Part shown: positions 1 through 64,000 of the stretch, in pieces | How positions within the stretch are numbered: the first letter of the stretch is position 1 | Layout of the letters: each line of letters starts with the position of its first letter | From: Gemmatimonadota bacterium | Lineage (GTDB): Bacteria; Gemmatimonadota; Gemmatimonadetes; Gemmatimonadales; GWC2-71-9 | Assembly: GCA_003169895.1 (NCBI GenBank) | Contig: PNAE01000004.1 | Span: 2,604-66,603 of the forward strand | Direction of reading: 5' to 3' | DNA: 64,000 bases | The notes under the pieces: generated by a model | The model's database searches: none | Told to the model about the DNA's origin: nothing | The model's input: only the letters and a program-made list of their open reading frames with translations | Translations under genes and position numbers: made by a program

Positions 1-22
1 GGGGGGGGGGGGGGGGGGGGGG
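1..22. other. homopolymer G run at the window edge
   Basis: 22 consecutive G at the first bases; likely a contig-end or two-colour sequencing artefact rather than biology. Confidence 0.6.
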
Positions 23-718
23 TATATGCCATTATGGCAGTGGAGTGAAGGAGTCTTGCCATCTGGACCGAGCCGATGCCGGTGCCAGCCACGTTGCATC
101 GGCCTATACTCCTATTTTGGGCCACAGCCACAGGGCTTTGTGGTCCTTGGGGTATTAGAATGGGCGCTGCTGCTGGACTTTTGTACCCTTCGGTGTTTGT
201 TCACCCTGTCCCTACCCTATACTACCGGACTCTTCTGGTACACTACTACTCACCACTCCTTACCTCAGTTGACCACTACTGTGACTACGGGTTTGGGAGC
301 TTTGGATTCCTGCTGGACGATTGTCTGGCTGTTGACCTGCCTGTCCCTACATCAAGGGGGGAGTTGTTGCCAATCCCCATGCATCCCGCCTAGCACTTAC
401 ACCGCAAGCGCATCATCGGGGGAGCCCTTCGCCTATTTATCGGTTTCCAGCGCCGGCTAGGCTACTGGCCCAGAGTCTTCCACCTGGGAGCCTCTGTCAC
501 ACGCTGCTCGAGCTCGACCCTTATGGGATGACTACCCCAGGATCTCCAATCGAGCCCCTGCACTGGACTACCGGGCATCAAGGCAAGGAGCGCCAAGGTC
601 CGGGTTTGCCAGCGTCAGGGGTGTGGGAAGGCTGCTTCTACTACTTGATACGGCTACCATTACCTAGAGGAAGGCATTAGAAACTTGCCGTTGTATGGTT
701 CATAAAGAAACGTACATA

Positions 719-3259
719 TCAGGAGAAGAAGTAGGTGCTCCCGATGACCTGGCTTACGTCGAGGGTGCCAGGCTGCGGCGGGACAAGCGACGGGTCTACA
801 GCCCCCCCCTGGGTCTCGAAATTAGCACCCAGGCTAGCGAGCGGATCGTGCTGGATATAGAGCTTCGCAAAGGCCCGGCGCGCTGCCTGTGCTACGACCT
901 CGCAGTCAGCAGCCAAAGTGCCGTAAGAGTCATGCACCATGGCGAAGCATTCGACTCCGTCGCTCGATGCTATTTGGACGGTCAGCATGAGTGCGGCAGC
1001 ATCAAGCGAGTGAATCACGTTGGCGGCAACCGACTGGATCTGCTTCTTGACATTGACCTGATCGGTTTCCTTGTACGCCCTTGGTCTGTACTCCTTGCCC
1101 GCGAGCATCGTGCGGATCTGATCTGAGGTCAGCGCGAAGGCTCTCTGTGTTATGCGAAATCCCGTCGCCGGGACAGTCCAGCTAGCACACTTGTTTTCCT
1201 CGGCAAGTGCTTTGACCTCCGCTTGTAGCCAATCCATGCACGCGAACGCTGACTTGACATGCTCCTCCAACGAGTCCCGGATGATCCGTGCCATGAAGGC
1301 ACACGCATCGTTGAGATCCGCGTTGTCTGGATCTCCGGTGAAATGCTCCTTGATAGTGGCGTAGTTGTCCAAGCCAACCAGGAACTCCCTTATCTGCTGT
1401 GTGAAGCCGTACTGCTTCGACCCGTACCCAAAGGTCATCGTTGGGCGTTTGGTCAGCTTCCGCGAGATGATGCCAGTCTTCGCATGTAGGCCGAGCCACA
1501 GACCAGCCAGCTTACTCCCGGCGTCCGCTTCGAGGGTGATTCGATCCAGCACGGTAGAAGCCACCAGCCGATAAATGTCGGCCGGTCTGTCTTGAGGAAC
1601 CACGTTGACCGCTCGTCCGATTCCCTCGTCGCGGAGAAGTGCTGCAAAATGCTGCAAACCGTTACAACTACCGTCCTGGCTGACCACAAGGGAGCCGACA
1701 TATTCTTTGTCTTGGTCGTTGGCACGGATCAACCCCGCCCACTCGAAACAGAACGCGAGGAACATCAGAGGTTTGTCAGCATCCATCCACCAGCGATGTT
1801 TGAAGGGGTCATCAGCCACTGCGATGATCGCTGTGGAGGCACCGTGAATGCACGCGATACGCTCATCGAGCGTCATCTGGGAAATCTTCTTGCCGTCCAG
1901 TGTCTCGCCCAGGCAGTTCGCCCCATGCACCGCCAAGTAGCGAGCGCCAGCTTCATCCACCGGCTTACCGACTGCGAAGGTCAGCAGCGCACGCGATAGG
2001 TCGTCTCCCTGCGGTGTGAGATAGGATGAAAGCGGATAGACTCTTCCCCTGAAATCGAACGAATGCGGGAAGTAGAACGCGGTCTCGTGTTGAAACTTCT
2101 CGGCCACCCCGAGTGTGTTGAAAAATGCCCGGCGCACCTGCTTCCGTTTCAGGTTCTCCACTACAACCGCGTGCTTGAGTCCACGCCACTGTTTGCGGCT
2201 TGCCTCATTGACTGCAATGTCGTCCGGCCTCGCCGGGTACACCTTGAGTTCAAGCTGTGGAATGCCAGCCATTCCGCCACCGCGCGCCTTCAGCTCAACG
2301 ACTACGTCAAGTACCTGCCGGTTTATTTTCCAAGAAGACTCTTGAAGTTTGTTCACCGTGTCATACGCGATGCGTGGGGCCGATTGCGGCTGTTTGTCCC
2401 GGCGCACCATTGGAAAAGAATCCCGCTGCTGAAAGCGAAACCCGCCACGGACAGGAGGATTGACAACGGCTCCATCAGTTCCAAGGTTCGCAGGCTCCCA
2501 CCGTAGTGGAGGAGCTACCATTGGTAACACGACCGGATGGAGGCCTTCGAGGGTGGCATTCGCCTCTTCAATCCACTCCTCAGTGTCATCCGTGGCAACG
2601 AGGTGCATGGTGCGCTTCAGTTTACGTCCTGATCGCTTGACGGTCTCTACCACCTCGACCATGCCTGTTGTCTCCCGCAGCATATCAATGAGCTTGATGC
2701 CGACAAGCAAACGGTGTTCATCGGACATGGTCAGGTCTGAACAGTCGATCCCCGCGTACCTCATGCTCGCATCCATGCTGTCGGACATATGGCGGTAGTT
2801 GTTCGTGTGGAAGGACCGCACCTTGTAGTCGAACAGGTGTCGTGCGTCCTTCTTGAAGCGCCGGTAACGGAGTTCATCAAGGAGCATGCCGGAGAGGGCA
2901 CGTGCTATATCGTTGAGTTTGCGTTCGGTCCCAAGTTGGTCGAGAACCACCTTGAGCGTGAGATACGTCACTACCTCCGCGCCAACCAACTTGCACCATT
3001 TTGCTGCCGTGTGCCGCTTGCCACCTCCTTGCCCGGAGGGCTTAGCAACCATTGCGTCTATGGCCTTCTCCAAGCACTCACGCTTGATCGCCAGACGGAG
3101 CAACGCGTGCTCTGCACCTGTTGAGGCCGCAGCGCCTTTCTCACGTGCAGCGTCAAGCCGCCTCCGAAAGCGTGCTACTCCGTCAGCGTGTGCTACGTCC
3201 TCAAGCTCCTTCTGGCGCTTGAGAAGTTCTGTCCACGCAGCCTCCTCTGGACGGATCAT
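719..3259 (-). CDS. T7-like single-subunit DNA-directed RNA polymerase (phage type)
   Basis: Motif A QDGSCNGLQHFAALLRDEGIGRAVN, motif B RKLTKRPTMTFGYGSKQYGF, motif C AMVHDSYGT; aromatic C-terminus. Start placed at ATG 3259 (ATGA overlap with the integrase stop) rather than ORF start 3487. Confidence 0.96.
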   Translation of the reverse strand: MIRPEEAAWTELLKRQKELEDVAHADGVARFRRRLDAAREKGAAASTGAEHALLRLAIKRECLEKAIDAMVAKPSGQGGGKRHTAAKWCKLVGAEVVTYLTLKVVLDQLGTERKLNDIARALSGMLLDELRYRRFKKDARHLFDYKVRSFHTNNYRHMSDSMDASMRYAGIDCSDLTMSDEHRLLVGIKLIDMLRETTGMVEVVETVKRSGRKLKRTMHLVATDDTEEWIEEANATLEGLHPVVLPMVAPPLRWEPANLGTDGAVVNPPVRGGFRFQQRDSFPMVRRDKQPQSAPRIAYDTVNKLQESSWKINRQVLDVVVELKARGGGMAGIPQLELKVYPARPDDIAVNEASRKQWRGLKHAVVVENLKRKQVRRAFFNTLGVAEKFQHETAFYFPHSFDFRGRVYPLSSYLTPQGDDLSRALLTFAVGKPVDEAGARYLAVHGANCLGETLDGKKISQMTLDERIACIHGASTAIIAVADDPFKHRWWMDADKPLMFLAFCFEWAGLIRANDQDKEYVGSLVVSQDGSCNGLQHFAALLRDEGIGRAVNVVPQDRPADIYRLVASTVLDRITLEADAGSKLAGLWLGLHAKTGIISRKLTKRPTMTFGYGSKQYGFTQQIREFLVGLDNYATIKEHFTGDPDNADLNDACAFMARIIRDSLEEHVKSAFACMDWLQAEVKALAEENKCASWTVPATGFRITQRAFALTSDQIRTMLAGKEYRPRAYKETDQVNVKKQIQSVAANVIHSLDAAALMLTVQIASSDGVECFAMVHDSYGTLAADCEVVAQAARRAFAKLYIQHDPLASLGANFETQGGAVDPSLVPPQPGTLDVSQVIGSTYFFS

Positions 3260-4923
3260 CGTGCCGTCACCCGCTGCTTCACGGTGTGCTTCGTTGCCGA
3301 TCGCTTCGCCGGTTTGCCCTTGGGCCAGGCATAGGTCAGCGAAGATTCGCCACCGTGTTTCCAATGGAATGTCATCTGTCCGTCTGTGGCGTCTACCACA
3401 ATGCCGGAGAACAGTTGACGTAACAACGCGTTGACCACAGCCCGGTCTATCTCTGGCTGACTCAGCGCCTCCTCCAGCTCCTCGCATTTCTTGGCGACGA
3501 GCGCGCCAGAAGTCTCCGTCTGTTGCCTGCGGAGATTCGCCAGGCGCTGACGCATTGGCGCATCCTGACTCTCAAGCTCGACTAGTCGCTCTTCTAGCGC
3601 CACGCTCGACGTGCCGCGCTGCTGTCCGCGCGCAATAGCGGTTACGACGTTCTCTATCCACTCTGGCAGTTCAAGGAGGATCGTTTCGAGGTTGTCGATT
3701 TCCCGGTCGATCTTGACAGCATCGGCACTCTTGCCGGAGGGAACGGTATTGAGTAACGCTGTCGCTTCGCGGAGGAAGGCGGTCTCAAGCGGGCCATATC
3801 GTTGTACTCGATACTTGCACCCGGCTCCTTCTCGGGCCTTGGAGCAAACCAGATACGTGCCGCCCTTCGGAGGTTCGCCCTTGTTGACTCTCACCAGTGA
3901 TCCGGCGCACAGTGGACACCGGCCAAGTCCGCCGAACAGATTACGCACGACTCCAGAGGCCGCGTGCTTGCCTCGCAGTGGCGTAGCTGTCTGCTGTAGC
4001 GACTCGACACGCGCAAAGTCGTCGGCGTCGATAACGGCCGGGTAATAGTCTGGGATCGCAGCGAGCGGCTTGCGTTGTTTCTTGCCCGCCTTCGTATACG
4101 TGAAGGTGTGCGGCGTCAGCGTGCCGACGACGGTTGACGACTTGAGAATCTTGTCGATGTAGGAGCGATGCCACCGCTCGCCACGCCCGAATACCGGCAC
4201 TTTCTCCTCATTCAAGGATCGGGCGATCGCGTGCTTTCCGATGCCTCGCAGCGTGTCCTTGAAGATGCGCCGGACAATAGCGGCACGTTCCCGATGCACT
4301 TTGATCTTGCCGGTTGCCTTGTCGAGCCAAAGCCACCCCGGAACTTTCGCCGTCAATTTTTCGCCAGCTTCGATCCGTCCCCGTTTGCCTACCCATGCCG
4401 CACTGAGTCGTGACGCCTTCATCTTCGACTCTTCAGCCCCCCGCATGTGAATTACAAACGCCATCAGGAAGCTCATGGGATCGTCGTCTAGACGCTCTTC
4501 AGTGTAGACCTGGTTATCGGACAGCGTTACGACGGTGATTCCTGCCTCGCACAGATTCTCCATGACTCGCACCGCCTTGCGAGCCGTCCGTCTGCTGATA
4601 CGGTCCAGCGATTCCACCAGGAGATAACTTCCGCGCTCCACCAGGCCTGTATTGACAGCAGCGAGGAACGCGCCGAGCTGTCCAGTCTCTAGGTTGCGGC
4701 CTTGGTAGGCGCTTACTCCTAGATCCTTGAACGTCAGGCGGTTATCCAGGCCGAGACCGTGGCGGCTCGCGTAGGCTTCCGCTAGCTGCGTTTGTCGGCG
4801 CTGGCTATCGCCCTTCGACTGCTCCGGTGTGGAGAAGCGAAGGTAGCTGTACGCCTTGGGCCTAGCCGTGGTCACTCGGGCGTTACCTGGCCGACCGCTT
4901 GGCTGGCTTCGCCGCTCGTTCAC
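3256..4923 (-). CDS. large serine recombinase / integrase
   Basis: N-terminal resolvase motif YLRFSTPEQSKGDSQRRQ, recombinase domain, zinc ribbon CPLC...YLVCSKAREGAGC, coiled-coil region, basic C-terminus. Confidence 0.93.
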   Translation of the reverse strand: MNERRSQPSGRPGNARVTTARPKAYSYLRFSTPEQSKGDSQRRQTQLAEAYASRHGLGLDNRLTFKDLGVSAYQGRNLETGQLGAFLAAVNTGLVERGSYLLVESLDRISRRTARKAVRVMENLCEAGITVVTLSDNQVYTEERLDDDPMSFLMAFVIHMRGAEESKMKASRLSAAWVGKRGRIEAGEKLTAKVPGWLWLDKATGKIKVHRERAAIVRRIFKDTLRGIGKHAIARSLNEEKVPVFGRGERWHRSYIDKILKSSTVVGTLTPHTFTYTKAGKKQRKPLAAIPDYYPAVIDADDFARVESLQQTATPLRGKHAASGVVRNLFGGLGRCPLCAGSLVRVNKGEPPKGGTYLVCSKAREGAGCKYRVQRYGPLETAFLREATALLNTVPSGKSADAVKIDREIDNLETILLELPEWIENVVTAIARGQQRGTSSVALEERLVELESQDAPMRQRLANLRRQQTETSGALVAKKCEELEEALSQPEIDRAVVNALLRQLFSGIVVDATDGQMTFHWKHGGESSLTYAWPKGKPAKRSATKHTVKQRVTAR

Positions 4924-5095
4924 CAGTTAGCCCTTGCTTCTTTCCGGCCTGGCGTATGAGCCAATCCACATACCACGCGAGAGAGATAGGCGCGCCAAGC
5001 TCATCCTCTTTCTGAGCCTTGAGCACCTTCAATAGCTCGCTGGATTCGGGCGAGATAAGTGTAGATAGCTGCACCTTATTCCTGCTGACTGCCAT
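4883..5095 (-). CDS. small ribbon-helix-helix-like DNA-binding protein (candidate repressor or recombination directionality factor)
   Basis: MAVSRNKVQLSTLISPESSELLKVLKAQKEDELGAPISLAWYVDWLIRQAGKK; ATG at 5095 preceded by strong SD AAGGGAGG (5109-5102); overlaps the integrase start. Confidence 0.55.
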   Translation of the reverse strand: MAVSRNKVQLSTLISPESSELLKVLKAQKEDELGAPISLAWYVDWLIRQAGKKQGLTGERAAKPAKRSAR

Positions 5096-5123
5096 GCCAG
5101 GCCTCCCTTGAGGTGACGCCACA

Positions 5124-5152
5124 AGCATAGTGGGGGTACAGTGCAAGCGCAA
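5124..5152 (-). promoter_or_regulatory. predicted sigma70-like promoter of the RHH-integrase-RNAP operon
   Basis: TTGCGC (5152-5147), 17-nt spacer, TATGCT (5129-5124) on the minus strand, just upstream of the SD/ATG at 5109/5095. Confidence 0.5.
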
Positions 5153-5501
5153 GCGATGGGCAGGCGCTTCGCTAGTAGCCTCCCGCTCTCGCTGGCTTCC
5201 CTGTGGCTCCTGCCCGGTCGGAGGGGCTTCGGGATACTCTCCTGTCCACCGGAGGGCTTGCGGATGGTGCTTGAGCCTACTGCATAGGCGCGTGATGCTA
5301 TCTCGCCTGCCCGCTCCCTTGCGCCAGTCAAAGGGGCGACTCCCAGGACAGCCGGAACGCCGCACCTTTGCCTTCGCAGGTGGCAAATAATCGGGGTGGT
5401 GTTCTGGGAGTAGATACGCCGGCATGGAGTCGCCGTAGCTAGGCCGGTCGAAGTCTGTAGCGGCATCGGAGAACAGCTCCACCGTGGCATAGCTAGGCAT
5501 T

Positions 5502-5660
5502 TTAGCTCTCCCCTTCCTCAGTCATCCGCATGAGAAGTGGGGCGTCAGGATAGACCTTGCGAGCGGCGACCAGCCACACGTCGGACCAGTGACCAAACGT
5601 CAGCAGTCCGGAGGCACAGTACCAGTAGCCATCGACAAGAGCGTAGCCGTGGGCATCCAT
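5502..5660 (-). CDS. small hypothetical phage-type protein (52 aa, below the cutoff of the supplied ORF track)
   Basis: ORF MDAHGYALVDGYWYCASGLLTFGHWSDVWLVAARKVYPDAPLLMRMTEEGES*; its ATG overlaps the preceding stop as TAATG. Confidence 0.6.
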   Translation of the reverse strand: MDAHGYALVDGYWYCASGLLTFGHWSDVWLVAARKVYPDAPLLMRMTEEGES

Positions 5661-6136
5661 TACTCGGCCCGTCCTTCTAGCCGGTCCACTAGCTCCTGAT
5701 ACCCTTCCTCTTGCATGACGTTGTAGACCGCAGCGTAGGCAGCCTGGACCTCTATCGTCGTCGGCTTCTCTCCCAGCTCGTCGGCGTAGGCATCTTCATT
5801 CTGGCAGCCCAGCACGTACACCAGCGCGGACAGGGTGTAGATAAAGGCGCTGTCCGCATCCTGTTCCAGCCGCTCCCGTAGCTCGTCCGCGTCGGTAATC
5901 TCCACAGCGTCTACGGCATCCCGCAGGTAGCCAAGTAGGGCCTGCTCCGTCTCGTAGGCCTGCCGGCAGGCGAGCTGATAGGCTACATGGTCCTTCCATG
6001 ACATCGAGCTACCGGCGTGGTCGTACCGGGCATCCCGCTCGATTACGGACCATGCCGTTGTCCGCTCCTCGGAGGTGGGGCGGGTAGGCGTCGTTTGGCT
6101 GCTGAGGCTGGGAGTCACTCGGCACCGTCCTTCCAT
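5660..6136 (-). CDS. acidic hypothetical early-region protein (158 aa)
   Basis: ORF with upstream GAGG SD-like sequence; strongly acidic C-terminal ~114 aa; overlaps neighbours on both sides. Confidence 0.7.
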   Translation of the reverse strand: MEGRCRVTPSLSSQTTPTRPTSEERTTAWSVIERDARYDHAGSSMSWKDHVAYQLACRQAYETEQALLGYLRDAVDAVEITDADELRERLEQDADSAFIYTLSALVYVLGCQNEDAYADELGEKPTTIEVQAAYAAVYNVMQEEGYQELVDRLEGRAE

Positions 6137-6372
6137 TCGTCGCCCTCTTCCGGCAAGGCATAATCCTCGATATTGAACGGGACAGGCTCGCCCAGCAGCT
6201 CCCGCTCCAGTAGCTCCCGCAGGAAAGCCAGCTCTAGCAAGCGGTGGGCAAGGCTCAACGTTCCTGCCCGCTTCTTGTAACTGGCGAGAATCATTTCGAT
6301 TTCCTCGCGGGTATGGTCGCGGACAGTCTGCATGTAGAGGCGGGCTAGAAAGCGTTCATTGATCTCTTGCAT
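6115..6372 (-). CDS. hypothetical early-region protein (85 aa)
   Basis: ORF with SD GGAGAG upstream of ATG 6372; helical, acidic C-terminus; first minus-strand gene inside the element edge. Confidence 0.7.
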   Translation of the reverse strand: MQEINERFLARLYMQTVRDHTREEIEMILASYKKRAGTLSLAHRLLELAFLRELLERELLGEPVPFNIEDYALPEEGDEWKDGAE

Positions 6373-6378
6373 GGTGTC

Positions 6379-6420
6379 TCTCCAGTAAGCAAAGGTGAAT
6401 CGCTAGTGGTCCACTGGAGA
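6379..6420. repeat. inverted repeat TCTCCAGT...ACTGGAGA upstream of the first element gene
   Basis: Perfect 8-bp arms 6379-6386 and 6413-6420. Confidence 0.6.
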
Positions 6421-6493
6421 CGATGCGATACGCGAGAGACGTGCCACGGTGCGAGAGTTTCAGTAAGAGGTTGAGATATAAGAGGATGACACG

Positions 6494-6724
6494 ATGAGCA
6501 CCGCAGGAACACTAGCGATACACTGGCGCATTGTGCGAGGATACCGCAGCGTATGCGCCACTAATCGAAAAGGGACAGATGCCAGCATGTACGTAAACGA
6601 ACGTCCGGCAATTGATCGGCGGGGAAGGACGGCTAGGCAGCGACTACCAGGCGGATCGAGGGCAAGAAATCAGAGGTGCAAGAGGCTCGAAACAGGACCA
6701 GTGAAACCGGTGGCGGCTAACTGA
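6494..6724 (+). CDS. possible small basic protein (76 aa)
   Basis: ORF with SD-like AGAGGA (6481-6486) 7 nt before ATG; no recognisable domain. Confidence 0.25.
   Translation: MSTAGTLAIHWRIVRGYRSVCATNRKGTDASMYVNERPAIDRRGRTARQRLPGGSRARNQRCKRLETGPVKPVAAN
6524..6560. repeat. inverted repeat TGGCGCAT...ATGCGCCA
   Basis: Perfect 8-bp arms 6524-6531 and 6553-6560, 21-nt spacer. Confidence 0.6.
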
Positions 6725-6800
6725 CGGTATGACAACGAGTTACAGAGGGGTCCTATCGTCCATAACGTCCTGCTCATCGGCCCACCCGGCGCCGGCAAGA
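6722..6800. other. element/chromosome junction (attachment site region) in comM
   Basis: comM homology begins at His-Asn codons ~6761 ([14 protein letters not shown]); upstream in-frame sequence is unrelated and hits TGA at 6722. Confidence 0.7.
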
Positions 6801-7657
6801 CCATGCTGGCTCGGCGCCTGCCCAGTATCCTGCCATCGCTCACGCTGGCGGAGGCGCTGGACGTCACGCGGATCCACAGCGTGGCTGGACTGTTGCCGGC
6901 AGGGCAGGCGCTGGTGTCGCGGCGTCCGTTCCGGGCGCCGCATCATACGGTGAGCTACGCCGGACTCATCGGTGGCGGCGCGATTCCGCGGCCGGGTGAG
7001 GTGTCACTGGCGCACCATGGGGTGCTGTTTCTCGACGAAGTCGCGGAGCTGCCGAGCAACGTGCTCGAGGTGCTCCGGCAACCCCTCGAGGATGGACACG
7101 TCACGATCTCGCGTGCCGCGATGACGCTGGGATATCCGGCGCGGTTCCTGCTGATCGCGAGCATGAACCCCTGTCCCTGCGGGTTCCTGGGCGACACCGC
7201 GCGACGGTGCTGTTGCCCGCCGATGGCGGTGCAGCGCTACCGCGCCAGGATCTCGGGCCCGCTGCTCGATCGGGTAGACATCCACCTCAACGTGCCGCCG
7301 GTGGCATACGACGATCTCGCGGCCCGAGCGCCGGCGGAGTCGAGCGCGGTCGTGCGGGCGCGGGTGGAGGCGGCGCGCGATCGTCAGCTGCACCGGTTCA
7401 GGCAGGTGCCGGGGATGTACGCCAATGCGCACATGGGGCCGCGCGAGCTTGGGCGGTACGTGCGCGTCGATGCGGCGACGGAGGCGGTGCTCAAGTCGGC
7501 GATAGTGAAACTGGGATTGTCAGCGCGAGCGTATCATCGGGTGCTCAAGCTGGCGCGGACGCTGGCCGATCTCGAAGGCGTCGAGGACGTGGGGCCGGGG
7601 CATGTGGCGGAGGCGATTCAGTACCGGGTGCTGGATCGGGGGACGGCGGTGGCGTGA
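6761..7657 (+). pseudogene. comM: ComM/YifB Mg-chelatase-like AAA+ protein, 3' fragment beginning at Walker A
   Basis: [67 protein letters not shown]-terminal domain missing from the window. Confidence 0.93.
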
Positions 7658-7820
7658 GCGCATGCCAAGACGCCATCTCTCAGCGAACGCGGGTCAACGC
7701 GAGGCGGCGCCGAGTTCTCGGTCGACGCGGTAGCGGTCGGACAGGGCTGCCGAGAAGCATGCGACGGAGTCGGTCATGCCTCGCCGCGGTGCGAGTCGTT
7801 GAAGCCGATCCTGCACAGGG

Positions 7821-10800
7821 TTACTTCCCCTCGCCGGCCACCAATTCGGCCATCCGCCGCTTCACCGTCGCCACCGCCGGCTGCAAATCGGCGTCAGCGC
7901 CATTCCACAGGTCAACAAAGGCGCCGTAGTGCGCCAGCGCCTTGGTCTTGTCCTTCCGGGAGTCATACAACTCGCCGAGCCGCTTCTCCACGGCGGCGAG
8001 TGCCAGCGCGTCGGATGAGTTCGGGCCGATGCCTCGCTCGGCGGGCTTGGTCGCGAGATACCGCTCCAGATAAGCCATCGTGGAATCCGCCTGTCCGGCG
8101 CGGTCGAACGCGCGTGCCAGCGCAAACCAGACACAGGAAAGACACGGTACCGGTGCTCCGTCCACGCCGACGCTCGCCGCATGGAACTGACGCACCGCCT
8201 CGTCCGCCTTCCCCTCGGCGAGTGCGATTTCGCCGAGCAGCAAGGCGATGCCCGGGCGTGCATCGGGTGCCTTGGCATACACGTCGCTCGACTGGTAGGC
8301 GGCCAGCAGGGAACGCGCCCGATCGGGCTTGCCAGCACGCGCATAGAGCTCGATCACGTCCGCGTACGGCCGGTCGCTGGGCGAGGCCGCCGCCCATTCG
8401 CGGCTGTTCACGATGGCCTCGAGCCGTTGCACGCCCTCCGTGTTCCGACCGCGGAAGAGAATCTCGTGTCTCGCCCGCCAGACGTCGAAGAACGGGGCGA
8501 AATCGCCGGAGGCCTGCAGAACACGGAGCGCGCTGTCGGCAGTAGAGGCTCGGGCCAATCGCCCGTTCAGCGTGGACTGGCCTCGCAGGACCATGAGGCC
8601 GGCCTGGCGAATCGACGTGCGGGGGGACTCGCTCATGCGTTCGGCGAGCAGTGCCACCGAATCGTGCTGACCGCGCGCGGCCAGGAGGTTGGCATGCGCG
8701 GCGTAGATCATCAGGGATGATCCCGCATCGGGGGTCACCTTCAGCGTCGAATCGAGCAGGGCCTTCGCGGCGTCGACCTGGCCGTTCCTGGCCAGCTCGA
8801 GAATCACCCGTGCGGCGGTCGTCGGGTCGGGGATGATCTCGCGTTGCCGCCGAAAATAGCGGATCGCGCTATCCACTTGATGGCGGTATTCGAACATCAG
8901 CCCGAGCTGATTGGTGGCCGTGGTATTGCCGCTGTCGGCCAGATAGGCGTTCTGGTACGCAGCAATCGCCTTCGCCTGGTCCGCCGACGCCGAACCGTTC
9001 TCATAGTAGTAGCCCAGGAGCAGGTACTTCTCACGGTCCGGCAGCCGGTCAGCATACATGGCGGCCTTGGCAATGGCCGAATCCTGCGACGCCACCGACG
9101 CCCGGGAATTGAAGAGCGCCACCGCCAGCTTGCGCCAGGCGAGGGCGAAAGTGGAGTCGAGCGCCACCGCCTCACGCGCCGAACGTATGGCACGTTCGTA
9201 GTCCTGGTCGATGTCATTGGCGACCACGGCATCGCTGTACTTGCGGAGCGCCTCGAGCGAGGAGGTCGTCGCGCGCTCGAGCGGGACCGATCGTTGCACC
9301 TGCTTGAGCGACTCACCCACCTTGCCGCGAAGCTTCCGGGTCAGTCCGTCCACCACATTGAGCAGGTCGCTCTGTCCCGCCGTGGCCTGGTACGACGCCA
9401 GCACGGCACCACCCTGTGACGAAACGAGTTCCAGGCTCACCGCGTAGCCGCTCCCGGCACGAGCAAGACGGCCACCAAGCACCGCCTTCGCATTGGTGCG
9501 CGCGGCCACCTGGAGCACCAGTGCCGGATCGTTGAGGCGAGTGTCCTTCGGCTTCTTCATCTGCTCGAGCGCGTCGGCGATGTCGGTCTGCGGCACGAGG
9601 TGTACCGCGCGCGACTGCGACATCGCAGCGCGCACCGCCTCGATCACGATCGGTGCCAGCGCCGAATCGTCGGGCGACGCCTTGAGGTCCGCGAGCACGA
9701 TGCGATCGTCGGCGCCCAGCTTGCCGGCCGCGACGAGCGAGCCCCACGGTCCGATGCCGAGTGCGCGGAATGTCATGAATGCGACCACGGCGACCACGAA
9801 CGCGCCCATCACGAGCATTCCACCACGCGTGGTACGTCGCCACGACATGTGCGGGCTCGCCTTGAGTGCGATCGTCGCGATCGTTCCCGATGGCAGCTTC
9901 GGCATCATCGACCCGCCCGGCGTGAGCGTCGGCGTTGCCGTCATCGCGCGCCGCGCCACGCGCTTCACGTACGCGGTGATCAGCAGTGCCGGGAGGCCGA
10001 GCAGCATCAGGGCGACTGCACCGGGGAACACCCAGTCGGGGAGCCCGATGCCAACCACCGCGGCTTTCGCCACGATCGCGACGGCCACGGTCGCCACGAC
10101 ATAGAGGCCGAGCACCTTCGGCAGCATCCCCGGTGCGCCCAGGGCCAGCGTCGGCGTCGACGTCGTGCTCAGGGTATCGAGCGCGCGGAGCACGTCGTTG
10201 GCCGACGCCGGACGATCCGCCGGATCCTTCCGGAGCAACTCCGTCACCAGCGCGGCGAGCGCCGGTGGGCAATCCGGGCGCAACATTCTCACCGGCGCCG
10301 CGGCTTCACTCAGGTGGGCGGCGAGCATCTTCTGCGCAGTACGATCTGCGAACGGCGCCTTGCCGGTCAGCAGCTCCTGCGCCATGCAGCCGAGTGCGTA
10401 GAGATCGACGCGGTGGTCGAGGTTTGGGTCGCCGGCGATCTGCTCCGGCGCCATGTAGGCGGGGGTGCCGATCGACGTGCCGATCGACGTGAGCGTCGCG
10501 CCCGCTCCGGCGGTGCGCGATGCGCTCAGCGCCTTCGCAATGCCGAAATCGGTGACGACCGCCGTGCCGCCGGAGAGAAGGACGTTGTCGGGCTTGATGT
10601 CGCGATGGACGACGTTGCGGGCGTGGGCGTAAGCCAGCGCCTTGGTGACGTCACGCAGGATCGCCACCACGTCCTGGATCGGCAGGCCGCTGCCGCCGAG
10701 CCGGGTGCGCAGCGATTCACCCTCGACAAACGGCATCGTGAAGTACGGCAATCCGTCAATGTCGCCAGCCGCCAGTACGGGAACGATGTTCGCCTGCTGG

Positions 10801-11006
10801 AGTGACGCAGCGAGGAGGATCTCGCGCTCGAAGCGCTCGGCGTTGAGTCCCTGGGCCAGTTCAGGGCTCAGGACCTTGACCACCACCTTGCGGGAAAGGC
10901 GCACTTCATTGGCGACGAAGACCCGCGACATGCCGCCGCCGCCAAGTTCGCGCTCAAGGATGAAGGCGTTACCAAGATGGGCTTGCAGCTGGGCGCGCAG
11001 GTCCAA
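7821..11006 (-). CDS. serine/threonine protein kinase with C-terminal TPR-type region
   Basis: N-terminal kinase with VVHRDIKPDNVLL and DFGIAKA, APEQ motif, TM segment, long helical repeat C-terminus. Confidence 0.93.
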   Translation of the reverse strand: MDLRAQLQAHLGNAFILERELGGGGMSRVFVANEVRLSRKVVVKVLSPELAQGLNAERFEREILLAASLQQANIVPVLAAGDIDGLPYFTMPFVEGESLRTRLGGSGLPIQDVVAILRDVTKALAYAHARNVVHRDIKPDNVLLSGGTAVVTDFGIAKALSASRTAGAGATLTSIGTSIGTPAYMAPEQIAGDPNLDHRVDLYALGCMAQELLTGKAPFADRTAQKMLAAHLSEAAAPVRMLRPDCPPALAALVTELLRKDPADRPASANDVLRALDTLSTTSTPTLALGAPGMLPKVLGLYVVATVAVAIVAKAAVVGIGLPDWVFPGAVALMLLGLPALLITAYVKRVARRAMTATPTLTPGGSMMPKLPSGTIATIALKASPHMSWRRTTRGGMLVMGAFVVAVVAFMTFRALGIGPWGSLVAAGKLGADDRIVLADLKASPDDSALAPIVIEAVRAAMSQSRAVHLVPQTDIADALEQMKKPKDTRLNDPALVLQVAARTNAKAVLGGRLARAGSGYAVSLELVSSQGGAVLASYQATAGQSDLLNVVDGLTRKLRGKVGESLKQVQRSVPLERATTSSLEALRKYSDAVVANDIDQDYERAIRSAREAVALDSTFALAWRKLAVALFNSRASVASQDSAIAKAAMYADRLPDREKYLLLGYYYENGSASADQAKAIAAYQNAYLADSGNTTATNQLGLMFEYRHQVDSAIRYFRRQREIIPDPTTAARVILELARNGQVDAAKALLDSTLKVTPDAGSSLMIYAAHANLLAARGQHDSVALLAERMSESPRTSIRQAGLMVLRGQSTLNGRLARASTADSALRVLQASGDFAPFFDVWRARHEILFRGRNTEGVQRLEAIVNSREWAAASPSDRPYADVIELYARAGKPDRARSLLAAYQSSDVYAKAPDARPGIALLLGEIALAEGKADEAVRQFHAASVGVDGAPVPCLSCVWFALARAFDRAGQADSTMAYLERYLATKPAERGIGPNSSDALALAAVEKRLGELYDSRKDKTKALAHYGAFVDLWNGADADLQPAVATVKRRMAELVAGEGK

Positions 11007-11300
11007 GAGCGTCCTCGGGCAGCAGGGCGGATATGAACGGAAATTTCCGCAAAGTTAAGGTGAAGGCTGGGTGGGCGCCAGCATCGCGGCGAACTCCGAT
11101 GGCAGTTTCCTGGTGTATTACTCATTCAGCATCGACAACGGTGCAGGAGGTACGATCCGGGGCGAGGGCATCGGCACGTGGAAGTAGGCTGTTCGCGGGA
11201 GCGGCGGGGATGGGAGGCGCTGTGACGTCGGCGGCGGCTTCCCATGGAAGCCGGGTTCCGTCCGGCTGAAGCTGATGTTCGCGCCATTCCCCCGAACGGG

Positions 11301-12059
11301 TTAGTGGGCGTTCTGGAACTGGTCGAGCATGGCGCGGTGATCGATGTATTCCTGCCGGTCGGTCTTCTTCACCTCGGCGTCGAAATGCGCGCGGAACGCG
11401 GCGCGCGACGATTGCGCCCGAGCGGAATCGCCCTGCGCCTTCGCGATGGTGGCGCGGAGGTAGAACCCGAAGAGATTGTCCGGTGACTCGCGCATGATGG
11501 TATCAGCGAGCGCCAGCGCCTCGGGGTACTCCGCGACGAGGTAATGCAGCCACGCCATGTGGAATCGCGTGTCAACATCCCGGTCGCCGGGCGGAAGATT
11601 CTGATAGGCGGCTGCCGCCATCGGCCAGAACGTGACCGTGGTGGCGCTGTCTCCCTGTTCAGCCGCGCGCGTCACGCGGTCGTTGAGCCGGTCGAACTGT
11701 TCCTTGAGCGTTAGCTGGGAGAGATCCGGCGGCGTGCCTGCTGCAAGTACGGTCTCGGGCGCTGAGGGCTTCCCACGGGCGCCAGCGGCATACACGACGG
11801 CGGCGATGGCGATCACCGTGACGATGCCGGTCAGCAGCCACGGCGCTCGCGTCGCAAGCAGCGCCGGCGGCGCAGCGGGATGCGTCTGCCGAGGGGCCGT
11901 TGACGCGCCGCATTGCGAACAGAATCTCGCGCCGGGCGAAAGCTGCGTGCCGCAGGCACCGCACGGCCGGTCGCCCAGCGGCAAGCCGCACTGCGAGCAG
12001 TACGGACCGTGCGCAGGCGCACCGCAGCGCGGACATGGCATCGATGGATTCGCCGTCAT
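11301..12059 (-). CDS. double zinc-ribbon, single-TM, TPR-like protein
   Basis: CPRCG...CSQCG...CGACG...CSQCG, TM LLTGIVTVIAIAAVVYAAGA; start set at ATG 12059 because the upstream part of the long ORF is antisense to the S41 gene. Confidence 0.8.
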   Translation of the reverse strand: MTANPSMPCPRCGAPAHGPYCSQCGLPLGDRPCGACGTQLSPGARFCSQCGASTAPRQTHPAAPPALLATRAPWLLTGIVTVIAIAAVVYAAGARGKPSAPETVLAAGTPPDLSQLTLKEQFDRLNDRVTRAAEQGDSATTVTFWPMAAAAYQNLPPGDRDVDTRFHMAWLHYLVAEYPEALALADTIMRESPDNLFGFYLRATIAKAQGDSARAQSSRAAFRAHFDAEVKKTDRQEYIDHRAMLDQFQNAH

Positions 12060-12224
12060 GCGGACTCCGACCTGATCGTGCGAGCCTCCGTGGCCCGACG
12101 CCGGCGAATATAGCCACCGCGCCAGCACCCCATCGCCATCCGGGATCTCGAGCACGGCTCGCGCCAGCGAAACCATGCGCGACCCGGCGACGTTACTTTG
12201 CAGGCGTAGTCCATAACTTCGAGG

Positions 12225-13799
12225 ATGGTCATGTCGAGACGCTTTCCCAGCTGGCGGCGATGGATACCAGTCGCCGTCGTAATCATCGCACTCCCCTTGG
12301 CTTTCGGCGCTTTCCGCCGCTCGCGCGGCCCATCGAGCGGCGCGACGGTCCTCGGGCAGGTGTTGCAAATCGTCACGCAGCGAGCCGTCGATTCCATCCC
12401 GGAGGACTCGATCTATATCCGGGCCGCTCGCGGCCTGGTCAATTCGATCGACGATCCGTATGCGTCGCTGTATAACCGGAAGGAAATCGACGACTTCATG
12501 CGGAACACCATCGGCAACACATACGGTGGCCTCGGCATGGGGATCAACCAGGAAGACTCCACCGTTGTCGTCAGCGACGTATTCCCTCAGTCTCCGGCCG
12601 AGCGGGGCGGCGTCGAGCGCGGCGACCTGATTCTGGCGATCGACAGCGTCCGCGCGATCGGCTGGGGGGCGGACAAGGTCTCCCAGCACCTCATCGGGCA
12701 GGTTGGCACGCCAGTGGTGGTGACCTTCGCCCGGGCGGGCATGACTGCCGCGATTACCACGAAGTTTACCCGCGCTACCGTGCACGCCGCAGCGGTCCCT
12801 TACACGCTGCTCCTCGACGACCACATCGGCTACATCCCCCTGCAGCGGTTCAACGGGACCGCCGGCAAGGAGATCGCCGACGCGGTCAAGGCGCTCGAGG
12901 CGCGCGGCGCCACCCGGTTCCTCGTCGACCTGCGCGGCAACGGCGGTGGGGACGTCGACCAGGCGGTCAAAGTCAGCAATGTGTTTCTCGCCCGCGGCAA
13001 GCCGGTGGCAACGCAGCGCGAGCGCAACGTACCGCCGAAGTTCTGGGTCGCCGCCGAAGACCCGATCGTGCCGACTGCGCCGGTCGCTGTCCTGGTCGAC
13101 GGCGGCACGGCCTCTGCCTCGGAGATTGTCGCCGGTGCGCTGCAGGATCACGATCGCGCATTGATCCTTGGCAGCACCACCTTCGGCAAGGGGCTGGTGC
13201 AGGGCGTGTACAACCTGGATGGCGGGTTCGCGCTCAAGATCACCACCGGCAAGTGGTACACACCGAGTGGACGCTCGATTCACCGCGATCGCAAGCTCGT
13301 CAATGGACGGCTCGTACTGGCCGACACTGGCCGCGACACGACCACGGCGCAGATCATGCATTCGGACGCCGGCCGCAGTTTGATCGCCCGGGGTGGGATC
13401 ACGCCCGACCTGACCATGCCAGCCGACACCCTTACGACACCGGAGCAGGCGCTCGTGCGAGTCGTGCTGCCGCGTGCCGCCGAATTCCGCGCGGCGATTT
13501 TCGACATCGCCCGCGCGCAACATGGCCGCGTCACCGCAGCCTTCGCCGTGACGCCCGAGATCCGCGCCCAGCTGCGTCAGCGCCTGGCGCAGGGCGGCAT
13601 CACATTCGAGGACACGGTATTCGAAGGGGGCTCGTCCTATGTCGATCGGCTCGTGACGCAAGAGACGCTCCGCATGGCGTTTGGTGACTCGACTGCGGTG
13701 CGCCGGACGTTCGCCAAGGATGCGGCGGTCCAGCGCGCGCTGAGCCTGCTGCGCAAGGCGGATACGCAGCCGGAACTGCTGAAGGAGATCGCGGGGTAG
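12225..13799 (+). CDS. S41 family C-terminal processing peptidase with PDZ domain
   Basis: GLGMGI PDZ region, VDLRGNGGGDVDQAV, GGTASASEIVAGALQDHDRA, STTFGKGLVQ. Confidence 0.95.
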   Translation: MVMSRRFPSWRRWIPVAVVIIALPLAFGAFRRSRGPSSGATVLGQVLQIVTQRAVDSIPEDSIYIRAARGLVNSIDDPYASLYNRKEIDDFMRNTIGNTYGGLGMGINQEDSTVVVSDVFPQSPAERGGVERGDLILAIDSVRAIGWGADKVSQHLIGQVGTPVVVTFARAGMTAAITTKFTRATVHAAAVPYTLLLDDHIGYIPLQRFNGTAGKEIADAVKALEARGATRFLVDLRGNGGGDVDQAVKVSNVFLARGKPVATQRERNVPPKFWVAAEDPIVPTAPVAVLVDGGTASASEIVAGALQDHDRALILGSTTFGKGLVQGVYNLDGGFALKITTGKWYTPSGRSIHRDRKLVNGRLVLADTGRDTTTAQIMHSDAGRSLIARGGITPDLTMPADTLTTPEQALVRVVLPRAAEFRAAIFDIARAQHGRVTAAFAVTPEIRAQLRQRLAQGGITFEDTVFEGGSSYVDRLVTQETLRMAFGDSTAVRRTFAKDAAVQRALSLLRKADTQPELLKEIAG

Positions 13800-13820
13800 C
13801 CCTAAACCCTTTCCCCGCGC

Positions 13821-14417
13821 TTGGCATCTGATCTGGTGTCACACACAGCGGTACCACTCCAGCTCCGGATGCCTGCCGGTGAGACCCTGATCGACGCCAC
13901 GATAGCGGCGGCACAACGCGGCGACGAGGTGGCGTTCGCCTCCATTTATGATGCCCAGGCCGGGCGCGTGTTCGCGCTTTGCCTCCGCCTCAGCGCCGAT
14001 CGCGCCCAAGCGGAAGAACTGGTGCAGGATGTGTTCGTCCGGGTCTGGGAGCGGCTGGCGTCCTATCGCGGCGAGAGCGCCTTCGCGACGTGGCTCCACC
14101 GCGTGGCCGTGAACACCGTGCTGGAGCGGGCCCGGAGCGGCGGGCGCCGCCGGTTGCGAGTACAGATTGCTGCCGACTTTGCCAACATTGAAACCGTTCC
14201 TGATGGCGCCGTCGAGCGGGTCGACCTGCACCAGCAGATCGACCTCGAGACGGCGGTCGCGATGCTGCCCGCCGGCGCCCGCGCCGTCTTCACCCTCCAT
14301 GACGTCGAGGGGTATGGTCACGCAGAAATCGGCGTCCTCCTTGGCATCGCCGAGGGAACGTCGAAGGCCCATCTCTTTCGTGCGCGCCGCTTGTTGCGCC
14401 AGAGGCTCGAGCAATGA
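13821..14417 (+). CDS. ECF-type RNA polymerase sigma factor
   Basis: Region 2 (AEELVQDVFVRVWERLASYRGESAFATWLHRVAVN) and region 4 (EGYGHAEIGVLLGIAEGTSKAHLFRARRLL). Confidence 0.92.
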   Translation: MASDLVSHTAVPLQLRMPAGETLIDATIAAAQRGDEVAFASIYDAQAGRVFALCLRLSADRAQAEELVQDVFVRVWERLASYRGESAFATWLHRVAVNTVLERARSGGRRRLRVQIAADFANIETVPDGAVERVDLHQQIDLETAVAMLPAGARAVFTLHDVEGYGHAEIGVLLGIAEGTSKAHLFRARRLLRQRLEQ

Positions 14418-14923
14418 CCTGCGCTGAATTCGCCGAGCGTTTCGACGCCTGGCTCGCCGGCACACTCACGGATGCCGATGCCCGCGCGGTCGAACAGCAC
14501 GCTGCCGAGTGTGCCGCATGCGGCGCACGACTCAGCGCCGTGAGCCAGGTCGGGGCGATCTCACGCGAAATCCCGCCGCCACCGGCCCTGCGCGAGATCA
14601 CGCTGCGAGCCGTGGCCCAGCGCCGCGCGATCGCGCGGTGGCGTCGCATGGCCGCCGGAATCACCGCCGTCGCGGCGATCGCGCTGCTCTTCCTGATCAG
14701 CCGACCCACGAGTAAGCCGGCGAGCGACTTTCCGGGAACGAGTACCGAGCTGATCGCCATGGCGCACGCCCGTCCCGAGTTGGCCGACCTGGACGCGGCC
14801 GAGCGCGATGTGGAGCACGCCCTGCACGATCAACCCGCGGACAGCGCCCTCACTGGTGCACTGACGCGAATTCGCCGGCAGCGCGAAGCACTCCGACGGC
14901 TCGTGACCCAGGCGAAGTTGTGA
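14414..14923 (+). CDS. anti-sigma factor with zinc-finger-like N-terminus and TM helix
   Basis: ATGA overlap with the ECF gene; HAAECAACGARL motif; one TM segment. Confidence 0.85.
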   Translation: MTCAEFAERFDAWLAGTLTDADARAVEQHAAECAACGARLSAVSQVGAISREIPPPPALREITLRAVAQRRAIARWRRMAAGITAVAAIALLFLISRPTSKPASDFPGTSTELIAMAHARPELADLDAAERDVEHALHDQPADSALTGALTRIRRQREALRRLVTQAKL

Positions 14924-15780
14924 TGCGCCGATTCGGCCCCGCCTTCCTCTTCCTCCTACCCATGCCACTCGCGGCGCAGCTCGCGTTGCCGCACACGTTT
15001 GCCGTGGCGAGCGATGTGTCGATGCGTATCTGGGTTCCAGCGGGGACGGTGCGCGTGGAGACGTGGGACCGCGATTCGATCCGCGTCACGGGAAGCCTTG
15101 GCCGCAATTCACACTTCTTCGGCGGCAGCGGGGGGCATGGCGCGAAGCTCGGCGTCGAGAACAACGACTCGACCGACATCGGGATGCCTCACGGGGACCT
15201 GGTCGTGACGGTGCCGCGCAAGGCACATGTCTGGATCAAGATGACCGACGGCGAGGTGATTGCCATGCACACCGCCGGTGAGCTGGATGTGATCACCGTG
15301 ACGGGCACGATCATCGCCCAGGACGCCGAAGGCGTGGTTTCCGTGGAAACGATCGACGCCGCGGTGACGCTCGCCGGGATCAACGGTGAGGTGCGCGCGC
15401 GCAGCGGCGGCGGCCGCCTTTCCCTCGCGCAGCTTCACGGGACGCTTACCGCTGCGACGGTGAGCGGTGCGATTGACCTCACTGGTACGGCGATGGCGGA
15501 CGCCCGCCTCGAGACGATCGGCGGTCCCATAGTCGTTCGGGGCACGGTAGCTCATGACGCGCTGCTCGATCTCGAAACCCACAACGGGCCGATCACCTTG
15601 TTCCTCGATCGCGCCGCATTGCCGGCATTGGCACTGTCGTCGCGCGCGGGAGTAGTCAAGAATCCGCTGGGCCCAGGGAACGTGAAGGCAGGGCGAATTG
15701 AGGCGCGATCATTCAAGGGGGACATCAACGTTGTCGCCGCGAGCGGCATCGAAGGGAAGAAGGCAACCACACCACCCTGA
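14920..15780 (+). CDS. DUF4097-like secreted beta-helical protein
   Basis: Signal peptide; repetitive VTVTGTI/VSVETIDAAVTLAGINGEVRARSGGGRL strands; overlaps the anti-sigma gene. Confidence 0.75.
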   Translation: MMRRFGPAFLFLLPMPLAAQLALPHTFAVASDVSMRIWVPAGTVRVETWDRDSIRVTGSLGRNSHFFGGSGGHGAKLGVENNDSTDIGMPHGDLVVTVPRKAHVWIKMTDGEVIAMHTAGELDVITVTGTIIAQDAEGVVSVETIDAAVTLAGINGEVRARSGGGRLSLAQLHGTLTAATVSGAIDLTGTAMADARLETIGGPIVVRGTVAHDALLDLETHNGPITLFLDRAALPALALSSRAGVVKNPLGPGNVKAGRIEARSFKGDINVVAASGIEGKKATTPP

Positions 15781-15795
15781 TCCGGAGTTGCTCCC

Positions 15796-16278
15796 ATGTT
15801 GATTCGCCTCGCCGTCGTCGCCTCCTGCACGGCGCTCTTGCTTGGCCCGCCGAATATCAAGGTTGAAGCGGTCACCAACCCAGCAACCGCCCCGGTCAAG
15901 GGCGCCGTGTTCATGATCACGGGCCGACACCATGTCAGCGCCGAGGCAATCACGGTCACCGGGCGCGCCGAAGGGATCGTGGCCGGAAAACGTCTCACAC
16001 GAAACCTTACGCTCACGCCGGCCGGGAGTGCGGGGGTCTACGGGGTCACCCGACAGTGGGACGCCGGGCAACCGTGGGTTCTCGTCTTCACCGTCACGGC
16101 CCTGGCGCATGGCTCGGACGGCGTTGCCGAGGCGGCCGTTCGTATCGCGGCCGACGGGCATGTGCAGGGAATCGACTATCCCATGGGAACGCTTGCCAGC
16201 GGATACCCGTGGCCGCGCCGGTTGGCCGAGAATGAGATCGATGCCGCGCTGACGGCGATGCTGGCGATGCGACAATAG
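15796..16278 (+). CDS. hypothetical secreted protein
   Basis: 160-aa ORF with signal peptide, colinear with the preceding genes. Confidence 0.65.
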   Translation: MLIRLAVVASCTALLLGPPNIKVEAVTNPATAPVKGAVFMITGRHHVSAEAITVTGRAEGIVAGKRLTRNLTLTPAGSAGVYGVTRQWDAGQPWVLVFTVTALAHGSDGVAEAAVRIAADGHVQGIDYPMGTLASGYPWPRRLAENEIDAALTAMLAMRQ

Positions 16279-16283
16279 TACTT

Positions 16284-16358
16284 GCGGTCCAGCGCGCGCT
16301 GAGCCTGCTGCGGAAGGCGGATACCCAGCCGGAACTGCTGAAGGAAATCGCCGGCTAG
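16284..16358 (+). repeat. duplicated 3' tail of the S41 peptidase gene (copy of 13725-13799)
   Basis: 75-bp alignment with 5 mismatches, all synonymous in the S41 frame, both ending in TAG. Confidence 0.9.
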
Positions 16359-16454
16359 CGCCCTCTTACCTTGCACCACCCACGACCTTATTGTTGCCGG
16401 TGACCCGACTGCCGGCAACTTTGGCGTTCCCAGTTGACCCATGATGGAGGCAGG

Positions 16455-19400
16455 ATGTCCCGAATGATCGGGTCGCTGCGTCGTAGCGCCGTCGGCTTGG
16501 CTGCGGTGGCCGGCGCAGCCTGCGCGCCGCTTGTTGCGCAGACCGCGGCGCCCAGGGCGGCCGCACCGCGTCCGCAGCCAATCGACGCGGAGTACACGGC
16601 GAAGATCAAGCAGTATCTCTCCGATCCGCGCATCTCGACCGAGCTGGTCGATCATCTTCCCGCGTCCGCCACGGTGCCGACCCCGCTCAAGTTCCTGGGT
16701 CGCATCGTCGGCACTCCGGGCGAGTTGACGCACGCCGTCGACATCCACCGTTACATGGCCGCGATCGCCAAGGCATCACCGCGGGCGAAATACTGGTCGA
16801 TGGGAAAGACCGAAGAAGGTCGGGACATGATCGTGCTGGCGATCGCCGATGCGAAGACGATCGCCCGGCTCGAGCAGTACAAAGGCTACCTCCACGAACT
16901 GACCGATCCACGGAAGACCACCGAGGCGCGCGCGCAGCAGATCCTCCATACCGCGAAGCCGATCTACTGGATCACCAGCGGCATGCACTCGCCGGAGGCG
17001 GGCGGCCCGGAAATGCTCATGGAGCTGGCATATCGGCTGGTGGTGGAGGAGACGCCCTTCATCCAGGACATCCGCAACAACGTCATCGTGTTCATCACGC
17101 CGGTCGTGGAAGTCGATGGCCGCGAGAAGATGGTCGACACCTACTACTACAACAAGAAATACGGCCAGAACGGCCGGCTGCCGCTGATGTACTGGGGCAA
17201 GTACGTCCAGCACGACAACAATCGCGACGAAATGGGCCAGTACCTCAAGCTGACGCAGAACATCACCCGGACGTTCCTCGAGTGGACGCCGCAGTTCGTG
17301 CACGACCTGCACGAGGCGCAGACTTACCTCTACACGTCAACCGGGTCCGGGCCATACAACGAGCAACTCGACCCCATCACTATCGATGAGTGGTGGTCGC
17401 TTGCCGAGACCGACGTGATGGAGATGACCAAGCGCGGCGTGCCGGGCGTATGGACATACGGGTTCTACGACGGCTGGGTGCCGAATTACATGTTCTTTGT
17501 CGCCCACGCCCACAACGCGACCGGCCGGTTCTATGAGGTGCAGAGCTACGGGCCGGATACGACGACGGTGCGTCCCGGAGCCACGACGACCAGTCGGGAA
17601 TGGTTCCGGCCCAATCCGCCGCTACCGACCATCAAGTGGAGCCCGCGCGCGAACACCAACATCCAGGAATCGGCGCTGCTGTTCACCCTCCAGCGGATCG
17701 CCAAGGATCGCCAGCTGTTCCTGGAGAACTACTGGATCAAGAACAAGAACTCCGTCAACAAGGGGCGGAACGGCCCCGTCTACGGCTGGGTGCTACCCGC
17801 GGCGCAACACGCCAGGGCGAACACCGCCGAGGCGGTGAACGAGCTGCTGCATCAAGGGCTCGAGTTCCACGTGGCGACCGCCGCATTCAAGGCCGGCAAC
17901 GTTGACGTCAAGGCCGGCGACTACATCGTGCGGGCCGATCAGCCGTACCGGACCCTCGCCGACATGTATTTCTCGCTGCAGAATTTCTCGCCCGCCAATC
18001 CCTCGCCGTACGACGACACGGGATGGACGTTCCCGCTGATGCGGAACATCACGGTGACGGCGCTCACCGATTCCGCCGTGCTGAAGCAGCCGATGACGCC
18101 GGTGACGGCCGACGTGCGCGCCCCCGGCGGGATCACCGGCACCGGCGCCATGGTCGTGGTCGACAACGCCAGCGACAACAACCTCATGGCATTCCGGTTC
18201 AAGCTGCCCAACGTCAAGATGCGGGCCGCCGAAGACACGTTTGATGCCGCCGGCCACCACTTTGGGGCGGGATCGTTCATCATTGCCAACGCCGATGCCT
18301 CGCTACTCACACCCGTGCTGCGGGACCTCGGACTCGAAGCCTGGGCGATGTCGTCCGCGTCGCCGGTGAGGGCTCACGATCTCACCGTGCCACGGATCGG
18401 GTACGTCCACAGCTGGCAACGGACCCAGGATGAGGGATGGGTCCGTGCCGCGCTCGACTACTACGGCGTGCCGTACCACTATTTCGGTGAGCCACTCCTC
18501 AAGGCGGGCGACCTGCGCGCCAAGTACGACGTGATCATCTATCCGCACGGTGGCAGTGGCATCGCGACGGGTGGCGTCGGTGGCCGCGGCGGACCTGGGG
18601 GTGGAGTACCGGCGGTGGCCGACAGCGCCGGCGCTGGGCGCGGGGGCCGGAGCGGCGGCGCGCCGAAACCGATTCCCTACCGGCGTACCGCGGAGTTCCC
18701 GTCGCTCGGGTTTCCGGATTCAACCGACGACATCACCGGTGGCGCCGGTCCGGAAGGGATGAAGGCACTATATGCATTCGTGCAGCAAGGCGGCACGCTG
18801 ATCACCGAGGGCAACACGGCGGGCATCTTCCCGACCCTTGGCCTCACGCCCGGTCTCAAGGTGGAGCAGCCGCAGGGACTGTTCGCTGCCGGCACGATCG
18901 TTCGGGGGCTGATCACCGACCGGACGAGCCCGCTCGTCTACGGATACGAGTACGGCGAGGTCCCCGTGTACTTCAACACGGCTCCCGTATTCAATTCGGG
19001 CCAGCCGATCGCGCCGGCGATCGAGGTACCGGCGGCCGCCGGCGGGCGCGGCCGGGGTTACAGCCAGAACATCACGCCGATGGCAACACCGAACCGGATG
19101 CAGCTGTCGCCGTGGGACCCGGCCCACACCGGGATGGCGTACGGTGCGATGCCGGCCGACACGGCGTCGGCAGCAGCTGCCCGTGGTGCTCGCGGCGCGG
19201 AAGGAGGCCCGGGACTTGGCGGGGGAGCCGGCGGCCGGGGCGGCGCCGGCGCTGTTCAGCCGCAGGCGCTCGCCGGCGTGACCGCCGATCCTGGTGCCCG
19301 GATGCGCGTCGTGATGTCGTTCCCCGACAAACCCGCCGACATGCTCCTCTCCGGGACCCTGGTGGGCGGCGAAGCGTTGGCGGGGCGCGCGCAGCTGGTG

Positions 19401-19529
19401 GATGAAAGCATCGGCGAGGGCCATATCGTGATGTTCGCGTTCCGTCCCTACTGGCGGTGGCAGACCCAGGGAACGTTCGCGATTGGGTTCAATGCCATCG
19501 TGAACTGGAATCACCTCGACGCGAAGTAG
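16455..19529 (+). CDS. M14 family zinc carboxypeptidase
   Basis: GMHSPEAGGPE (HxxE), FVHDLHEAQTYLY; secreted; start chosen at MSRMIGSLRR. Confidence 0.88.
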   Translation: MSRMIGSLRRSAVGLAAVAGAACAPLVAQTAAPRAAAPRPQPIDAEYTAKIKQYLSDPRISTELVDHLPASATVPTPLKFLGRIVGTPGELTHAVDIHRYMAAIAKASPRAKYWSMGKTEEGRDMIVLAIADAKTIARLEQYKGYLHELTDPRKTTEARAQQILHTAKPIYWITSGMHSPEAGGPEMLMELAYRLVVEETPFIQDIRNNVIVFITPVVEVDGREKMVDTYYYNKKYGQNGRLPLMYWGKYVQHDNNRDEMGQYLKLTQNITRTFLEWTPQFVHDLHEAQTYLYTSTGSGPYNEQLDPITIDEWWSLAETDVMEMTKRGVPGVWTYGFYDGWVPNYMFFVAHAHNATGRFYEVQSYGPDTTTVRPGATTTSREWFRPNPPLPTIKWSPRANTNIQESALLFTLQRIAKDRQLFLENYWIKNKNSVNKGRNGPVYGWVLPAAQHARANTAEAVNELLHQGLEFHVATAAFKAGNVDVKAGDYIVRADQPYRTLADMYFSLQNFSPANPSPYDDTGWTFPLMRNITVTALTDSAVLKQPMTPVTADVRAPGGITGTGAMVVVDNASDNNLMAFRFKLPNVKMRAAEDTFDAAGHHFGAGSFIIANADASLLTPVLRDLGLEAWAMSSASPVRAHDLTVPRIGYVHSWQRTQDEGWVRAALDYYGVPYHYFGEPLLKAGDLRAKYDVIIYPHGGSGIATGGVGGRGGPGGGVPAVADSAGAGRGGRSGGAPKPIPYRRTAEFPSLGFPDSTDDITGGAGPEGMKALYAFVQQGGTLITEGNTAGIFPTLGLTPGLKVEQPQGLFAAGTIVRGLITDRTSPLVYGYEYGEVPVYFNTAPVFNSGQPIAPAIEVPAAAGGRGRGYSQNITPMATPNRMQLSPWDPAHTGMAYGAMPADTASAAAARGARGAEGGPGLGGGAGGRGGAGAVQPQALAGVTADPGARMRVVMSFPDKPADMLLSGTLVGGEALAGRAQLVDESIGEGHIVMFAFRPYWRWQTQGTFAIGFNAIVNWNHLDAK

Positions 19530-19535
19530 GAGTGC

Positions 19536-19943
19536 CTATCTGACGGAATCGGGCGGATTCATCAGCATCCAGACCTTCACCGGCTTGCCGACCTGTCCCG
19601 GACTCCGATCGTCGCAGGTGCCTTCGAAGCTTCGCCCATCGCGGCGGCTGAGGCGGCAGTAGAGAAAGGACCCGAGGCCCATGGCCCAGTCGAACGTGAG
19701 CACGTCGTCCTTCAACTTTACCCCGGACATATCGTAGGTCACACCGCTGCGACCGGACAGCGTAATCAGGATGTGCCTGCCGCTATGCTGCACGGCGAAC
19801 GAGACGCGGATGCTGTCCTCATCCAGCTGCTGCAACCAGCCGCGCCATACGCCGTCCGCCATGCCCTGGGACACGACAGGTCGGGGGTGCGCTAGCGCGC
19901 TGGCAACGACAATCGCAGCGGAAAGCAATGCTCTGGGCATCAT
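19536..19943 (-). CDS. hypothetical secreted protein
   Basis: MMPRALLSAAIVVASALAHPRPVVSQG signal peptide followed by ~110 aa. Confidence 0.7.
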   Translation of the reverse strand: MMPRALLSAAIVVASALAHPRPVVSQGMADGVWRGWLQQLDEDSIRVSFAVQHSGRHILITLSGRSGVTYDMSGVKLKDDVLTFDWAMGLGSFLYCRLSRRDGRSFEGTCDDRSPGQVGKPVKVWMLMNPPDSVR

Positions 19944-20374
19944 TCCTCCGTTGGCGGGCGTCGTTCGCGCTTGAGCGCGCCGCGCTTGCGCTTCGATTCG
20001 AGTCGTGCGCGCTTGGATGCGGCCGGGGGCCGAGTGCGCTTCCGCTTCCGGGGGACGACCAGCCCACGAGCCACCAGCTGAATGAAGCGCTCGATGACGG
20101 CCTCGCGATTGCGGAGCTGGCTCCGCTCGTCCTGCGCCACGAGGCGGAGCTTGCCTTGCGAGTCCAGCTTTGTCGCGAGCCGCGTCAGCAGGTGCGCGCG
20201 CTGTGCCTGGTCCAGCGACGGCGACGCGGCCACGTCCCACACCAATTCGATTCGCGTCGACGATGTGTTGACATGCTGGCCGCCCGGTCCCCCGCTGCGG
20301 CTGGCCTTGAGCACCAATTCGTCGCGCGGTATCGTCAACGCTCCCGAAACCCGGATCGCAGTGTGCTCGGCCAT
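19940..20374 (-). CDS. arfB: alternative ribosome-rescue factor / peptidyl-tRNA hydrolase ArfB
   Basis: SGGPGGQHVNTSSTRIELVWD with long basic C-terminal tail. Confidence 0.92.
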   Translation of the reverse strand: MAEHTAIRVSGALTIPRDELVLKASRSGGPGGQHVNTSSTRIELVWDVAASPSLDQAQRAHLLTRLATKLDSQGKLRLVAQDERSQLRNREAVIERFIQLVARGLVVPRKRKRTRPPAASKRARLESKRKRGALKRERRPPTEE

Positions 20375-20443
20375 GCGATGACGGTAATGGAAGGCGCGAG
20401 CCGAGAGAAGAGGACCGCGGGTGCGCACGGTTACGTTTGATCC

Positions 20444-21069
20444 ATGCGTTGCCTGGGTCGCCTGTTCCTGGTGTTCGTTCTCGTGGTCGCTGCCGCTGCC
20501 GCTTGGCTGTACCGTGAGGACCTGCGCCGGCTGGTCGACCGGACGCTTCATCCGGCCGCGGCCGCGGCGCGGATCGGGCACCCATCGACTGGAGCATTCA
20601 CGTCCGCGACGGCGAAACTGAGCTTGCTGCAGCGAGTCCGACAGGATTCGGTGGTCCTCTCACCGGACGAGATGGTGGCGCTTCTTGCCCGGAACGCCGA
20701 CTTCCTGCCCGGCGTTACCTTTGATTCGATCAGCATCGAGCTGGGCGATCGCACGGTGAGGATTCGCACGGTCGTCGACAGCGCGCATCTTCCGGCGCGA
20801 TTGCGTGAACTAATACCTGGCCATCGCCCGTACGAGGAGCTCATCGTCGAGGGCACACTCACTCCCATCCACGCCGGCCTCGCCGAATTCGAGCCACAGC
20901 ACGTCCGCCTGCGTGGCGTGCCATTGCCAAGCGGCCTCGTCGCACGGCTGGCCGCACAGCTCAGCGGGCGGGGCAGTGAAGGTCGGCTCGAGATCGTCCT
21001 CCCTCAGGCCGTCGCTGGTTTCCGCGTGCGGCCCGAAGGAGTCACGGTCTACCGGCAAGGAGTGCGGCA

Positions 21070-21073
<4 letters not shown>
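20444..21073 (+). CDS. hypothetical membrane-anchored protein
   Basis: 209-aa ORF with N-terminal TM; overlaps the next gene start. Confidence 0.7.
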
Positions 21074-22454
<1,381 letters not shown>

Positions 22455-22458
<4 letters not shown>

Positions 22459-22916
22459 CCGAACCGCGCGATTGGGACAAGGAGATGGCGGAGATAGACA
22501 AGGTGATCGCCAAGGCCGGTCCGCCCGCGGCGCAGAGCCCGGCGGCAAGCCCGGCGCGGGAAGCACAGCCGCGGCTGTCCGCGCCCGCGGTCCGATCGCC
22601 CGGGGTCACGGTGACGCGTCGGCGCGACACCGCAGGGGTGTGGTTCCGGGCCTTGCTCGGCGCAGCCGGTGCCGTGGCGCTGCCGTTCTGGCCGTACGGC
22701 AAGACCTGCGGCACGATGCTGTTTGTCTACATGATCGGGACCGCCGCCGTCATCGCCGCCGGCATCTGGGCCATGCGCGGTGCCTGGATCCATCGGCGCG
22801 GCGGCGCGCACATCGCCGGGCTGCTGGTGCTGATCGCCGGCGTCGGGCTGGCCGCGATCGAGATCGTTCACCGCACCGCCTGGGCGGCGGGGCAACTCCA
22901 CTGGATCTGTCCCTGA
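22455..22916 (+). CDS. hypothetical membrane protein
   Basis: 153-aa ORF with three hydrophobic segments; ATGA overlap with the regulator. Confidence 0.75.
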
Positions 22917-22933
22917 CCTGAGTTCCACACATC

Positions 22934-24424
22934 ATGGCGAAGACGTTCAAGAACTTCATCGGTGGGAAGTGGATCGCCCCGAGTACGGGTCGGTATTTCG
23001 TGAATCGCAACCCGGCAGACACGCATGACGTAATCGGCCGGTTCCCCGACTCGGGCCCGGCCGACATCGCTGCCGCGGTGCGCGCGGCACAGGCAGGGTT
23101 CGAGCAATGGTCACGCACACCTGCGCCCCTGCGCGGCGAGGTGCTGCGCCGCGTCGGAGACCTGCTCGCGGCCCGCAGGGACGAGATCGCCGACGCAATG
23201 ACGCGGGAGATGGGCAAGGTCCTGGCCGAGACGCGTGGTGACGTGCAGGAAGGGATCGATACGGCGTACTACGCCGCGACCGAAGGACGGCGACTCTTCG
23301 GTCGTACGGTTCCCTCCGAGCTGCGACGCAAGTGGGCGATGAGCATCCGCCGTCCGATCGGCGTGTGCGGGTTGATCACGCCGTTCAACTTCCCGATGGC
23401 GATTCCCACCTGGAAGGCGTTCCCGGCGCTGCTCTGCGGCAACAGCGTCATTCTCAAGCCGTCCGAGGACGTGCCACACACCGCGCACCTCCTGGTCGAG
23501 ATCCTGCTCGACGCGGGTCTCCCGGAGCAGGTGATTCAGCTGGTGCATGGCGCCGACACGGCCGGTCGCGCGCTCGTGGAGCATCCCGGCGTGCCGGTGA
23601 TCTCGTTCACCGGATCCACCGCCACCGGCTCGGCCATCGGACAAGTCTGCGGCCGCATGCACAAGCGCTTGTCGCTCGAGATGGGCGGCAAGAACGCGAT
23701 GATCGTCATGGAAGACGCCGATCTCGCGCTCGCGCTCGACGGGGTGCTGTGGGGTGCGTTCGGCACGACGGGCCAGCGCTGCACGGCAACCTCCCGGTTG
23801 ATCATTCATCGCAAGGTGCACGACCGCTTCGTCGCCCGCCTGGTCGATGCCGCCAACAAGCTGGTGCTCGGCGATGGCCGCGATCCGCGCACGCAGGTCG
23901 GTCCCCTGATCCACGCGGCAGCGCGTGAGAAGGTGGAGCAATATCTCGATCCTGTGGTGCTGCGGGACGCCGAAGTCGCTTGCGGGGGTACCCGGCCGCG
24001 CGGCGCCCGGACGGCGAACGGGTTCTTCTACCGGCCCACGGTGATCGTCGACGTCAAACCGGGGTCCCGTCTCGCGACGGAGGAGATTTTCGGCCCAGTA
24101 CTGAGCGTGATCCGCGTGAGTTCCTACGAGCAGGCGGCAAAGGTGAATAACGAGGTCAAGTACGGGCTGTCGAGCTCGATCTACACCAGCAACGTCAACC
24201 TGGCGTTCCGGGCGATGGAGGACCTGCAGAACGGCATCACCTACGTGAACGCGCCCACCATCGGCGCGGAAGCGCACTTGCCATTTGGTGGCGTCAAGCA
24301 GACCGGCAACGGTCACCGGGAAGGCGGCTGGGAGGTATTCGACTTCTACTCCGAGACCAAGGTTTGTTATGTCGATTACTCCGGGTCGCTGCAGCGGGCA
24401 CAGATCGACACATACGACGTCTAA
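22934..24424 (+). CDS. NAD(P)-dependent aldehyde dehydrogenase
   Basis: TPFNFPMAIP, SFTGSTATG, LEMGGKNAMIV, GQRCTATSR catalytic Cys. Confidence 0.95.
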   Translation: MAKTFKNFIGGKWIAPSTGRYFVNRNPADTHDVIGRFPDSGPADIAAAVRAAQAGFEQWSRTPAPLRGEVLRRVGDLLAARRDEIADAMTREMGKVLAETRGDVQEGIDTAYYAATEGRRLFGRTVPSELRRKWAMSIRRPIGVCGLITPFNFPMAIPTWKAFPALLCGNSVILKPSEDVPHTAHLLVEILLDAGLPEQVIQLVHGADTAGRALVEHPGVPVISFTGSTATGSAIGQVCGRMHKRLSLEMGGKNAMIVMEDADLALALDGVLWGAFGTTGQRCTATSRLIIHRKVHDRFVARLVDAANKLVLGDGRDPRTQVGPLIHAAAREKVEQYLDPVVLRDAEVACGGTRPRGARTANGFFYRPTVIVDVKPGSRLATEEIFGPVLSVIRVSSYEQAAKVNNEVKYGLSSSIYTSNVNLAFRAMEDLQNGITYVNAPTIGAEAHLPFGGVKQTGNGHREGGWEVFDFYSETKVCYVDYSGSLQRAQIDTYDV

Positions 24425-24434
24425 CGAGCAGCAC

Positions 24435-24491
24435 GAAGTGAGCACTGAGAAGTCAAGAGGAACCCCCTTCTATCTGCTTACTTCTCACTTC
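24435..24491. repeat. intergenic nested inverted repeats upstream of the sigma factor gene
   Basis: GAAGTGAG (24435-24442) / CTCACTTC (24484-24491), plus inner GAGAAGT / ACTTCTC. Confidence 0.6.
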
Positions 24492-24512
24492 TTACGTTAT
24501 TAGGTTCCAGCC

Positions 24513-25379
24513 ATGCAACCACTGCGAGTTGGCGGGGGTAGCGCCGGCGGGTCCGACGAGGGCTCGCTCGACGTCTATCTCCGTGACATCGCGCGGTATC
24601 CCCTGATCTCGCGCGCGGAAGAGGCGGTGCTGGCCCAGCGCATCCGGCGCGGCGACCAGGAAGCGCTCGACACGCTCATTCGCAGCAACCTCCGCTTCGT
24701 GGTCTCGGTCGCGAAGAAGTACCAGCACCAGGGCGTGTCGCTTGCCGACCTGATCAACGAAGGCAACCTCGGGCTGATCCGCGCGGCCCACAAGTTTGAC
24801 GAGACCAGGGAGATCAAGTTCATCTCGTACGCCGTCTGGTGGATCCGGCAGTCGATCCTTCAGGCGCTGGCCGATCAGTCGCGCATCGTCCGGGTGCCGC
24901 TGAACCGCGCGGGCGAGATGCACCGGATCGGACGCCGCACGTCAGCCCTGCAACAGGAGCTGGGGCGCGATCCGACTGCGGTCGAGATCGCCGAGGGCAT
25001 GGACCTCGACGTGGTCGAGGTGGAGCGGACGCTGGCTATTTCGCGCGCCCACCTTTCGCTCGATGCCCCGACATCCACGGGCGATGACGCCCGCCTGCTC
25101 GACCACATCGCTGATGCCCGCGGCCGTGGTGCAGACGCAGACGCCATCGACCATGCGCGCACCGAATGCATCGAGGCCGTGCTCGGCAGCCTGCGCGAGC
25201 GCGAAGCCCGGATCGTCCGGCTCTACTTCGGCCTCGACTCCGTGGAGGCGTACACCCTGGAACAGATCGGCGAGATGATGGGCATCACGCGTGAGCGGGT
25301 GCGCCAGATCAAGGACAAGGCGTTGATGCGCCTGCGCCTGGCGAGCGAGGGGCACGCGCTGGACTCGTTTCTGGGATAG
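24513..25379 (+). CDS. RpoD/sigma70-family RNA polymerase sigma factor
   Basis: NLRFVVSVAKKYQHQGVSLADLINEGNLGLIRAAHKFD, FISYAVWWIRQSI, region 4 TLEQIGEMMGITRERVRQIKDKAL. Confidence 0.95.
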   Translation: MQPLRVGGGSAGGSDEGSLDVYLRDIARYPLISRAEEAVLAQRIRRGDQEALDTLIRSNLRFVVSVAKKYQHQGVSLADLINEGNLGLIRAAHKFDETREIKFISYAVWWIRQSILQALADQSRIVRVPLNRAGEMHRIGRRTSALQQELGRDPTAVEIAEGMDLDVVEVERTLAISRAHLSLDAPTSTGDDARLLDHIADARGRGADADAIDHARTECIEAVLGSLREREARIVRLYFGLDSVEAYTLEQIGEMMGITRERVRQIKDKALMRLRLASEGHALDSFLG

Positions 25380-25406
25380 CGCCCGGCCCCGCCTTAGATT
25401 TCCGCC

Positions 25407-25910
25407 ATGGCATCAAGCTCCTCGTTTGATATCTCCACGGGCGCCGATCTCCAGGAAGTCGACAACGCCGTGAACCAGGCGATCAAGGAGATTACCGGCC
25501 GCTACGACTTCAAGGGCACGCATTGCACCATCGAGTTCGACCGTGAAAAAGCGGTCATCTCGCTGCTTGCGGACGATGAGTTTCGCATGGAGGCGCTGCT
25601 CGATGTGGTGCGCGGACGGCTGATCAAGCGGGCGGTGCCCGTGAAGAACCTCAAAGTCGGCGATCCCATCGCCGCCACCGGGAGTTCGGTCCGCCGAGTG
25701 TTGACGCTCACGCAGGGCATCGCGCCCGAAACCGCCAAGAAGATCCAGCGATCCATCAAGGACGGCGGGTTCAAGAAAGTGCAGGCGACCATTCAGGGTG
25801 ACGAACTGCGGGTCACATCGCCGTCGCGAGATGAGTTGCAGGGCGTGATTGCCTTCCTGCGCGGCCAGGATTTTGACGTCGAGCTCAACTTCGGCAACTA
25901 TCGCGGGTGA
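25407..25910 (+). CDS. yajQ: YajQ family nucleotide-binding protein
   Basis: SSSFDISTGADLQEVDNAVNQAIKEITGRYDFKG. Confidence 0.93.
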   Translation: MASSSSFDISTGADLQEVDNAVNQAIKEITGRYDFKGTHCTIEFDREKAVISLLADDEFRMEALLDVVRGRLIKRAVPVKNLKVGDPIAATGSSVRRVLTLTQGIAPETAKKIQRSIKDGGFKKVQATIQGDELRVTSPSRDELQGVIAFLRGQDFDVELNFGNYRG

Positions 25911-27157
25911 GCCCCCAGGCCCGACTTCACGCCGGCTCGGTCGGATGCCTCGGGCTGCTGCTCGCGATCGGATCCTGTGCCCCGCCGGAGCCCGCGGCCG
26001 TTCCGGTTCCCGAAAGCCGGGACCCCGACCTTCGCGTCGGCGTGCTGGTGAATGTCCGCCGTGCTACGATCGGTGGTGGCGGCGGGCTTCGCATCGAGGA
26101 CCCGGCGGAAGGTGATCTTCAGAGCATCCCCGCCGGCGCCAACTTCGATGCCGTAATTCGTGGTGCCAACGTGACGCTGCTCGACACGCGGGGTCCGGTT
26201 TCCCGTCCGGTGCTGGTAATCGAGGCGGCCGATACTGGCGCGACGCTGCAGCTCAACGGCCACGATTATCGCGGTGCCCTCGAACTGCGACGCAGCGACG
26301 GCGGTCTCACCGTCATCAACCGCGTTCCGCTGGAAGCGTACGTCGCTGGTGTCGTCGGCGCCGAGATGGGCCGGCGCGTGCATGGCGAGGAAGAGGCGCT
26401 CAAGGCGCAGGCCGTCGCGTCGCGTACTTACGCGGTCCGCAACCAGGGGCGTTGGCAGGCCCGTGGGTTCGACTTCGTTGGCACGGCGAACGACCAGGTG
26501 TATACCGGTGAAGCGAACGAGAATGACATGGCGACCGCGGCAGGCGCGGCGACTCGTGGGCAGATCCTCACCTGGAACAACCAGCCGATCGACGCCTTCT
26601 ATTTCTCGACCTGCGGTGGCCGCACTGAAAATGGCGTTGCGGCGTTCGCCGGCGCCGACCGGCCGTACCTGCAGTCGGTTGACGACGTCGATCCGTCCGG
26701 TACACCGTGGTGCGTCACGTCCCCGCGCTTCCACTGGACCGCCGGATGGACTGCGCCCGAGCTTGCCGCCACGCTGCGTCGCACTTTGGCGGCGGAGAAC
26801 CTCCCGATCGGCCGGGCAAGCGACCTCACGGACATCCGCGTTATCGATCGCACGCGGACGGGACGCATCGCCACGCTCGCGCTCGCTGGGCGCGATGGAC
26901 GCACGGTGGTGTCGGGGCAGGCGATCCGTCGCGTACTCTCGCCAGCCGACGGTGGCCTGTTGCGCAGTGACGATTTCACCATCCGGATTTCACGCACTGG
27001 GGCCCGGATCGAACGAGTGGATATCGAAGGACGCGGCAACGGCCATGGCGTCGGGATGTGCCAGTGGGGGGCGATCGGACGTGCCCGTGCGGGCCAGGAT
27101 TACCGGACCATCCTGACGAGCTACTTTCCGGGCACGGAAATCCAGCGACTTTACTGA
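25907..27157 (+). CDS. SpoIID/LytB domain protein
   Basis: VPLEAYVAGVVGAEMG, EALKAQAVASRTYAV, FSTCGGRTEN, GRGNGHGVGMCQWGA. Confidence 0.92.
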   Translation: MSPQARLHAGSVGCLGLLLAIGSCAPPEPAAVPVPESRDPDLRVGVLVNVRRATIGGGGGLRIEDPAEGDLQSIPAGANFDAVIRGANVTLLDTRGPVSRPVLVIEAADTGATLQLNGHDYRGALELRRSDGGLTVINRVPLEAYVAGVVGAEMGRRVHGEEEALKAQAVASRTYAVRNQGRWQARGFDFVGTANDQVYTGEANENDMATAAGAATRGQILTWNNQPIDAFYFSTCGGRTENGVAAFAGADRPYLQSVDDVDPSGTPWCVTSPRFHWTAGWTAPELAATLRRTLAAENLPIGRASDLTDIRVIDRTRTGRIATLALAGRDGRTVVSGQAIRRVLSPADGGLLRSDDFTIRISRTGARIERVDIEGRGNGHGVGMCQWGAIGRARAGQDYRTILTSYFPGTEIQRLY

Positions 27158-27175
27158 GGCAGGAAGGGACACCCC

Positions 27176-28189
27176 ATGGCGGAGCGATTGCGGCTCGGCA
27201 TCGTCGGGGCAGGGGCCATCACGCAGGTCGGTCATCTGCCCGCGCTGAAGCGCATCAAGGACATCGAGATCGTCGGCATCTGCGACAGCGATCTGCCGAA
27301 GGCCCGCGCCCTGGCGGATCGCTTCGGCGTGCCCGATGCCTACTCCGACATCGAGGAGTTGGTTGAGTACGAACAGGATCTCGATGCCCTGCTGATCTGC
27401 ACGCCGAGCCACCTGCACGAATCGCACATCCAGGCCAGTCTGGCGTCGGGCCTCCATGTGTTTGTCGAGCGGCCGCTCGCGCTCACGTCGACGGGCGCGC
27501 AGAAACTGGTGAAATCCGCGCAGCGCCACGAGCGGGTCCTCATGGTCGGCGCGAATCATCGCTACCGGCCGGACGTGCAGCAAATCCGCTCGTTCGTCCA
27601 GAGCGGCGAGCTCGGCGACCTCGAGTCAATCCGGGCGTGGTGGTTCATGGCGCGCGCCGGTCGGGTCGGGCTGGGTTGGCGGCAGAAGCGGGAACTCGCC
27701 GGCGGGGGCGCGATGCTGGATCTCGGACTGGGCATGCTCGATCTCGCACTCTGGCTCGCCGGCTTCCCTGCGGTCGACCGAGTGATGGCCGTATTTGCGG
27801 ATCGCGAGCGCGAGAAGGGGGTCGAGCCATCCGGTACCGCGATGCTCGTGCTCGAGGGTGGCGTGTCGGTTCACCTGGATGTGTCGTGGCGATTCGTGGG
27901 ACCGGGCGAGCGCTTCGGCCTGGCAATGCGGGCCGCACGCGGCTCGGCGCACATCAATCCGCTGGCGATCTGGAAGGACTTTCATGGCGTGGCGCGGGAC
28001 GTCGCATCGTCGGGGGCGCATTCGCGCGAGACGCCGTTTGCACTCGGATTGCGCGCCCAGTGGACCCACTTCGTCGCGGCGGTCCGGGGTGAATCCAGTG
28101 CACCGGCACCGCAGGAGCAGGTGACGCTGCTCAAGGTGATGGAGGCGATCTACGCGTCGGCGGACAGCGGCCGGGAGATGACACCGTGA
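27176..28189 (+). CDS. Gfo/Idh/MocA family oxidoreductase
   Basis: GIVGAGAITQVGHLPAL Rossmann start; CTPSHLHESHIQASLASGLHVFVERPLA. Confidence 0.93.
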   Translation: MAERLRLGIVGAGAITQVGHLPALKRIKDIEIVGICDSDLPKARALADRFGVPDAYSDIEELVEYEQDLDALLICTPSHLHESHIQASLASGLHVFVERPLALTSTGAQKLVKSAQRHERVLMVGANHRYRPDVQQIRSFVQSGELGDLESIRAWWFMARAGRVGLGWRQKRELAGGGAMLDLGLGMLDLALWLAGFPAVDRVMAVFADREREKGVEPSGTAMLVLEGGVSVHLDVSWRFVGPGERFGLAMRAARGSAHINPLAIWKDFHGVARDVASSGAHSRETPFALGLRAQWTHFVAAVRGESSAPAPQEQVTLLKVMEAIYASADSGREMTP

Positions 28190-29460
28190 TGCATACTCCC
28201 GAGCGGCTGATTCGCGTGCTCGGGGCAATCGCGATGCTGGTCGGCACGCCGTCGCCCCCGGCACACGGCCAGGCGCCACCGGGAAGCAATCTTCAGGTCT
28301 TCCTGATGACCATGGGACCCGGCGCCGACATCTACGAACGCTTTGGCCACAACGCGATCTGGATTCGCGACACGCTGGCACACACCGACCTGATCTACAA
28401 CTACGGCATGTTCGAGTTCCCGGCCGGTCTTGGTGAGAAGCTGGCGTTCTACTGGCGCTTCGCGATGGGCCGCCCCCGATACTGGCTCGGCGTCGACAGC
28501 AGTCTCCAGCACATGCTCGACGTGTACCGCTATTACGAGCGCGACGTCAGCGCCCAGGCGCTCAACCTCACGCCGGCACAGCGTGCCGGGCTGGCGTCGC
28601 GCCTTGCCGTCAACGCGCTGCCGCAGAACCGGGTGTACACTTACGACTACTTTCGCGACAACTGCTCGACGCGCGTGCGGGACATGCTCGACGTTGTGCT
28701 CGGCGGCGCGCTGAAGCGCGCGACGCGCGACCGGCCCGGCGCGGGGTCGCTCCGTTTTCACACCCTCCGGTCGATCACCAACGACAAGTTGATGTTCCTC
28801 GGCATCGACGCGGCATTTGGACCGCGCGTCGACCATAGAATCGACCGATGGGACGAAATGTTTCTCCCGGAAAAAGTGCAGCAGCGCGTCGGCGAACTCC
28901 ACGTGCCGGACGGGGGAGGGGCACAGCAGCCACTGGTCAAGGCTGCGTTTCCGCTACTGACCATCGGTCGGTATCACATCGACCCCGCGCCGCCTCACTG
29001 GCTCGGCATGCTGACCCTGATCGCCGCGCTGGTCGCGGGGATCATGCTCCTCGCACTGCTCAGCGGGCCGGCCGGCGTCGTGGGTCGCGTCGTCATGACC
29101 GCCTGGTTCCTCCTCCTCGGCCTCGGCGGGTTGCTGGTGCTCTTCTTCTGGCTCTGCACCGATCAGGTTTCCACATACGCCAATCACAACCTGCTGTTCT
29201 TCTCACCGCTGGCCCTTGGTGTGGTGCCATTGGTGTGGGCCCGCGACGCGGCATCCGCGTCGCGGTGGAATTCGCGGCTGGTCGGGCTGCTGGCGGCTGG
29301 TGTCGTCCTGGGGTTCGGCCTCACTGCCGTACCGATTGTGACGCCGCAGGACAACCTCCGCATCGCCGTGCTGGCTGGCGTGCCAACGCTTGCAGGCGCG
29401 TGGGTACTTGCTCGCAAGCTCAGAACGTCGAACCTGATGGCCGGGTGGGGTGGGGGGTGA
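28186..29460 (+). CDS. DUF4105 domain membrane protein
   Basis: MTMGPGADIYERFGHNAIWIRD..LIYNYGMFEF; YDYFRDNCSTRVRDML; C-terminal TM segments. Confidence 0.88.
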   Translation: MMHTPERLIRVLGAIAMLVGTPSPPAHGQAPPGSNLQVFLMTMGPGADIYERFGHNAIWIRDTLAHTDLIYNYGMFEFPAGLGEKLAFYWRFAMGRPRYWLGVDSSLQHMLDVYRYYERDVSAQALNLTPAQRAGLASRLAVNALPQNRVYTYDYFRDNCSTRVRDMLDVVLGGALKRATRDRPGAGSLRFHTLRSITNDKLMFLGIDAAFGPRVDHRIDRWDEMFLPEKVQQRVGELHVPDGGGAQQPLVKAAFPLLTIGRYHIDPAPPHWLGMLTLIAALVAGIMLLALLSGPAGVVGRVVMTAWFLLLGLGGLLVLFFWLCTDQVSTYANHNLLFFSPLALGVVPLVWARDAASASRWNSRLVGLLAAGVVLGFGLTAVPIVTPQDNLRIAVLAGVPTLAGAWVLARKLRTSNLMAGWGGG

Positions 29461-29489
29461 TGGCCCACCACCGATGGGGTAGTGGGCCA
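29461..29489 (+). terminator. hairpin immediately downstream of the DUF4105 stop codon
   Basis: TGGCCCAC (29461-29468) / GTGGGCCA (29482-29489); weak T tract. Confidence 0.45.
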
Positions 29490-29516
29490 CTTTGAGTTGT
29501 GACAATCCAGCCCAGT

Positions 29517-29535
29517 AGCTAGCGGGTTGCTAGCT
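29517..29535 (+). promoter_or_regulatory. leader hairpin immediately upstream of a small membrane protein gene
   Basis: AGCTAGC GGGTT GCTAGCT then TTC, ending 8 nt before ATG 29543. Confidence 0.5.
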
Positions 29536-29542
29536 TTCTGCT

Positions 29543-29731
29543 ATGAACCTCCGACGCCTTATCGTCTTTGTCGGCTCGTTTGCCGCCTGTAGCGCCTTCG
29601 GCGTCTATCTACTGCACGCGCAACCTGGTTCCTTCTGGTTCGGAGTACTGGCCGCCGTCGCTGGCGGGGTGACTGCCGGACTGATCACCTATGCGCTGGA
29701 ACGGCGCTGGCCGACCGGCTCTCGGCGCTGA
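29543..29731 (+). CDS. small two-TM hypothetical protein
   Basis: 62-aa ORF with two hydrophobic segments. Confidence 0.6.
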   Translation: MNLRRLIVFVGSFAACSAFGVYLLHAQPGSFWFGVLAAVAGGVTAGLITYALERRWPTGSRR

Positions 29732-29851
29732 CGATATGCCGAAGAAACCCGCCATTCCCAAACGCCACACCGCCCCCAACCTCGCCGCCGGCTTTGGGCT
29801 CCTACCGCCCCTGATTATGTTTCATGGCTATCATGGTTCCGCTCCGGGACC

Positions 29852-30106
29852 ATGGCTCAACAAACTGTGAGGCATCCAGTGAAGCCCAATGTGCATCCTG
29901 TCTATCAGACCATCACTGCGCATTGTCAGTGCGGCAATACGTTCGAGACCCGCAGTACCGCCAAGGCGATCAGCGTCGAAGTCTGCGCCCAGTGCCATCC
30001 CTACTTCACGGGCAAGCAGCGCCTCGTCGACACCGCTGGCCGTGTGGACCGGTTCCGGCGCAAGTACGCCGCGGCGCCCCCAACGGAACCCGCCGCCAAG
30101 TCCTGA
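29852..30106 (+). CDS. rpmE: 50S ribosomal protein L31 (zinc type)
   Basis: CQCGNTFETRSTAKAISVEVCAQCHPYFTGKQR. Confidence 0.95.
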   Translation: MAQQTVRHPVKPNVHPVYQTITAHCQCGNTFETRSTAKAISVEVCAQCHPYFTGKQRLVDTAGRVDRFRRKYAAAPPTEPAAKS

Positions 30107-30130
30107 TCGCCAATCCTGAGCGAGCAACGG

Positions 30131-31189
30131 ATGGACTCCCGACTCCGCCAGGCGCTCGCGCGGGCGGAGGACGTCGCGCGCGAGCTGTCCGAACCAGCCA
30201 CCGCGGCTGACCCCGCCAAACTGAAATTGCTCGGCCGCGAGCATGCCAGGCTTGTCCCGGTCGTGCGAGCGGTCGAAAGTCTGTCACGTCTGGAAACTGA
30301 AATTGAAGGCGCGCAGGAGATGTCGACGTCGGCTGACGCCGACATGGCGGCGATGGCGCGCGATGAGGTCGAGCGGCTCGCCGGAGAGATCGCGGAGCTT
30401 CGCCTCGAGGTGCAGGAACTGCTGGTGCCACCGGATCCGCACGACGATCGCGACGTCATCATCGAGATCCGCGCGGGCACCGGCGGTGACGAGGCGGGCT
30501 TGTTCGCCGGTGAGTTGCTGCGCATGTATACCCGCTTCGCCGAACGCCGCGGCCTCCGGGTCGAGCCAATCGAAGTCCAACGGGGCACCATGGGCGGCGT
30601 TCGCGAAGCGGTCGTCGCCATTCGCGGGGCGGGTGCCTACGGGCTCTTGCGCCGTGAGTCCGGCGTACATCGGGTCCAGCGCGTGCCTGCCACCGAGACG
30701 CAGGGCAGGATCCACACCTCGGCGGCGACAGTCGCTGCGTTGCCCGAGGCCGAGGAGATCGACGTCCGCATCGATCCCAACGATCTCAAGATCGATGTCT
30801 TCCGCTCCTCCGGTCCGGGTGGGCAGAGCGTCAATACCACGGATTCCGCGGTCCGGATCACCCACCTGCCGAGCGGCATCGTGGTGCAGCAGCAGGACCA
30901 GAAGTCGCAATTGCAGAACAAGCTCAAGGCCATGGAGGTGCTCCGCGCGCGCCTGCTCGACCGCGTCATTTCCGAGCAGGAATCGGCCCGGGCAGCGGAG
31001 CGCCGCGGCATGGTCGGTACCGGCGACCGGTCCGCCAAGATCCGAACCTACAACTTTCCGCAGAGCCGAATCACCGATCATCGCATCAATCTCTCACTGC
31101 ACAACCTCGATGACGTGATGGATGGCAAGCTGGATGACCTGGTCAATGCGTTGCGTCTTGCCGCGCGCCAGGAGGATACCAATGGTTGA
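30131..31189 (+). CDS. prfA: peptide chain release factor 1
   Basis: RSSGPGGQSVNTTDSAVRITHLPSGIVVQQQDQKSQ. Confidence 0.96.
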   Translation: MDSRLRQALARAEDVARELSEPATAADPAKLKLLGREHARLVPVVRAVESLSRLETEIEGAQEMSTSADADMAAMARDEVERLAGEIAELRLEVQELLVPPDPHDDRDVIIEIRAGTGGDEAGLFAGELLRMYTRFAERRGLRVEPIEVQRGTMGGVREAVVAIRGAGAYGLLRRESGVHRVQRVPATETQGRIHTSAATVAALPEAEEIDVRIDPNDLKIDVFRSSGPGGQSVNTTDSAVRITHLPSGIVVQQQDQKSQLQNKLKAMEVLRARLLDRVISEQESARAAERRGMVGTGDRSAKIRTYNFPQSRITDHRINLSLHNLDDVMDGKLDDLVNALRLAARQEDTNG

Positions 31190-32036
31190 AGCATTGCAGA
31201 CCATCGGCGACGTGCTGCACGCCGCCACGCGCGCGCTGGGCGACGCCGGCATCGCCGAACCCCGGCGCGACGCGCTCCGGATCTGGTCCGACCTGGAGCG
31301 ATGCAGCACCGCGGACCTGGTGGCGCGCCCTGACGAACGGGTCGACGCGGATCGCGCCCGCCGGTTTGCCGATGCCGTGCGTCGCCGCGCCGCCGGTGAA
31401 CCGCTCGCTCATGTGACCGGCTGGGCCGGCTTCCGTCACCTCACGTTGCGGTGCGATCGTCGGGCGCTGATTCCACGCCCGGAAACCGAGGGACTGGTCG
31501 ACGCCGCGCTCGCCCGCGTGCGAACCGGCGTCGCGGCCGATGTCGGGACCGGCACCGGCGCCATTGCGCTGGCGCTCAGCGACGAAGGCTCATTCGATCA
31601 GGTATTCGGCCTGGATGTGTCGCCGGACGCGCTCGCCCTGGCCGCCGAAAATGCCACGGCGACCGGCATGGCGGTGAGCCTGCTGCCGGGGGACCTGGTG
31701 GCGCCGCTGCTGGGCCGGCCGGTGAATCTGCTGGTATCCAACCCGCCGTACCTGACGCGGGTCGAATATGACAGTCTGGACCGGTCGGTGCGAGATTACG
31801 AGCCGGAGGTTGCGCTCGTGGCGGGCGAAGACGGACTGCTGCTGACCCGCCGCTTGTTCGACGAGGGCAGGGCGGTCGTGGCTGCGGCCGGCTGGATCGC
31901 GGTGGAAGTCGATTGCCGCCGCGCCGCCGAGACGGCTCGCATCGCGAGCGCATTGGCGTGGCAGGATGTGACGGTGCTGGACGACCTGTTTGGCCGCGCG
32001 CGCTACGTGCTCGCCCGGCGAGGGAGTACCCCGTGA
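31182..32036 (+). CDS. prmC: release factor glutamine methyltransferase
   Basis: LIPRPETEGLVDAAL, DVGTGTGAIALAL, VSNPPYLT; start at internal ATG 31182. Confidence 0.94.
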   Translation: MVEALQTIGDVLHAATRALGDAGIAEPRRDALRIWSDLERCSTADLVARPDERVDADRARRFADAVRRRAAGEPLAHVTGWAGFRHLTLRCDRRALIPRPETEGLVDAALARVRTGVAADVGTGTGAIALALSDEGSFDQVFGLDVSPDALALAAENATATGMAVSLLPGDLVAPLLGRPVNLLVSNPPYLTRVEYDSLDRSVRDYEPEVALVAGEDGLLLTRRLFDEGRAVVAAAGWIAVEVDCRRAAETARIASALAWQDVTVLDDLFGRARYVLARRGSTP

Positions 32037-32383
32037 TTGATGACAAGGCACTCGAGCTGGGCCGCCTGATCGGCCAAGCACCGGAATATCAGGCGCTCCG
32101 GCGGGCGGAGCAGGCGTTGCGGGACGATGGCGAGGCGCAGCGTCGGCTCGAGACCATTTCGCGCCTCACGCGCGAGTTCGATCAGATGATGGGGCAGGGG
32201 CAATCCCCGGACGAGGCGAAGGCGCATGAATACGAGACCACGCTGCACGAGTTCGAGTTGTCGCCGGCAGGGCAGGGCTACCTCGTTGCGCGGGCGAACG
32301 TCGACAAGCTGATGACCAAGGTCAACCAGATGATCGCCGACGGGATGGAGCGCGGTGCCGTCAGCGGAATCATCAGCCTCTGA
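32033..32383 (+). CDS. YlbF/YmcA family protein
   Basis: GTG start overlapping the prmC stop; helical VIDDKALELGRLIGQAPEYQALRRAEQALRDD...YLVARANVDKLMTKVNQMI. Confidence 0.75.
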   Translation: MIDDKALELGRLIGQAPEYQALRRAEQALRDDGEAQRRLETISRLTREFDQMMGQGQSPDEAKAHEYETTLHEFELSPAGQGYLVARANVDKLMTKVNQMIADGMERGAVSGIISL

Positions 32384-33021
32384 TGACCGCCGGCTTCTTC
32401 CTCGTGGTGGAAGGGCCGGAGGCAGCGGGCAAGTCCACGCTGGTGCGGGCGCTGGCGCAGCGGATGCACGACGACGGCACCGAGGTAGTGATGGTTCGCG
32501 AGCCGGGCGGCACGCCGGTCGCCGAAGCGTTACGGCACGAGTTGCTCGATGCCGCGCGCCACTGGACTCCGCCGATGGAACTCCTGTACCTCGTCACCGC
32601 CAGAGCGGACCTGGTCACTCGGGTGATCCGGCCGGCGCTCCTCGCGGGTCGCACCGTGCTGTCGGATCGCTACGATCTGTCGACGACGGCGTATCAGGGC
32701 GGGGGGCGTGAACTCCCGCTGGAGCAAGTACGTTGGGTCAATACCGCCGCCACCGGCGGGCTGGCGCCGGACCTGACCGTGGTGCTCGACCTGGACCCGG
32801 GCATGGCGCGCGCGCGACAGCAGCGTGCCGGGAAAGGCCTCGACCGCCTGGAGCGGGAACCGCACGAATTTCATGCTCGCGTCGCCGCCGCATATTCCGC
32901 CGCCGCCGGGCCAGGGGTGCATCACGTCGCGGCGGACGCGTCTCCGGACGAGGTGCTGGCGGCTGCGTGGCGGCTGGTCGTCACCGCCCGTCCCGGACAG
33001 TTCCGATCGCGCGATGAATAG
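32383..33021 (+). CDS. tmk: thymidylate kinase
   Basis: FLVVEGPEAAGKSTLVRAL; DRYDLSTTAYQGGGR. Confidence 0.94.
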   Translation: MTAGFFLVVEGPEAAGKSTLVRALAQRMHDDGTEVVMVREPGGTPVAEALRHELLDAARHWTPPMELLYLVTARADLVTRVIRPALLAGRTVLSDRYDLSTTAYQGGGRELPLEQVRWVNTAATGGLAPDLTVVLDLDPGMARARQQRAGKGLDRLEREPHEFHARVAAAYSAAAGPGVHHVAADASPDEVLAAAWRLVVTARPGQFRSRDE

Positions 33022-33045
33022 TTCGTCTTGTCATCTGGAGGTTCG

Positions 33046-34647
33046 ATGAAGCAGCGCTGGGGAATTGTCGTCCTGATCGCGGTCGTCGCGTTTTTCAGTG
33101 GTGGTTGGCTGTTGCGCGGGGTGCGTCAGCACGCTGCGCCACACGGCCCCGAGTTGCTGAACACCGTGCTCGGCTACATGAATCGCTTCTACGTCGACTC
33201 GCTCCCGCCCGATAGTCTCTACGACCTCGCGGCCGCCGGCGCGGTGAAGGAACTCAACGATCCCTATTCTTCGCTCGAAGAGGTCGAGGACTTCCGCGCG
33301 CTGAACGAAGTCACCAGCGGCAACTACGGCGGGCTCGGCATGCAGATCGACGTGCGCGGCGGTTGGATCACCGTGGTTGCGCCACTGCCGCAAACTCCCG
33401 CGGAACGGGCGGGCATTGAGTCCGGTGATCAGATCGAAGAGGTGAACGGGCAATCGATGCAGGGCCTGAGTCAGGACAAGGCGGTGAAGACGCTGCGCGG
33501 CGAACCGGGCACCAGAGTCGACCTCAAGATCCGGCGGCCGGGCATTGCGCAGCGGATGCCATTTTCGCTGGTCCGCGAAGTCATTCACAGCCGGTCGACG
33601 CAGCCCGGCACCATGCTCGACACCAACGTCGGCTACGTCTCACTCAGCACGGTGAGCGACAGTTCCGCGAGTGAGCTCCGCGCCGAGATCAACGGGTTGC
33701 TCAAGAAGGGCATGAAAGGACTCATCGTCGACCTTCGGGCGAACCCGGGCGGGTTGCTGACCCAAGGCGTGTCGGTGGCAGACCTGTTTCTTGATCCGGG
33801 TCGCAAGATCGTCGAAACCCGCGGACGCATGGCCGATATGAATCATCAGTTCACCGACCAGACACCGCAGGTGTGGCCCACCCTGCCCGTGATCGTGCTC
33901 GTCGACGAGTACACCGCCAGCGCCGCCGAAATCATCGCGGGCGCGCTGCAGGACAACGATCGCGCCGTCATCGTGGGAACCGCGACGTTCGGCAAGGGCC
34001 TGGTGCAGACGCTCTGGCCGTTCGGTGCCGGGAAGGGCCTCAAGCTCACCACCGGTCGGTGGTACACCCCAAGTGGCCGAACCATCCAGCGTACCGCCAA
34101 GAGCCAGGATGACCAGCAGCGGCTCGCCATTGCGGAGGCGAGTCACGACGACCTCCGCTGGCTGGACTCATTGCCGTCGTTCAAGACAGCGAGCGGGCGG
34201 ATCGTGAAGGGCGGCGGCGGAATCGTGCCCGACCGGATCGTGCGCGCCGATACGCTCAGCCCGGCCGAGCGGGATTTCGTCAAGGGGATCGGTGCAAACG
34301 TGGCAATCTTCCGCGACGCGCTGGTGGCGGAGGCGCTCGAACTGAAGGAAAAGCACGCCGTCAGCACGCCGGACTTCCAGGTCACCGACGCGATGCGGCA
34401 AGGCGTCCTTAACCGGATGGCGGCGCGGAAGGTGACGCTCACGCCCGAGCAGGTCACCGGCGGCAGCCGACTCCTGGACCAGCAGCTGTCGTACGAAACG
34501 GAGCGGTATGTCTTTGGCCGGGCAGCAGAGCTGCGGCGCCGCACCCAGGATGATGCACAGGTGCGCACGGCGCTCGGTTTCTTTCGCAACGGCACGACCC
34601 CGTCCGCCCTGATGGCACAGGTCGCTGGCGGGCCGTCCGGCAAGTGA
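33046..34647 (+). CDS. S41 family C-terminal processing peptidase with PDZ domain
   Basis: GGLGMQI PDZ, VDLRANPGGLL, EYTASAAEIIAGALQDNDRA, TATFGKGLVQ. Confidence 0.95.
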   Translation: MKQRWGIVVLIAVVAFFSGGWLLRGVRQHAAPHGPELLNTVLGYMNRFYVDSLPPDSLYDLAAAGAVKELNDPYSSLEEVEDFRALNEVTSGNYGGLGMQIDVRGGWITVVAPLPQTPAERAGIESGDQIEEVNGQSMQGLSQDKAVKTLRGEPGTRVDLKIRRPGIAQRMPFSLVREVIHSRSTQPGTMLDTNVGYVSLSTVSDSSASELRAEINGLLKKGMKGLIVDLRANPGGLLTQGVSVADLFLDPGRKIVETRGRMADMNHQFTDQTPQVWPTLPVIVLVDEYTASAAEIIAGALQDNDRAVIVGTATFGKGLVQTLWPFGAGKGLKLTTGRWYTPSGRTIQRTAKSQDDQQRLAIAEASHDDLRWLDSLPSFKTASGRIVKGGGGIVPDRIVRADTLSPAERDFVKGIGANVAIFRDALVAEALELKEKHAVSTPDFQVTDAMRQGVLNRMAARKVTLTPEQVTGGSRLLDQQLSYETERYVFGRAAELRRRTQDDAQVRTALGFFRNGTTPSALMAQVAGGPSGK

Positions 34648-35483
34648 GCATTGACAATGTCGCCGTGATCGGCGCGGGGCGCGTCGGGCTTACGCTCGCA
34701 CGCGCCCTCGTTCGTTCCGGGCGGGCGGTAGCGGTGCTTGGGCGGCACGTGGATGCGCTGCCGGAACCGCTCGAGCCCGCGACGCCGGTCTGGGAACCGG
34801 CCATTGCCGCGTCGGATCTCGTGCTGATCGCTGTTCCTGATGATGCGATCGGTGACGTCGCACGGACCCTTGCTCGCGGCGGCGTGATCGGCGCGCCACA
34901 GGTGGTGCTCCACACGTCGGGGCTGCACGATCGTTCCGCGCTCGCGGCGCTCTACTCCTCGGGCGCCGGTCTGGGGTCATGGCATCCACTGCAGACGTTC
35001 CCTCGGCGTGGTGGCGAGCCGGATGCCCTCGCCGGATCACCGGCGGTGATCGAGGGTGACGAGCGGGCGCTGGCAGCGGGCCGCGAACTAGCCGAGCTGC
35101 TCCAGCTGCGACCGGTAGTGGAGATCGCCGCAGACCGGAAGGCCTCGTACCATGCCGCGGCGGTGTTCGCATCGAACTACCTGGTCGTGCTGGCCGACGT
35201 GGCGGCACGATTGACTCGCGATGCGGGCGGGGACCAGGTACCCAACGCTCTCTTCCTGCCGCTGATGCGGCACACGTTGGCGCACCTCAATGACGGGCCC
35301 GCGGCCGCTCTCACCGGGCCGGTCAGCCGCGGTGATGCCGGCACGATCGCCCGTCATCTAGCGGCACTGGAAGGCCCGGAGCGTGAGCTATATCGCGCGC
35401 TTGCCAAGGAAGCGCTTCGGCTGGCGCGTCAGAATGGTCTGGATGAGAACGCGGCACAAGCCGTGCTCGCCGTGCTGGCCTGA
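34644..35483 (+). CDS. Rossmann-like/DUF2520 domain protein
   Basis: NVAVIGAGRVGLTLARAL; LVLIAVPDDAI; SWHPLQTFP. Confidence 0.9.
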   Translation: MSIDNVAVIGAGRVGLTLARALVRSGRAVAVLGRHVDALPEPLEPATPVWEPAIAASDLVLIAVPDDAIGDVARTLARGGVIGAPQVVLHTSGLHDRSALAALYSSGAGLGSWHPLQTFPRRGGEPDALAGSPAVIEGDERALAAGRELAELLQLRPVVEIAADRKASYHAAAVFASNYLVVLADVAARLTRDAGGDQVPNALFLPLMRHTLAHLNDGPAAALTGPVSRGDAGTIARHLAALEGPERELYRALAKEALRLARQNGLDENAAQAVLAVLA

Positions 35484-35499
35484 TTTATCGAGTCGAGAC

Positions 35500-36165
35500 C
35501 TACTGGTCGATGATTCTGGTTCCGGCCGGCGGCTTGCATACGAACGTGCTGGGCGGTATCGAACGGTTGATCTGCAGTTGCGAGAGTTGCAGCGTGCGCT
35601 TGTGATCGCGTGATTCCTCGATCTCCAGCCGGCGGGGCAGGCTGTTCTCCCGATCGAACCAGATCGTGGCGCGGCGGAACGGCATGTCGTTGGCGATCGG
35701 CTCCATCACCACCGCGTCGGTCATGTGGCTGTCGATCTCTTCCGAACGCAGGTAGGTAATGCGATAGCGCTCAACTGCATTGTCGAGGAACGTGCCGAGC
35801 AGGTTGGTGCCGTAGGTCGGGTGGTTCTGCAACGGGTAGCGCATCACCTGGCCAGGCGTCTCGCTCGGCGTGTACACCCACAGCTTGCTGCCGTCGGCGA
35901 TGATGGCGTCCTGGGGCGGGTCAGCGAACCGCATCGCGAAATGGTTCTTGCCCTCCTGGTAGAGCGTGCCCCGTGAGTCCGGTTGGTCGATCATCTTGTC
36001 GTCGAAGTGTTGCCGGAACGTGGCCTGGAAACTCGTGAGCGCCTCATAGGCGCGGCTGCCGCGCGCCACGATCGGGATCCCGGGATCGCCGCCCGACTGG
36101 GCGTGCAGGGCTGGGCAGACTCCGCCGACCGCGAGCGCTGCGACCAACCACAGGCGGTGCTGCAT
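35500..36165 (-). CDS. lolA: outer-membrane lipoprotein carrier protein LolA
   Basis: Signal peptide; LTSFQATFRQHF..GTLYQEGKNHFAMRFADPP..DGSKLWVYTPSE. Confidence 0.88.
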   Translation of the reverse strand: MQHRLWLVAALAVGGVCPALHAQSGGDPGIPIVARGSRAYEALTSFQATFRQHFDDKMIDQPDSRGTLYQEGKNHFAMRFADPPQDAIIADGSKLWVYTPSETPGQVMRYPLQNHPTYGTNLLGTFLDNAVERYRITYLRSEEIDSHMTDAVVMEPIANDMPFRRATIWFDRENSLPRRLEIEESRDHKRTLQLSQLQINRSIPPSTFVCKPPAGTRIIDQ

Positions 36166-37202
36166 CAGACGACGCTGCCGGCGGTTGCCAGCGAGCGACC
36201 GATCACCTCGGCGATCGCTCCAGCCTCACGCATCAGCTTCTCGAACTGGTCCGGATAGAGACTCTGCGCACCGTCGGACATCGCGCGTTCCGGATTCGGA
36301 TGCACTTCCACGAGCAGGCCATCCGCGCCGGCCGCGACGGCGGCCCGCGCCATCGCCGTGACCATTTCCCGCCGGCCGGTGCCGTGACTCGGATCGGCCA
36401 TGATCGGCAGGTGCGACAAGCCATGGACTACTGCGATCGCGGCGACGTCGAACAGGTTGCGTGTCGTGGTATCGAACGACCGGATGCCGCGCTCGCAGAG
36501 AATCACATTGGGATTGCCTTCGGCGAGGATGTACTCCGCCGACAGCAGCAGTTCGGTGACCGTCGCCGCGAGGCCGCGCTTGAGCAGGATGGGCTTGCGC
36601 AACCGGCCGCACTCCTTGAGCAGCGGATAATTCTGCATGCTGCGTGCACCGATCTGCACGATATCGGCGGTCTCCGCCACGAGCTCCAGCCCTTCGACAT
36701 CCATCGCTTCCGTCACGATGAGCAGGCCGGTTTCCTGGCGCGCCATGGCGAGCAATTCGAGTCCGTAGCGGCCGAGGCCCTGGAACGAATAGGGCGATGA
36801 CCGGGGCTTGAACGCTCCGGCACGCAGAACCGTCGCTCCGGCATGCTTGACAGCCCGGGCCGCCGCGAGGATCTGCTCGGCGCTCTCCACCGAGCAGGGT
36901 CCGGCCATCACGACGACCTCGGAGCCGCCAACGAAGGTTCCATCCGGCAGCGGAACGCGGGTTGGCTCCGGCTTCCATTCCCGGGAGACCTGCTTGTATG
37001 GCTTGGAAACGTGAATGATCTCGGCGACGCCGGCCATGCCCTCAATGGTCGAGGCGTCGACGCGGCCGTCGTTGCCCACCAGGCCAACGGTGGTGCGCTG
37101 GCGGCCGGGCATCGGCCGGGCCTCATAACCCATGGCGGCGATTGTCGTTACCACTCCGGCGATTTCATCCGGAGTGGCGTCCTGTTTCATGACGATCAGC
37201 AT
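36165..37202 (-). CDS. aroF: 3-deoxy-7-phosphoheptulonate synthase
   Basis: VMAGPCSVESAEQI, RAGAFKPRSSPYSFQGLG, DPSHGTGRRE. Confidence 0.94.
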   Translation of the reverse strand: MLIVMKQDATPDEIAGVVTTIAAMGYEARPMPGRQRTTVGLVGNDGRVDASTIEGMAGVAEIIHVSKPYKQVSREWKPEPTRVPLPDGTFVGGSEVVVMAGPCSVESAEQILAAARAVKHAGATVLRAGAFKPRSSPYSFQGLGRYGLELLAMARQETGLLIVTEAMDVEGLELVAETADIVQIGARSMQNYPLLKECGRLRKPILLKRGLAATVTELLLSAEYILAEGNPNVILCERGIRSFDTTTRNLFDVAAIAVVHGLSHLPIMADPSHGTGRREMVTAMARAAVAAGADGLLVEVHPNPERAMSDGAQSLYPDQFEKLMREAGAIAEVIGRSLATAGSVV

Positions 37203-37216
37203 GGGGGAAGGATAAA

Positions 37217-37291
37217 GAGAGACGAGAGAAGAGAGAAGAGAGACGAGACGCTGGTATTCGCCCGTCTCGGCGTCCTCTTCTCTCGTCTCTC
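37217..37291. repeat. long purine/pyrimidine inverted repeat between smc and aroF
   Basis: 17-bp perfect arms GAGAGACGAGAGAAGAG (37217-37233) / CTCTTCTCTCGTCTCTC (37275-37291), with inner CGAGACG/CGTCTCG. Confidence 0.85.
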
Positions 37292-37307
37292 GTCGCTTGT
37301 TGTCCTG

Positions 37308-40300
37308 TTACGCCGCCGCCGTGTGATCTGCGATCCGCACGCCCACGATCGTCGACACGCCCAGCTCCTGCATCGTCACGCCGTACACGGTATCGGCTGC
37401 CTGCATGGTGCGCGGGTTGTGGGTGATCACCAGGAATTGCGTCTGGTTCTTGAACTCGTCGAGCAGCAGCAGGAAACGGCCGACGTTGGCGTCGTCGAGC
37501 GGGGCGTCAACTTCGTCCATGAGGCAGAACGGACTCGGCTTGGTCAGGTAGATCGAGAACAGCAACGACACCGCGACCAGCGTGCGCTCACCCGACGACA
37601 GCAAGTGGATCCGCTGCGTCCGCTTCCCGCGCGGTGCGGCGTGGATCTCGATCTCGGACTCCAACGGATCGTCGGGATCGCTCAGCCGCAGCTCGCACTC
37701 GCCACCGCCGAACAGGGTCTGGAATACCTGCACGAAGTTGGCGCTGACAGCGGTGAAGGTCTCCAGGAACAGCGCACGAGCAGTACCGTCGATCTCCTTG
37801 ATCGCCTGCAGCAGCGACTGCCGCGCGGCGACCAGGTCGTCCCGCTGCGCCTGCAGGAAGGCCAGCCGCTTGCTTTCCTCGGCGTGCTCCTCGACCGCCA
37901 GCGCATTGACCGGCCCGATGGCCTCCAGCGCGTTGGCGATGCGCGCGGCCTCCAGTTCCAAGCTGTCAAGGTCGAGGTCCAGCGTGGGTGCTGCCTCGAG
38001 CAGTGCCTCGAACGGCCGCTTCCATTCGGCTTCCACTCGTTCGACAATCCGGCTGCGTTGCGACGTCGTCTCGGCAACGTCGAGCTGCAGGCGATGGTGT
38101 TCCTCGCTCATCGCCTCGGTGAGGCGGCGTGCCTCGGCCAGCTCAGCCTCCTGCGACGCCAAGCCGACTTCAGCGAACTGCAACGCCGCCTCCGCCTCGG
38201 CGGTGGCGGTGGCGAGCGCGGTGAGCTGTTGCTGCTGCACGTCAAGACCGGACTGCCACGCCGTGCGTTGATGCTCCATCAGGGCGCTGTCGGCATCGAG
38301 CCGGGCAATCTCTTCAATCCGTGCGCGAGCGGAGGATGCGGCCTCGGCAATGATCTGATCGGTGCGGTCGATCGCCGCGCGGGAGGTGCGCAGGCGCGCA
38401 CTGATGTGCGCTTCCTGTACCTGCCATTGCGCCCGCGCGTCGCGGGCCTGTTCCTGCTCGCTCTCGAGCGCGGCGAGTGACGTGCGCGCCGTCCGGAGCT
38501 GCTCGTCAAGCTGGTCGCGCGTGGTACCGCCGCCCGCGAGCGCTGCCTCGACCTCCGTGCGCCGCTGATCGGCCCGGGTGAGCCGGTCGCCCAGCCGCTC
38601 CAGTCGGGTCGCCGCTTCGGCAAGCTCGCGGTCGAGGTTCTCGAGGCGCCGAGCGGCGTCTTCGCGCGCGGCGATTGCCTGCCGCTCGGTTTCGCGTGCC
38701 CGGTCGGCGCCTTGTTCCGCCTCACCCGCGGCCGATTCGAACGCAACGAGTTCGGCCGCGGTATGGCCGCGACGCTGCTCTGCCCGGGCCAGCGCCGCCA
38801 TAGCCACCTCGATCTCGGCACCGAGTGACTTGAGTTCGGCGCGGCGCCGGATCGGTCCTGCGGCGGTGGATGGACCGGTCAGGTATATGGCGCCGTTGGA
38901 ACGCCTGAGCGCCCTGCCACTCTGTTCGAGCACTTCCGACCCGCCGACCAGCGCCGCGATCCAGTCCGCGGCCACCGGATCGACGCGCAAGCGGGCATCG
39001 ATCGCGCCGCCGCGCACCGTCGGACCCGGTGCGATCGGCAGGAGGATCAGCGCACCCGGATGCTCCGCGGCGTGCCACGTTTGCACGGCGTCGACGGTGG
39101 CCGTATCCCGCACCAGCACGGCGTGGGCAAAGTCGCCGAGTAATTGTTCAGCAAGCTCGGCCTGATCGCCGTCCGTGGAAATGAAATCGGCGAGCGGGCC
39201 AAGGACCCGGCCGCCGAAGCGCTCGCGCTGGGCCAGAAGTGCGGCGGCGGCAGGTGCCAGCCCGACGCGATCGCGTTCCAGCGCCTCCAGCGCCGTACGC
39301 CGAGCGCTCAGGACGGCCACGTCCTCCTCCAGGGCTCGGCGTTCGGCCACCTCACGGGCCTCGCGGTCGCGTGTCTCCCGCAACCTCAACCGGGCTTGCT
39401 CCGCCGCCGCGGCCTTGTGCCGGGTGTCGCCGCCCTGACGCTCCGCGATCGCGCTCGTGTCGGCGAGGCGTTCACCAGCGGCGCGACGTTCGTCGGCGAG
39501 ATGGGCCCGGTGTGCCGATTCTTCGCCGATTCGCTCGCGCAGCGACGCCAGCTCCCCGTCAAGCGCCGTGCGCTCGCCCTCGAGCGAGCGCAGCTGCTCG
39601 GCTGCCTGCTGCAGGTCGTACTCGAGTCGACGGACGTCATCGCGCTGGGCCGCGAGGCGGCGGCGGACGTCTTCCTCCGTTTCGGTCCGACCGGCAAGTT
39701 CCTGCTGGACTCGGGCGTGATCGGCCTCGGCGCTGTGGTGCTCCTCGCCGGCGGCGTCCCGTTCCCGGGTGGCCTGCTGGACTCGCACTTCGGAATCACC
39801 GCGTTCCTCGGCCGCGCGCCGCCGCCGCTCGGCTGCGTTGGCGAGCCGTTCCGCCGCGACGGCGAGGTCACCTTCCAGCTTGCCGAGGGCCACGCGCACC
39901 CGGCCCAGCTCGTCGGCAACGGCGGCGCGATGCCGCTCCGCGGTGTTGCGCTGCTGGCCCGCCGCTTCGCGCACCGCGGCGATGGCGATGAGCTGCTCAC
40001 GGTGTTGCGGCAGGACTTCCGTCAGTTCCCGATGGCGGCGCGCAAAAGCCTCGGCTTCATGCGTCAGCTGCTCGAGTCGCCGGCGCGCGAGGGTGAGCGT
40101 GACGGCAAACTTTTCCTCGGTCAGCGCGGCATGCCGCTCCGTCTTTCCCTTCTGCCGCGCCAGCGAGCGTATCTGCGACTGCACCTCGGCGATGAGGTCT
40201 TCGAGCCGCTGCAGATCGACTGCGGTTTCATCGAGTCGCCGCGCGGTGGTGTGCCGGCGATCCCGGTAGAGCCCGACGCCGGCGGCCTCTTCGAACAGCG

Positions 40301-40775
40301 AGCGGCGTTCATCGGCGCGGTCCGACAACAGCACGTCGATCATCTTCGCTTCGATGACCACACCGGCGTCGCTGCCGAGGCCGGTGCCCCGCAACAAATC
40401 CTGGATGTCCCGCAATCGCGCCGGCGTGTTGTTGAGCAGGTAGTCACTCTGGCCCGACCGCGACAGGCGCCGAGTGATCGCGACTTCGGTGTACGGGGTG
40501 GGCAGCATGCCATCGCTGTTGTCGAGATACAGCGACACCTCGGTGACGTTGACCGGGCGGCGGGTCGCCGCGCCCTGGAAGATCACGTCCTCCATCTTGC
40601 CGCCCCGCAGCAATCGCGCCGATTGCTCCCCAAGTACCCAGCGGACGGCGTCGGAGATGTTCGACTTGCCGCACCCGTTCGGGCCGACGATCGCCGTGAC
40701 TCCTTCCTCGAAGGAGAGCGTGACTGTGTCCGCGAATGACTTGAAGCCGGTGAGCTCCAGCCTGGTAAGCTTCAT
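37308..40775 (-). CDS. smc: chromosome segregation protein SMC
   Basis: MKLTRLELTGFKSFADTVTLSFEEGVTAIVGPNGCGKSN; LLSSGERTLVAVSLLF; long coiled coil. Confidence 0.96.
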   Translation of the reverse strand: MKLTRLELTGFKSFADTVTLSFEEGVTAIVGPNGCGKSNISDAVRWVLGEQSARLLRGGKMEDVIFQGAATRRPVNVTEVSLYLDNSDGMLPTPYTEVAITRRLSRSGQSDYLLNNTPARLRDIQDLLRGTGLGSDAGVVIEAKMIDVLLSDRADERRSLFEEAAGVGLYRDRRHTTARRLDETAVDLQRLEDLIAEVQSQIRSLARQKGKTERHAALTEEKFAVTLTLARRRLEQLTHEAEAFARRHRELTEVLPQHREQLIAIAAVREAAGQQRNTAERHRAAVADELGRVRVALGKLEGDLAVAAERLANAAERRRRAAEERGDSEVRVQQATRERDAAGEEHHSAEADHARVQQELAGRTETEEDVRRRLAAQRDDVRRLEYDLQQAAEQLRSLEGERTALDGELASLRERIGEESAHRAHLADERRAAGERLADTSAIAERQGGDTRHKAAAAEQARLRLRETRDREAREVAERRALEEDVAVLSARRTALEALERDRVGLAPAAAALLAQRERFGGRVLGPLADFISTDGDQAELAEQLLGDFAHAVLVRDTATVDAVQTWHAAEHPGALILLPIAPGPTVRGGAIDARLRVDPVAADWIAALVGGSEVLEQSGRALRRSNGAIYLTGPSTAAGPIRRRAELKSLGAEIEVAMAALARAEQRRGHTAAELVAFESAAGEAEQGADRARETERQAIAAREDAARRLENLDRELAEAATRLERLGDRLTRADQRRTEVEAALAGGGTTRDQLDEQLRTARTSLAALESEQEQARDARAQWQVQEAHISARLRTSRAAIDRTDQIIAEAASSARARIEEIARLDADSALMEHQRTAWQSGLDVQQQQLTALATATAEAEAALQFAEVGLASQEAELAEARRLTEAMSEEHHRLQLDVAETTSQRSRIVERVEAEWKRPFEALLEAAPTLDLDLDSLELEAARIANALEAIGPVNALAVEEHAEESKRLAFLQAQRDDLVAARQSLLQAIKEIDGTARALFLETFTAVSANFVQVFQTLFGGGECELRLSDPDDPLESEIEIHAAPRGKRTQRIHLLSSGERTLVAVSLLFSIYLTKPSPFCLMDEVDAPLDDANVGRFLLLLDEFKNQTQFLVITHNPRTMQAADTVYGVTMQELGVSTIVGVRIADHTAAA

Positions 40776-40856
40776 TGCCTGCTTGGTGAGGGGTTCAGGA
40801 TCGGGCCAAATTCGACTTGGAACGGCCGCTGCAACGCGCAAAGATAGCAGGGCGGT

Positions 40857-42341
40857 TCAGATACCGCCGACCCCTGGCATCACGATGAAATAGGACCGTC
40901 CAAGCCGCTTGCCAACCGACTCTGCCGCCTCTCGACTCGGGTACGGGCCGACCATCACGCGGTAGCCCTCGTCGCTGGTCTTCGGCGCCAGGACCTTGGC
41001 CGGGAACCCGCCGTCCTTGAGCTGGCGAGCGAAGGCTTGCGCCCATTCCTGGTTCTGAGAGGACGACACCTGCAGATAGATGTCCCCCCCTCGCACCCCG
41101 GAATCTGGCGGCGTACTTGGCGGCGGCGGCGGGGCGGCGGGCGCCGGCGGTTCGGTATCTGCCGCGGTGGCGCGCGGCGGATTCGAACCCGCTGCCACGG
41201 TTACGGTCGGCGCCACGAGCGGCAGCCACGGGAGCATGAGGAACAGGTCCGCTCCGCCGCCGACCAGGACGCCTCGCTGCTCGACGGTCGGCCCGTCCAT
41301 GTCGATCGCGACGACGTCGCCGTGGTTGCGGACCAGCAGCGTTTGGCCGGCCACGACCGCCGGCAGGTCATCCGCCCAGGGCGCCGTGCGAGTCGTGTAC
41401 ACGACGGTCCAGCGCGACAGGTCGATGACCCACAGCGAATCGCTCGACGCCCCGTGTGCCAGGAGCCAGCGCCCACTGCGATCGGCGCGCAGGCCATCGG
41501 CGACCCCGGGCAGCGGCAGTTCGCGAAGCTCGGTGCGGCTGAATCGGTCGAGCATCACCAGCCCGCCCTTCTTGCGGGCGACGTAGAGCCGGTGCCCCGA
41601 CGGAGAGAACGTCGCTACGGTCGGTGTTCCACGGATCCTGACTGAGACGGCGGCTGGCGTGCCACGGCCGCGGGTCGATCGCGCGGCCGGCTTGACCGTG
41701 GGATCGACCAGGGTCACGCCGGAATCGGTGACCACCGCCACCAGATCGCCGGCCCATGTGGTGGCGATGTGGCCGCTCGGCACGGCGAGCCGGCGCACTT
41801 CGGTGTTCTCGCTCAGTACCTGCAACGTTGCCGGCTTGCCGCTGAACGCCAGGATCTGATCGCCGGGGCCGCGGAACAGCATCGTGCCACGGTCGATGGG
41901 TGTCTTGAAGGTAGTGACCACTCGGTTGGCGAATCGTACCGGATGGCGCGCCGAATCCTCGCCGATGATGGTGCCGTCGGGCGCACCGCTGAACTGGCGG
42001 GCCGAGGTCGGAATCAGCCGGGATTTTCGCGCCACCAGGTCGATTGCCAGCAGCCGGCCGGTGTTATCCACCGCATACACGGTCTTGTCCTCGTTGCTGG
42101 CGCCGAGGAGCCGCGCAATCGGCGGCAAGCCGCTGCTGATGAGTCTTTCCTGCAGTGCGAGGGTATTCGCGTGGAGCAATTCGACCGTGCCGGCGGACCG
42201 GGAAACTCGCAGCAGCGATGCATCGCTCGGTGCTGTCGCGACCGCTGCCGGCAGGTGGCGGGAGGTGACCGGAACGCGTTGGCCGCCGCACCCGATGAGT
42301 ACGGCGGCCAGGAGGAGAAGTCCTGCATGACGACGGTGCAT
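40857..42341 (-). CDS. SPOR-domain lipoprotein with beta-propeller-like region
   Basis: Lipobox LIGCGG; C-terminal YLQVSSSQNQEWAQAFARQLKDGGFPAKVL...YRVMVGPYPSREAAE. Confidence 0.85.
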   Translation of the reverse strand: MHRRHAGLLLLAAVLIGCGGQRVPVTSRHLPAAVATAPSDASLLRVSRSAGTVELLHANTLALQERLISSGLPPIARLLGASNEDKTVYAVDNTGRLLAIDLVARKSRLIPTSARQFSGAPDGTIIGEDSARHPVRFANRVVTTFKTPIDRGTMLFRGPGDQILAFSGKPATLQVLSENTEVRRLAVPSGHIATTWAGDLVAVVTDSGVTLVDPTVKPAARSTRGRGTPAAVSVRIRGTPTVATFSPSGHRLYVARKKGGLVMLDRFSRTELRELPLPGVADGLRADRSGRWLLAHGASSDSLWVIDLSRWTVVYTTRTAPWADDLPAVVAGQTLLVRNHGDVVAIDMDGPTVEQRGVLVGGGADLFLMLPWLPLVAPTVTVAAGSNPPRATAADTEPPAPAAPPPPPSTPPDSGVRGGDIYLQVSSSQNQEWAQAFARQLKDGGFPAKVLAPKTSDEGYRVMVGPYPSREAAESVGKRLGRSYFIVMPGVGGI

Positions 42342-42346
42342 CCTGC

Positions 42347-45300
42347 TCAATATGCTGGGCCGAACGAAATCGTCCAATACGGGCTGACGCCGGGCCGATT
42401 GAGCGGCTTGGCATAATCGAATCGCAGGACCATGAAGCCCAGCGCATTGATCTTGATCGACAATCCCACCGACTTGAGCGGTGTACGCACGTCGACCGGC
42501 GATACGCCGTCGGGGCGGTTCCACTGGAACTGACTGCTTCCGTTCCACGCCACGCCGGCGTCGAAGAACAACGCCCCCTCAATCGGCGGGAACAGGTTCG
42601 GCAACCAGTGCATGTATTGCTGCGACAGGATCGGGAAGCGCAACTCCGCGTTGAATACGCCGATCGACGTGCCCAGCAGCTGATCGAGCTGGGCACAGCC
42701 GGTCTGGGAAGTCGGGTCCACCACGGTTTGGGTCAGGCACTCGTTCCGATCGAACGACCCCGCCGTCCAGCCGCGAATCAGGTCGGGATAGCCGAGGTAC
42801 ATCTGGAACCGGTCGGCGTCGCGCCCGGTCCGCCCGAAGTACAACGCGCGCGTGGCCAGGGAGAATGGCCCGACCAGGTGATCATAGCGGCGGAAATCGA
42901 CCGTGCCCTGGAGGTAGCGCCATCCCCCGATCGTGGGTGCGAGTTCGATGCGCGACCGTCGGCCGAGGAACGGGCCGGTATAGCCGGCGATGGAATTATC
43001 GTACACCCAGGCGAGCGATGGCTGCACGAAGCCCGTCTCGCTGTTGATCGTCTTGTTCGTGAACGGGTTTTCAGTTGCCAGGCCGGTGGTGGGATCGAAC
43101 GGCTGGGTGTAATCCAGCACGGCGTCTTCGACGTTCGTGATATGCAACCCGCCTTCGAGCCGCTGGAAACGTGACAGCGGATAGTAGCCCGTTGCGAACG
43201 CGGACCGGAGCACGATCCGCCGGACCTCGGTCACGTAGTTCAGTTCCTGGTCGCTCGGCCCCGGTGTGTAGAACGATCCGTCGTAGAAGAAGTACGGATC
43301 CTGTTGCAGGCCGACGGCCCAGTTCACGCGGCGCGAGAGGTTCACATACGCGGCCAGCACCTGTGCCTCATCGATGCGACCGTTGACATAGCCGGTGAAC
43401 AGCAGCTGGTGATCACCGAGCATATCGGACATCTGTACCGTCGTGCCGCCGAAGAGGCCGGAGCCGAAATTGCTGCGCGCATATCCGATGCTGGGCCGCG
43501 CGACGTAGTCGGGTGTGAAGACGGTCTTGTACCGCCGTTCCGAGAACGTGTTCGTGTCCGGCAGCGGCAGCTTGGTGGAATCGATCAGGTGCGCGATCGA
43601 CAGTTCCGTCGGCGACCGCAGCGAGTCGGGCTGCCGGGTCAGCGAGTCGGCGGGGCGAAGTCCGGTGGCGGAACGGTAGAGCGACGTGCCGCCGGTGGTG
43701 ACCACCCGAGTCGTGTCGCCGGCGGGCGCCACCGCCACCGCCGCCGCCGCGGGCCGCGCGGCGAGCACCTCAACCGGATGCCACGGTGCTTTCTTGCGGC
43801 TCTCCGGGTTGGACATCACGTAGATGTCGTAGTCGCCCTTCTCGTAGTACACGTACGCCAGCTTGTCCGATTGACGCGCCCAGGAGAGATCGGGCGACAG
43901 CGGCGTGATTCCCTGCGCACCAGTGAAGAAGTTGGTGAGCTGGTACGAGTCGCCGCCGGCGACGTCGTACAGGAAGATGTTGCTGACGCCGGTGCGATCG
44001 GAGATGTACGCAAGCGACTTGCCGTCGGGCGACCATTGCGGATCGACGTTCTTGCCCCAGTCCATTCCCTTGAGCAGCTCGATCTGGCCCGAATCGAGGT
44101 GGTACAGGGCGAGGCGGTAGTTGCCGAAGCGCAGCGTGTTGAAGTCCGTGCCGGGACCGCGGTCGGTGGTGAACGCGATGGTCTTGCCGTCGGGCGACCA
44201 CGCCGGATGGAGATCGGCGTACTTGTCGTTCGTCAACCGCTTGAGGTGGCTGCCGTCGCGGTCGACGACGAACAGGTCCGAGAGCCCCCCGTCATAGCCG
44301 GTGAACACGAGCTGCGAGCCGTCGGGACTCCATGCCGGCGTGGTCACTCCGCTCAGGCCCGAGCGGACCGTCGCGACCTGCTTGTTGCTGGCCACGTCGA
44401 TCACGATGATGTCGTCATGCGCGCCATTCTTGCCGGCGAACGCCAGGTACTTCCCGTCCGGCGACCAGCTCGCCGATGAGTTGATGAACCGGAAGGTCTC
44501 GTAATTGGAACTGAAGGTGGACTTGAACAGCCGGCGCTCCGCCTTGCCCGTGACGACGTTGCCGAGCCAGAGGTCGACGAAATAGAAGTCCTTCTCCGAG
44601 AAGTACGCGATCTGGGTACCGTCGGGGGACAGTGCCGGTGCCAGGTGCAGCGTGCCCTGGCTGCGTTCCTTGGTGAGCACCGCGTCAGAGATCGCGGTCG
44701 CCTTGTCCGCGGTATTGAGCTCCGGCAGGTACTCCTTGACGACCGCGTCGCGCCACTGATCGCCCAGCTGCTTGAAGTCGAGCCCGATGACACGCCGGAA
44801 TGCCCCTTCGAGCGATCCCGAGCGTGACGCGGATAGAATCGCGCCGATCGCCTCGTCGCCCCACCGCTGTCCGATGTACGTCAGCAGCGCCTGGCCGAAG
44901 CGGTACGGGAAGATCCGCGGATCGGTCTCGAGCTGATGAATCGTCGGGACCTTCCCTTCCTGTGCGGCGTCACGCAGCCACATCGCCGTGTTGGGATCGA
45001 CGCCGCCGAGCGACATGTACTCCGCCATGCCCTCGACGAACCAGAGCGGCGGATTCACGGCGATGATCGTCTGCACGCCGGCGCCCGCGCGTCCGCCCGA
45101 CCAGACATCGTACTGGAACTGGTGGGTCATTTCGTGCTGCAGGACGTGCTGGACGTCGGCATACGACCCCGTGAGCGGGATCACGATCCGGTGCTTCAGG
45201 AAGTCGGTAAAGCCGCCGGTGCCTTCGGACACTTCGTCGGGCGAGGTGTTGGTCTGCTGGAAGTCCGAAAGCGAGGCGTACAGGATGATCGGCTTGCGCT

Positions 45301-45538
45301 CGCGGAACTGATGCCGCAACACGGTCGACAGCTCCAGGTACGAGCGCTCCGCCATGCGCGCCACGTCCAACGCGGCGGCGTGTTCGATCTCGTAGTAATA
45401 GAGATCGAAATGCTCGGTCTCGAGCACCTTGAAGTGGAACCGGGAATACTGGACCTTGTTCTGACCGAAGTACTGCGCGCGCAGCGCGACCGGCATGAGC
45501 GACACAGCTGCGAGGAGCAACCAGGTAAATCGACGCAT
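42347..45538 (-). CDS. peptidase-MA-like / TolB propeller / outer-membrane barrel protein
   Basis: HEMTHQFQYDV zinc-binding motif, repeated SPDGK/SPDGS propeller blades, beta-barrel-like C-terminus ending in Tyr. Confidence 0.85.
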   Translation of the reverse strand: MRRFTWLLLAAVSLMPVALRAQYFGQNKVQYSRFHFKVLETEHFDLYYYEIEHAAALDVARMAERSYLELSTVLRHQFRERKPIILYASLSDFQQTNTSPDEVSEGTGGFTDFLKHRIVIPLTGSYADVQHVLQHEMTHQFQYDVWSGGRAGAGVQTIIAVNPPLWFVEGMAEYMSLGGVDPNTAMWLRDAAQEGKVPTIHQLETDPRIFPYRFGQALLTYIGQRWGDEAIGAILSASRSGSLEGAFRRVIGLDFKQLGDQWRDAVVKEYLPELNTADKATAISDAVLTKERSQGTLHLAPALSPDGTQIAYFSEKDFYFVDLWLGNVVTGKAERRLFKSTFSSNYETFRFINSSASWSPDGKYLAFAGKNGAHDDIIVIDVASNKQVATVRSGLSGVTTPAWSPDGSQLVFTGYDGGLSDLFVVDRDGSHLKRLTNDKYADLHPAWSPDGKTIAFTTDRGPGTDFNTLRFGNYRLALYHLDSGQIELLKGMDWGKNVDPQWSPDGKSLAYISDRTGVSNIFLYDVAGGDSYQLTNFFTGAQGITPLSPDLSWARQSDKLAYVYYEKGDYDIYVMSNPESRKKAPWHPVEVLAARPAAAAVAVAPAGDTTRVVTTGGTSLYRSATGLRPADSLTRQPDSLRSPTELSIAHLIDSTKLPLPDTNTFSERRYKTVFTPDYVARPSIGYARSNFGSGLFGGTTVQMSDMLGDHQLLFTGYVNGRIDEAQVLAAYVNLSRRVNWAVGLQQDPYFFYDGSFYTPGPSDQELNYVTEVRRIVLRSAFATGYYPLSRFQRLEGGLHITNVEDAVLDYTQPFDPTTGLATENPFTNKTINSETGFVQPSLAWVYDNSIAGYTGPFLGRRSRIELAPTIGGWRYLQGTVDFRRYDHLVGPFSLATRALYFGRTGRDADRFQMYLGYPDLIRGWTAGSFDRNECLTQTVVDPTSQTGCAQLDQLLGTSIGVFNAELRFPILSQQYMHWLPNLFPPIEGALFFDAGVAWNGSSQFQWNRPDGVSPVDVRTPLKSVGLSIKINALGFMVLRFDYAKPLNRPGVSPYWTISFGPAY

Positions 45539-45567
45539 CGTCGGGACCCTTCGTCCGGTGCGGACGG

Positions 45568-45939
45568 TCACGATTCGGAGAGCAGGGATGGAGCGTCCTG
45601 CCACAGGCGCTCCAGTTGGTAAAAAGCTCGCGTCTCCGGGTGAAACAAATGAACCACGATATCCACGAAATCCAGGAGCACCCAGCGGCCCGCCGTCACG
45701 CCCTCGACGTGGTGCGGCGTCTGCCCGGCCCGGTGCATTGCCTCGACGACGCCATCGGCGAGACCACGCACGTGCGCATCAGACGTGCCGGACGCAACGA
45801 TGAAATAATCGGCGGCATCACAGAGACCGCGAAGATCGAGAACTTGCACGCGGACTCCCTTGCGATCCTCGATGGAGCGAACGGCGGCGCGTACGACTGC
45901 CGGCAGGCGCGGACCGCGGCGGTCAGCCAAGTCGGTCAA
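45568..45939 (-). CDS. rsfS: ribosome silencing factor RsfS
   Basis: DLRGLCDAADYFIVASGTSDAHVRGLAD; GRWVLLDFVDIVVHLFHPETRAFYQLERLW. Confidence 0.94.
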   Translation of the reverse strand: MTDLADRRGPRLPAVVRAAVRSIEDRKGVRVQVLDLRGLCDAADYFIVASGTSDAHVRGLADGVVEAMHRAGQTPHHVEGVTAGRWVLLDFVDIVVHLFHPETRAFYQLERLWQDAPSLLSES

Positions 45940-46080
45940 CCCCGGCCGGTGACCGGGGGCACGCGAAGATGCCTGTCGCTCGAAGATACCGGATGTTCCT
46001 CCGCCAGCCGATGAAACCGCGAGGGGATGAACCAGATCCTGACACGAGTGTCCACGGAACTGGACAGCCAGCAGCCCCGG

Positions 46081-46533
46081 TTACTGCTGCTCAATGGCAA
46101 CGTTCACCCGCACCTCGGCCTGCACATCGTGGTGCAGGCGAACCGGTATCGAGTGAAAACCCAGTTGCTTGAGCGGATGTTCCAGCTCGATCTTGCGGCG
46201 GTCGACCGTGACACCGGCAGCTTCCAGCCGGTGCGCGATGTCGGCTGACGTGATCGAGCCGAACAGCCGGCCGTCCTCGCCGGCCTTGGCCCTGAACTCG
46301 AGCGTGACAGCACCGATCCGGGTAGCGAGTTCCTGTGCCTCGGCGCGATCGCTGTTCGCGCGCACGTCGCGAGCCTTCGCTTCCGCCTCGACCCGCTTGC
46401 GGTTCCCGTCGGTGGCCTCGAAGGCCAAGCCACGGGGCAGGAGAAAGTTGCGAGCGTAACCCGGCTTGACCCGGACCATTTGGCCCGCCTTGCCGAGCGA
46501 TGGGACGTCTTCACGCAGAATCAAGTCGATCAT
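46081..46533 (-). CDS. rplI: 50S ribosomal protein L9
   Basis: MIDLILREDVPSLGKAGQMVRVKPGYARNFLLPRGLA. Confidence 0.96.
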   Translation of the reverse strand: MIDLILREDVPSLGKAGQMVRVKPGYARNFLLPRGLAFEATDGNRKRVEAEAKARDVRANSDRAEAQELATRIGAVTLEFRAKAGEDGRLFGSITSADIAHRLEAAGVTVDRRKIELEHPLKQLGFHSIPVRLHHDVQAEVRVNVAIEQQ

Positions 46534-47483
46534 GACGGAACTCCTGAGGGCGGCGCCATGCGCCGCCGAAAGTCGAGCCAGGTGTCGGCGACCCCGAGCA
46601 GGGTGAAGCCGACCAGGACGAAGGCCAGCATCGGGAACATTATCAAGATCAGGATGCCGATGACGAGGGGCGAGGCTCGCCGCAGGGCAGTCCGGATCAC
46701 GGCGAGGCCTCGCACCCAGTACATGGCAAGGACCAGCAGTAGCACGTTGGCGGTCACCAGGCGGACGGAGTGCGGCGCGCCGACCAGCGTCAGCCCAAGG
46801 CCCAGAACCAGGATCCAGACCAGGTGATCGTTGAACCGAAACTCGGCGAGTGGCGTCGGCGGTGCGGTAAGCGGCGTCCGGGCAATGCGATGGTACCAGG
46901 TCGAGGCGAGCCAGGTCCCCAGCATCGCCACCAAGGCAAGCAGCGCCGGACAGAGGGTCGCCATGCCGGTCACCACGATGGCGACCTGGCGGGCGAAATC
47001 CGCTGGCGCAGCTTCCACCAGCACGTCGGTGGTGGGCGCCGGGGGCGTCGCCGGAAGATTGGCCCACACCTGTCGCCACGCCTCCCACGCCTGTGTGATG
47101 ATGTCCTGCTGCAGGTCGGCGAAGCGGATCTGAAAAGCCGTGAACCAGCCGATGGTCGCGATTGCCGCGAGGATCGCCGCCACTGTCGCGCGGGTGAACA
47201 GCGACGGGATCCCGGCAAGCGTGAGCGCCACGAAACTGCCGACGAAGAAAACCGCGGCCGCTCGCACGGTCTGCTCGCCGAGGGAATCGGGGAGCCCGAA
47301 CCAGGCCACCAGCGCGCCGGCGCTCACCGCAATCCAGAACCATTCACGGGCCGTCCGCGGCCGCGACACGAGCAGCAGCATCGCGAGCGGACCCAGAAAA
47401 AAGACCGGAAAGATCGGCACCGCGACGATCAGGAACGCCGCGGTCAGCAAGAGATGGAGTGCCTGCGACCGGCGCCCGTTCAT
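46530..47483 (-). CDS. DUF2232 family membrane protein
   Basis: Multiple TM segments; ATGA overlap with rplI. Confidence 0.75.
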   Translation of the reverse strand: MNGRRSQALHLLLTAAFLIVAVPIFPVFFLGPLAMLLLVSRPRTAREWFWIAVSAGALVAWFGLPDSLGEQTVRAAAVFFVGSFVALTLAGIPSLFTRATVAAILAAIATIGWFTAFQIRFADLQQDIITQAWEAWRQVWANLPATPPAPTTDVLVEAAPADFARQVAIVVTGMATLCPALLALVAMLGTWLASTWYHRIARTPLTAPPTPLAEFRFNDHLVWILVLGLGLTLVGAPHSVRLVTANVLLLVLAMYWVRGLAVIRTALRRASPLVIGILILIMFPMLAFVLVGFTLLGVADTWLDFRRRMAPPSGVPS

Positions 47484-47506
47484 CGCGGGCGCCGTCCTGG
47501 GACTGG

Positions 47507-47728
47507 TCAGCCGGCGAACCCCTTGATGTAGGGGATCAACGCGATCTGGCGGGCCCGCTTGATGGCGGTGCTGAGCTGGCGTTGATGACGCGCGCAGGTC
47601 CCCGACAACCGACTTGGCAGGATCTTGCCGCGTTCAGTGAGAAAGCGGGCCAACAGGCGCTCATCCTTGAAATCGACGACCCGGACGCCGGACTCGCAGA
47701 TCGCGCAGCTTTTTTGTGGGCGGGCCAT
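47507..47728 (-). CDS. rpsR: 30S ribosomal protein S18
   Basis: [45 protein letters not shown]. Confidence 0.95.
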
Positions 47729-48066
47729 TATTCCTCCTCCTCCCCGTCCTTGGCACTCGGTGTCGGCGCCATCTGGGCGCCTTCATCCAGCACGACGAGA
47801 TGCCGCAGCAACCCTTCATCCAACTTGAGGGCGCGTTCGAACTCCGGCAGCATCTCCGAGGAGGCTTCGAACTTGGTGACCACGTAATACCCGGTTTCCC
47901 GTCCAGCGACCGGATACGCGAGGGTCCGCTTGCCCCAATGGGTCACATCGACGACGGCCTCACCGGGCTGCGGGATGAGCGCGTGAAACCGGGTGAGTTT
48001 TTCCGTGACGGCGGGCTCTTCAAGGGTGGATTCGAAGATGTAAACTGCCTCATAGCGACGAGCCAC
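47728..48066 (-). CDS. rpsF: 30S ribosomal protein S6
   Basis: [29 protein letters not shown] start at 48066. Confidence 0.93.
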
Positions 48067-48183
48067 AAGCACCTTCCTTCGGTCTGGAGTCGCCCCGGCG
48101 CGGTGCGGCGCCGAGGAGGATGGATGTGAACAACGCGGGACCAATGTAAGCGGGTTGGCGCCCAAAGCCCACAGGCCCAGAAC

Positions 48184-49335
48184 TCACGGGCGCTTCAGCA
48201 CCAGCCAGCGCAACTCCTGCTGCATGTTGGCGCCCGGGCGCTGGACCAGGAGTGAGTCGCCATCGAACAGGAGGACACGGCTCCGGCGCGGCAACGTGAA
48301 GCGCCCCTCGGGTTGTCCCGTGGTGCTCAGCGAGTAGAAATCGATCGAGTCGCGTGCGGGTACCTGGGCGCCGACGACGAGAACCCCGCCACCGGCGGCG
48401 ATGAGCAACCCGGTAATGGCTGAGTGGAACTTGCCGGTTGCCGCAGCGCTTGAGTCGAACCGCGCCTTGGCGGCCGGATCACGCTCGGATGCCGCTTGGG
48501 TCCGGGCTTGGGCAATCTCGTCGGCAGTGACCGCGGGGCCGGGCACATCGCTGGTCAAGTTCCAGCGCAATGTCCCGTTCGGGGACTGCCGGCGCACGGC
48601 GAACACATCCCCCACGCTCCACACAATATCGCTGTCGCCGGCGATGGCGTAGGCTGGCAGCATCGGGAAGAGCGGCAGTGTCGCCGTCGGCCGGCCATCG
48701 TGAACGCGCAGCCAGGCCAGGGGAAGCCTGAGCACCGTTCGGCCGAGCGTGTCACCCGGGCCATCGAGTTCGCGGACTTCAAAGACGGCCGGGGAATCGG
48801 GGGCGGTCGGTCGGATCAGTTGCAGGATGGGCACGTCCCCGGCGAATCCCGCGGCGTGCGCGATGCTGCTCGGTAACGTTGGCACGCCGCTCTGGAACCT
48901 GCCGGTGCCATCGTAGCGGAGCACGCGGTTGCTTGCGGCGTCGATGACGACGAATCCGTCGCCGCTCGCCGCGACCGACACGACAAGCCGGTACTGCCCG
49001 TCGCCCGACCCGACTTCACCGACCGTTTGCGGATTGAGCCGATTGGGACTCCAGATCTGCACCTGCCGGTTTGTTTCCCACGTGGCGAACCGCCCGGCGT
49101 GGAGCCAGTTGGCCGTGGCGAAGCTGATCGGACATGGCGATTGTCCGTCCGCAAGGCAGACGAGATGCCCGTCGCTCACGGCCAGCGAGGGCAGGGAATC
49201 GAGCGTTCCTGCGGTAATCGAACGCTGCGCGGGCAGTTCAGCGGCGTTCCGCGCAGGAGCGGCGTCGTGGCAGGCGGCCAGCAACGCCATCCCGAGCAGT
49301 CGGGGCATCCAATGCCGAAGCGGGATCCATGTCAT
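48184..49335 (-). CDS. hypothetical lipoprotein, beta-propeller-like
   Basis: MTWIPLRHWMPRLLGMALLAACHDA lipobox; repeated beta-rich segments. Confidence 0.7.
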   Translation of the reverse strand: MTWIPLRHWMPRLLGMALLAACHDAAPARNAAELPAQRSITAGTLDSLPSLAVSDGHLVCLADGQSPCPISFATANWLHAGRFATWETNRQVQIWSPNRLNPQTVGEVGSGDGQYRLVVSVAASGDGFVVIDAASNRVLRYDGTGRFQSGVPTLPSSIAHAAGFAGDVPILQLIRPTAPDSPAVFEVRELDGPGDTLGRTVLRLPLAWLRVHDGRPTATLPLFPMLPAYAIAGDSDIVWSVGDVFAVRRQSPNGTLRWNLTSDVPGPAVTADEIAQARTQAASERDPAAKARFDSSAAATGKFHSAITGLLIAAGGGVLVVGAQVPARDSIDFYSLSTTGQPEGRFTLPRRSRVLLFDGDSLLVQRPGANMQQELRWLVLKRP

Positions 49336-49350
49336 CTCAGCACCGGTCCT

Positions 49351-50448
49351 TCAGGTATTGAACCGAAACAACATCACGTCGCCGTCCTGGACGACGTACT
49401 CTTTGCCTTCGGCCCGGGCAAGACCCTGCTCGCGCGCTGGCTTCCAGCCGCCCAGGCGCACGAAGTCATCGTAGCTCACGGTCTCCGCCCGGATGAACCC
49501 CTTCTCGAAGTCGCTGTGAATGACGCCGGCGGCCTCGGGAGCCCGGGCTCCGCGGTGCACCGTCCAGGCCCGCACTTCCTTTTCGCCGGCCGTGAAATAG
49601 CTCTGCAAGCCGAGCAGATGGTAGGCAGCGCGGGCGAGTCGGTCCAGTCCGGATTCATGCACGCCGAGCGCGTCGAGGAAAGCGGCGCGGTCGTCGACGG
49701 CAAGTTCCGCAAGCTCGGCCTCGACCTTGGCCGAGAAGATCACGATCTCGGCCGGTTCGCCGTCTGCGGCCAGCGCCGCGCGGAGGCGTTCTACGTGGGC
49801 ATTGCCGGTCGACAGGTCGTCTTCGTGAACATTCGCCGCGTACAGCGTCGGCTTTGCGGTCAGCAGGCCGAAGCTCCGAAATAGCGGCAACTCGTCATCG
49901 CTCGGCACTACGGTGCGCGCCATGATGCCATCGCTCAGGGCCGCCACGATCCGCTCGAGCAGGGCCTTCTCCAGCTTTGCCTGCGGCTCGCCGGTGCGCG
50001 CGGCCCGCTGGGCCTTGTCAAGTCGCTTCTCCATCGACGCCAGGTCGGCGAGCGCGAGTTCGGTATTGATGACGTTCCGGTCGCGCACCGGGTCGACGCT
50101 GCCCATGACGTGCTGGATGTCATCGTCGTCGAAGCAGCGCACGACTTGAACGATGGCGTCCACCTCACGAATGTTGGCGAGGAACTGATTGCCGAGGCCC
50201 TCGCCCTCGGATGCGCCCTTGACGAGACCGGCGATATCGACGAACTGCACGGTGGCTGGCAGGATGCGCTGTGGATGGACGAAGGACGCGATGGCGGCGA
50301 GACGGGAATCGGGGACTTCGACCACGCCGGTGTTGGGTTCGATTGTCGCAAAGGGGTAGTTCGCCACGAGCGCACCGGCGGACGTGAGTGCATTGAACAG
50401 CGTCGACTTGCCGACGTTTGGCAATCCCACGATACCGAGAGACAGCAT
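49351..50448 (-). CDS. ychF: Obg-family ATPase YchF
   Basis: [39 protein letters not shown]. Confidence 0.96.
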
Positions 50449-50458
50449 CAGAGTCGTG

Positions 50459-52531
50459 CTATCGGGCGAGGCGGGCGAACCACGGCGCGAAGACGAGCGC
50501 CACCACGCAGGTCACCTTGATCAGGATGCTGATCGCCGGGCCCGACGTGTCCTTGAACGGATCCCCGACCGTGTCGCCCACGACGGCGGCCTTGTGCATC
50601 GGCGATCCCTTCCCGCCGTGCGCGCCGGCCTCGATGTACTTCTTGGCATTGTCCCAGGCGCCGCCGGCGTTGGCCATGAACAGCGCCAGCAACGCGCCGC
50701 TCAAGGTGGTCCCGGCGAGGAGACCGCCCAGGGCCTTGACGCCGAGCAGTGCACCGACGGCAACGGGCATCGACACGGCGAGCAAGCCGGGAAGCACCAT
50801 CTCGCGCAACGCCGAGCGGGTGGCGATGTCGACGCAGCGGGCGGAATCGGCCTGCGCAGTGCCTTCCATCAGGCCGGCGATCTCGTGGAACTGCCGGCGC
50901 ACTTCGACCACCACGCCCTGCGCCGCGCGCCCGACGGCTGTCATTGTCATTGCGGCGACCAGGAACGGCGTCGTGCCGCCGAGGAAGAGTCCGATCACCA
51001 CCATGTGATCGGTCAGGTCGAGCAGGAGGCGGCTGCCGCTGATGGCCTCGACCGCCGACGCGTAGGCGGAGAACAGTGCCAATGCAGTCAGCACGGCCGA
51101 TCCGATCGCAAACCCCTTGCCGATGGCAGCGGTGGTATTGCCGAGCGAATCGAGCTTGTCGGTGATCTTGCGCACCTCGGGGCCAAGGTGGCTCATCTCC
51201 GAAATGCCGCCAGCGTTGTCGGCAATCGGACCATAGGCATCCACGGTCATGGTGATGCCAACGGTGCCGAGCATGCCGACGGCAGCGAGCCCGATGCCGT
51301 AGAGCCCCGAGACGTAGTGCGCCACCCACACCGCGGCGCAGATGACCATGACCGGCGCGGCGGTCGAACGCATGCCGACGGCGAGCCCGGCGATGATGTT
51401 GGTCGCCGGGCCCGTGGATGCGGCGGCGGCGATCTCGCGAACCGGGTGATCGGACGTGAAGTACTCGGTGACCAGCCCGATCGCCACGCCGGCGATGGTG
51501 CCAGCGGCAATGGCGAAGAACGGGCCGTTGGCGGTGATGCCGTCGCTAAGCGACATCGGCAGCATGCCGACGAGCCACCAGGCGATGCCGAGGAACAGGA
51601 TCGCGCCAAGGACCTGCACCGCGCGCAGCGCAGTGGCGGGTGACCCGCTCTTGAACAGGCGCATGGCGAAGATGCTGATGGTCGACGCGACGAGGCCGGC
51701 GGCGGCGAGTCCCAGCGGCAGGCTGATCGCGTTGATTCGGGCAGGCACCGGGATGAACGTGCTCGTCGCCGCGATCGCGACGGCCGCAACCACGGCGTCG
51801 ACGTAGCTCTCGTAGATGTCGGCGCCCATGCCGGCGACGTCGCCCACATTGTCGCCGACGTTGTCGGCGATCGTGGCGGGGTTGCGCGGATCGTCCTCGG
51901 GAATGCCAGCTTCGATCTTGCCGACCAGGTCGGCGCCGACGTCGGCTGCCTTGGTGTAGATGCCGCCGCCGACGCGCGCAAACAGCGCGATCGAAGACGC
52001 ACCCATGGCAAACCCGCTCATGGTCTCGGCGAACGCGGTGAACTGCTGTGGCGTGATCCCGACTGTCGTGCCGAGATCCAGCATGCGATTGAGCACGACA
52101 CCGAGTCCGAGGAGTCCGAGGGACGCAACCGCGAGGCCCATCACGGCGCCGCCGTCAAAGGCGATTTCCAGCGCGCGGGCCTGGCCATGCGTGCGGGCGG
52201 CTTCGGTCGTGCGCACGTTGCACTTGGTCGCGGACTTCATGCCGATGAACCCGGCGACGACCGAGCAGACACCGCCAAAGACGAACGCCACGGCGATCCC
52301 CGGTCCGACCGCCAGGCTCAGCGCGATCGCCACGACCACCACCACGGGCGCGAGCACCATGTACTCGCGGCGCAGGAATGTCATGGCACCCTGTTCGATC
52401 AGCCTGGAGATATCCCGCATGCGCGGCGTACCGACCGGCTGGCGCTTCAGGTACACGTACATCGTCAGCGCGCCGAGGAGTCCTAGCGCGCCGAGGTACG
52501 GGGCAAAACGGGCGTATTGCTCTAGATGCAC
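50459..52531 (-). CDS. hppA: membrane-bound ion-pumping pyrophosphatase, K+-dependent type
   Basis: [57 protein letters not shown]. Confidence 0.96.
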
Positions 52532-52567
52532 AGCAGGCTCCTCAGGCAGTCGCGCGTCCAGCGCGCC

Positions 52568-53134
52568 TCAACGGTTGAAGCGGTTCATGGCGCGTTCGAT
52601 CCCGTCCGCTACCCAGCACTCCACCGCCTCGGCCATCGTGTCGGCAGCGCGGTTAAACGCCTCTCGCTCGTCCGGTCGCATCCGTCCCAGCACCCAGTCG
52701 GCCAGGTCGTCGTATTCCGTCGGCTTGGCGCCGATACCGATGCGCAGCCGAGCGAAGTCCTGCCGCCGCAACGCGGCTTCGATGCTCTTGAGGCCATTGT
52801 GACCACCGGCGGAACCGGCGCCCTTGAGCCGGAACGTGCCGGGTTCAAAGGCCACGTCATCCACCAGCACGAGCAGGTCGTTTGCCGGGTCGAAGGTCGG
52901 CGAACGCAGCGCTCGCAGCGCGTCGCCGCTGGCGTTCATGAACGTCGCCGGCTTCAATACGCGAACGGGGACGCCACTCAGCGTCCCCACAGCGGCCACG
53001 GCTTCCTCGGCACGGCGGAAGGGCCCGAGCCCCCAACGCGCCGCCAGGTGGTCCGCGAGCAGATAGCCGGCGTTGTGACGCGTCCGCTCGTATTCGGGGC
53101 CCGGATTGCCCAGTCCGACGATGGCCTTGGGCAC
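52568..53134 (-). CDS. pth: peptidyl-tRNA hydrolase
   Basis: AIVGLGNPGPEYERTRHNAGYLLAD; KPATFMNASGDAL. Confidence 0.95.
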   Translation of the reverse strand: MPKAIVGLGNPGPEYERTRHNAGYLLADHLAARWGLGPFRRAEEAVAAVGTLSGVPVRVLKPATFMNASGDALRALRSPTFDPANDLLVLVDDVAFEPGTFRLKGAGSAGGHNGLKSIEAALRRQDFARLRIGIGAKPTEYDDLADWVLGRMRPDEREAFNRAADTMAEAVECWVADGIERAMNRFNR

Positions 53135-53821
53135 CTACTTGCCGGCGGGTTTGGCCTCGCCCTCTTCGCCTTCGCCTGCGCCTTCGCCCTCTTCGCCCTT
53201 GCCCTTCTTGATCAGCTCCGGCTCGCCCTCGACCGCGACGGTCGTCTCGGCGGCCACCTCGGCGCGCGTCACCACGACCGACACGATCGAAACGTCGCCG
53301 TCGTTCATGATTTCGCCGTTGGGCACCGTGACGTCGCGGACGTGGATGGCGTGGCCGACGGTCAAGTCGGTCACGTCCACCTCAATGTGATCCGGAATGT
53401 CGGCCGGGAGGACCTTGAGGGTAATGCGGTGCAGGTGATGATCCAGCACGCCACCCTGATTGCGCACGCCTTCGGCCGTCCCGATGATATGGACCGGCAC
53501 GTCGACTTCGATGGGCTCGTCGGCGACGACGGCGTACAGATCGAGGTGGATCACGTCGGTGCGGCGCACGGGATTGCGCTGCACCTCACGCACGAGCGCC
53601 TTGATCGGGGCGGCACCGTCGATCGACACGTCGAGCAACGCCGCTTCGCCGCCGATCAGCTCCAGCAGCTTGCCCAGTGCGCGGTGCTCCACCGCGAGCG
53701 CGCGCGCGACGAAGGCATGCCCGTAGATCACCGCCGGCACCTTGCCCTGACGGCGAAGCGACCGTGCGGCGCCTTTTCCCGTGTTCTCCCGCGATTCCGC
53801 GGCGAGGCTTACATGCTGCAT
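53135..53821 (-). CDS. rplY: 50S ribosomal protein L25/general stress protein Ctc
   Basis: RENTGKGAARSLRRQGKVPAVIYG; acidic Glu/Gly-rich C-terminal tail. Confidence 0.93.
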   Translation of the reverse strand: MQHVSLAAESRENTGKGAARSLRRQGKVPAVIYGHAFVARALAVEHRALGKLLELIGGEAALLDVSIDGAAPIKALVREVQRNPVRRTDVIHLDLYAVVADEPIEVDVPVHIIGTAEGVRNQGGVLDHHLHRITLKVLPADIPDHIEVDVTDLTVGHAIHVRDVTVPNGEIMNDGDVSIVSVVVTRAEVAAETTVAVEGEPELIKKGKGEEGEGAGEGEEGEAKPAGK

Positions 53822-53840
53822 TGCTGTCTCCGTCTCTCGG

Positions 53841-54794
53841 TCAGTCGAACAGCGACGATACCGACTGGTCGCTGTGGGTGTATCCGATCACCTTCGCCAG
53901 GAGTCCCGCGATCGAGAGCACCTTGAGCGCCGGAAACATTCGTTCCGGTGGAATCGCGATCGTGTTGGTGACCGCCACCTCGGTCACCGGCGCCTCCGAC
54001 AGCCGCTGCACCGCGGGTCCGGACAGCAGCGCATGCGTGGCACAGATGTAAATGTCCTTGGCGCCGAGTGCCTTGAGGGCGTGCGCCGCTTCGGACATGG
54101 TGCCCCCGGTGTCGATCATGTCGTCCGGGATAATGCAATTCTTGCCCTCGACCTCGCCGACGACGTTGACGGCGTCCACCACGTTGGCGGTGGTGCGGCG
54201 CTTGTCGATGATCGCGAGCGAACCGTTCAGACGCTTGGCAAATCCGCGCGCCATCTTGGCCGAACCTACGTCTGCCGCCACGACGGCAATGTCCTTCAGA
54301 CCCTTCTGCCGGTAGTACTGCGTGAACACCGGTGCCGCGTACAGGTGATCGACCGGCAGGTCGAAAAAACCCTGCAGCTGATGCTGATGGAAGTCGATGG
54401 CGAGGACGCGGTCCGCACCGGCCATCGACACCATGTTCGCCATCAGCTTGGCCGAGATCGCCACGCGGCCCTGATCTTTCCGATCCTGTCGCGCGTAGCC
54501 GAAGTACGGAATCACCGCCGTAATTCGCGCCGCGCTGGCCCGCTTGGCCGCATCCATCAATAACAGCAGCTCGATAAGGTTCTCGGCCGGCGGGTTGGTC
54601 GGCTGGATGATGTAGACATCCCGCCCCCGCACGTTCTCATCGATCTTGACGAACACCTCTCCGTCGGCAAACCGCCGAGTGGCCACGTTGCACAGCTTGA
54701 GGTCAAGCTGCTCCGCGATCTCCTCGGCGAGCGGCCGATTGGCTGACCCGCAGAGGAGCAACATGTTCTTCGGCGTCAGCGGCAATTTGGCCAT
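53841..54794 (-). CDS. prs: ribose-phosphate pyrophosphokinase
   Basis: LLLCGSANRPLAEEIAEQL; PYFGYARQDRK; VDDMIDTGGT-type PRPP loop. Confidence 0.95.
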   Translation of the reverse strand: MAKLPLTPKNMLLLCGSANRPLAEEIAEQLDLKLCNVATRRFADGEVFVKIDENVRGRDVYIIQPTNPPAENLIELLLLMDAAKRASAARITAVIPYFGYARQDRKDQGRVAISAKLMANMVSMAGADRVLAIDFHQHQLQGFFDLPVDHLYAAPVFTQYYRQKGLKDIAVVAADVGSAKMARGFAKRLNGSLAIIDKRRTTANVVDAVNVVGEVEGKNCIIPDDMIDTGGTMSEAAHALKALGAKDIYICATHALLSGPAVQRLSEAPVTEVAVTNTIAIPPERMFPALKVLSIAGLLAKVIGYTHSDQSVSSLFD

Positions 54795-54877
54795 AACGAT
54801 AGCCCGCAAAGATAGTTACTGGGCCCGGGGTGGGTCAAATCGGCGCCCCGGGCCTGGAAGCCCCTAGCTTCCTCCCC

Positions 54878-55876
54878 ATGCATGACGTTCGCTGGTTTGC
54901 GCCGAACGCATTCTGTGCCCTTCCGGTCCCGCGCCTGCGCGATGCCGGGCTGCGCATCGCCATCGATGGCGACGCGCCGGCGCGACTCACGTTCCTCTCC
55001 GATGCGACGTCGCTGCGGGAGGCGTTCAGCTACGCGGCGCGACACCGTTCCTCGCTCATCATGAACCTCTGGGACGTCCAGCCCTGGCAGGTGACTGGTG
55101 GACGTCCCGATCATGTCTTGAGTGTGGGTGGCCGACTGATGGTGTGGCCGCGCCTGACGAAGGCATACCCCGGCCGGCGTCGTTACTACAGCCGGGTGCG
55201 CTACGTCGCGCGTCGGGCGCGGGCAGTGTGGGCGCCCTCCTGCAACAGCCAGAATGACATCCGGCGTTGGTTCGGTGTGCAGTCCGAACGCGTCCCCTTC
55301 TGTTTCGACAGCGATCGATTCAATCGCGCTGCCGGATGGCGGAAGCCGGCGGGTCCGCCGGTTGTACTGTCCGTGTCGCGCCTCGTTCCTCACAAGAATC
55401 ATGCAGCGGTGATTCGCGCAGTGGCGTTGCTGTCGGCGAAACCTCTCGTGCGTATCGTCGGCAAAGGGCCGGAGGCGGCGCACCTGCAATCGCTGGCGAG
55501 CCAGCTCGGCGTCGACCTGCAGCTCGACGAAGGCTGGCTCACTGACGAGCAGATCGTCGAGGCATATCGCACGGCGAGCGTGCTCGTCTGCCCAAGCCGG
55601 TTCGAAGGACTGGGGGTGACCCCACTGCAGGGCGTTGCGATCGGGATGCCAACGGTCGCATCCGACATCCCGACCCACCGTGAGTTTGTCATGGGGCAGG
55701 CGGCGCTGGTACCACTCGACGATGACGCCGCGATGGCTGCCGCGATCGACGTTGCGCTGCGATCCGAGGGCACGGTGCAACCCGGCCCGACACATGCGGT
55801 CCCCGAGCTGACGATCGAGGCGTGCGCCGCGCGATTCCTGCCGCGATTGGAGGAGTTGCTGCGGGGAGCGGGCTAG
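54878..55876 (+). CDS. GT4-type glycosyltransferase
   Basis: LSVSRLVPHKNHAAVIRAVALL; VGKGPEAAHLQSLA; CPSRFEGLGVTPLQGVAIGMPTVASD. Confidence 0.9.
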   Translation: MHDVRWFAPNAFCALPVPRLRDAGLRIAIDGDAPARLTFLSDATSLREAFSYAARHRSSLIMNLWDVQPWQVTGGRPDHVLSVGGRLMVWPRLTKAYPGRRRYYSRVRYVARRARAVWAPSCNSQNDIRRWFGVQSERVPFCFDSDRFNRAAGWRKPAGPPVVLSVSRLVPHKNHAAVIRAVALLSAKPLVRIVGKGPEAAHLQSLASQLGVDLQLDEGWLTDEQIVEAYRTASVLVCPSRFEGLGVTPLQGVAIGMPTVASDIPTHREFVMGQAALVPLDDDAAMAAAIDVALRSEGTVQPGPTHAVPELTIEACAARFLPRLEELLRGAG

Positions 55877-55879
55877 CGG

Positions 55880-58411
55880 CTACTCGTTGCCGCTGCGGAG
55901 TGCCACCAGCGGATCCAGCCTGGAAGCGTGGCGCGCCGGGCCGTACGCGGCGATCAAGCCGATTCCGAGAATGATGGCAGCTACGGCGGCAACCAGCGCA
56001 GCCGGATGCTGCGGTCCGAGCAGCAGGTTGCCATTGGGCTGCTGACGGTTGGCGCTGCCAAAAACAATGGCGCCGCCGATGCGCGAGAGCACGAGCGTGC
56101 CAAGCACGCCGCAAGTGACACCGGCGGCGATCCAGCGGAGGGCCTCGGCGCAAATCAACCGGACAATGCCGGGGCTCGTCGCGCCGAGCGCCATGCGCAC
56201 GCCGAGCTCCCTGGTACGGCTCCGGACCGATTCAGCGACGACACCGGTGATCCCGAGCATCGCGAGCAGGACCGCGATTGCGGTGACGGTCAAGGCAACG
56301 CTCGCATGCAGCCGCACCAGAGAAGCCATTCCGAGACCATACCCACCAGCATCAATTGCAGGCATTGGCTGCGGTGCGGGAATCTCGAGATCCGGCATGA
56401 TGCGGTGCAGCGCCAATTGCAGGGTCCGCGCTATCGCACCAGGATCGCGGGTTACGTGCACGCCGACGAACAACGGATTGTTGGCGATGCCCTTGCCTGC
56501 GAGTGTTGCCTGAGTGACCGGTTCGAAGATCAATGGTCGCAGGGTCGACTGCCGAATGGCGCGACGGAAGCGTCCGAGCGGATTGAGCGGCGCCGTGGTC
56601 GCCACGACGCCGACCACCGTCAGCCACGGTCCTGGCGCGCTATCGCCCCCAATACGAATCCGCTTGCCAACGGCACTGGTACCTGGCCACCATGCCGTCG
56701 CTGCCTGTTCGTTGATGATCGCTACCGGCACGCTGCCGGCCCGATCGGATGACCCGAACCAGCGGCCTGCCTTGAGTGGAATGCCGATCGTCGCGAACAG
56801 GTCGGGGTTGACGGGATGAATGTCATAGGCGCACACCGCAATGGTGCATCCGTCGCTCGCCATGCGGATTGGACTCCCCTCCGCAGTCATCATCAACTCG
56901 CCGGCCCGCTTCGGCATGGGGAATCCGCTCGTCGCCCAGATCGCCGGCTTGCCGAGGCCCGGGACGCTAGCCAACTCGCGTTCAATCCGGTCGACCAAGG
57001 CGTGTGCCCCGGCGTCGGTGCCGTAGTCGGTATTCCAGATCTCCAGTGGCGTGACGAGCAAGTGTTCCGCGTCATAGCCGACATCCACGTGGGCGAGGTA
57101 GTGACTCGAACGGACCAGCGCGGCGGCTGCCACGCTGGCGAGCAGCGCGATGGAGACCTGCAGTCCGACGAGCACCCTGCGCCATCGTGATTGCCGTCCG
57201 CCGGTACTCGACCCGGCACCGCCGCCGCGCAGGTGCTCGAGCACGTTGAGCCGCGCGGTGATGCTGTGCGGACCGAGTGCCAGCGTCGCTCCCGCGACCA
57301 CACCGATGATGAGAGCGAACATCACGACCGGCGCGCCAATGGACAGCGCGTCGGCGCGGCCCGTGAGGCGATCGCTGATGAATGTCTGCAACGCCATGCG
57401 CGCCCATGCCGCCCCCAGCAATCCGACGCCCGCTGCGACCAGGCCGAGCAACGCACCTTCGAGCATGATGTCGGCGCGCAGGCGGGCGCGAGTAGCGCCG
57501 AGAGCAGTGCTGATTGCGGTCTGCTTGAGGCGGCCGAGGATACGCACGAGGAACAACGTCCCCAGGTTAGCGATCGCGACGGCGAGCAACAGTCCGGCGG
57601 CGGCGACGAACAGGGTGAGCGTCTGGTTCACGCCGCGGAGCGAGTGCGCCAAGAATGCCACCAGAGCGCCGCGTCGACCGGCGCCCGGCTTGTCATCCAG
57701 CGCATGCGGGACAAGGGCGCTCAACTGCGCCTGGACCGCCGCCATGGTGACGCCGGGCTTGAGGCGACCGATGCCCGTGTACACGCCGTCATGCTGCAGG
57801 TAGCGGCCGGGGGCGGAAACCCACGCCTCGCCGCCGATCAGGTCCACGCCAGGCGGCATGACGCCGACGATGACGTACGTTGTCGTGTTGAGGCGCCAGG
57901 TGCGACCGATGACCCCGGGTTCCGCCGCCCACGCCGAGTGCCAGAGCTGGTCGCTCAGCACCAGCACCGGTGGCGCGCCGGGCACGTCGTCCTCGGCGGT
58001 GATTGGTCGGCCCAGCATTGCGTTGACGCCGAGCGTGGAAAAGAACTGGCCATCCACCTCCAGACCGCTGAGGGTGCGGGTGATTCCAGTGTGCGGGGTC
58101 AGGGCGACGTCGTGATAGGCCGTGAAGCTCGCGAGCCGCGACTGGGCCGCCTGCCACGCCGCCAGCGTCTCGGCGTCGAACAGGTCCTGCGATTGCCAGC
58201 CACCGCGAACGTCGTCGGCGCCCCAGACCTGGACGAGGGCATCGCTGTCGCGAAAGGGCAGTGGCCGGAGCTTGATCGCATAGAACGCGCTGAACATCAG
58301 CGTGGCAGCGCCGACCGACAGGCCGAGGATCGTGATGACGGTGAGAGAGAAGAGCGGGGCCCGTTGGAGACGGCGGACGGTGAGGCGCAGTTGCGTCATG
58401 GTCGGCAGCAT
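55880..58411 (-). CDS. MacB/ADOP-type ABC transporter permease
   Basis: FSLTVITILGLSVGAATLMFSAFYAIKLRPLPFRD; paired FtsX-like TM regions; start uncertain (58411 or 58399). Confidence 0.9.
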   Translation of the reverse strand: MLPTMTQLRLTVRRLQRAPLFSLTVITILGLSVGAATLMFSAFYAIKLRPLPFRDSDALVQVWGADDVRGGWQSQDLFDAETLAAWQAAQSRLASFTAYHDVALTPHTGITRTLSGLEVDGQFFSTLGVNAMLGRPITAEDDVPGAPPVLVLSDQLWHSAWAAEPGVIGRTWRLNTTTYVIVGVMPPGVDLIGGEAWVSAPGRYLQHDGVYTGIGRLKPGVTMAAVQAQLSALVPHALDDKPGAGRRGALVAFLAHSLRGVNQTLTLFVAAAGLLLAVAIANLGTLFLVRILGRLKQTAISTALGATRARLRADIMLEGALLGLVAAGVGLLGAAWARMALQTFISDRLTGRADALSIGAPVVMFALIIGVVAGATLALGPHSITARLNVLEHLRGGGAGSSTGGRQSRWRRVLVGLQVSIALLASVAAAALVRSSHYLAHVDVGYDAEHLLVTPLEIWNTDYGTDAGAHALVDRIERELASVPGLGKPAIWATSGFPMPKRAGELMMTAEGSPIRMASDGCTIAVCAYDIHPVNPDLFATIGIPLKAGRWFGSSDRAGSVPVAIINEQAATAWWPGTSAVGKRIRIGGDSAPGPWLTVVGVVATTAPLNPLGRFRRAIRQSTLRPLIFEPVTQATLAGKGIANNPLFVGVHVTRDPGAIARTLQLALHRIMPDLEIPAPQPMPAIDAGGYGLGMASLVRLHASVALTVTAIAVLLAMLGITGVVAESVRSRTRELGVRMALGATSPGIVRLICAEALRWIAAGVTCGVLGTLVLSRIGGAIVFGSANRQQPNGNLLLGPQHPAALVAAVAAIILGIGLIAAYGPARHASRLDPLVALRSGNE

Positions 58412-58416
58412 CGGCA

Positions 58417-58487
58417 TTGCCCCTCTTGGAATCGAACCAAGATTCACGGCTCCAAAGGCCGCTGTCCTGCCGTTAGACGAAGGGGCA
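58417..58487 (-). tRNA. tRNA-Gln (UUG)
   Basis: Cloverleaf: TGCCCCT/AGGGGCA acceptor, GCGGC-CTTTGGA-GCCGT anticodon arm (TTG), CTTGG-TTCGATT-CCAAG T-arm; CCA not encoded. Confidence 0.95.
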
Positions 58488-58532
58488 GCATTGGAAATCT
58501 AGCACGCGGGCCAGCAGCGCAGCCGCAGGCGG

Positions 58533-59390
58533 TCAACCGGTGGTGGTGGCCAGCAGGCGGCCAGCGCTTGAGCCCAATTGCCCGGCCGCATCATCCCGAT
58601 CGCGCTCATTGCGGTAGACGGCAAAGAGCGCCGACCCCGAGCCGCTCATCCGACAGAGTAGCGGATGCGTTCGCGCCAGTGCCTCGAACGCGGCGCGGAT
58701 CGCGGGGAAGCGCCCGAACACTGCGGCCTCAAAATCATTCCCGGCCAGTCGGGCGATGTCACTCCAACTGCGCAGGACGTCGAGATCGAGCGCCACGCTA
58801 CCGCGCGGGCCGGCCGAGTGTCGCATCTCGTCGATCCAGCCATACGCCTGTTGCGTCGGGATGGGCGTGCCGGGGAGCAGCAGCAATACCGGCATTGCCG
58901 GGAGCGCGGGAAGGCGCAACATCCGCTGGCCATGTCCCCAGGCGAGGGCGCAACCCGCTTCGGTGATGAAAAACGGCACGTCCGCACCCAGCCGGGCCGC
59001 CATATGCAACAACTCGGCCCGGGGTACTGCGTTGTGCGCCAATTGGTTGACCGCCAGCAACGCAGCCGCCGCGTCGCTCGATCCGCCGCCGAGTCCGGCG
59101 CCGGCGGGAACCTGTTTGACCAGGCGGAGCGCCACACCGAATTTGCGTCCGGTTGCCTGCAGCACGGCATCGGCAGCCCGCCAGGCGAGGTTGTCCTCCA
59201 CGGCACCGAGCGCGGCGCCTTCCACCCCGAGCACAATACCGGCATCGGTGCGCTGCACTTCAAGCGTATCGGCGAGTACCACGCGGCAGAAGAGCGTTTC
59301 GATGCCGTGATACCCGTCGGTTTCGCGCGCCAGCACGCGGAGGAAGAGGTTCACCTTGGCGGGGCACGCGCGGGTGATCGAATCCGTCAT
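58533..59390 (-). CDS. ispE: 4-diphosphocytidyl-2-C-methyl-D-erythritol kinase
   Basis: ACPAKVNLFLRVLARETDGYHGIETLF; QVPAGAGLGGGSSDAAA. Confidence 0.95.
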   Translation of the reverse strand: MTDSITRACPAKVNLFLRVLARETDGYHGIETLFCRVVLADTLEVQRTDAGIVLGVEGAALGAVEDNLAWRAADAVLQATGRKFGVALRLVKQVPAGAGLGGGSSDAAAALLAVNQLAHNAVPRAELLHMAARLGADVPFFITEAGCALAWGHGQRMLRLPALPAMPVLLLLPGTPIPTQQAYGWIDEMRHSAGPRGSVALDLDVLRSWSDIARLAGNDFEAAVFGRFPAIRAAFEALARTHPLLCRMSGSGSALFAVYRNERDRDDAAGQLGSSAGRLLATTTG

Positions 59391-60406
59391 GGCGCGGCCG
59401 TCGAGGTGCGCAAGCGCGTGCCGGTGCGGATCGCAGACAACGCACCGAGCGTGGTGATCGGGATGAACGTGGTGAGGTGATAGGTGACCGCATAGGCAAG
59501 GGCCGGGGCTGCGGCGATACCGTACAGCGCCAGCGCCGCGACGATCGCGGCCTCAAAGGGCCCGGCGTAGCCAGGTGTCGAAGGCACGGCGATGCCGATC
59601 ATCAGGCCGCCCTGCAGGATGAGCGCGCCGGTAAAGGGCACCGGAAAGTTGAACGCCTTGAACGCGAGGAAGAACGCCGCCGCGTTGACGGTCCAGATAA
59701 TGAACGACCAACCGATCACCGGCAGGGCCCGCCGCGGGTCGCGCAGCGCGCCGAGTCCGCTCAGGACCCGATCGACGAATCGCACGATAGCTGCACCGAT
59801 GCGTCCCGACGGCAGCAGGCGCTCGAACAGCTGCAAGGCGAGATCGCGTCGCCACGCGGCCGCGATCGCCACCAGCAGGGCGGCTAGGCAGACAATGCCC
59901 GTGCGTTGGGCAACCACCGTGACCGGGGTGGTCCCACCGAGACTGACCGTGCTGGGCAGGTGTGCAGCGACGAGGCCGACACTCAGCAGCGCAACGACGG
60001 TGAGCGCGTCGATGACGCGTTCTACTGCCACGCTTGACAATGCGGCGGCAAAGGACACGCGTGCCAGGCGGCTCACCGCGCCGACGCGGAGCACTTCGCC
60101 CGCCCGCAGCGGTAGCACGTTGTTCGCCGCAAAGCCGATAGCAATGGCGTGCCACAATGGACCGCTCGGAAGCGGACGATCGTCGTCGTGGCGCAGCAGC
60201 AGGCGCCAGCGTGGTACTCGCAAGGCGAATGGGATTGTCGCAACGGCGACGGCGAGCAGCATTGGCAGGATGCGCACGGTGCGGATAGTTGACCACACCT
60301 CAGCGAAGCTCACGTTGCGAAACGCCCACAGGACCAGAGCGGCTGTAATAGCCAACCCAAGGACGAGTTGCAGCGCGCGGGCGCCGCGCCTCTCAGGCGG
60401 CGTCAC
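59387..60406 (-). CDS. lysylphosphatidylglycerol synthase TM-like (UPF0104/AglD-type) membrane protein
   Basis: Multi-TM ORF; AIGFAANNVLPLRAGEVLRVGAVSR; PSTPGYAGPFEAAIVAAL; start approximate (GTG). Confidence 0.82.
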   Translation of the reverse strand: MTPPERRGARALQLVLGLAITAALVLWAFRNVSFAEVWSTIRTVRILPMLLAVAVATIPFALRVPRWRLLLRHDDDRPLPSGPLWHAIAIGFAANNVLPLRAGEVLRVGAVSRLARVSFAAALSSVAVERVIDALTVVALLSVGLVAAHLPSTVSLGGTTPVTVVAQRTGIVCLAALLVAIAAAWRRDLALQLFERLLPSGRIGAAIVRFVDRVLSGLGALRDPRRALPVIGWSFIIWTVNAAAFFLAFKAFNFPVPFTGALILQGGLMIGIAVPSTPGYAGPFEAAIVAALALYGIAAAPALAYAVTYHLTTFIPITTLGALSAIRTGTRLRTSTAAP

Positions 60407-62255
60407 GCGCCAGCGGCAGCAGGTCGAGCAATTCGTGGATGGGCGGACGCAGCCGTTCGAGTGACACCGCTGGCTCCGCGAGGAGCAGCAAGATCTCCGC
60501 GCGCAACTCGTCGGCACGTGAGCGCGCGGTGTGTCCGCGGTACAGCAGCGACGCGATCGGTACGATCTCTGCCCCGATCAGTCCGCTCAGCGTCGGTCCG
60601 TCGCTGTCAGCGGCACGCTGCAGGCTGCGTCGACGCACGAACGCGAGTTCGAGCCGGGATGGTTGGCCCGGGGCCTCCGCCGGGATCGGGAGCGCCGGCG
60701 GGTGGGCCGCCGGGGCGAGGGATTCAATTGGCACGATATCGTCGGGATCGGGCGCCAGCGACGCGATGTCGACGACGTCGTCTTGATCGTCGGGCGTGAG
60801 CGACGCAATATCGACGACATCACCCTGATCCTCGGGCGCCAGCAACGCGATGTCGACGACGTCGTCTTGATCGTCGGGCGCGAGCGATGCAATGTCGACG
60901 ACATCCGTCGCCGGGACCGGCGCGGGCACACCGGTGTGCCCGCCGCTCGGCAGGCTTCGACCGGTGTCACTCGGGAGGAAATCCGGCGTGGGCGCGGGCG
61001 TCGGCTTCAGTTCGAACGCACCGGCCGGCGCACCGAGTCCGACCATGACCAGCGACGTTGCGATGGCGTCGCGCCGATTGGCAAGCGCGAGTCGGTCGTT
61101 CATGCCGGCGGCATCCACCAGGAAACGCCCGCAGCCGCGCAGCATCGCCACGAAAGCCTCGGGACGCTCGGTCGCGACGTTGTGTCCGATGGCGGTGGTG
61201 ATCGCGTTCGCGAGCGGGGTGAGAAATCGTCCGGTGGCGCTGCCGGACGGCATCGCGGCGATGGTGCGATGCAGCACGAACAGCTTGAGGTCCCGCGCGG
61301 CGGGTGAGGTGGGCCGCGCGAGGGCGTCGGCGACCAGCAAGAGGTGGTCGCCGACGCTGACGAGTTCGACCGGCACCGGATCCCCGTCCGGCAGCGCCAA
61401 CGGTGGCGTGCCGTGCCTGACGATCGAGTCCACGCCGGCCGGCGCGAGCGTGGTGATCGGCACCACGTCGTTCTCGGTCGCGTAGCTCTCCAGCAGCCGG
61501 CGGGCAATCGAGCCCAGTTCCGGCGGCGGGGCGATCCGTCCGGCGTCCGCCATCGCTCGCGCCATGGCGGCGAGGGCGTGCGCCGCATCGGCGAAGACAG
61601 CAGCAACGTTCGGCGGAGCGGGTACATCGGCGAGCAATGTTCGCGTGGCAACCTCCATCGCGTCAAGCAACTCGGGCAGCGGCGAGAGCTCGGCGGACGC
61701 GCCCAGTCCGCGCAGGGACTGCATGCGCTCGAGCACCGCGGTGAGGGCTGCGGCCGGCGGCACCGGGGCAAGCGCCCGCGATGCCTGCTCGAACGACCCG
61801 GCGATCAACGCCGATTCCCGGGCAATGAACGCGCGAACTCCCGGCGTCAGTGGGGCGGGCTGTGGCGTGGTGGCGCGCAGCGGACGTCCGGTCATCACGT
61901 GCTCGAACCGCTCCGCGAGCAAGAGCGCCAGCCGGTCGTCGGCGGCTTCCCAGACGCCGGCGCGCGAGACGAGACTGCGCAGCGTGCTCAGTCCCTCGAT
62001 CCAGGCCTCACGCGCCGCGGACTCCCACGGCAGGGCGTGATCGCGAACCTGCCGTGCAATTGCCTCCAGTCCGGCGGCGGCGCGCGCGAACGTGCCCAAC
62101 CCCGCCATCAAGGCGGCGCCACGGAGGGCGCGAGCGCCACGCACCAGGCGCTCGGCGTCGGGCCGGTCGTTCGCGCTCGCCAGCGGCTCGAGGTCCGCCA
62201 GGTACTCATTGGCTTCCAGCGCGAAAAAGTCAGCGCGACGCGAAGTACTGCTCAC
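60393..62255 (-). CDS. pseudo-HPt domain protein with tandem 14-aa acidic motif array
   Basis: N-terminal HPt-like helices with ARALRG in place of AHTLKG; repeats DVVDIASLAPDDQD. Confidence 0.7.
   Translation of the reverse strand: MSSTSRRADFFALEANEYLADLEPLASANDRPDAERLVRGARALRGAALMAGLGTFARAAAGLEAIARQVRDHALPWESAAREAWIEGLSTLRSLVSRAGVWEAADDRLALLLAERFEHVMTGRPLRATTPQPAPLTPGVRAFIARESALIAGSFEQASRALAPVPPAAALTAVLERMQSLRGLGASAELSPLPELLDAMEVATRTLLADVPAPPNVAAVFADAAHALAAMARAMADAGRIAPPPELGSIARRLLESYATENDVVPITTLAPAGVDSIVRHGTPPLALPDGDPVPVELVSVGDHLLLVADALARPTSPAARDLKLFVLHRTIAAMPSGSATGRFLTPLANAITTAIGHNVATERPEAFVAMLRGCGRFLVDAAGMNDRLALANRRDAIATSLVMVGLGAPAGAFELKPTPAPTPDFLPSDTGRSLPSGGHTGVPAPVPATDVVDIASLAPDDQDDVVDIALLAPEDQGDVVDIASLTPDDQDDVVDIASLAPDPDDIVPIESLAPAAHPPALPIPAEAPGQPSRLELAFVRRRSLQRAADSDGPTLSGLIGAEIVPIASLLYRGHTARSRADELRAEILLLLAEPAVSLERLRPPIHELLDLLPLARDAA
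60722..60905 (-). repeat. in-frame tandem repeat, 42-nt period (14 aa)
   Basis: Four consecutive DVVDIAxLxPxDQx units plus a DIVPIESLAP half unit. Confidence 0.85.
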
Positions 62256-62977
62256 GTTCGCGCCTCGGTCAACAGCTGCTTCATCTCACGCACCGCCGTC
62301 GCGATACCGGTGAAAAGTGCGCGACTGACGATGCTGTGTCCGATATTGAGCTCCTCGATCGCCTCGATCCGGGCGACCGGCTGCACGTTGTGATATGTCA
62401 GGCCGTGCCCCGCGTGCACGGCGAGGCCCATCGCCGCCGCATGATCGGCGGCTCGCCGCAGTTCGTCCAGCGCTGCATTGCCATCTCGCCAATGATGGGA
62501 GTATCGGCCGGTGTGCAACTCGATCGCCGGCACCCCGAGGTCCTTGGCTGCGTCGATGGTGGCGAGATCGGGGTCGATGAACAGCGAGAGGTGGATACCC
62601 GCCTCGTCGAGGCGCCGGATCGCGGTGCGGAGCCGGGCGTCACGTTGCGACAGGTCGAGGCCACCTTCGGTGGTGATCTCCTCACGTCGTTCCGGGACAA
62701 TGGTGACCTGGTACGGCTTGAGCTGGCAGGCGATGGACACGATTTCGTCACGGATGGCCAGCTCGAGGTTGCACACCGTCCTGACGCCGGCGGCGATCGC
62801 CTCGACGTCCCGGTCCTGTATGTGCCGGCGATCCTCGCGCAAGTGCACCGTGATGCCATCCGCGCCCGCAGCCTCGGCTTCCCGCGCCGCGGCGAACGGA
62901 TCGGGCTCGTCCGTCTTGCGCGCCTGGCGCAGGGTGGCCACGTGGTCAACATTGACGTAGAGACGCAGTGGTCGCAT
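62252..62977 (-). CDS. pdxJ: pyridoxine 5'-phosphate synthase
   Basis: LYVNVDHVATLRQARKTDEPDPFAAAREAEAAGADGITVHLREDRRHI. Confidence 0.96.
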   Translation of the reverse strand: MRPLRLYVNVDHVATLRQARKTDEPDPFAAAREAEAAGADGITVHLREDRRHIQDRDVEAIAAGVRTVCNLELAIRDEIVSIACQLKPYQVTIVPERREEITTEGGLDLSQRDARLRTAIRRLDEAGIHLSLFIDPDLATIDAAKDLGVPAIELHTGRYSHHWRDGNAALDELRRAADHAAAMGLAVHAGHGLTYHNVQPVARIEAIEELNIGHSIVSRALFTGIATAVREMKQLLTEART

Positions 62978-63030
62978 TCAGGTTCCGGAGTATTACGTTT
63001 CGCTTCTCACGCCTCGTCTGGAGACGCTTC

Positions 63031-63492
63031 ATGCCGACATTCGCGCCGCGCGGTCTTGCGGTGTTCCTGCTGCTCGGTGCGCCGGTAGCGCTGACCGCCC
63101 AGGCCACTCGGGCCGCGAAGACACCCTCCCAGGCGGTGGAGGAGTTTATGCGCGCGCTGGCGGACAGCAACCTCACCCGCATGGCCGAGCTATGGGGCAA
63201 CGCCAAGGGACCAGTATCGAAAACCCGTCCGAAAGATTACGAAAAGCGAATCATGATCATGCAGATGTTTCTGCATGGCGTCCAAGCCCGCACGCTTGGC
63301 GACGTTCCGTCGAGCAAGTCCGGCCTGCGCAGCGTTACCACGGAGCTCGCGCACAATGGCTGCAAGGTCACGATTTCAATTGACGTGGTAAAGGCCAAGG
63401 ACGGCTGGCTGGTCGAGAACTTCGACCTCGCCGAGGCAGGCCATGTCAACCAGCCATGTGACACCGGCAAGCCGGGGAACAGTATGGAGTAA
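63031..63492 (+). CDS. hypothetical secreted protein
   Basis: Signal peptide MPTFAPRGLAVFLLLGAPVALTAQA; KTPSQAVEEFMRALADSNLTRMAELW. Confidence 0.75.
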   Translation: MPTFAPRGLAVFLLLGAPVALTAQATRAAKTPSQAVEEFMRALADSNLTRMAELWGNAKGPVSKTRPKDYEKRIMIMQMFLHGVQARTLGDVPSSKSGLRSVTTELAHNGCKVTISIDVVKAKDGWLVENFDLAEAGHVNQPCDTGKPGNSME

Positions 63493-63518
63493 CCTGGTGT
63501 TATGCACGGCAGCGGGGG

Positions 63519-63908
63519 CTATTCGGTCAGCTCGATCAGCGTGCCGTGGGTCGACTTTGGATGTAGAAAGGCGATTCGGCAGCCGCTGGCACCCGCGCGA
63601 GGAGCGTCGTCGATCAACGTGTAGCCGAGTTCGCGACAGGCGGCGAGGGCCGCATCGAGATCCGGCACGCGGTAGCAGACATGATGCAGGCCGGGACCGC
63701 GCTTGGCGAGGAACCGACCGATCGGCGAGTCGGACGTGGCGGGCTCGAGCAGTTCCACTTCCGACTCGCCGAAGTCGAGATGAACGATGCGGGCCCCGTC
63801 GACGTATTCCGGGCCGCGGCACGCGACGCCCAGCACGTTGGTGTAGAATGCCAAGGCAGCATCCAGGTCGGTGACGGCGATGCCGAGATGGGCGATGGTC
63901 GGCTTCAT
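63519..63908 (-). CDS. mce: methylmalonyl-CoA epimerase
   Basis: IAHLGIAVTDLDAALAFYTNVLG; GPGLHHVCYRVPDLDAAL; HPKSTHGTLIEL. Confidence 0.93.
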   Translation of the reverse strand: MKPTIAHLGIAVTDLDAALAFYTNVLGVACRGPEYVDGARIVHLDFGESEVELLEPATSDSPIGRFLAKRGPGLHHVCYRVPDLDAALAACRELGYTLIDDAPRAGASGCRIAFLHPKSTHGTLIELTE

Positions 63909-63950
63909 GCAGGTGAACCTAATGCGAGATCACAACGAGCGGCGGGGAAA

Positions 63951-64000
63951 ATGAGCCACAGTACGGTAGCAGTGACCGACATGACATTCGACGGCGAGGT
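63951..64000 (+). CDS. 5' end of a gene truncated by the window edge, possibly thioredoxin
   Basis: ATG then SHSTVAVTDMTFDGE, resembling the start of thioredoxin sequences; too short to be sure. Confidence 0.4.
   Translation, partial: MSHSTVAVTDMTFDGE

Follow-up and report, generated by a model that had tools for sequence, protein, structure and literature searches.

We asked whether a T7-type RNA polymerase gene that lies directly behind a large serine integrase gene in a bacterial chromosome marks a T7-like prophage, and, if so, how its integrase compares with those found beside other polymerases of this type. Textbooks present T7-like phages as lytic viruses, and the stable lysogeny of their relatives is still debated. 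For LUZ100 no stable lysogens were obtained (PMC10134795), and the integration of T7-like cyanophages was described as only transient (PMC8776855). Here, the window denotes the whole stretch of DNA analysed (64,000 nucleotides), which belongs to contig C13; the features discussed below, in the window and on contig C6 of the same assembly, are collected in Table 1.

Table 1. Features of the element and of the interrupted host gene (window positions unless a contig is given).
Feature	Position	Strand	Remarks
Run of 22 G beside the NN scaffold join	1..22		Left limit of securely contiguous sequence
T7-type single-subunit RNA polymerase	719..3259	-	846 aa, complete, catalytic residues intact
Large serine integrase	3256..4923	-	555 aa, complete; stop overlaps polymerase start as ATGA
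70-aa ORF directly upstream of integrase	4883..5095	-	No family match
158-aa ORF	5660..6136	-	No family match; overlaps next upstream ORF
85-aa ORF	6115..6372	-	No family match; first gene inside attR
Leader between attR and first ORF	6373..6763		Inferred early promoter site
attR core AACGTCCT	6764..6771	+	Common to attL at C6:4068-4075
Host comM, C-terminal part, interrupted	6772..7657	+	PF01078
Host comM, N-terminal part	C6:4068-4771	-	PF13541

The polymerase and integrase genes

The initial annotation had described an RNA polymerase with its catalytic motifs directly after a large serine recombinase, the stop and the start codon being fused as ATGA, and this description held in each part: both genes are complete, the catalytic residues are invariant and the overlap is present. 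The polymerase matched the phrog_414 'RNA polymerase' profile over residues 11-846 (profile positions 3-816 of 816, E 1.5e-206) and PF00940 (E 2.8e-87), and solved structures of the T7 RNA polymerase (PDB) matched its residues 12-845 (E about 4e-95). In an alignment of the window polymerase with ten phage polymerases (11 sequences), D529 (in DGSCNGLQHF), K604 and Y612 (in RKLTKRPTMTFGYGSK) and D777 (in HDSYG) did not vary, and the start at 3259 agreed with the N-termini of the aligned phage enzymes. A single-subunit T7-type polymerase gene of this kind is one of the features by which a T7-like phage is recognised. In the ~700 bases 3' of the gene (window 23-718), no convincing gene was seen on the phage strand.

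The integrase contains Resolvase (PF00239), Recombinase (PF07508) and Zn_ribbon_recom (PF13408) domains, is matched by the phrog_95 integrase profile (E 3.7e-72), and carries the motifs YLRFS and SLDRISR as well as the zinc-ribbon cysteines, so that every element of a large serine integrase, including the catalytic serine motif, was found. Two starts are candidates, GTG 4923 and GTG 4875, the second of which is located just past the end of the upstream ORF. At the junction, the TGA of the integrase (3258-3256) and the ATG of the polymerase (3259-3257) overlap by four bases.

Family searches of the ORFs upstream of the integrase recognised no repressor or directionality factor. By position only, the 70-aa ORF is a candidate directionality factor or regulator; its predicted helical structure had low confidence and led to no informative fold match. 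The MarR/HTH regulator and tRNA-Leu site of temperate phages of the LUZ100/Pasto type were likewise not seen here, there being no family match among the upstream ORFs and no tRNA nearby, and a sigma-70 scan returned no promoter in the leader.

Insertion into comM and the other end of the element

Alignment of both parts of the host comM gene to the comM of congeners, in which it is uninterrupted, placed the breakpoints at an 8-bp core, AACGTCCT. When the host flanks were joined at this core, they formed a single open comM frame that ran across the Walker A motif and contained no internal stop. The joined flanks restore comM, and thus the DNA between them constitutes either a single insertion into comM or insertions in tandem. 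As expected of a temperate phage, both att junctions could be defined in the host chromosome, although the site is comM and not tRNA-Leu. The GC content was 57.6-58.3% in all three recovered pieces of the element, as compared with 66.7-67.0% in the host.

On C6, the product of the ORF at positions 3-1238 was recognised as an internal virion protein by phrog_6651 (E 6e-37). Within the phage collection it matched MW202733 best (31%, E 4e-46), the same record that gave the best match to the polymerase (38%), and its homologues occur in T7-like cyanophages, roseophages and pelagiphages; a T7-type virion gene is thus present, provided that C6 and C13 represent one element. It is followed by a tail-fibre-like gene, for which the match to the T7 tail fibre was only weak. 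The integrase and polymerase genes occupy the right, early end and the virion and tail-fibre-like genes the left, late end, and all of them are co-directional, as in MW202733. The exception to this one-directional, early-to-late order is formed by two ORFs at the attL end (C6:2785-3950, minus strand; 199 aa and 157 aa, the latter with membrane-like stretches), which oppose the late genes. They matched no Pfam family and gave no strong match to a phage family, and they are candidates for lysogenic-conversion or exclusion genes.

These results support the T7-like prophage proposed in the initial annotation: comM is split at a shared core, the polymerase and the virion protein share MW202733 as nearest record, phage genes other than the polymerase were recovered (the virion protein on C6), and no break was found between 719 and 6760, the sequence from 719 to 7657 containing zero Ns.

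Three genomes of the same phylum (L280, L281 and L282), which gave no match to the window polymerase, were also seen to encode remote homologues of the C6 virion protein; these homologues probably belong to other podovirus-type prophages. The ORF C13:1247-1882 was considered as a head-assembly gene and rejected, its match being weak and limited to 24 residues and no phage relative of the ORF being found.

The missing middle and the alternative readings

The connection between C6 and C13 rests on comM and on shared relatives, not on sequence. An NN (C13:2602-2603) stands immediately to the left of window base 1 and, together with the G run, takes up C13:2602-2625, while on C6 the virion ORF is cut at the contig end; the assembly lacks the middle of the prophage, which would hold the DNA polymerase, the portal and presumably the capsid and terminase genes. 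Because of this absence, no T7-like DNA polymerase or portal was found: DNA_pol_A matched only once in the assembly, at a chromosomal gene that we took as the host PolA, and a T7-type portal was matched neither in the assembly nor in the control genomes. The expectation of further T7-like genes was borne out for the internal virion protein, and the prophage is possibly incomplete.

The ends of C6 and C13 that face the gap finish in a short repeat common to the end of a non-phage contig. This repeat, TCACGAAATGGGGTACAGAGCA, was observed, whole or in part, at the left end of C13, the left end of C6, the right end of C1 and at C8:505052, and it probably represents the terminus of an insertion sequence. 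We also considered it as a promoter of the phage polymerase, and rejected this because its orientations relative to phage transcription are opposite on C6 and C13 and because it is found in C8 and at the end of C1, a non-phage contig, as well. In the 13 kb recovered, repeated phage promoters were no more frequent than in shuffled sequence. The low-GC ends of C2 and C3, examined as the possible missing middle, were set aside, their longest ORFs not being phage-like by eye.

With the middle missing, an assembly break is indistinguishable from a deletion, for which an insertion sequence may have been responsible. In the latter case the locus would be a defective remnant of a T7-like phage in comM, whose middle was later removed by an insertion-sequence event so that the integrase-polymerase operon remained on one side, and a few late genes with a truncated virion gene on the other. 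The repeat at both gap-facing ends, with its resemblance to an insertion-sequence end, the cut of the virion ORF at this repeat, and the absence of a phage DNA polymerase or portal from the rest of the assembly are what such a remnant would leave. However, repeats are also places where assemblies break, and a middle contig of lower GC may just have been lost; moreover, the polymerase, the integrase and the att core are intact, with no visible decay. We regard a remnant as a real possibility, but on balance a doubtful one.

Alternatively, two unrelated insertions may have occurred at the same comM site, namely a serine-integrase island with a captured polymerase and a second phage that brought the virion genes of C6. 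Serine integrases are mobile, no sequence links C6 to C13 and no close relative of the integrase-polymerase pair was found, all of which would agree with two events; yet the polymerase and the virion protein share their nearest phage record, GC is equal in all pieces, the genes are co-directional and one precise att core joins both flanks, and we consider this explanation improbable. A misjoin of phage and host reads near 6760, or between integrase and polymerase, is extremely unlikely, for although the NN just left of the window proves that joins exist in this assembly, the region from comM to the polymerase has no N, both comM junctions have the same core and rejoin into one open frame, as a random misjoin would not, and the integrase and polymerase genes overlap with both frames open.

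Our preferred reading, which we hold to be highly probable, is that the locus represents the integrase end of a temperate T7-like (autographivirus-type) podovirus whose own large serine integrase inserted it into comM of the host. The integrase would have acted on attP, situated 5' of its operon, and on attB in comM, a recombination that the anatomy of the junctions supports. Early in infection, a single message made by the host RNA polymerase from the leader onwards would cover the small upstream genes, the integrase and the phage polymerase, translation of the polymerase would be coupled to that of the integrase via reinitiation at the ATGA, and the phage polymerase would then transcribe the replication and virion genes. 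The attR is located upstream of the whole operon, so that the operon stays physically intact in the prophage, and silencing would consequently have to act on the operon directly; lysogeny would then depend on a regulator that represses the operon or its promoters.

Comparison with other polymerase loci and known phages

The integrase-polymerase pair was sought elsewhere from both sides. Loci with T7-type polymerases were drawn from GTDB genomes, IMG/VR and INPHARED, 226 of them were treed with the window polymerase, and profiles for both integrase classes were run across their flanks. A tyrosine integrase was found near 94 of these 226 other loci (87 upstream, seven elsewhere nearby) and a large serine integrase near none; many of the flanks searched are short, so the absence of any integrase from a given locus means little. 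The contrast of integrase classes beside T7-type polymerases is clear. From the other side, 80 IMG/VR loci were taken whose large serine integrases are nearest to that of the window (1.1 Mb); no T7-type polymerase was present in their examined flanks, where the control recovered the serine integrase in 80/80. There was no further match to the polymerase in 394 other genomes of the same phylum. When the window polymerase or integrase was used alone as a query, IMG/VR gave no match; alignments were needed.

Small serine recombinases were present in two flanks of the 226. One of them, a resolvase-type gene beside the polymerase gene of a Mesorhizobium escarrei locus (L066:9091-9759), is flanked on one side by an ORF and on the other by an ORF fragment, the two being mutually similar and MarR-like in appearance; this recombinase is possibly an independent insertion into the same slot.

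In the tree, the window polymerase fell into an 8-row clade together with the IMG/VR contigs L123, L124 and L210 and with MW202733, a phage with a tyrosine integrase (FastTree, SH-like 100). The simplest reading is that a serine integrase replaced a tyrosine integrase in a conserved slot upstream of the polymerase gene, as had been suggested in the initial annotation. The clade shared with MW202733 and the lack of large serine integrases at the 226 loci argue for the replacement, whereas its direction and date are what we infer, the swap being undatable because the immediate relatives are too short upstream. We found no relevant description of a serine-integrase T7-like phage in the literature; our coverage was incomplete and an earlier description is possible. 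A more specific proposal, that the lineage exchanged its tyrosine integrase for a comM-targeting serine integrase translationally fused to the polymerase, and that the intact operon of the lysogen is silenced by a control other than the MarR/tRNA-Leu type, is offered tentatively, as our own judgement leans slightly towards doubt.

As we read it, the locus is an integrated T7-like copy, each of whose junctions could be placed at the 8-bp core. It suggests that a T7-like integration module can switch recombinase class yet keep its slot upstream of the polymerase gene, and it offers an attP/attB pair and a polymerase with which the silencing of a self-amplifying polymerase could be studied.

Among the known systems, MW202733 (Podoviridae sp. 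ctgrD200, Manatee Spring, 45,384 bp) resembles the window element in its early-to-late order, but has a tyrosine integrase (PF00589) ~5 kb from its polymerase gene, and its record contains no report of chromosomal integration. In LUZ100, Pasto, Paadamvirus RHEph01, vB_BbrP_BB8, Limnohabitans phage YIMV22061 and Roseobacter phage CRP-125, the integrase gene is located upstream of the T7-type polymerase gene, on the same strand and in the early region, as in the window. All six have a tyrosine integrase, whereas the enzyme of the window element is a large serine integrase, and they often have a MarR/HTH regulator and a tRNA-Leu nearby, in place of which the window has a comM site and no recognised regulator. 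The integrase and polymerase genes of LUZ100 have a terminator and a phage promoter between them (PMC10134795), in contrast to the 4-base overlap described here. A tRNA-Leu lies between the two genes in Pasto, Lo5R7ANS and YIMV22061, and just upstream of the polymerase in several chromosomal copies. If this tRNA-Leu is the attachment site, integration parts the polymerase from its upstream genes; in relatives with an attachment site between integrase and polymerase the operon is split, unlike that of the window.

Close spacing of the two genes is found with tyrosine integrases as well. In 69 cases with a tyrosine integrase close upstream of the polymerase, the median distance from the end of the integrase to the polymerase homology was 322 bp, and nine ended within ~75 bp of it. 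The locus L067 (Pseudomonadota MAG contig JAKQEE010000370.1, 5250-5330) has the same ATGA overlap as the window, but with a tyrosine integrase. The proposed tie between integrase and polymerase synthesis is hence plausible in view of the overlap, and is not specific to the integrase swap. The serine integrases of Xanthomonas Rb1, Burkholderia JC1, the Escherichia YbcK type and SPbeta YokA have the same resolvase, recombinase and zinc-ribbon order, and are at most about 35% identical to the window integrase. A survey of temperate T7-like phages reportedly appeared in Virology in 2022. Temperate T7-like phages are already known, and a serine integrase at comM is a new variation on them.
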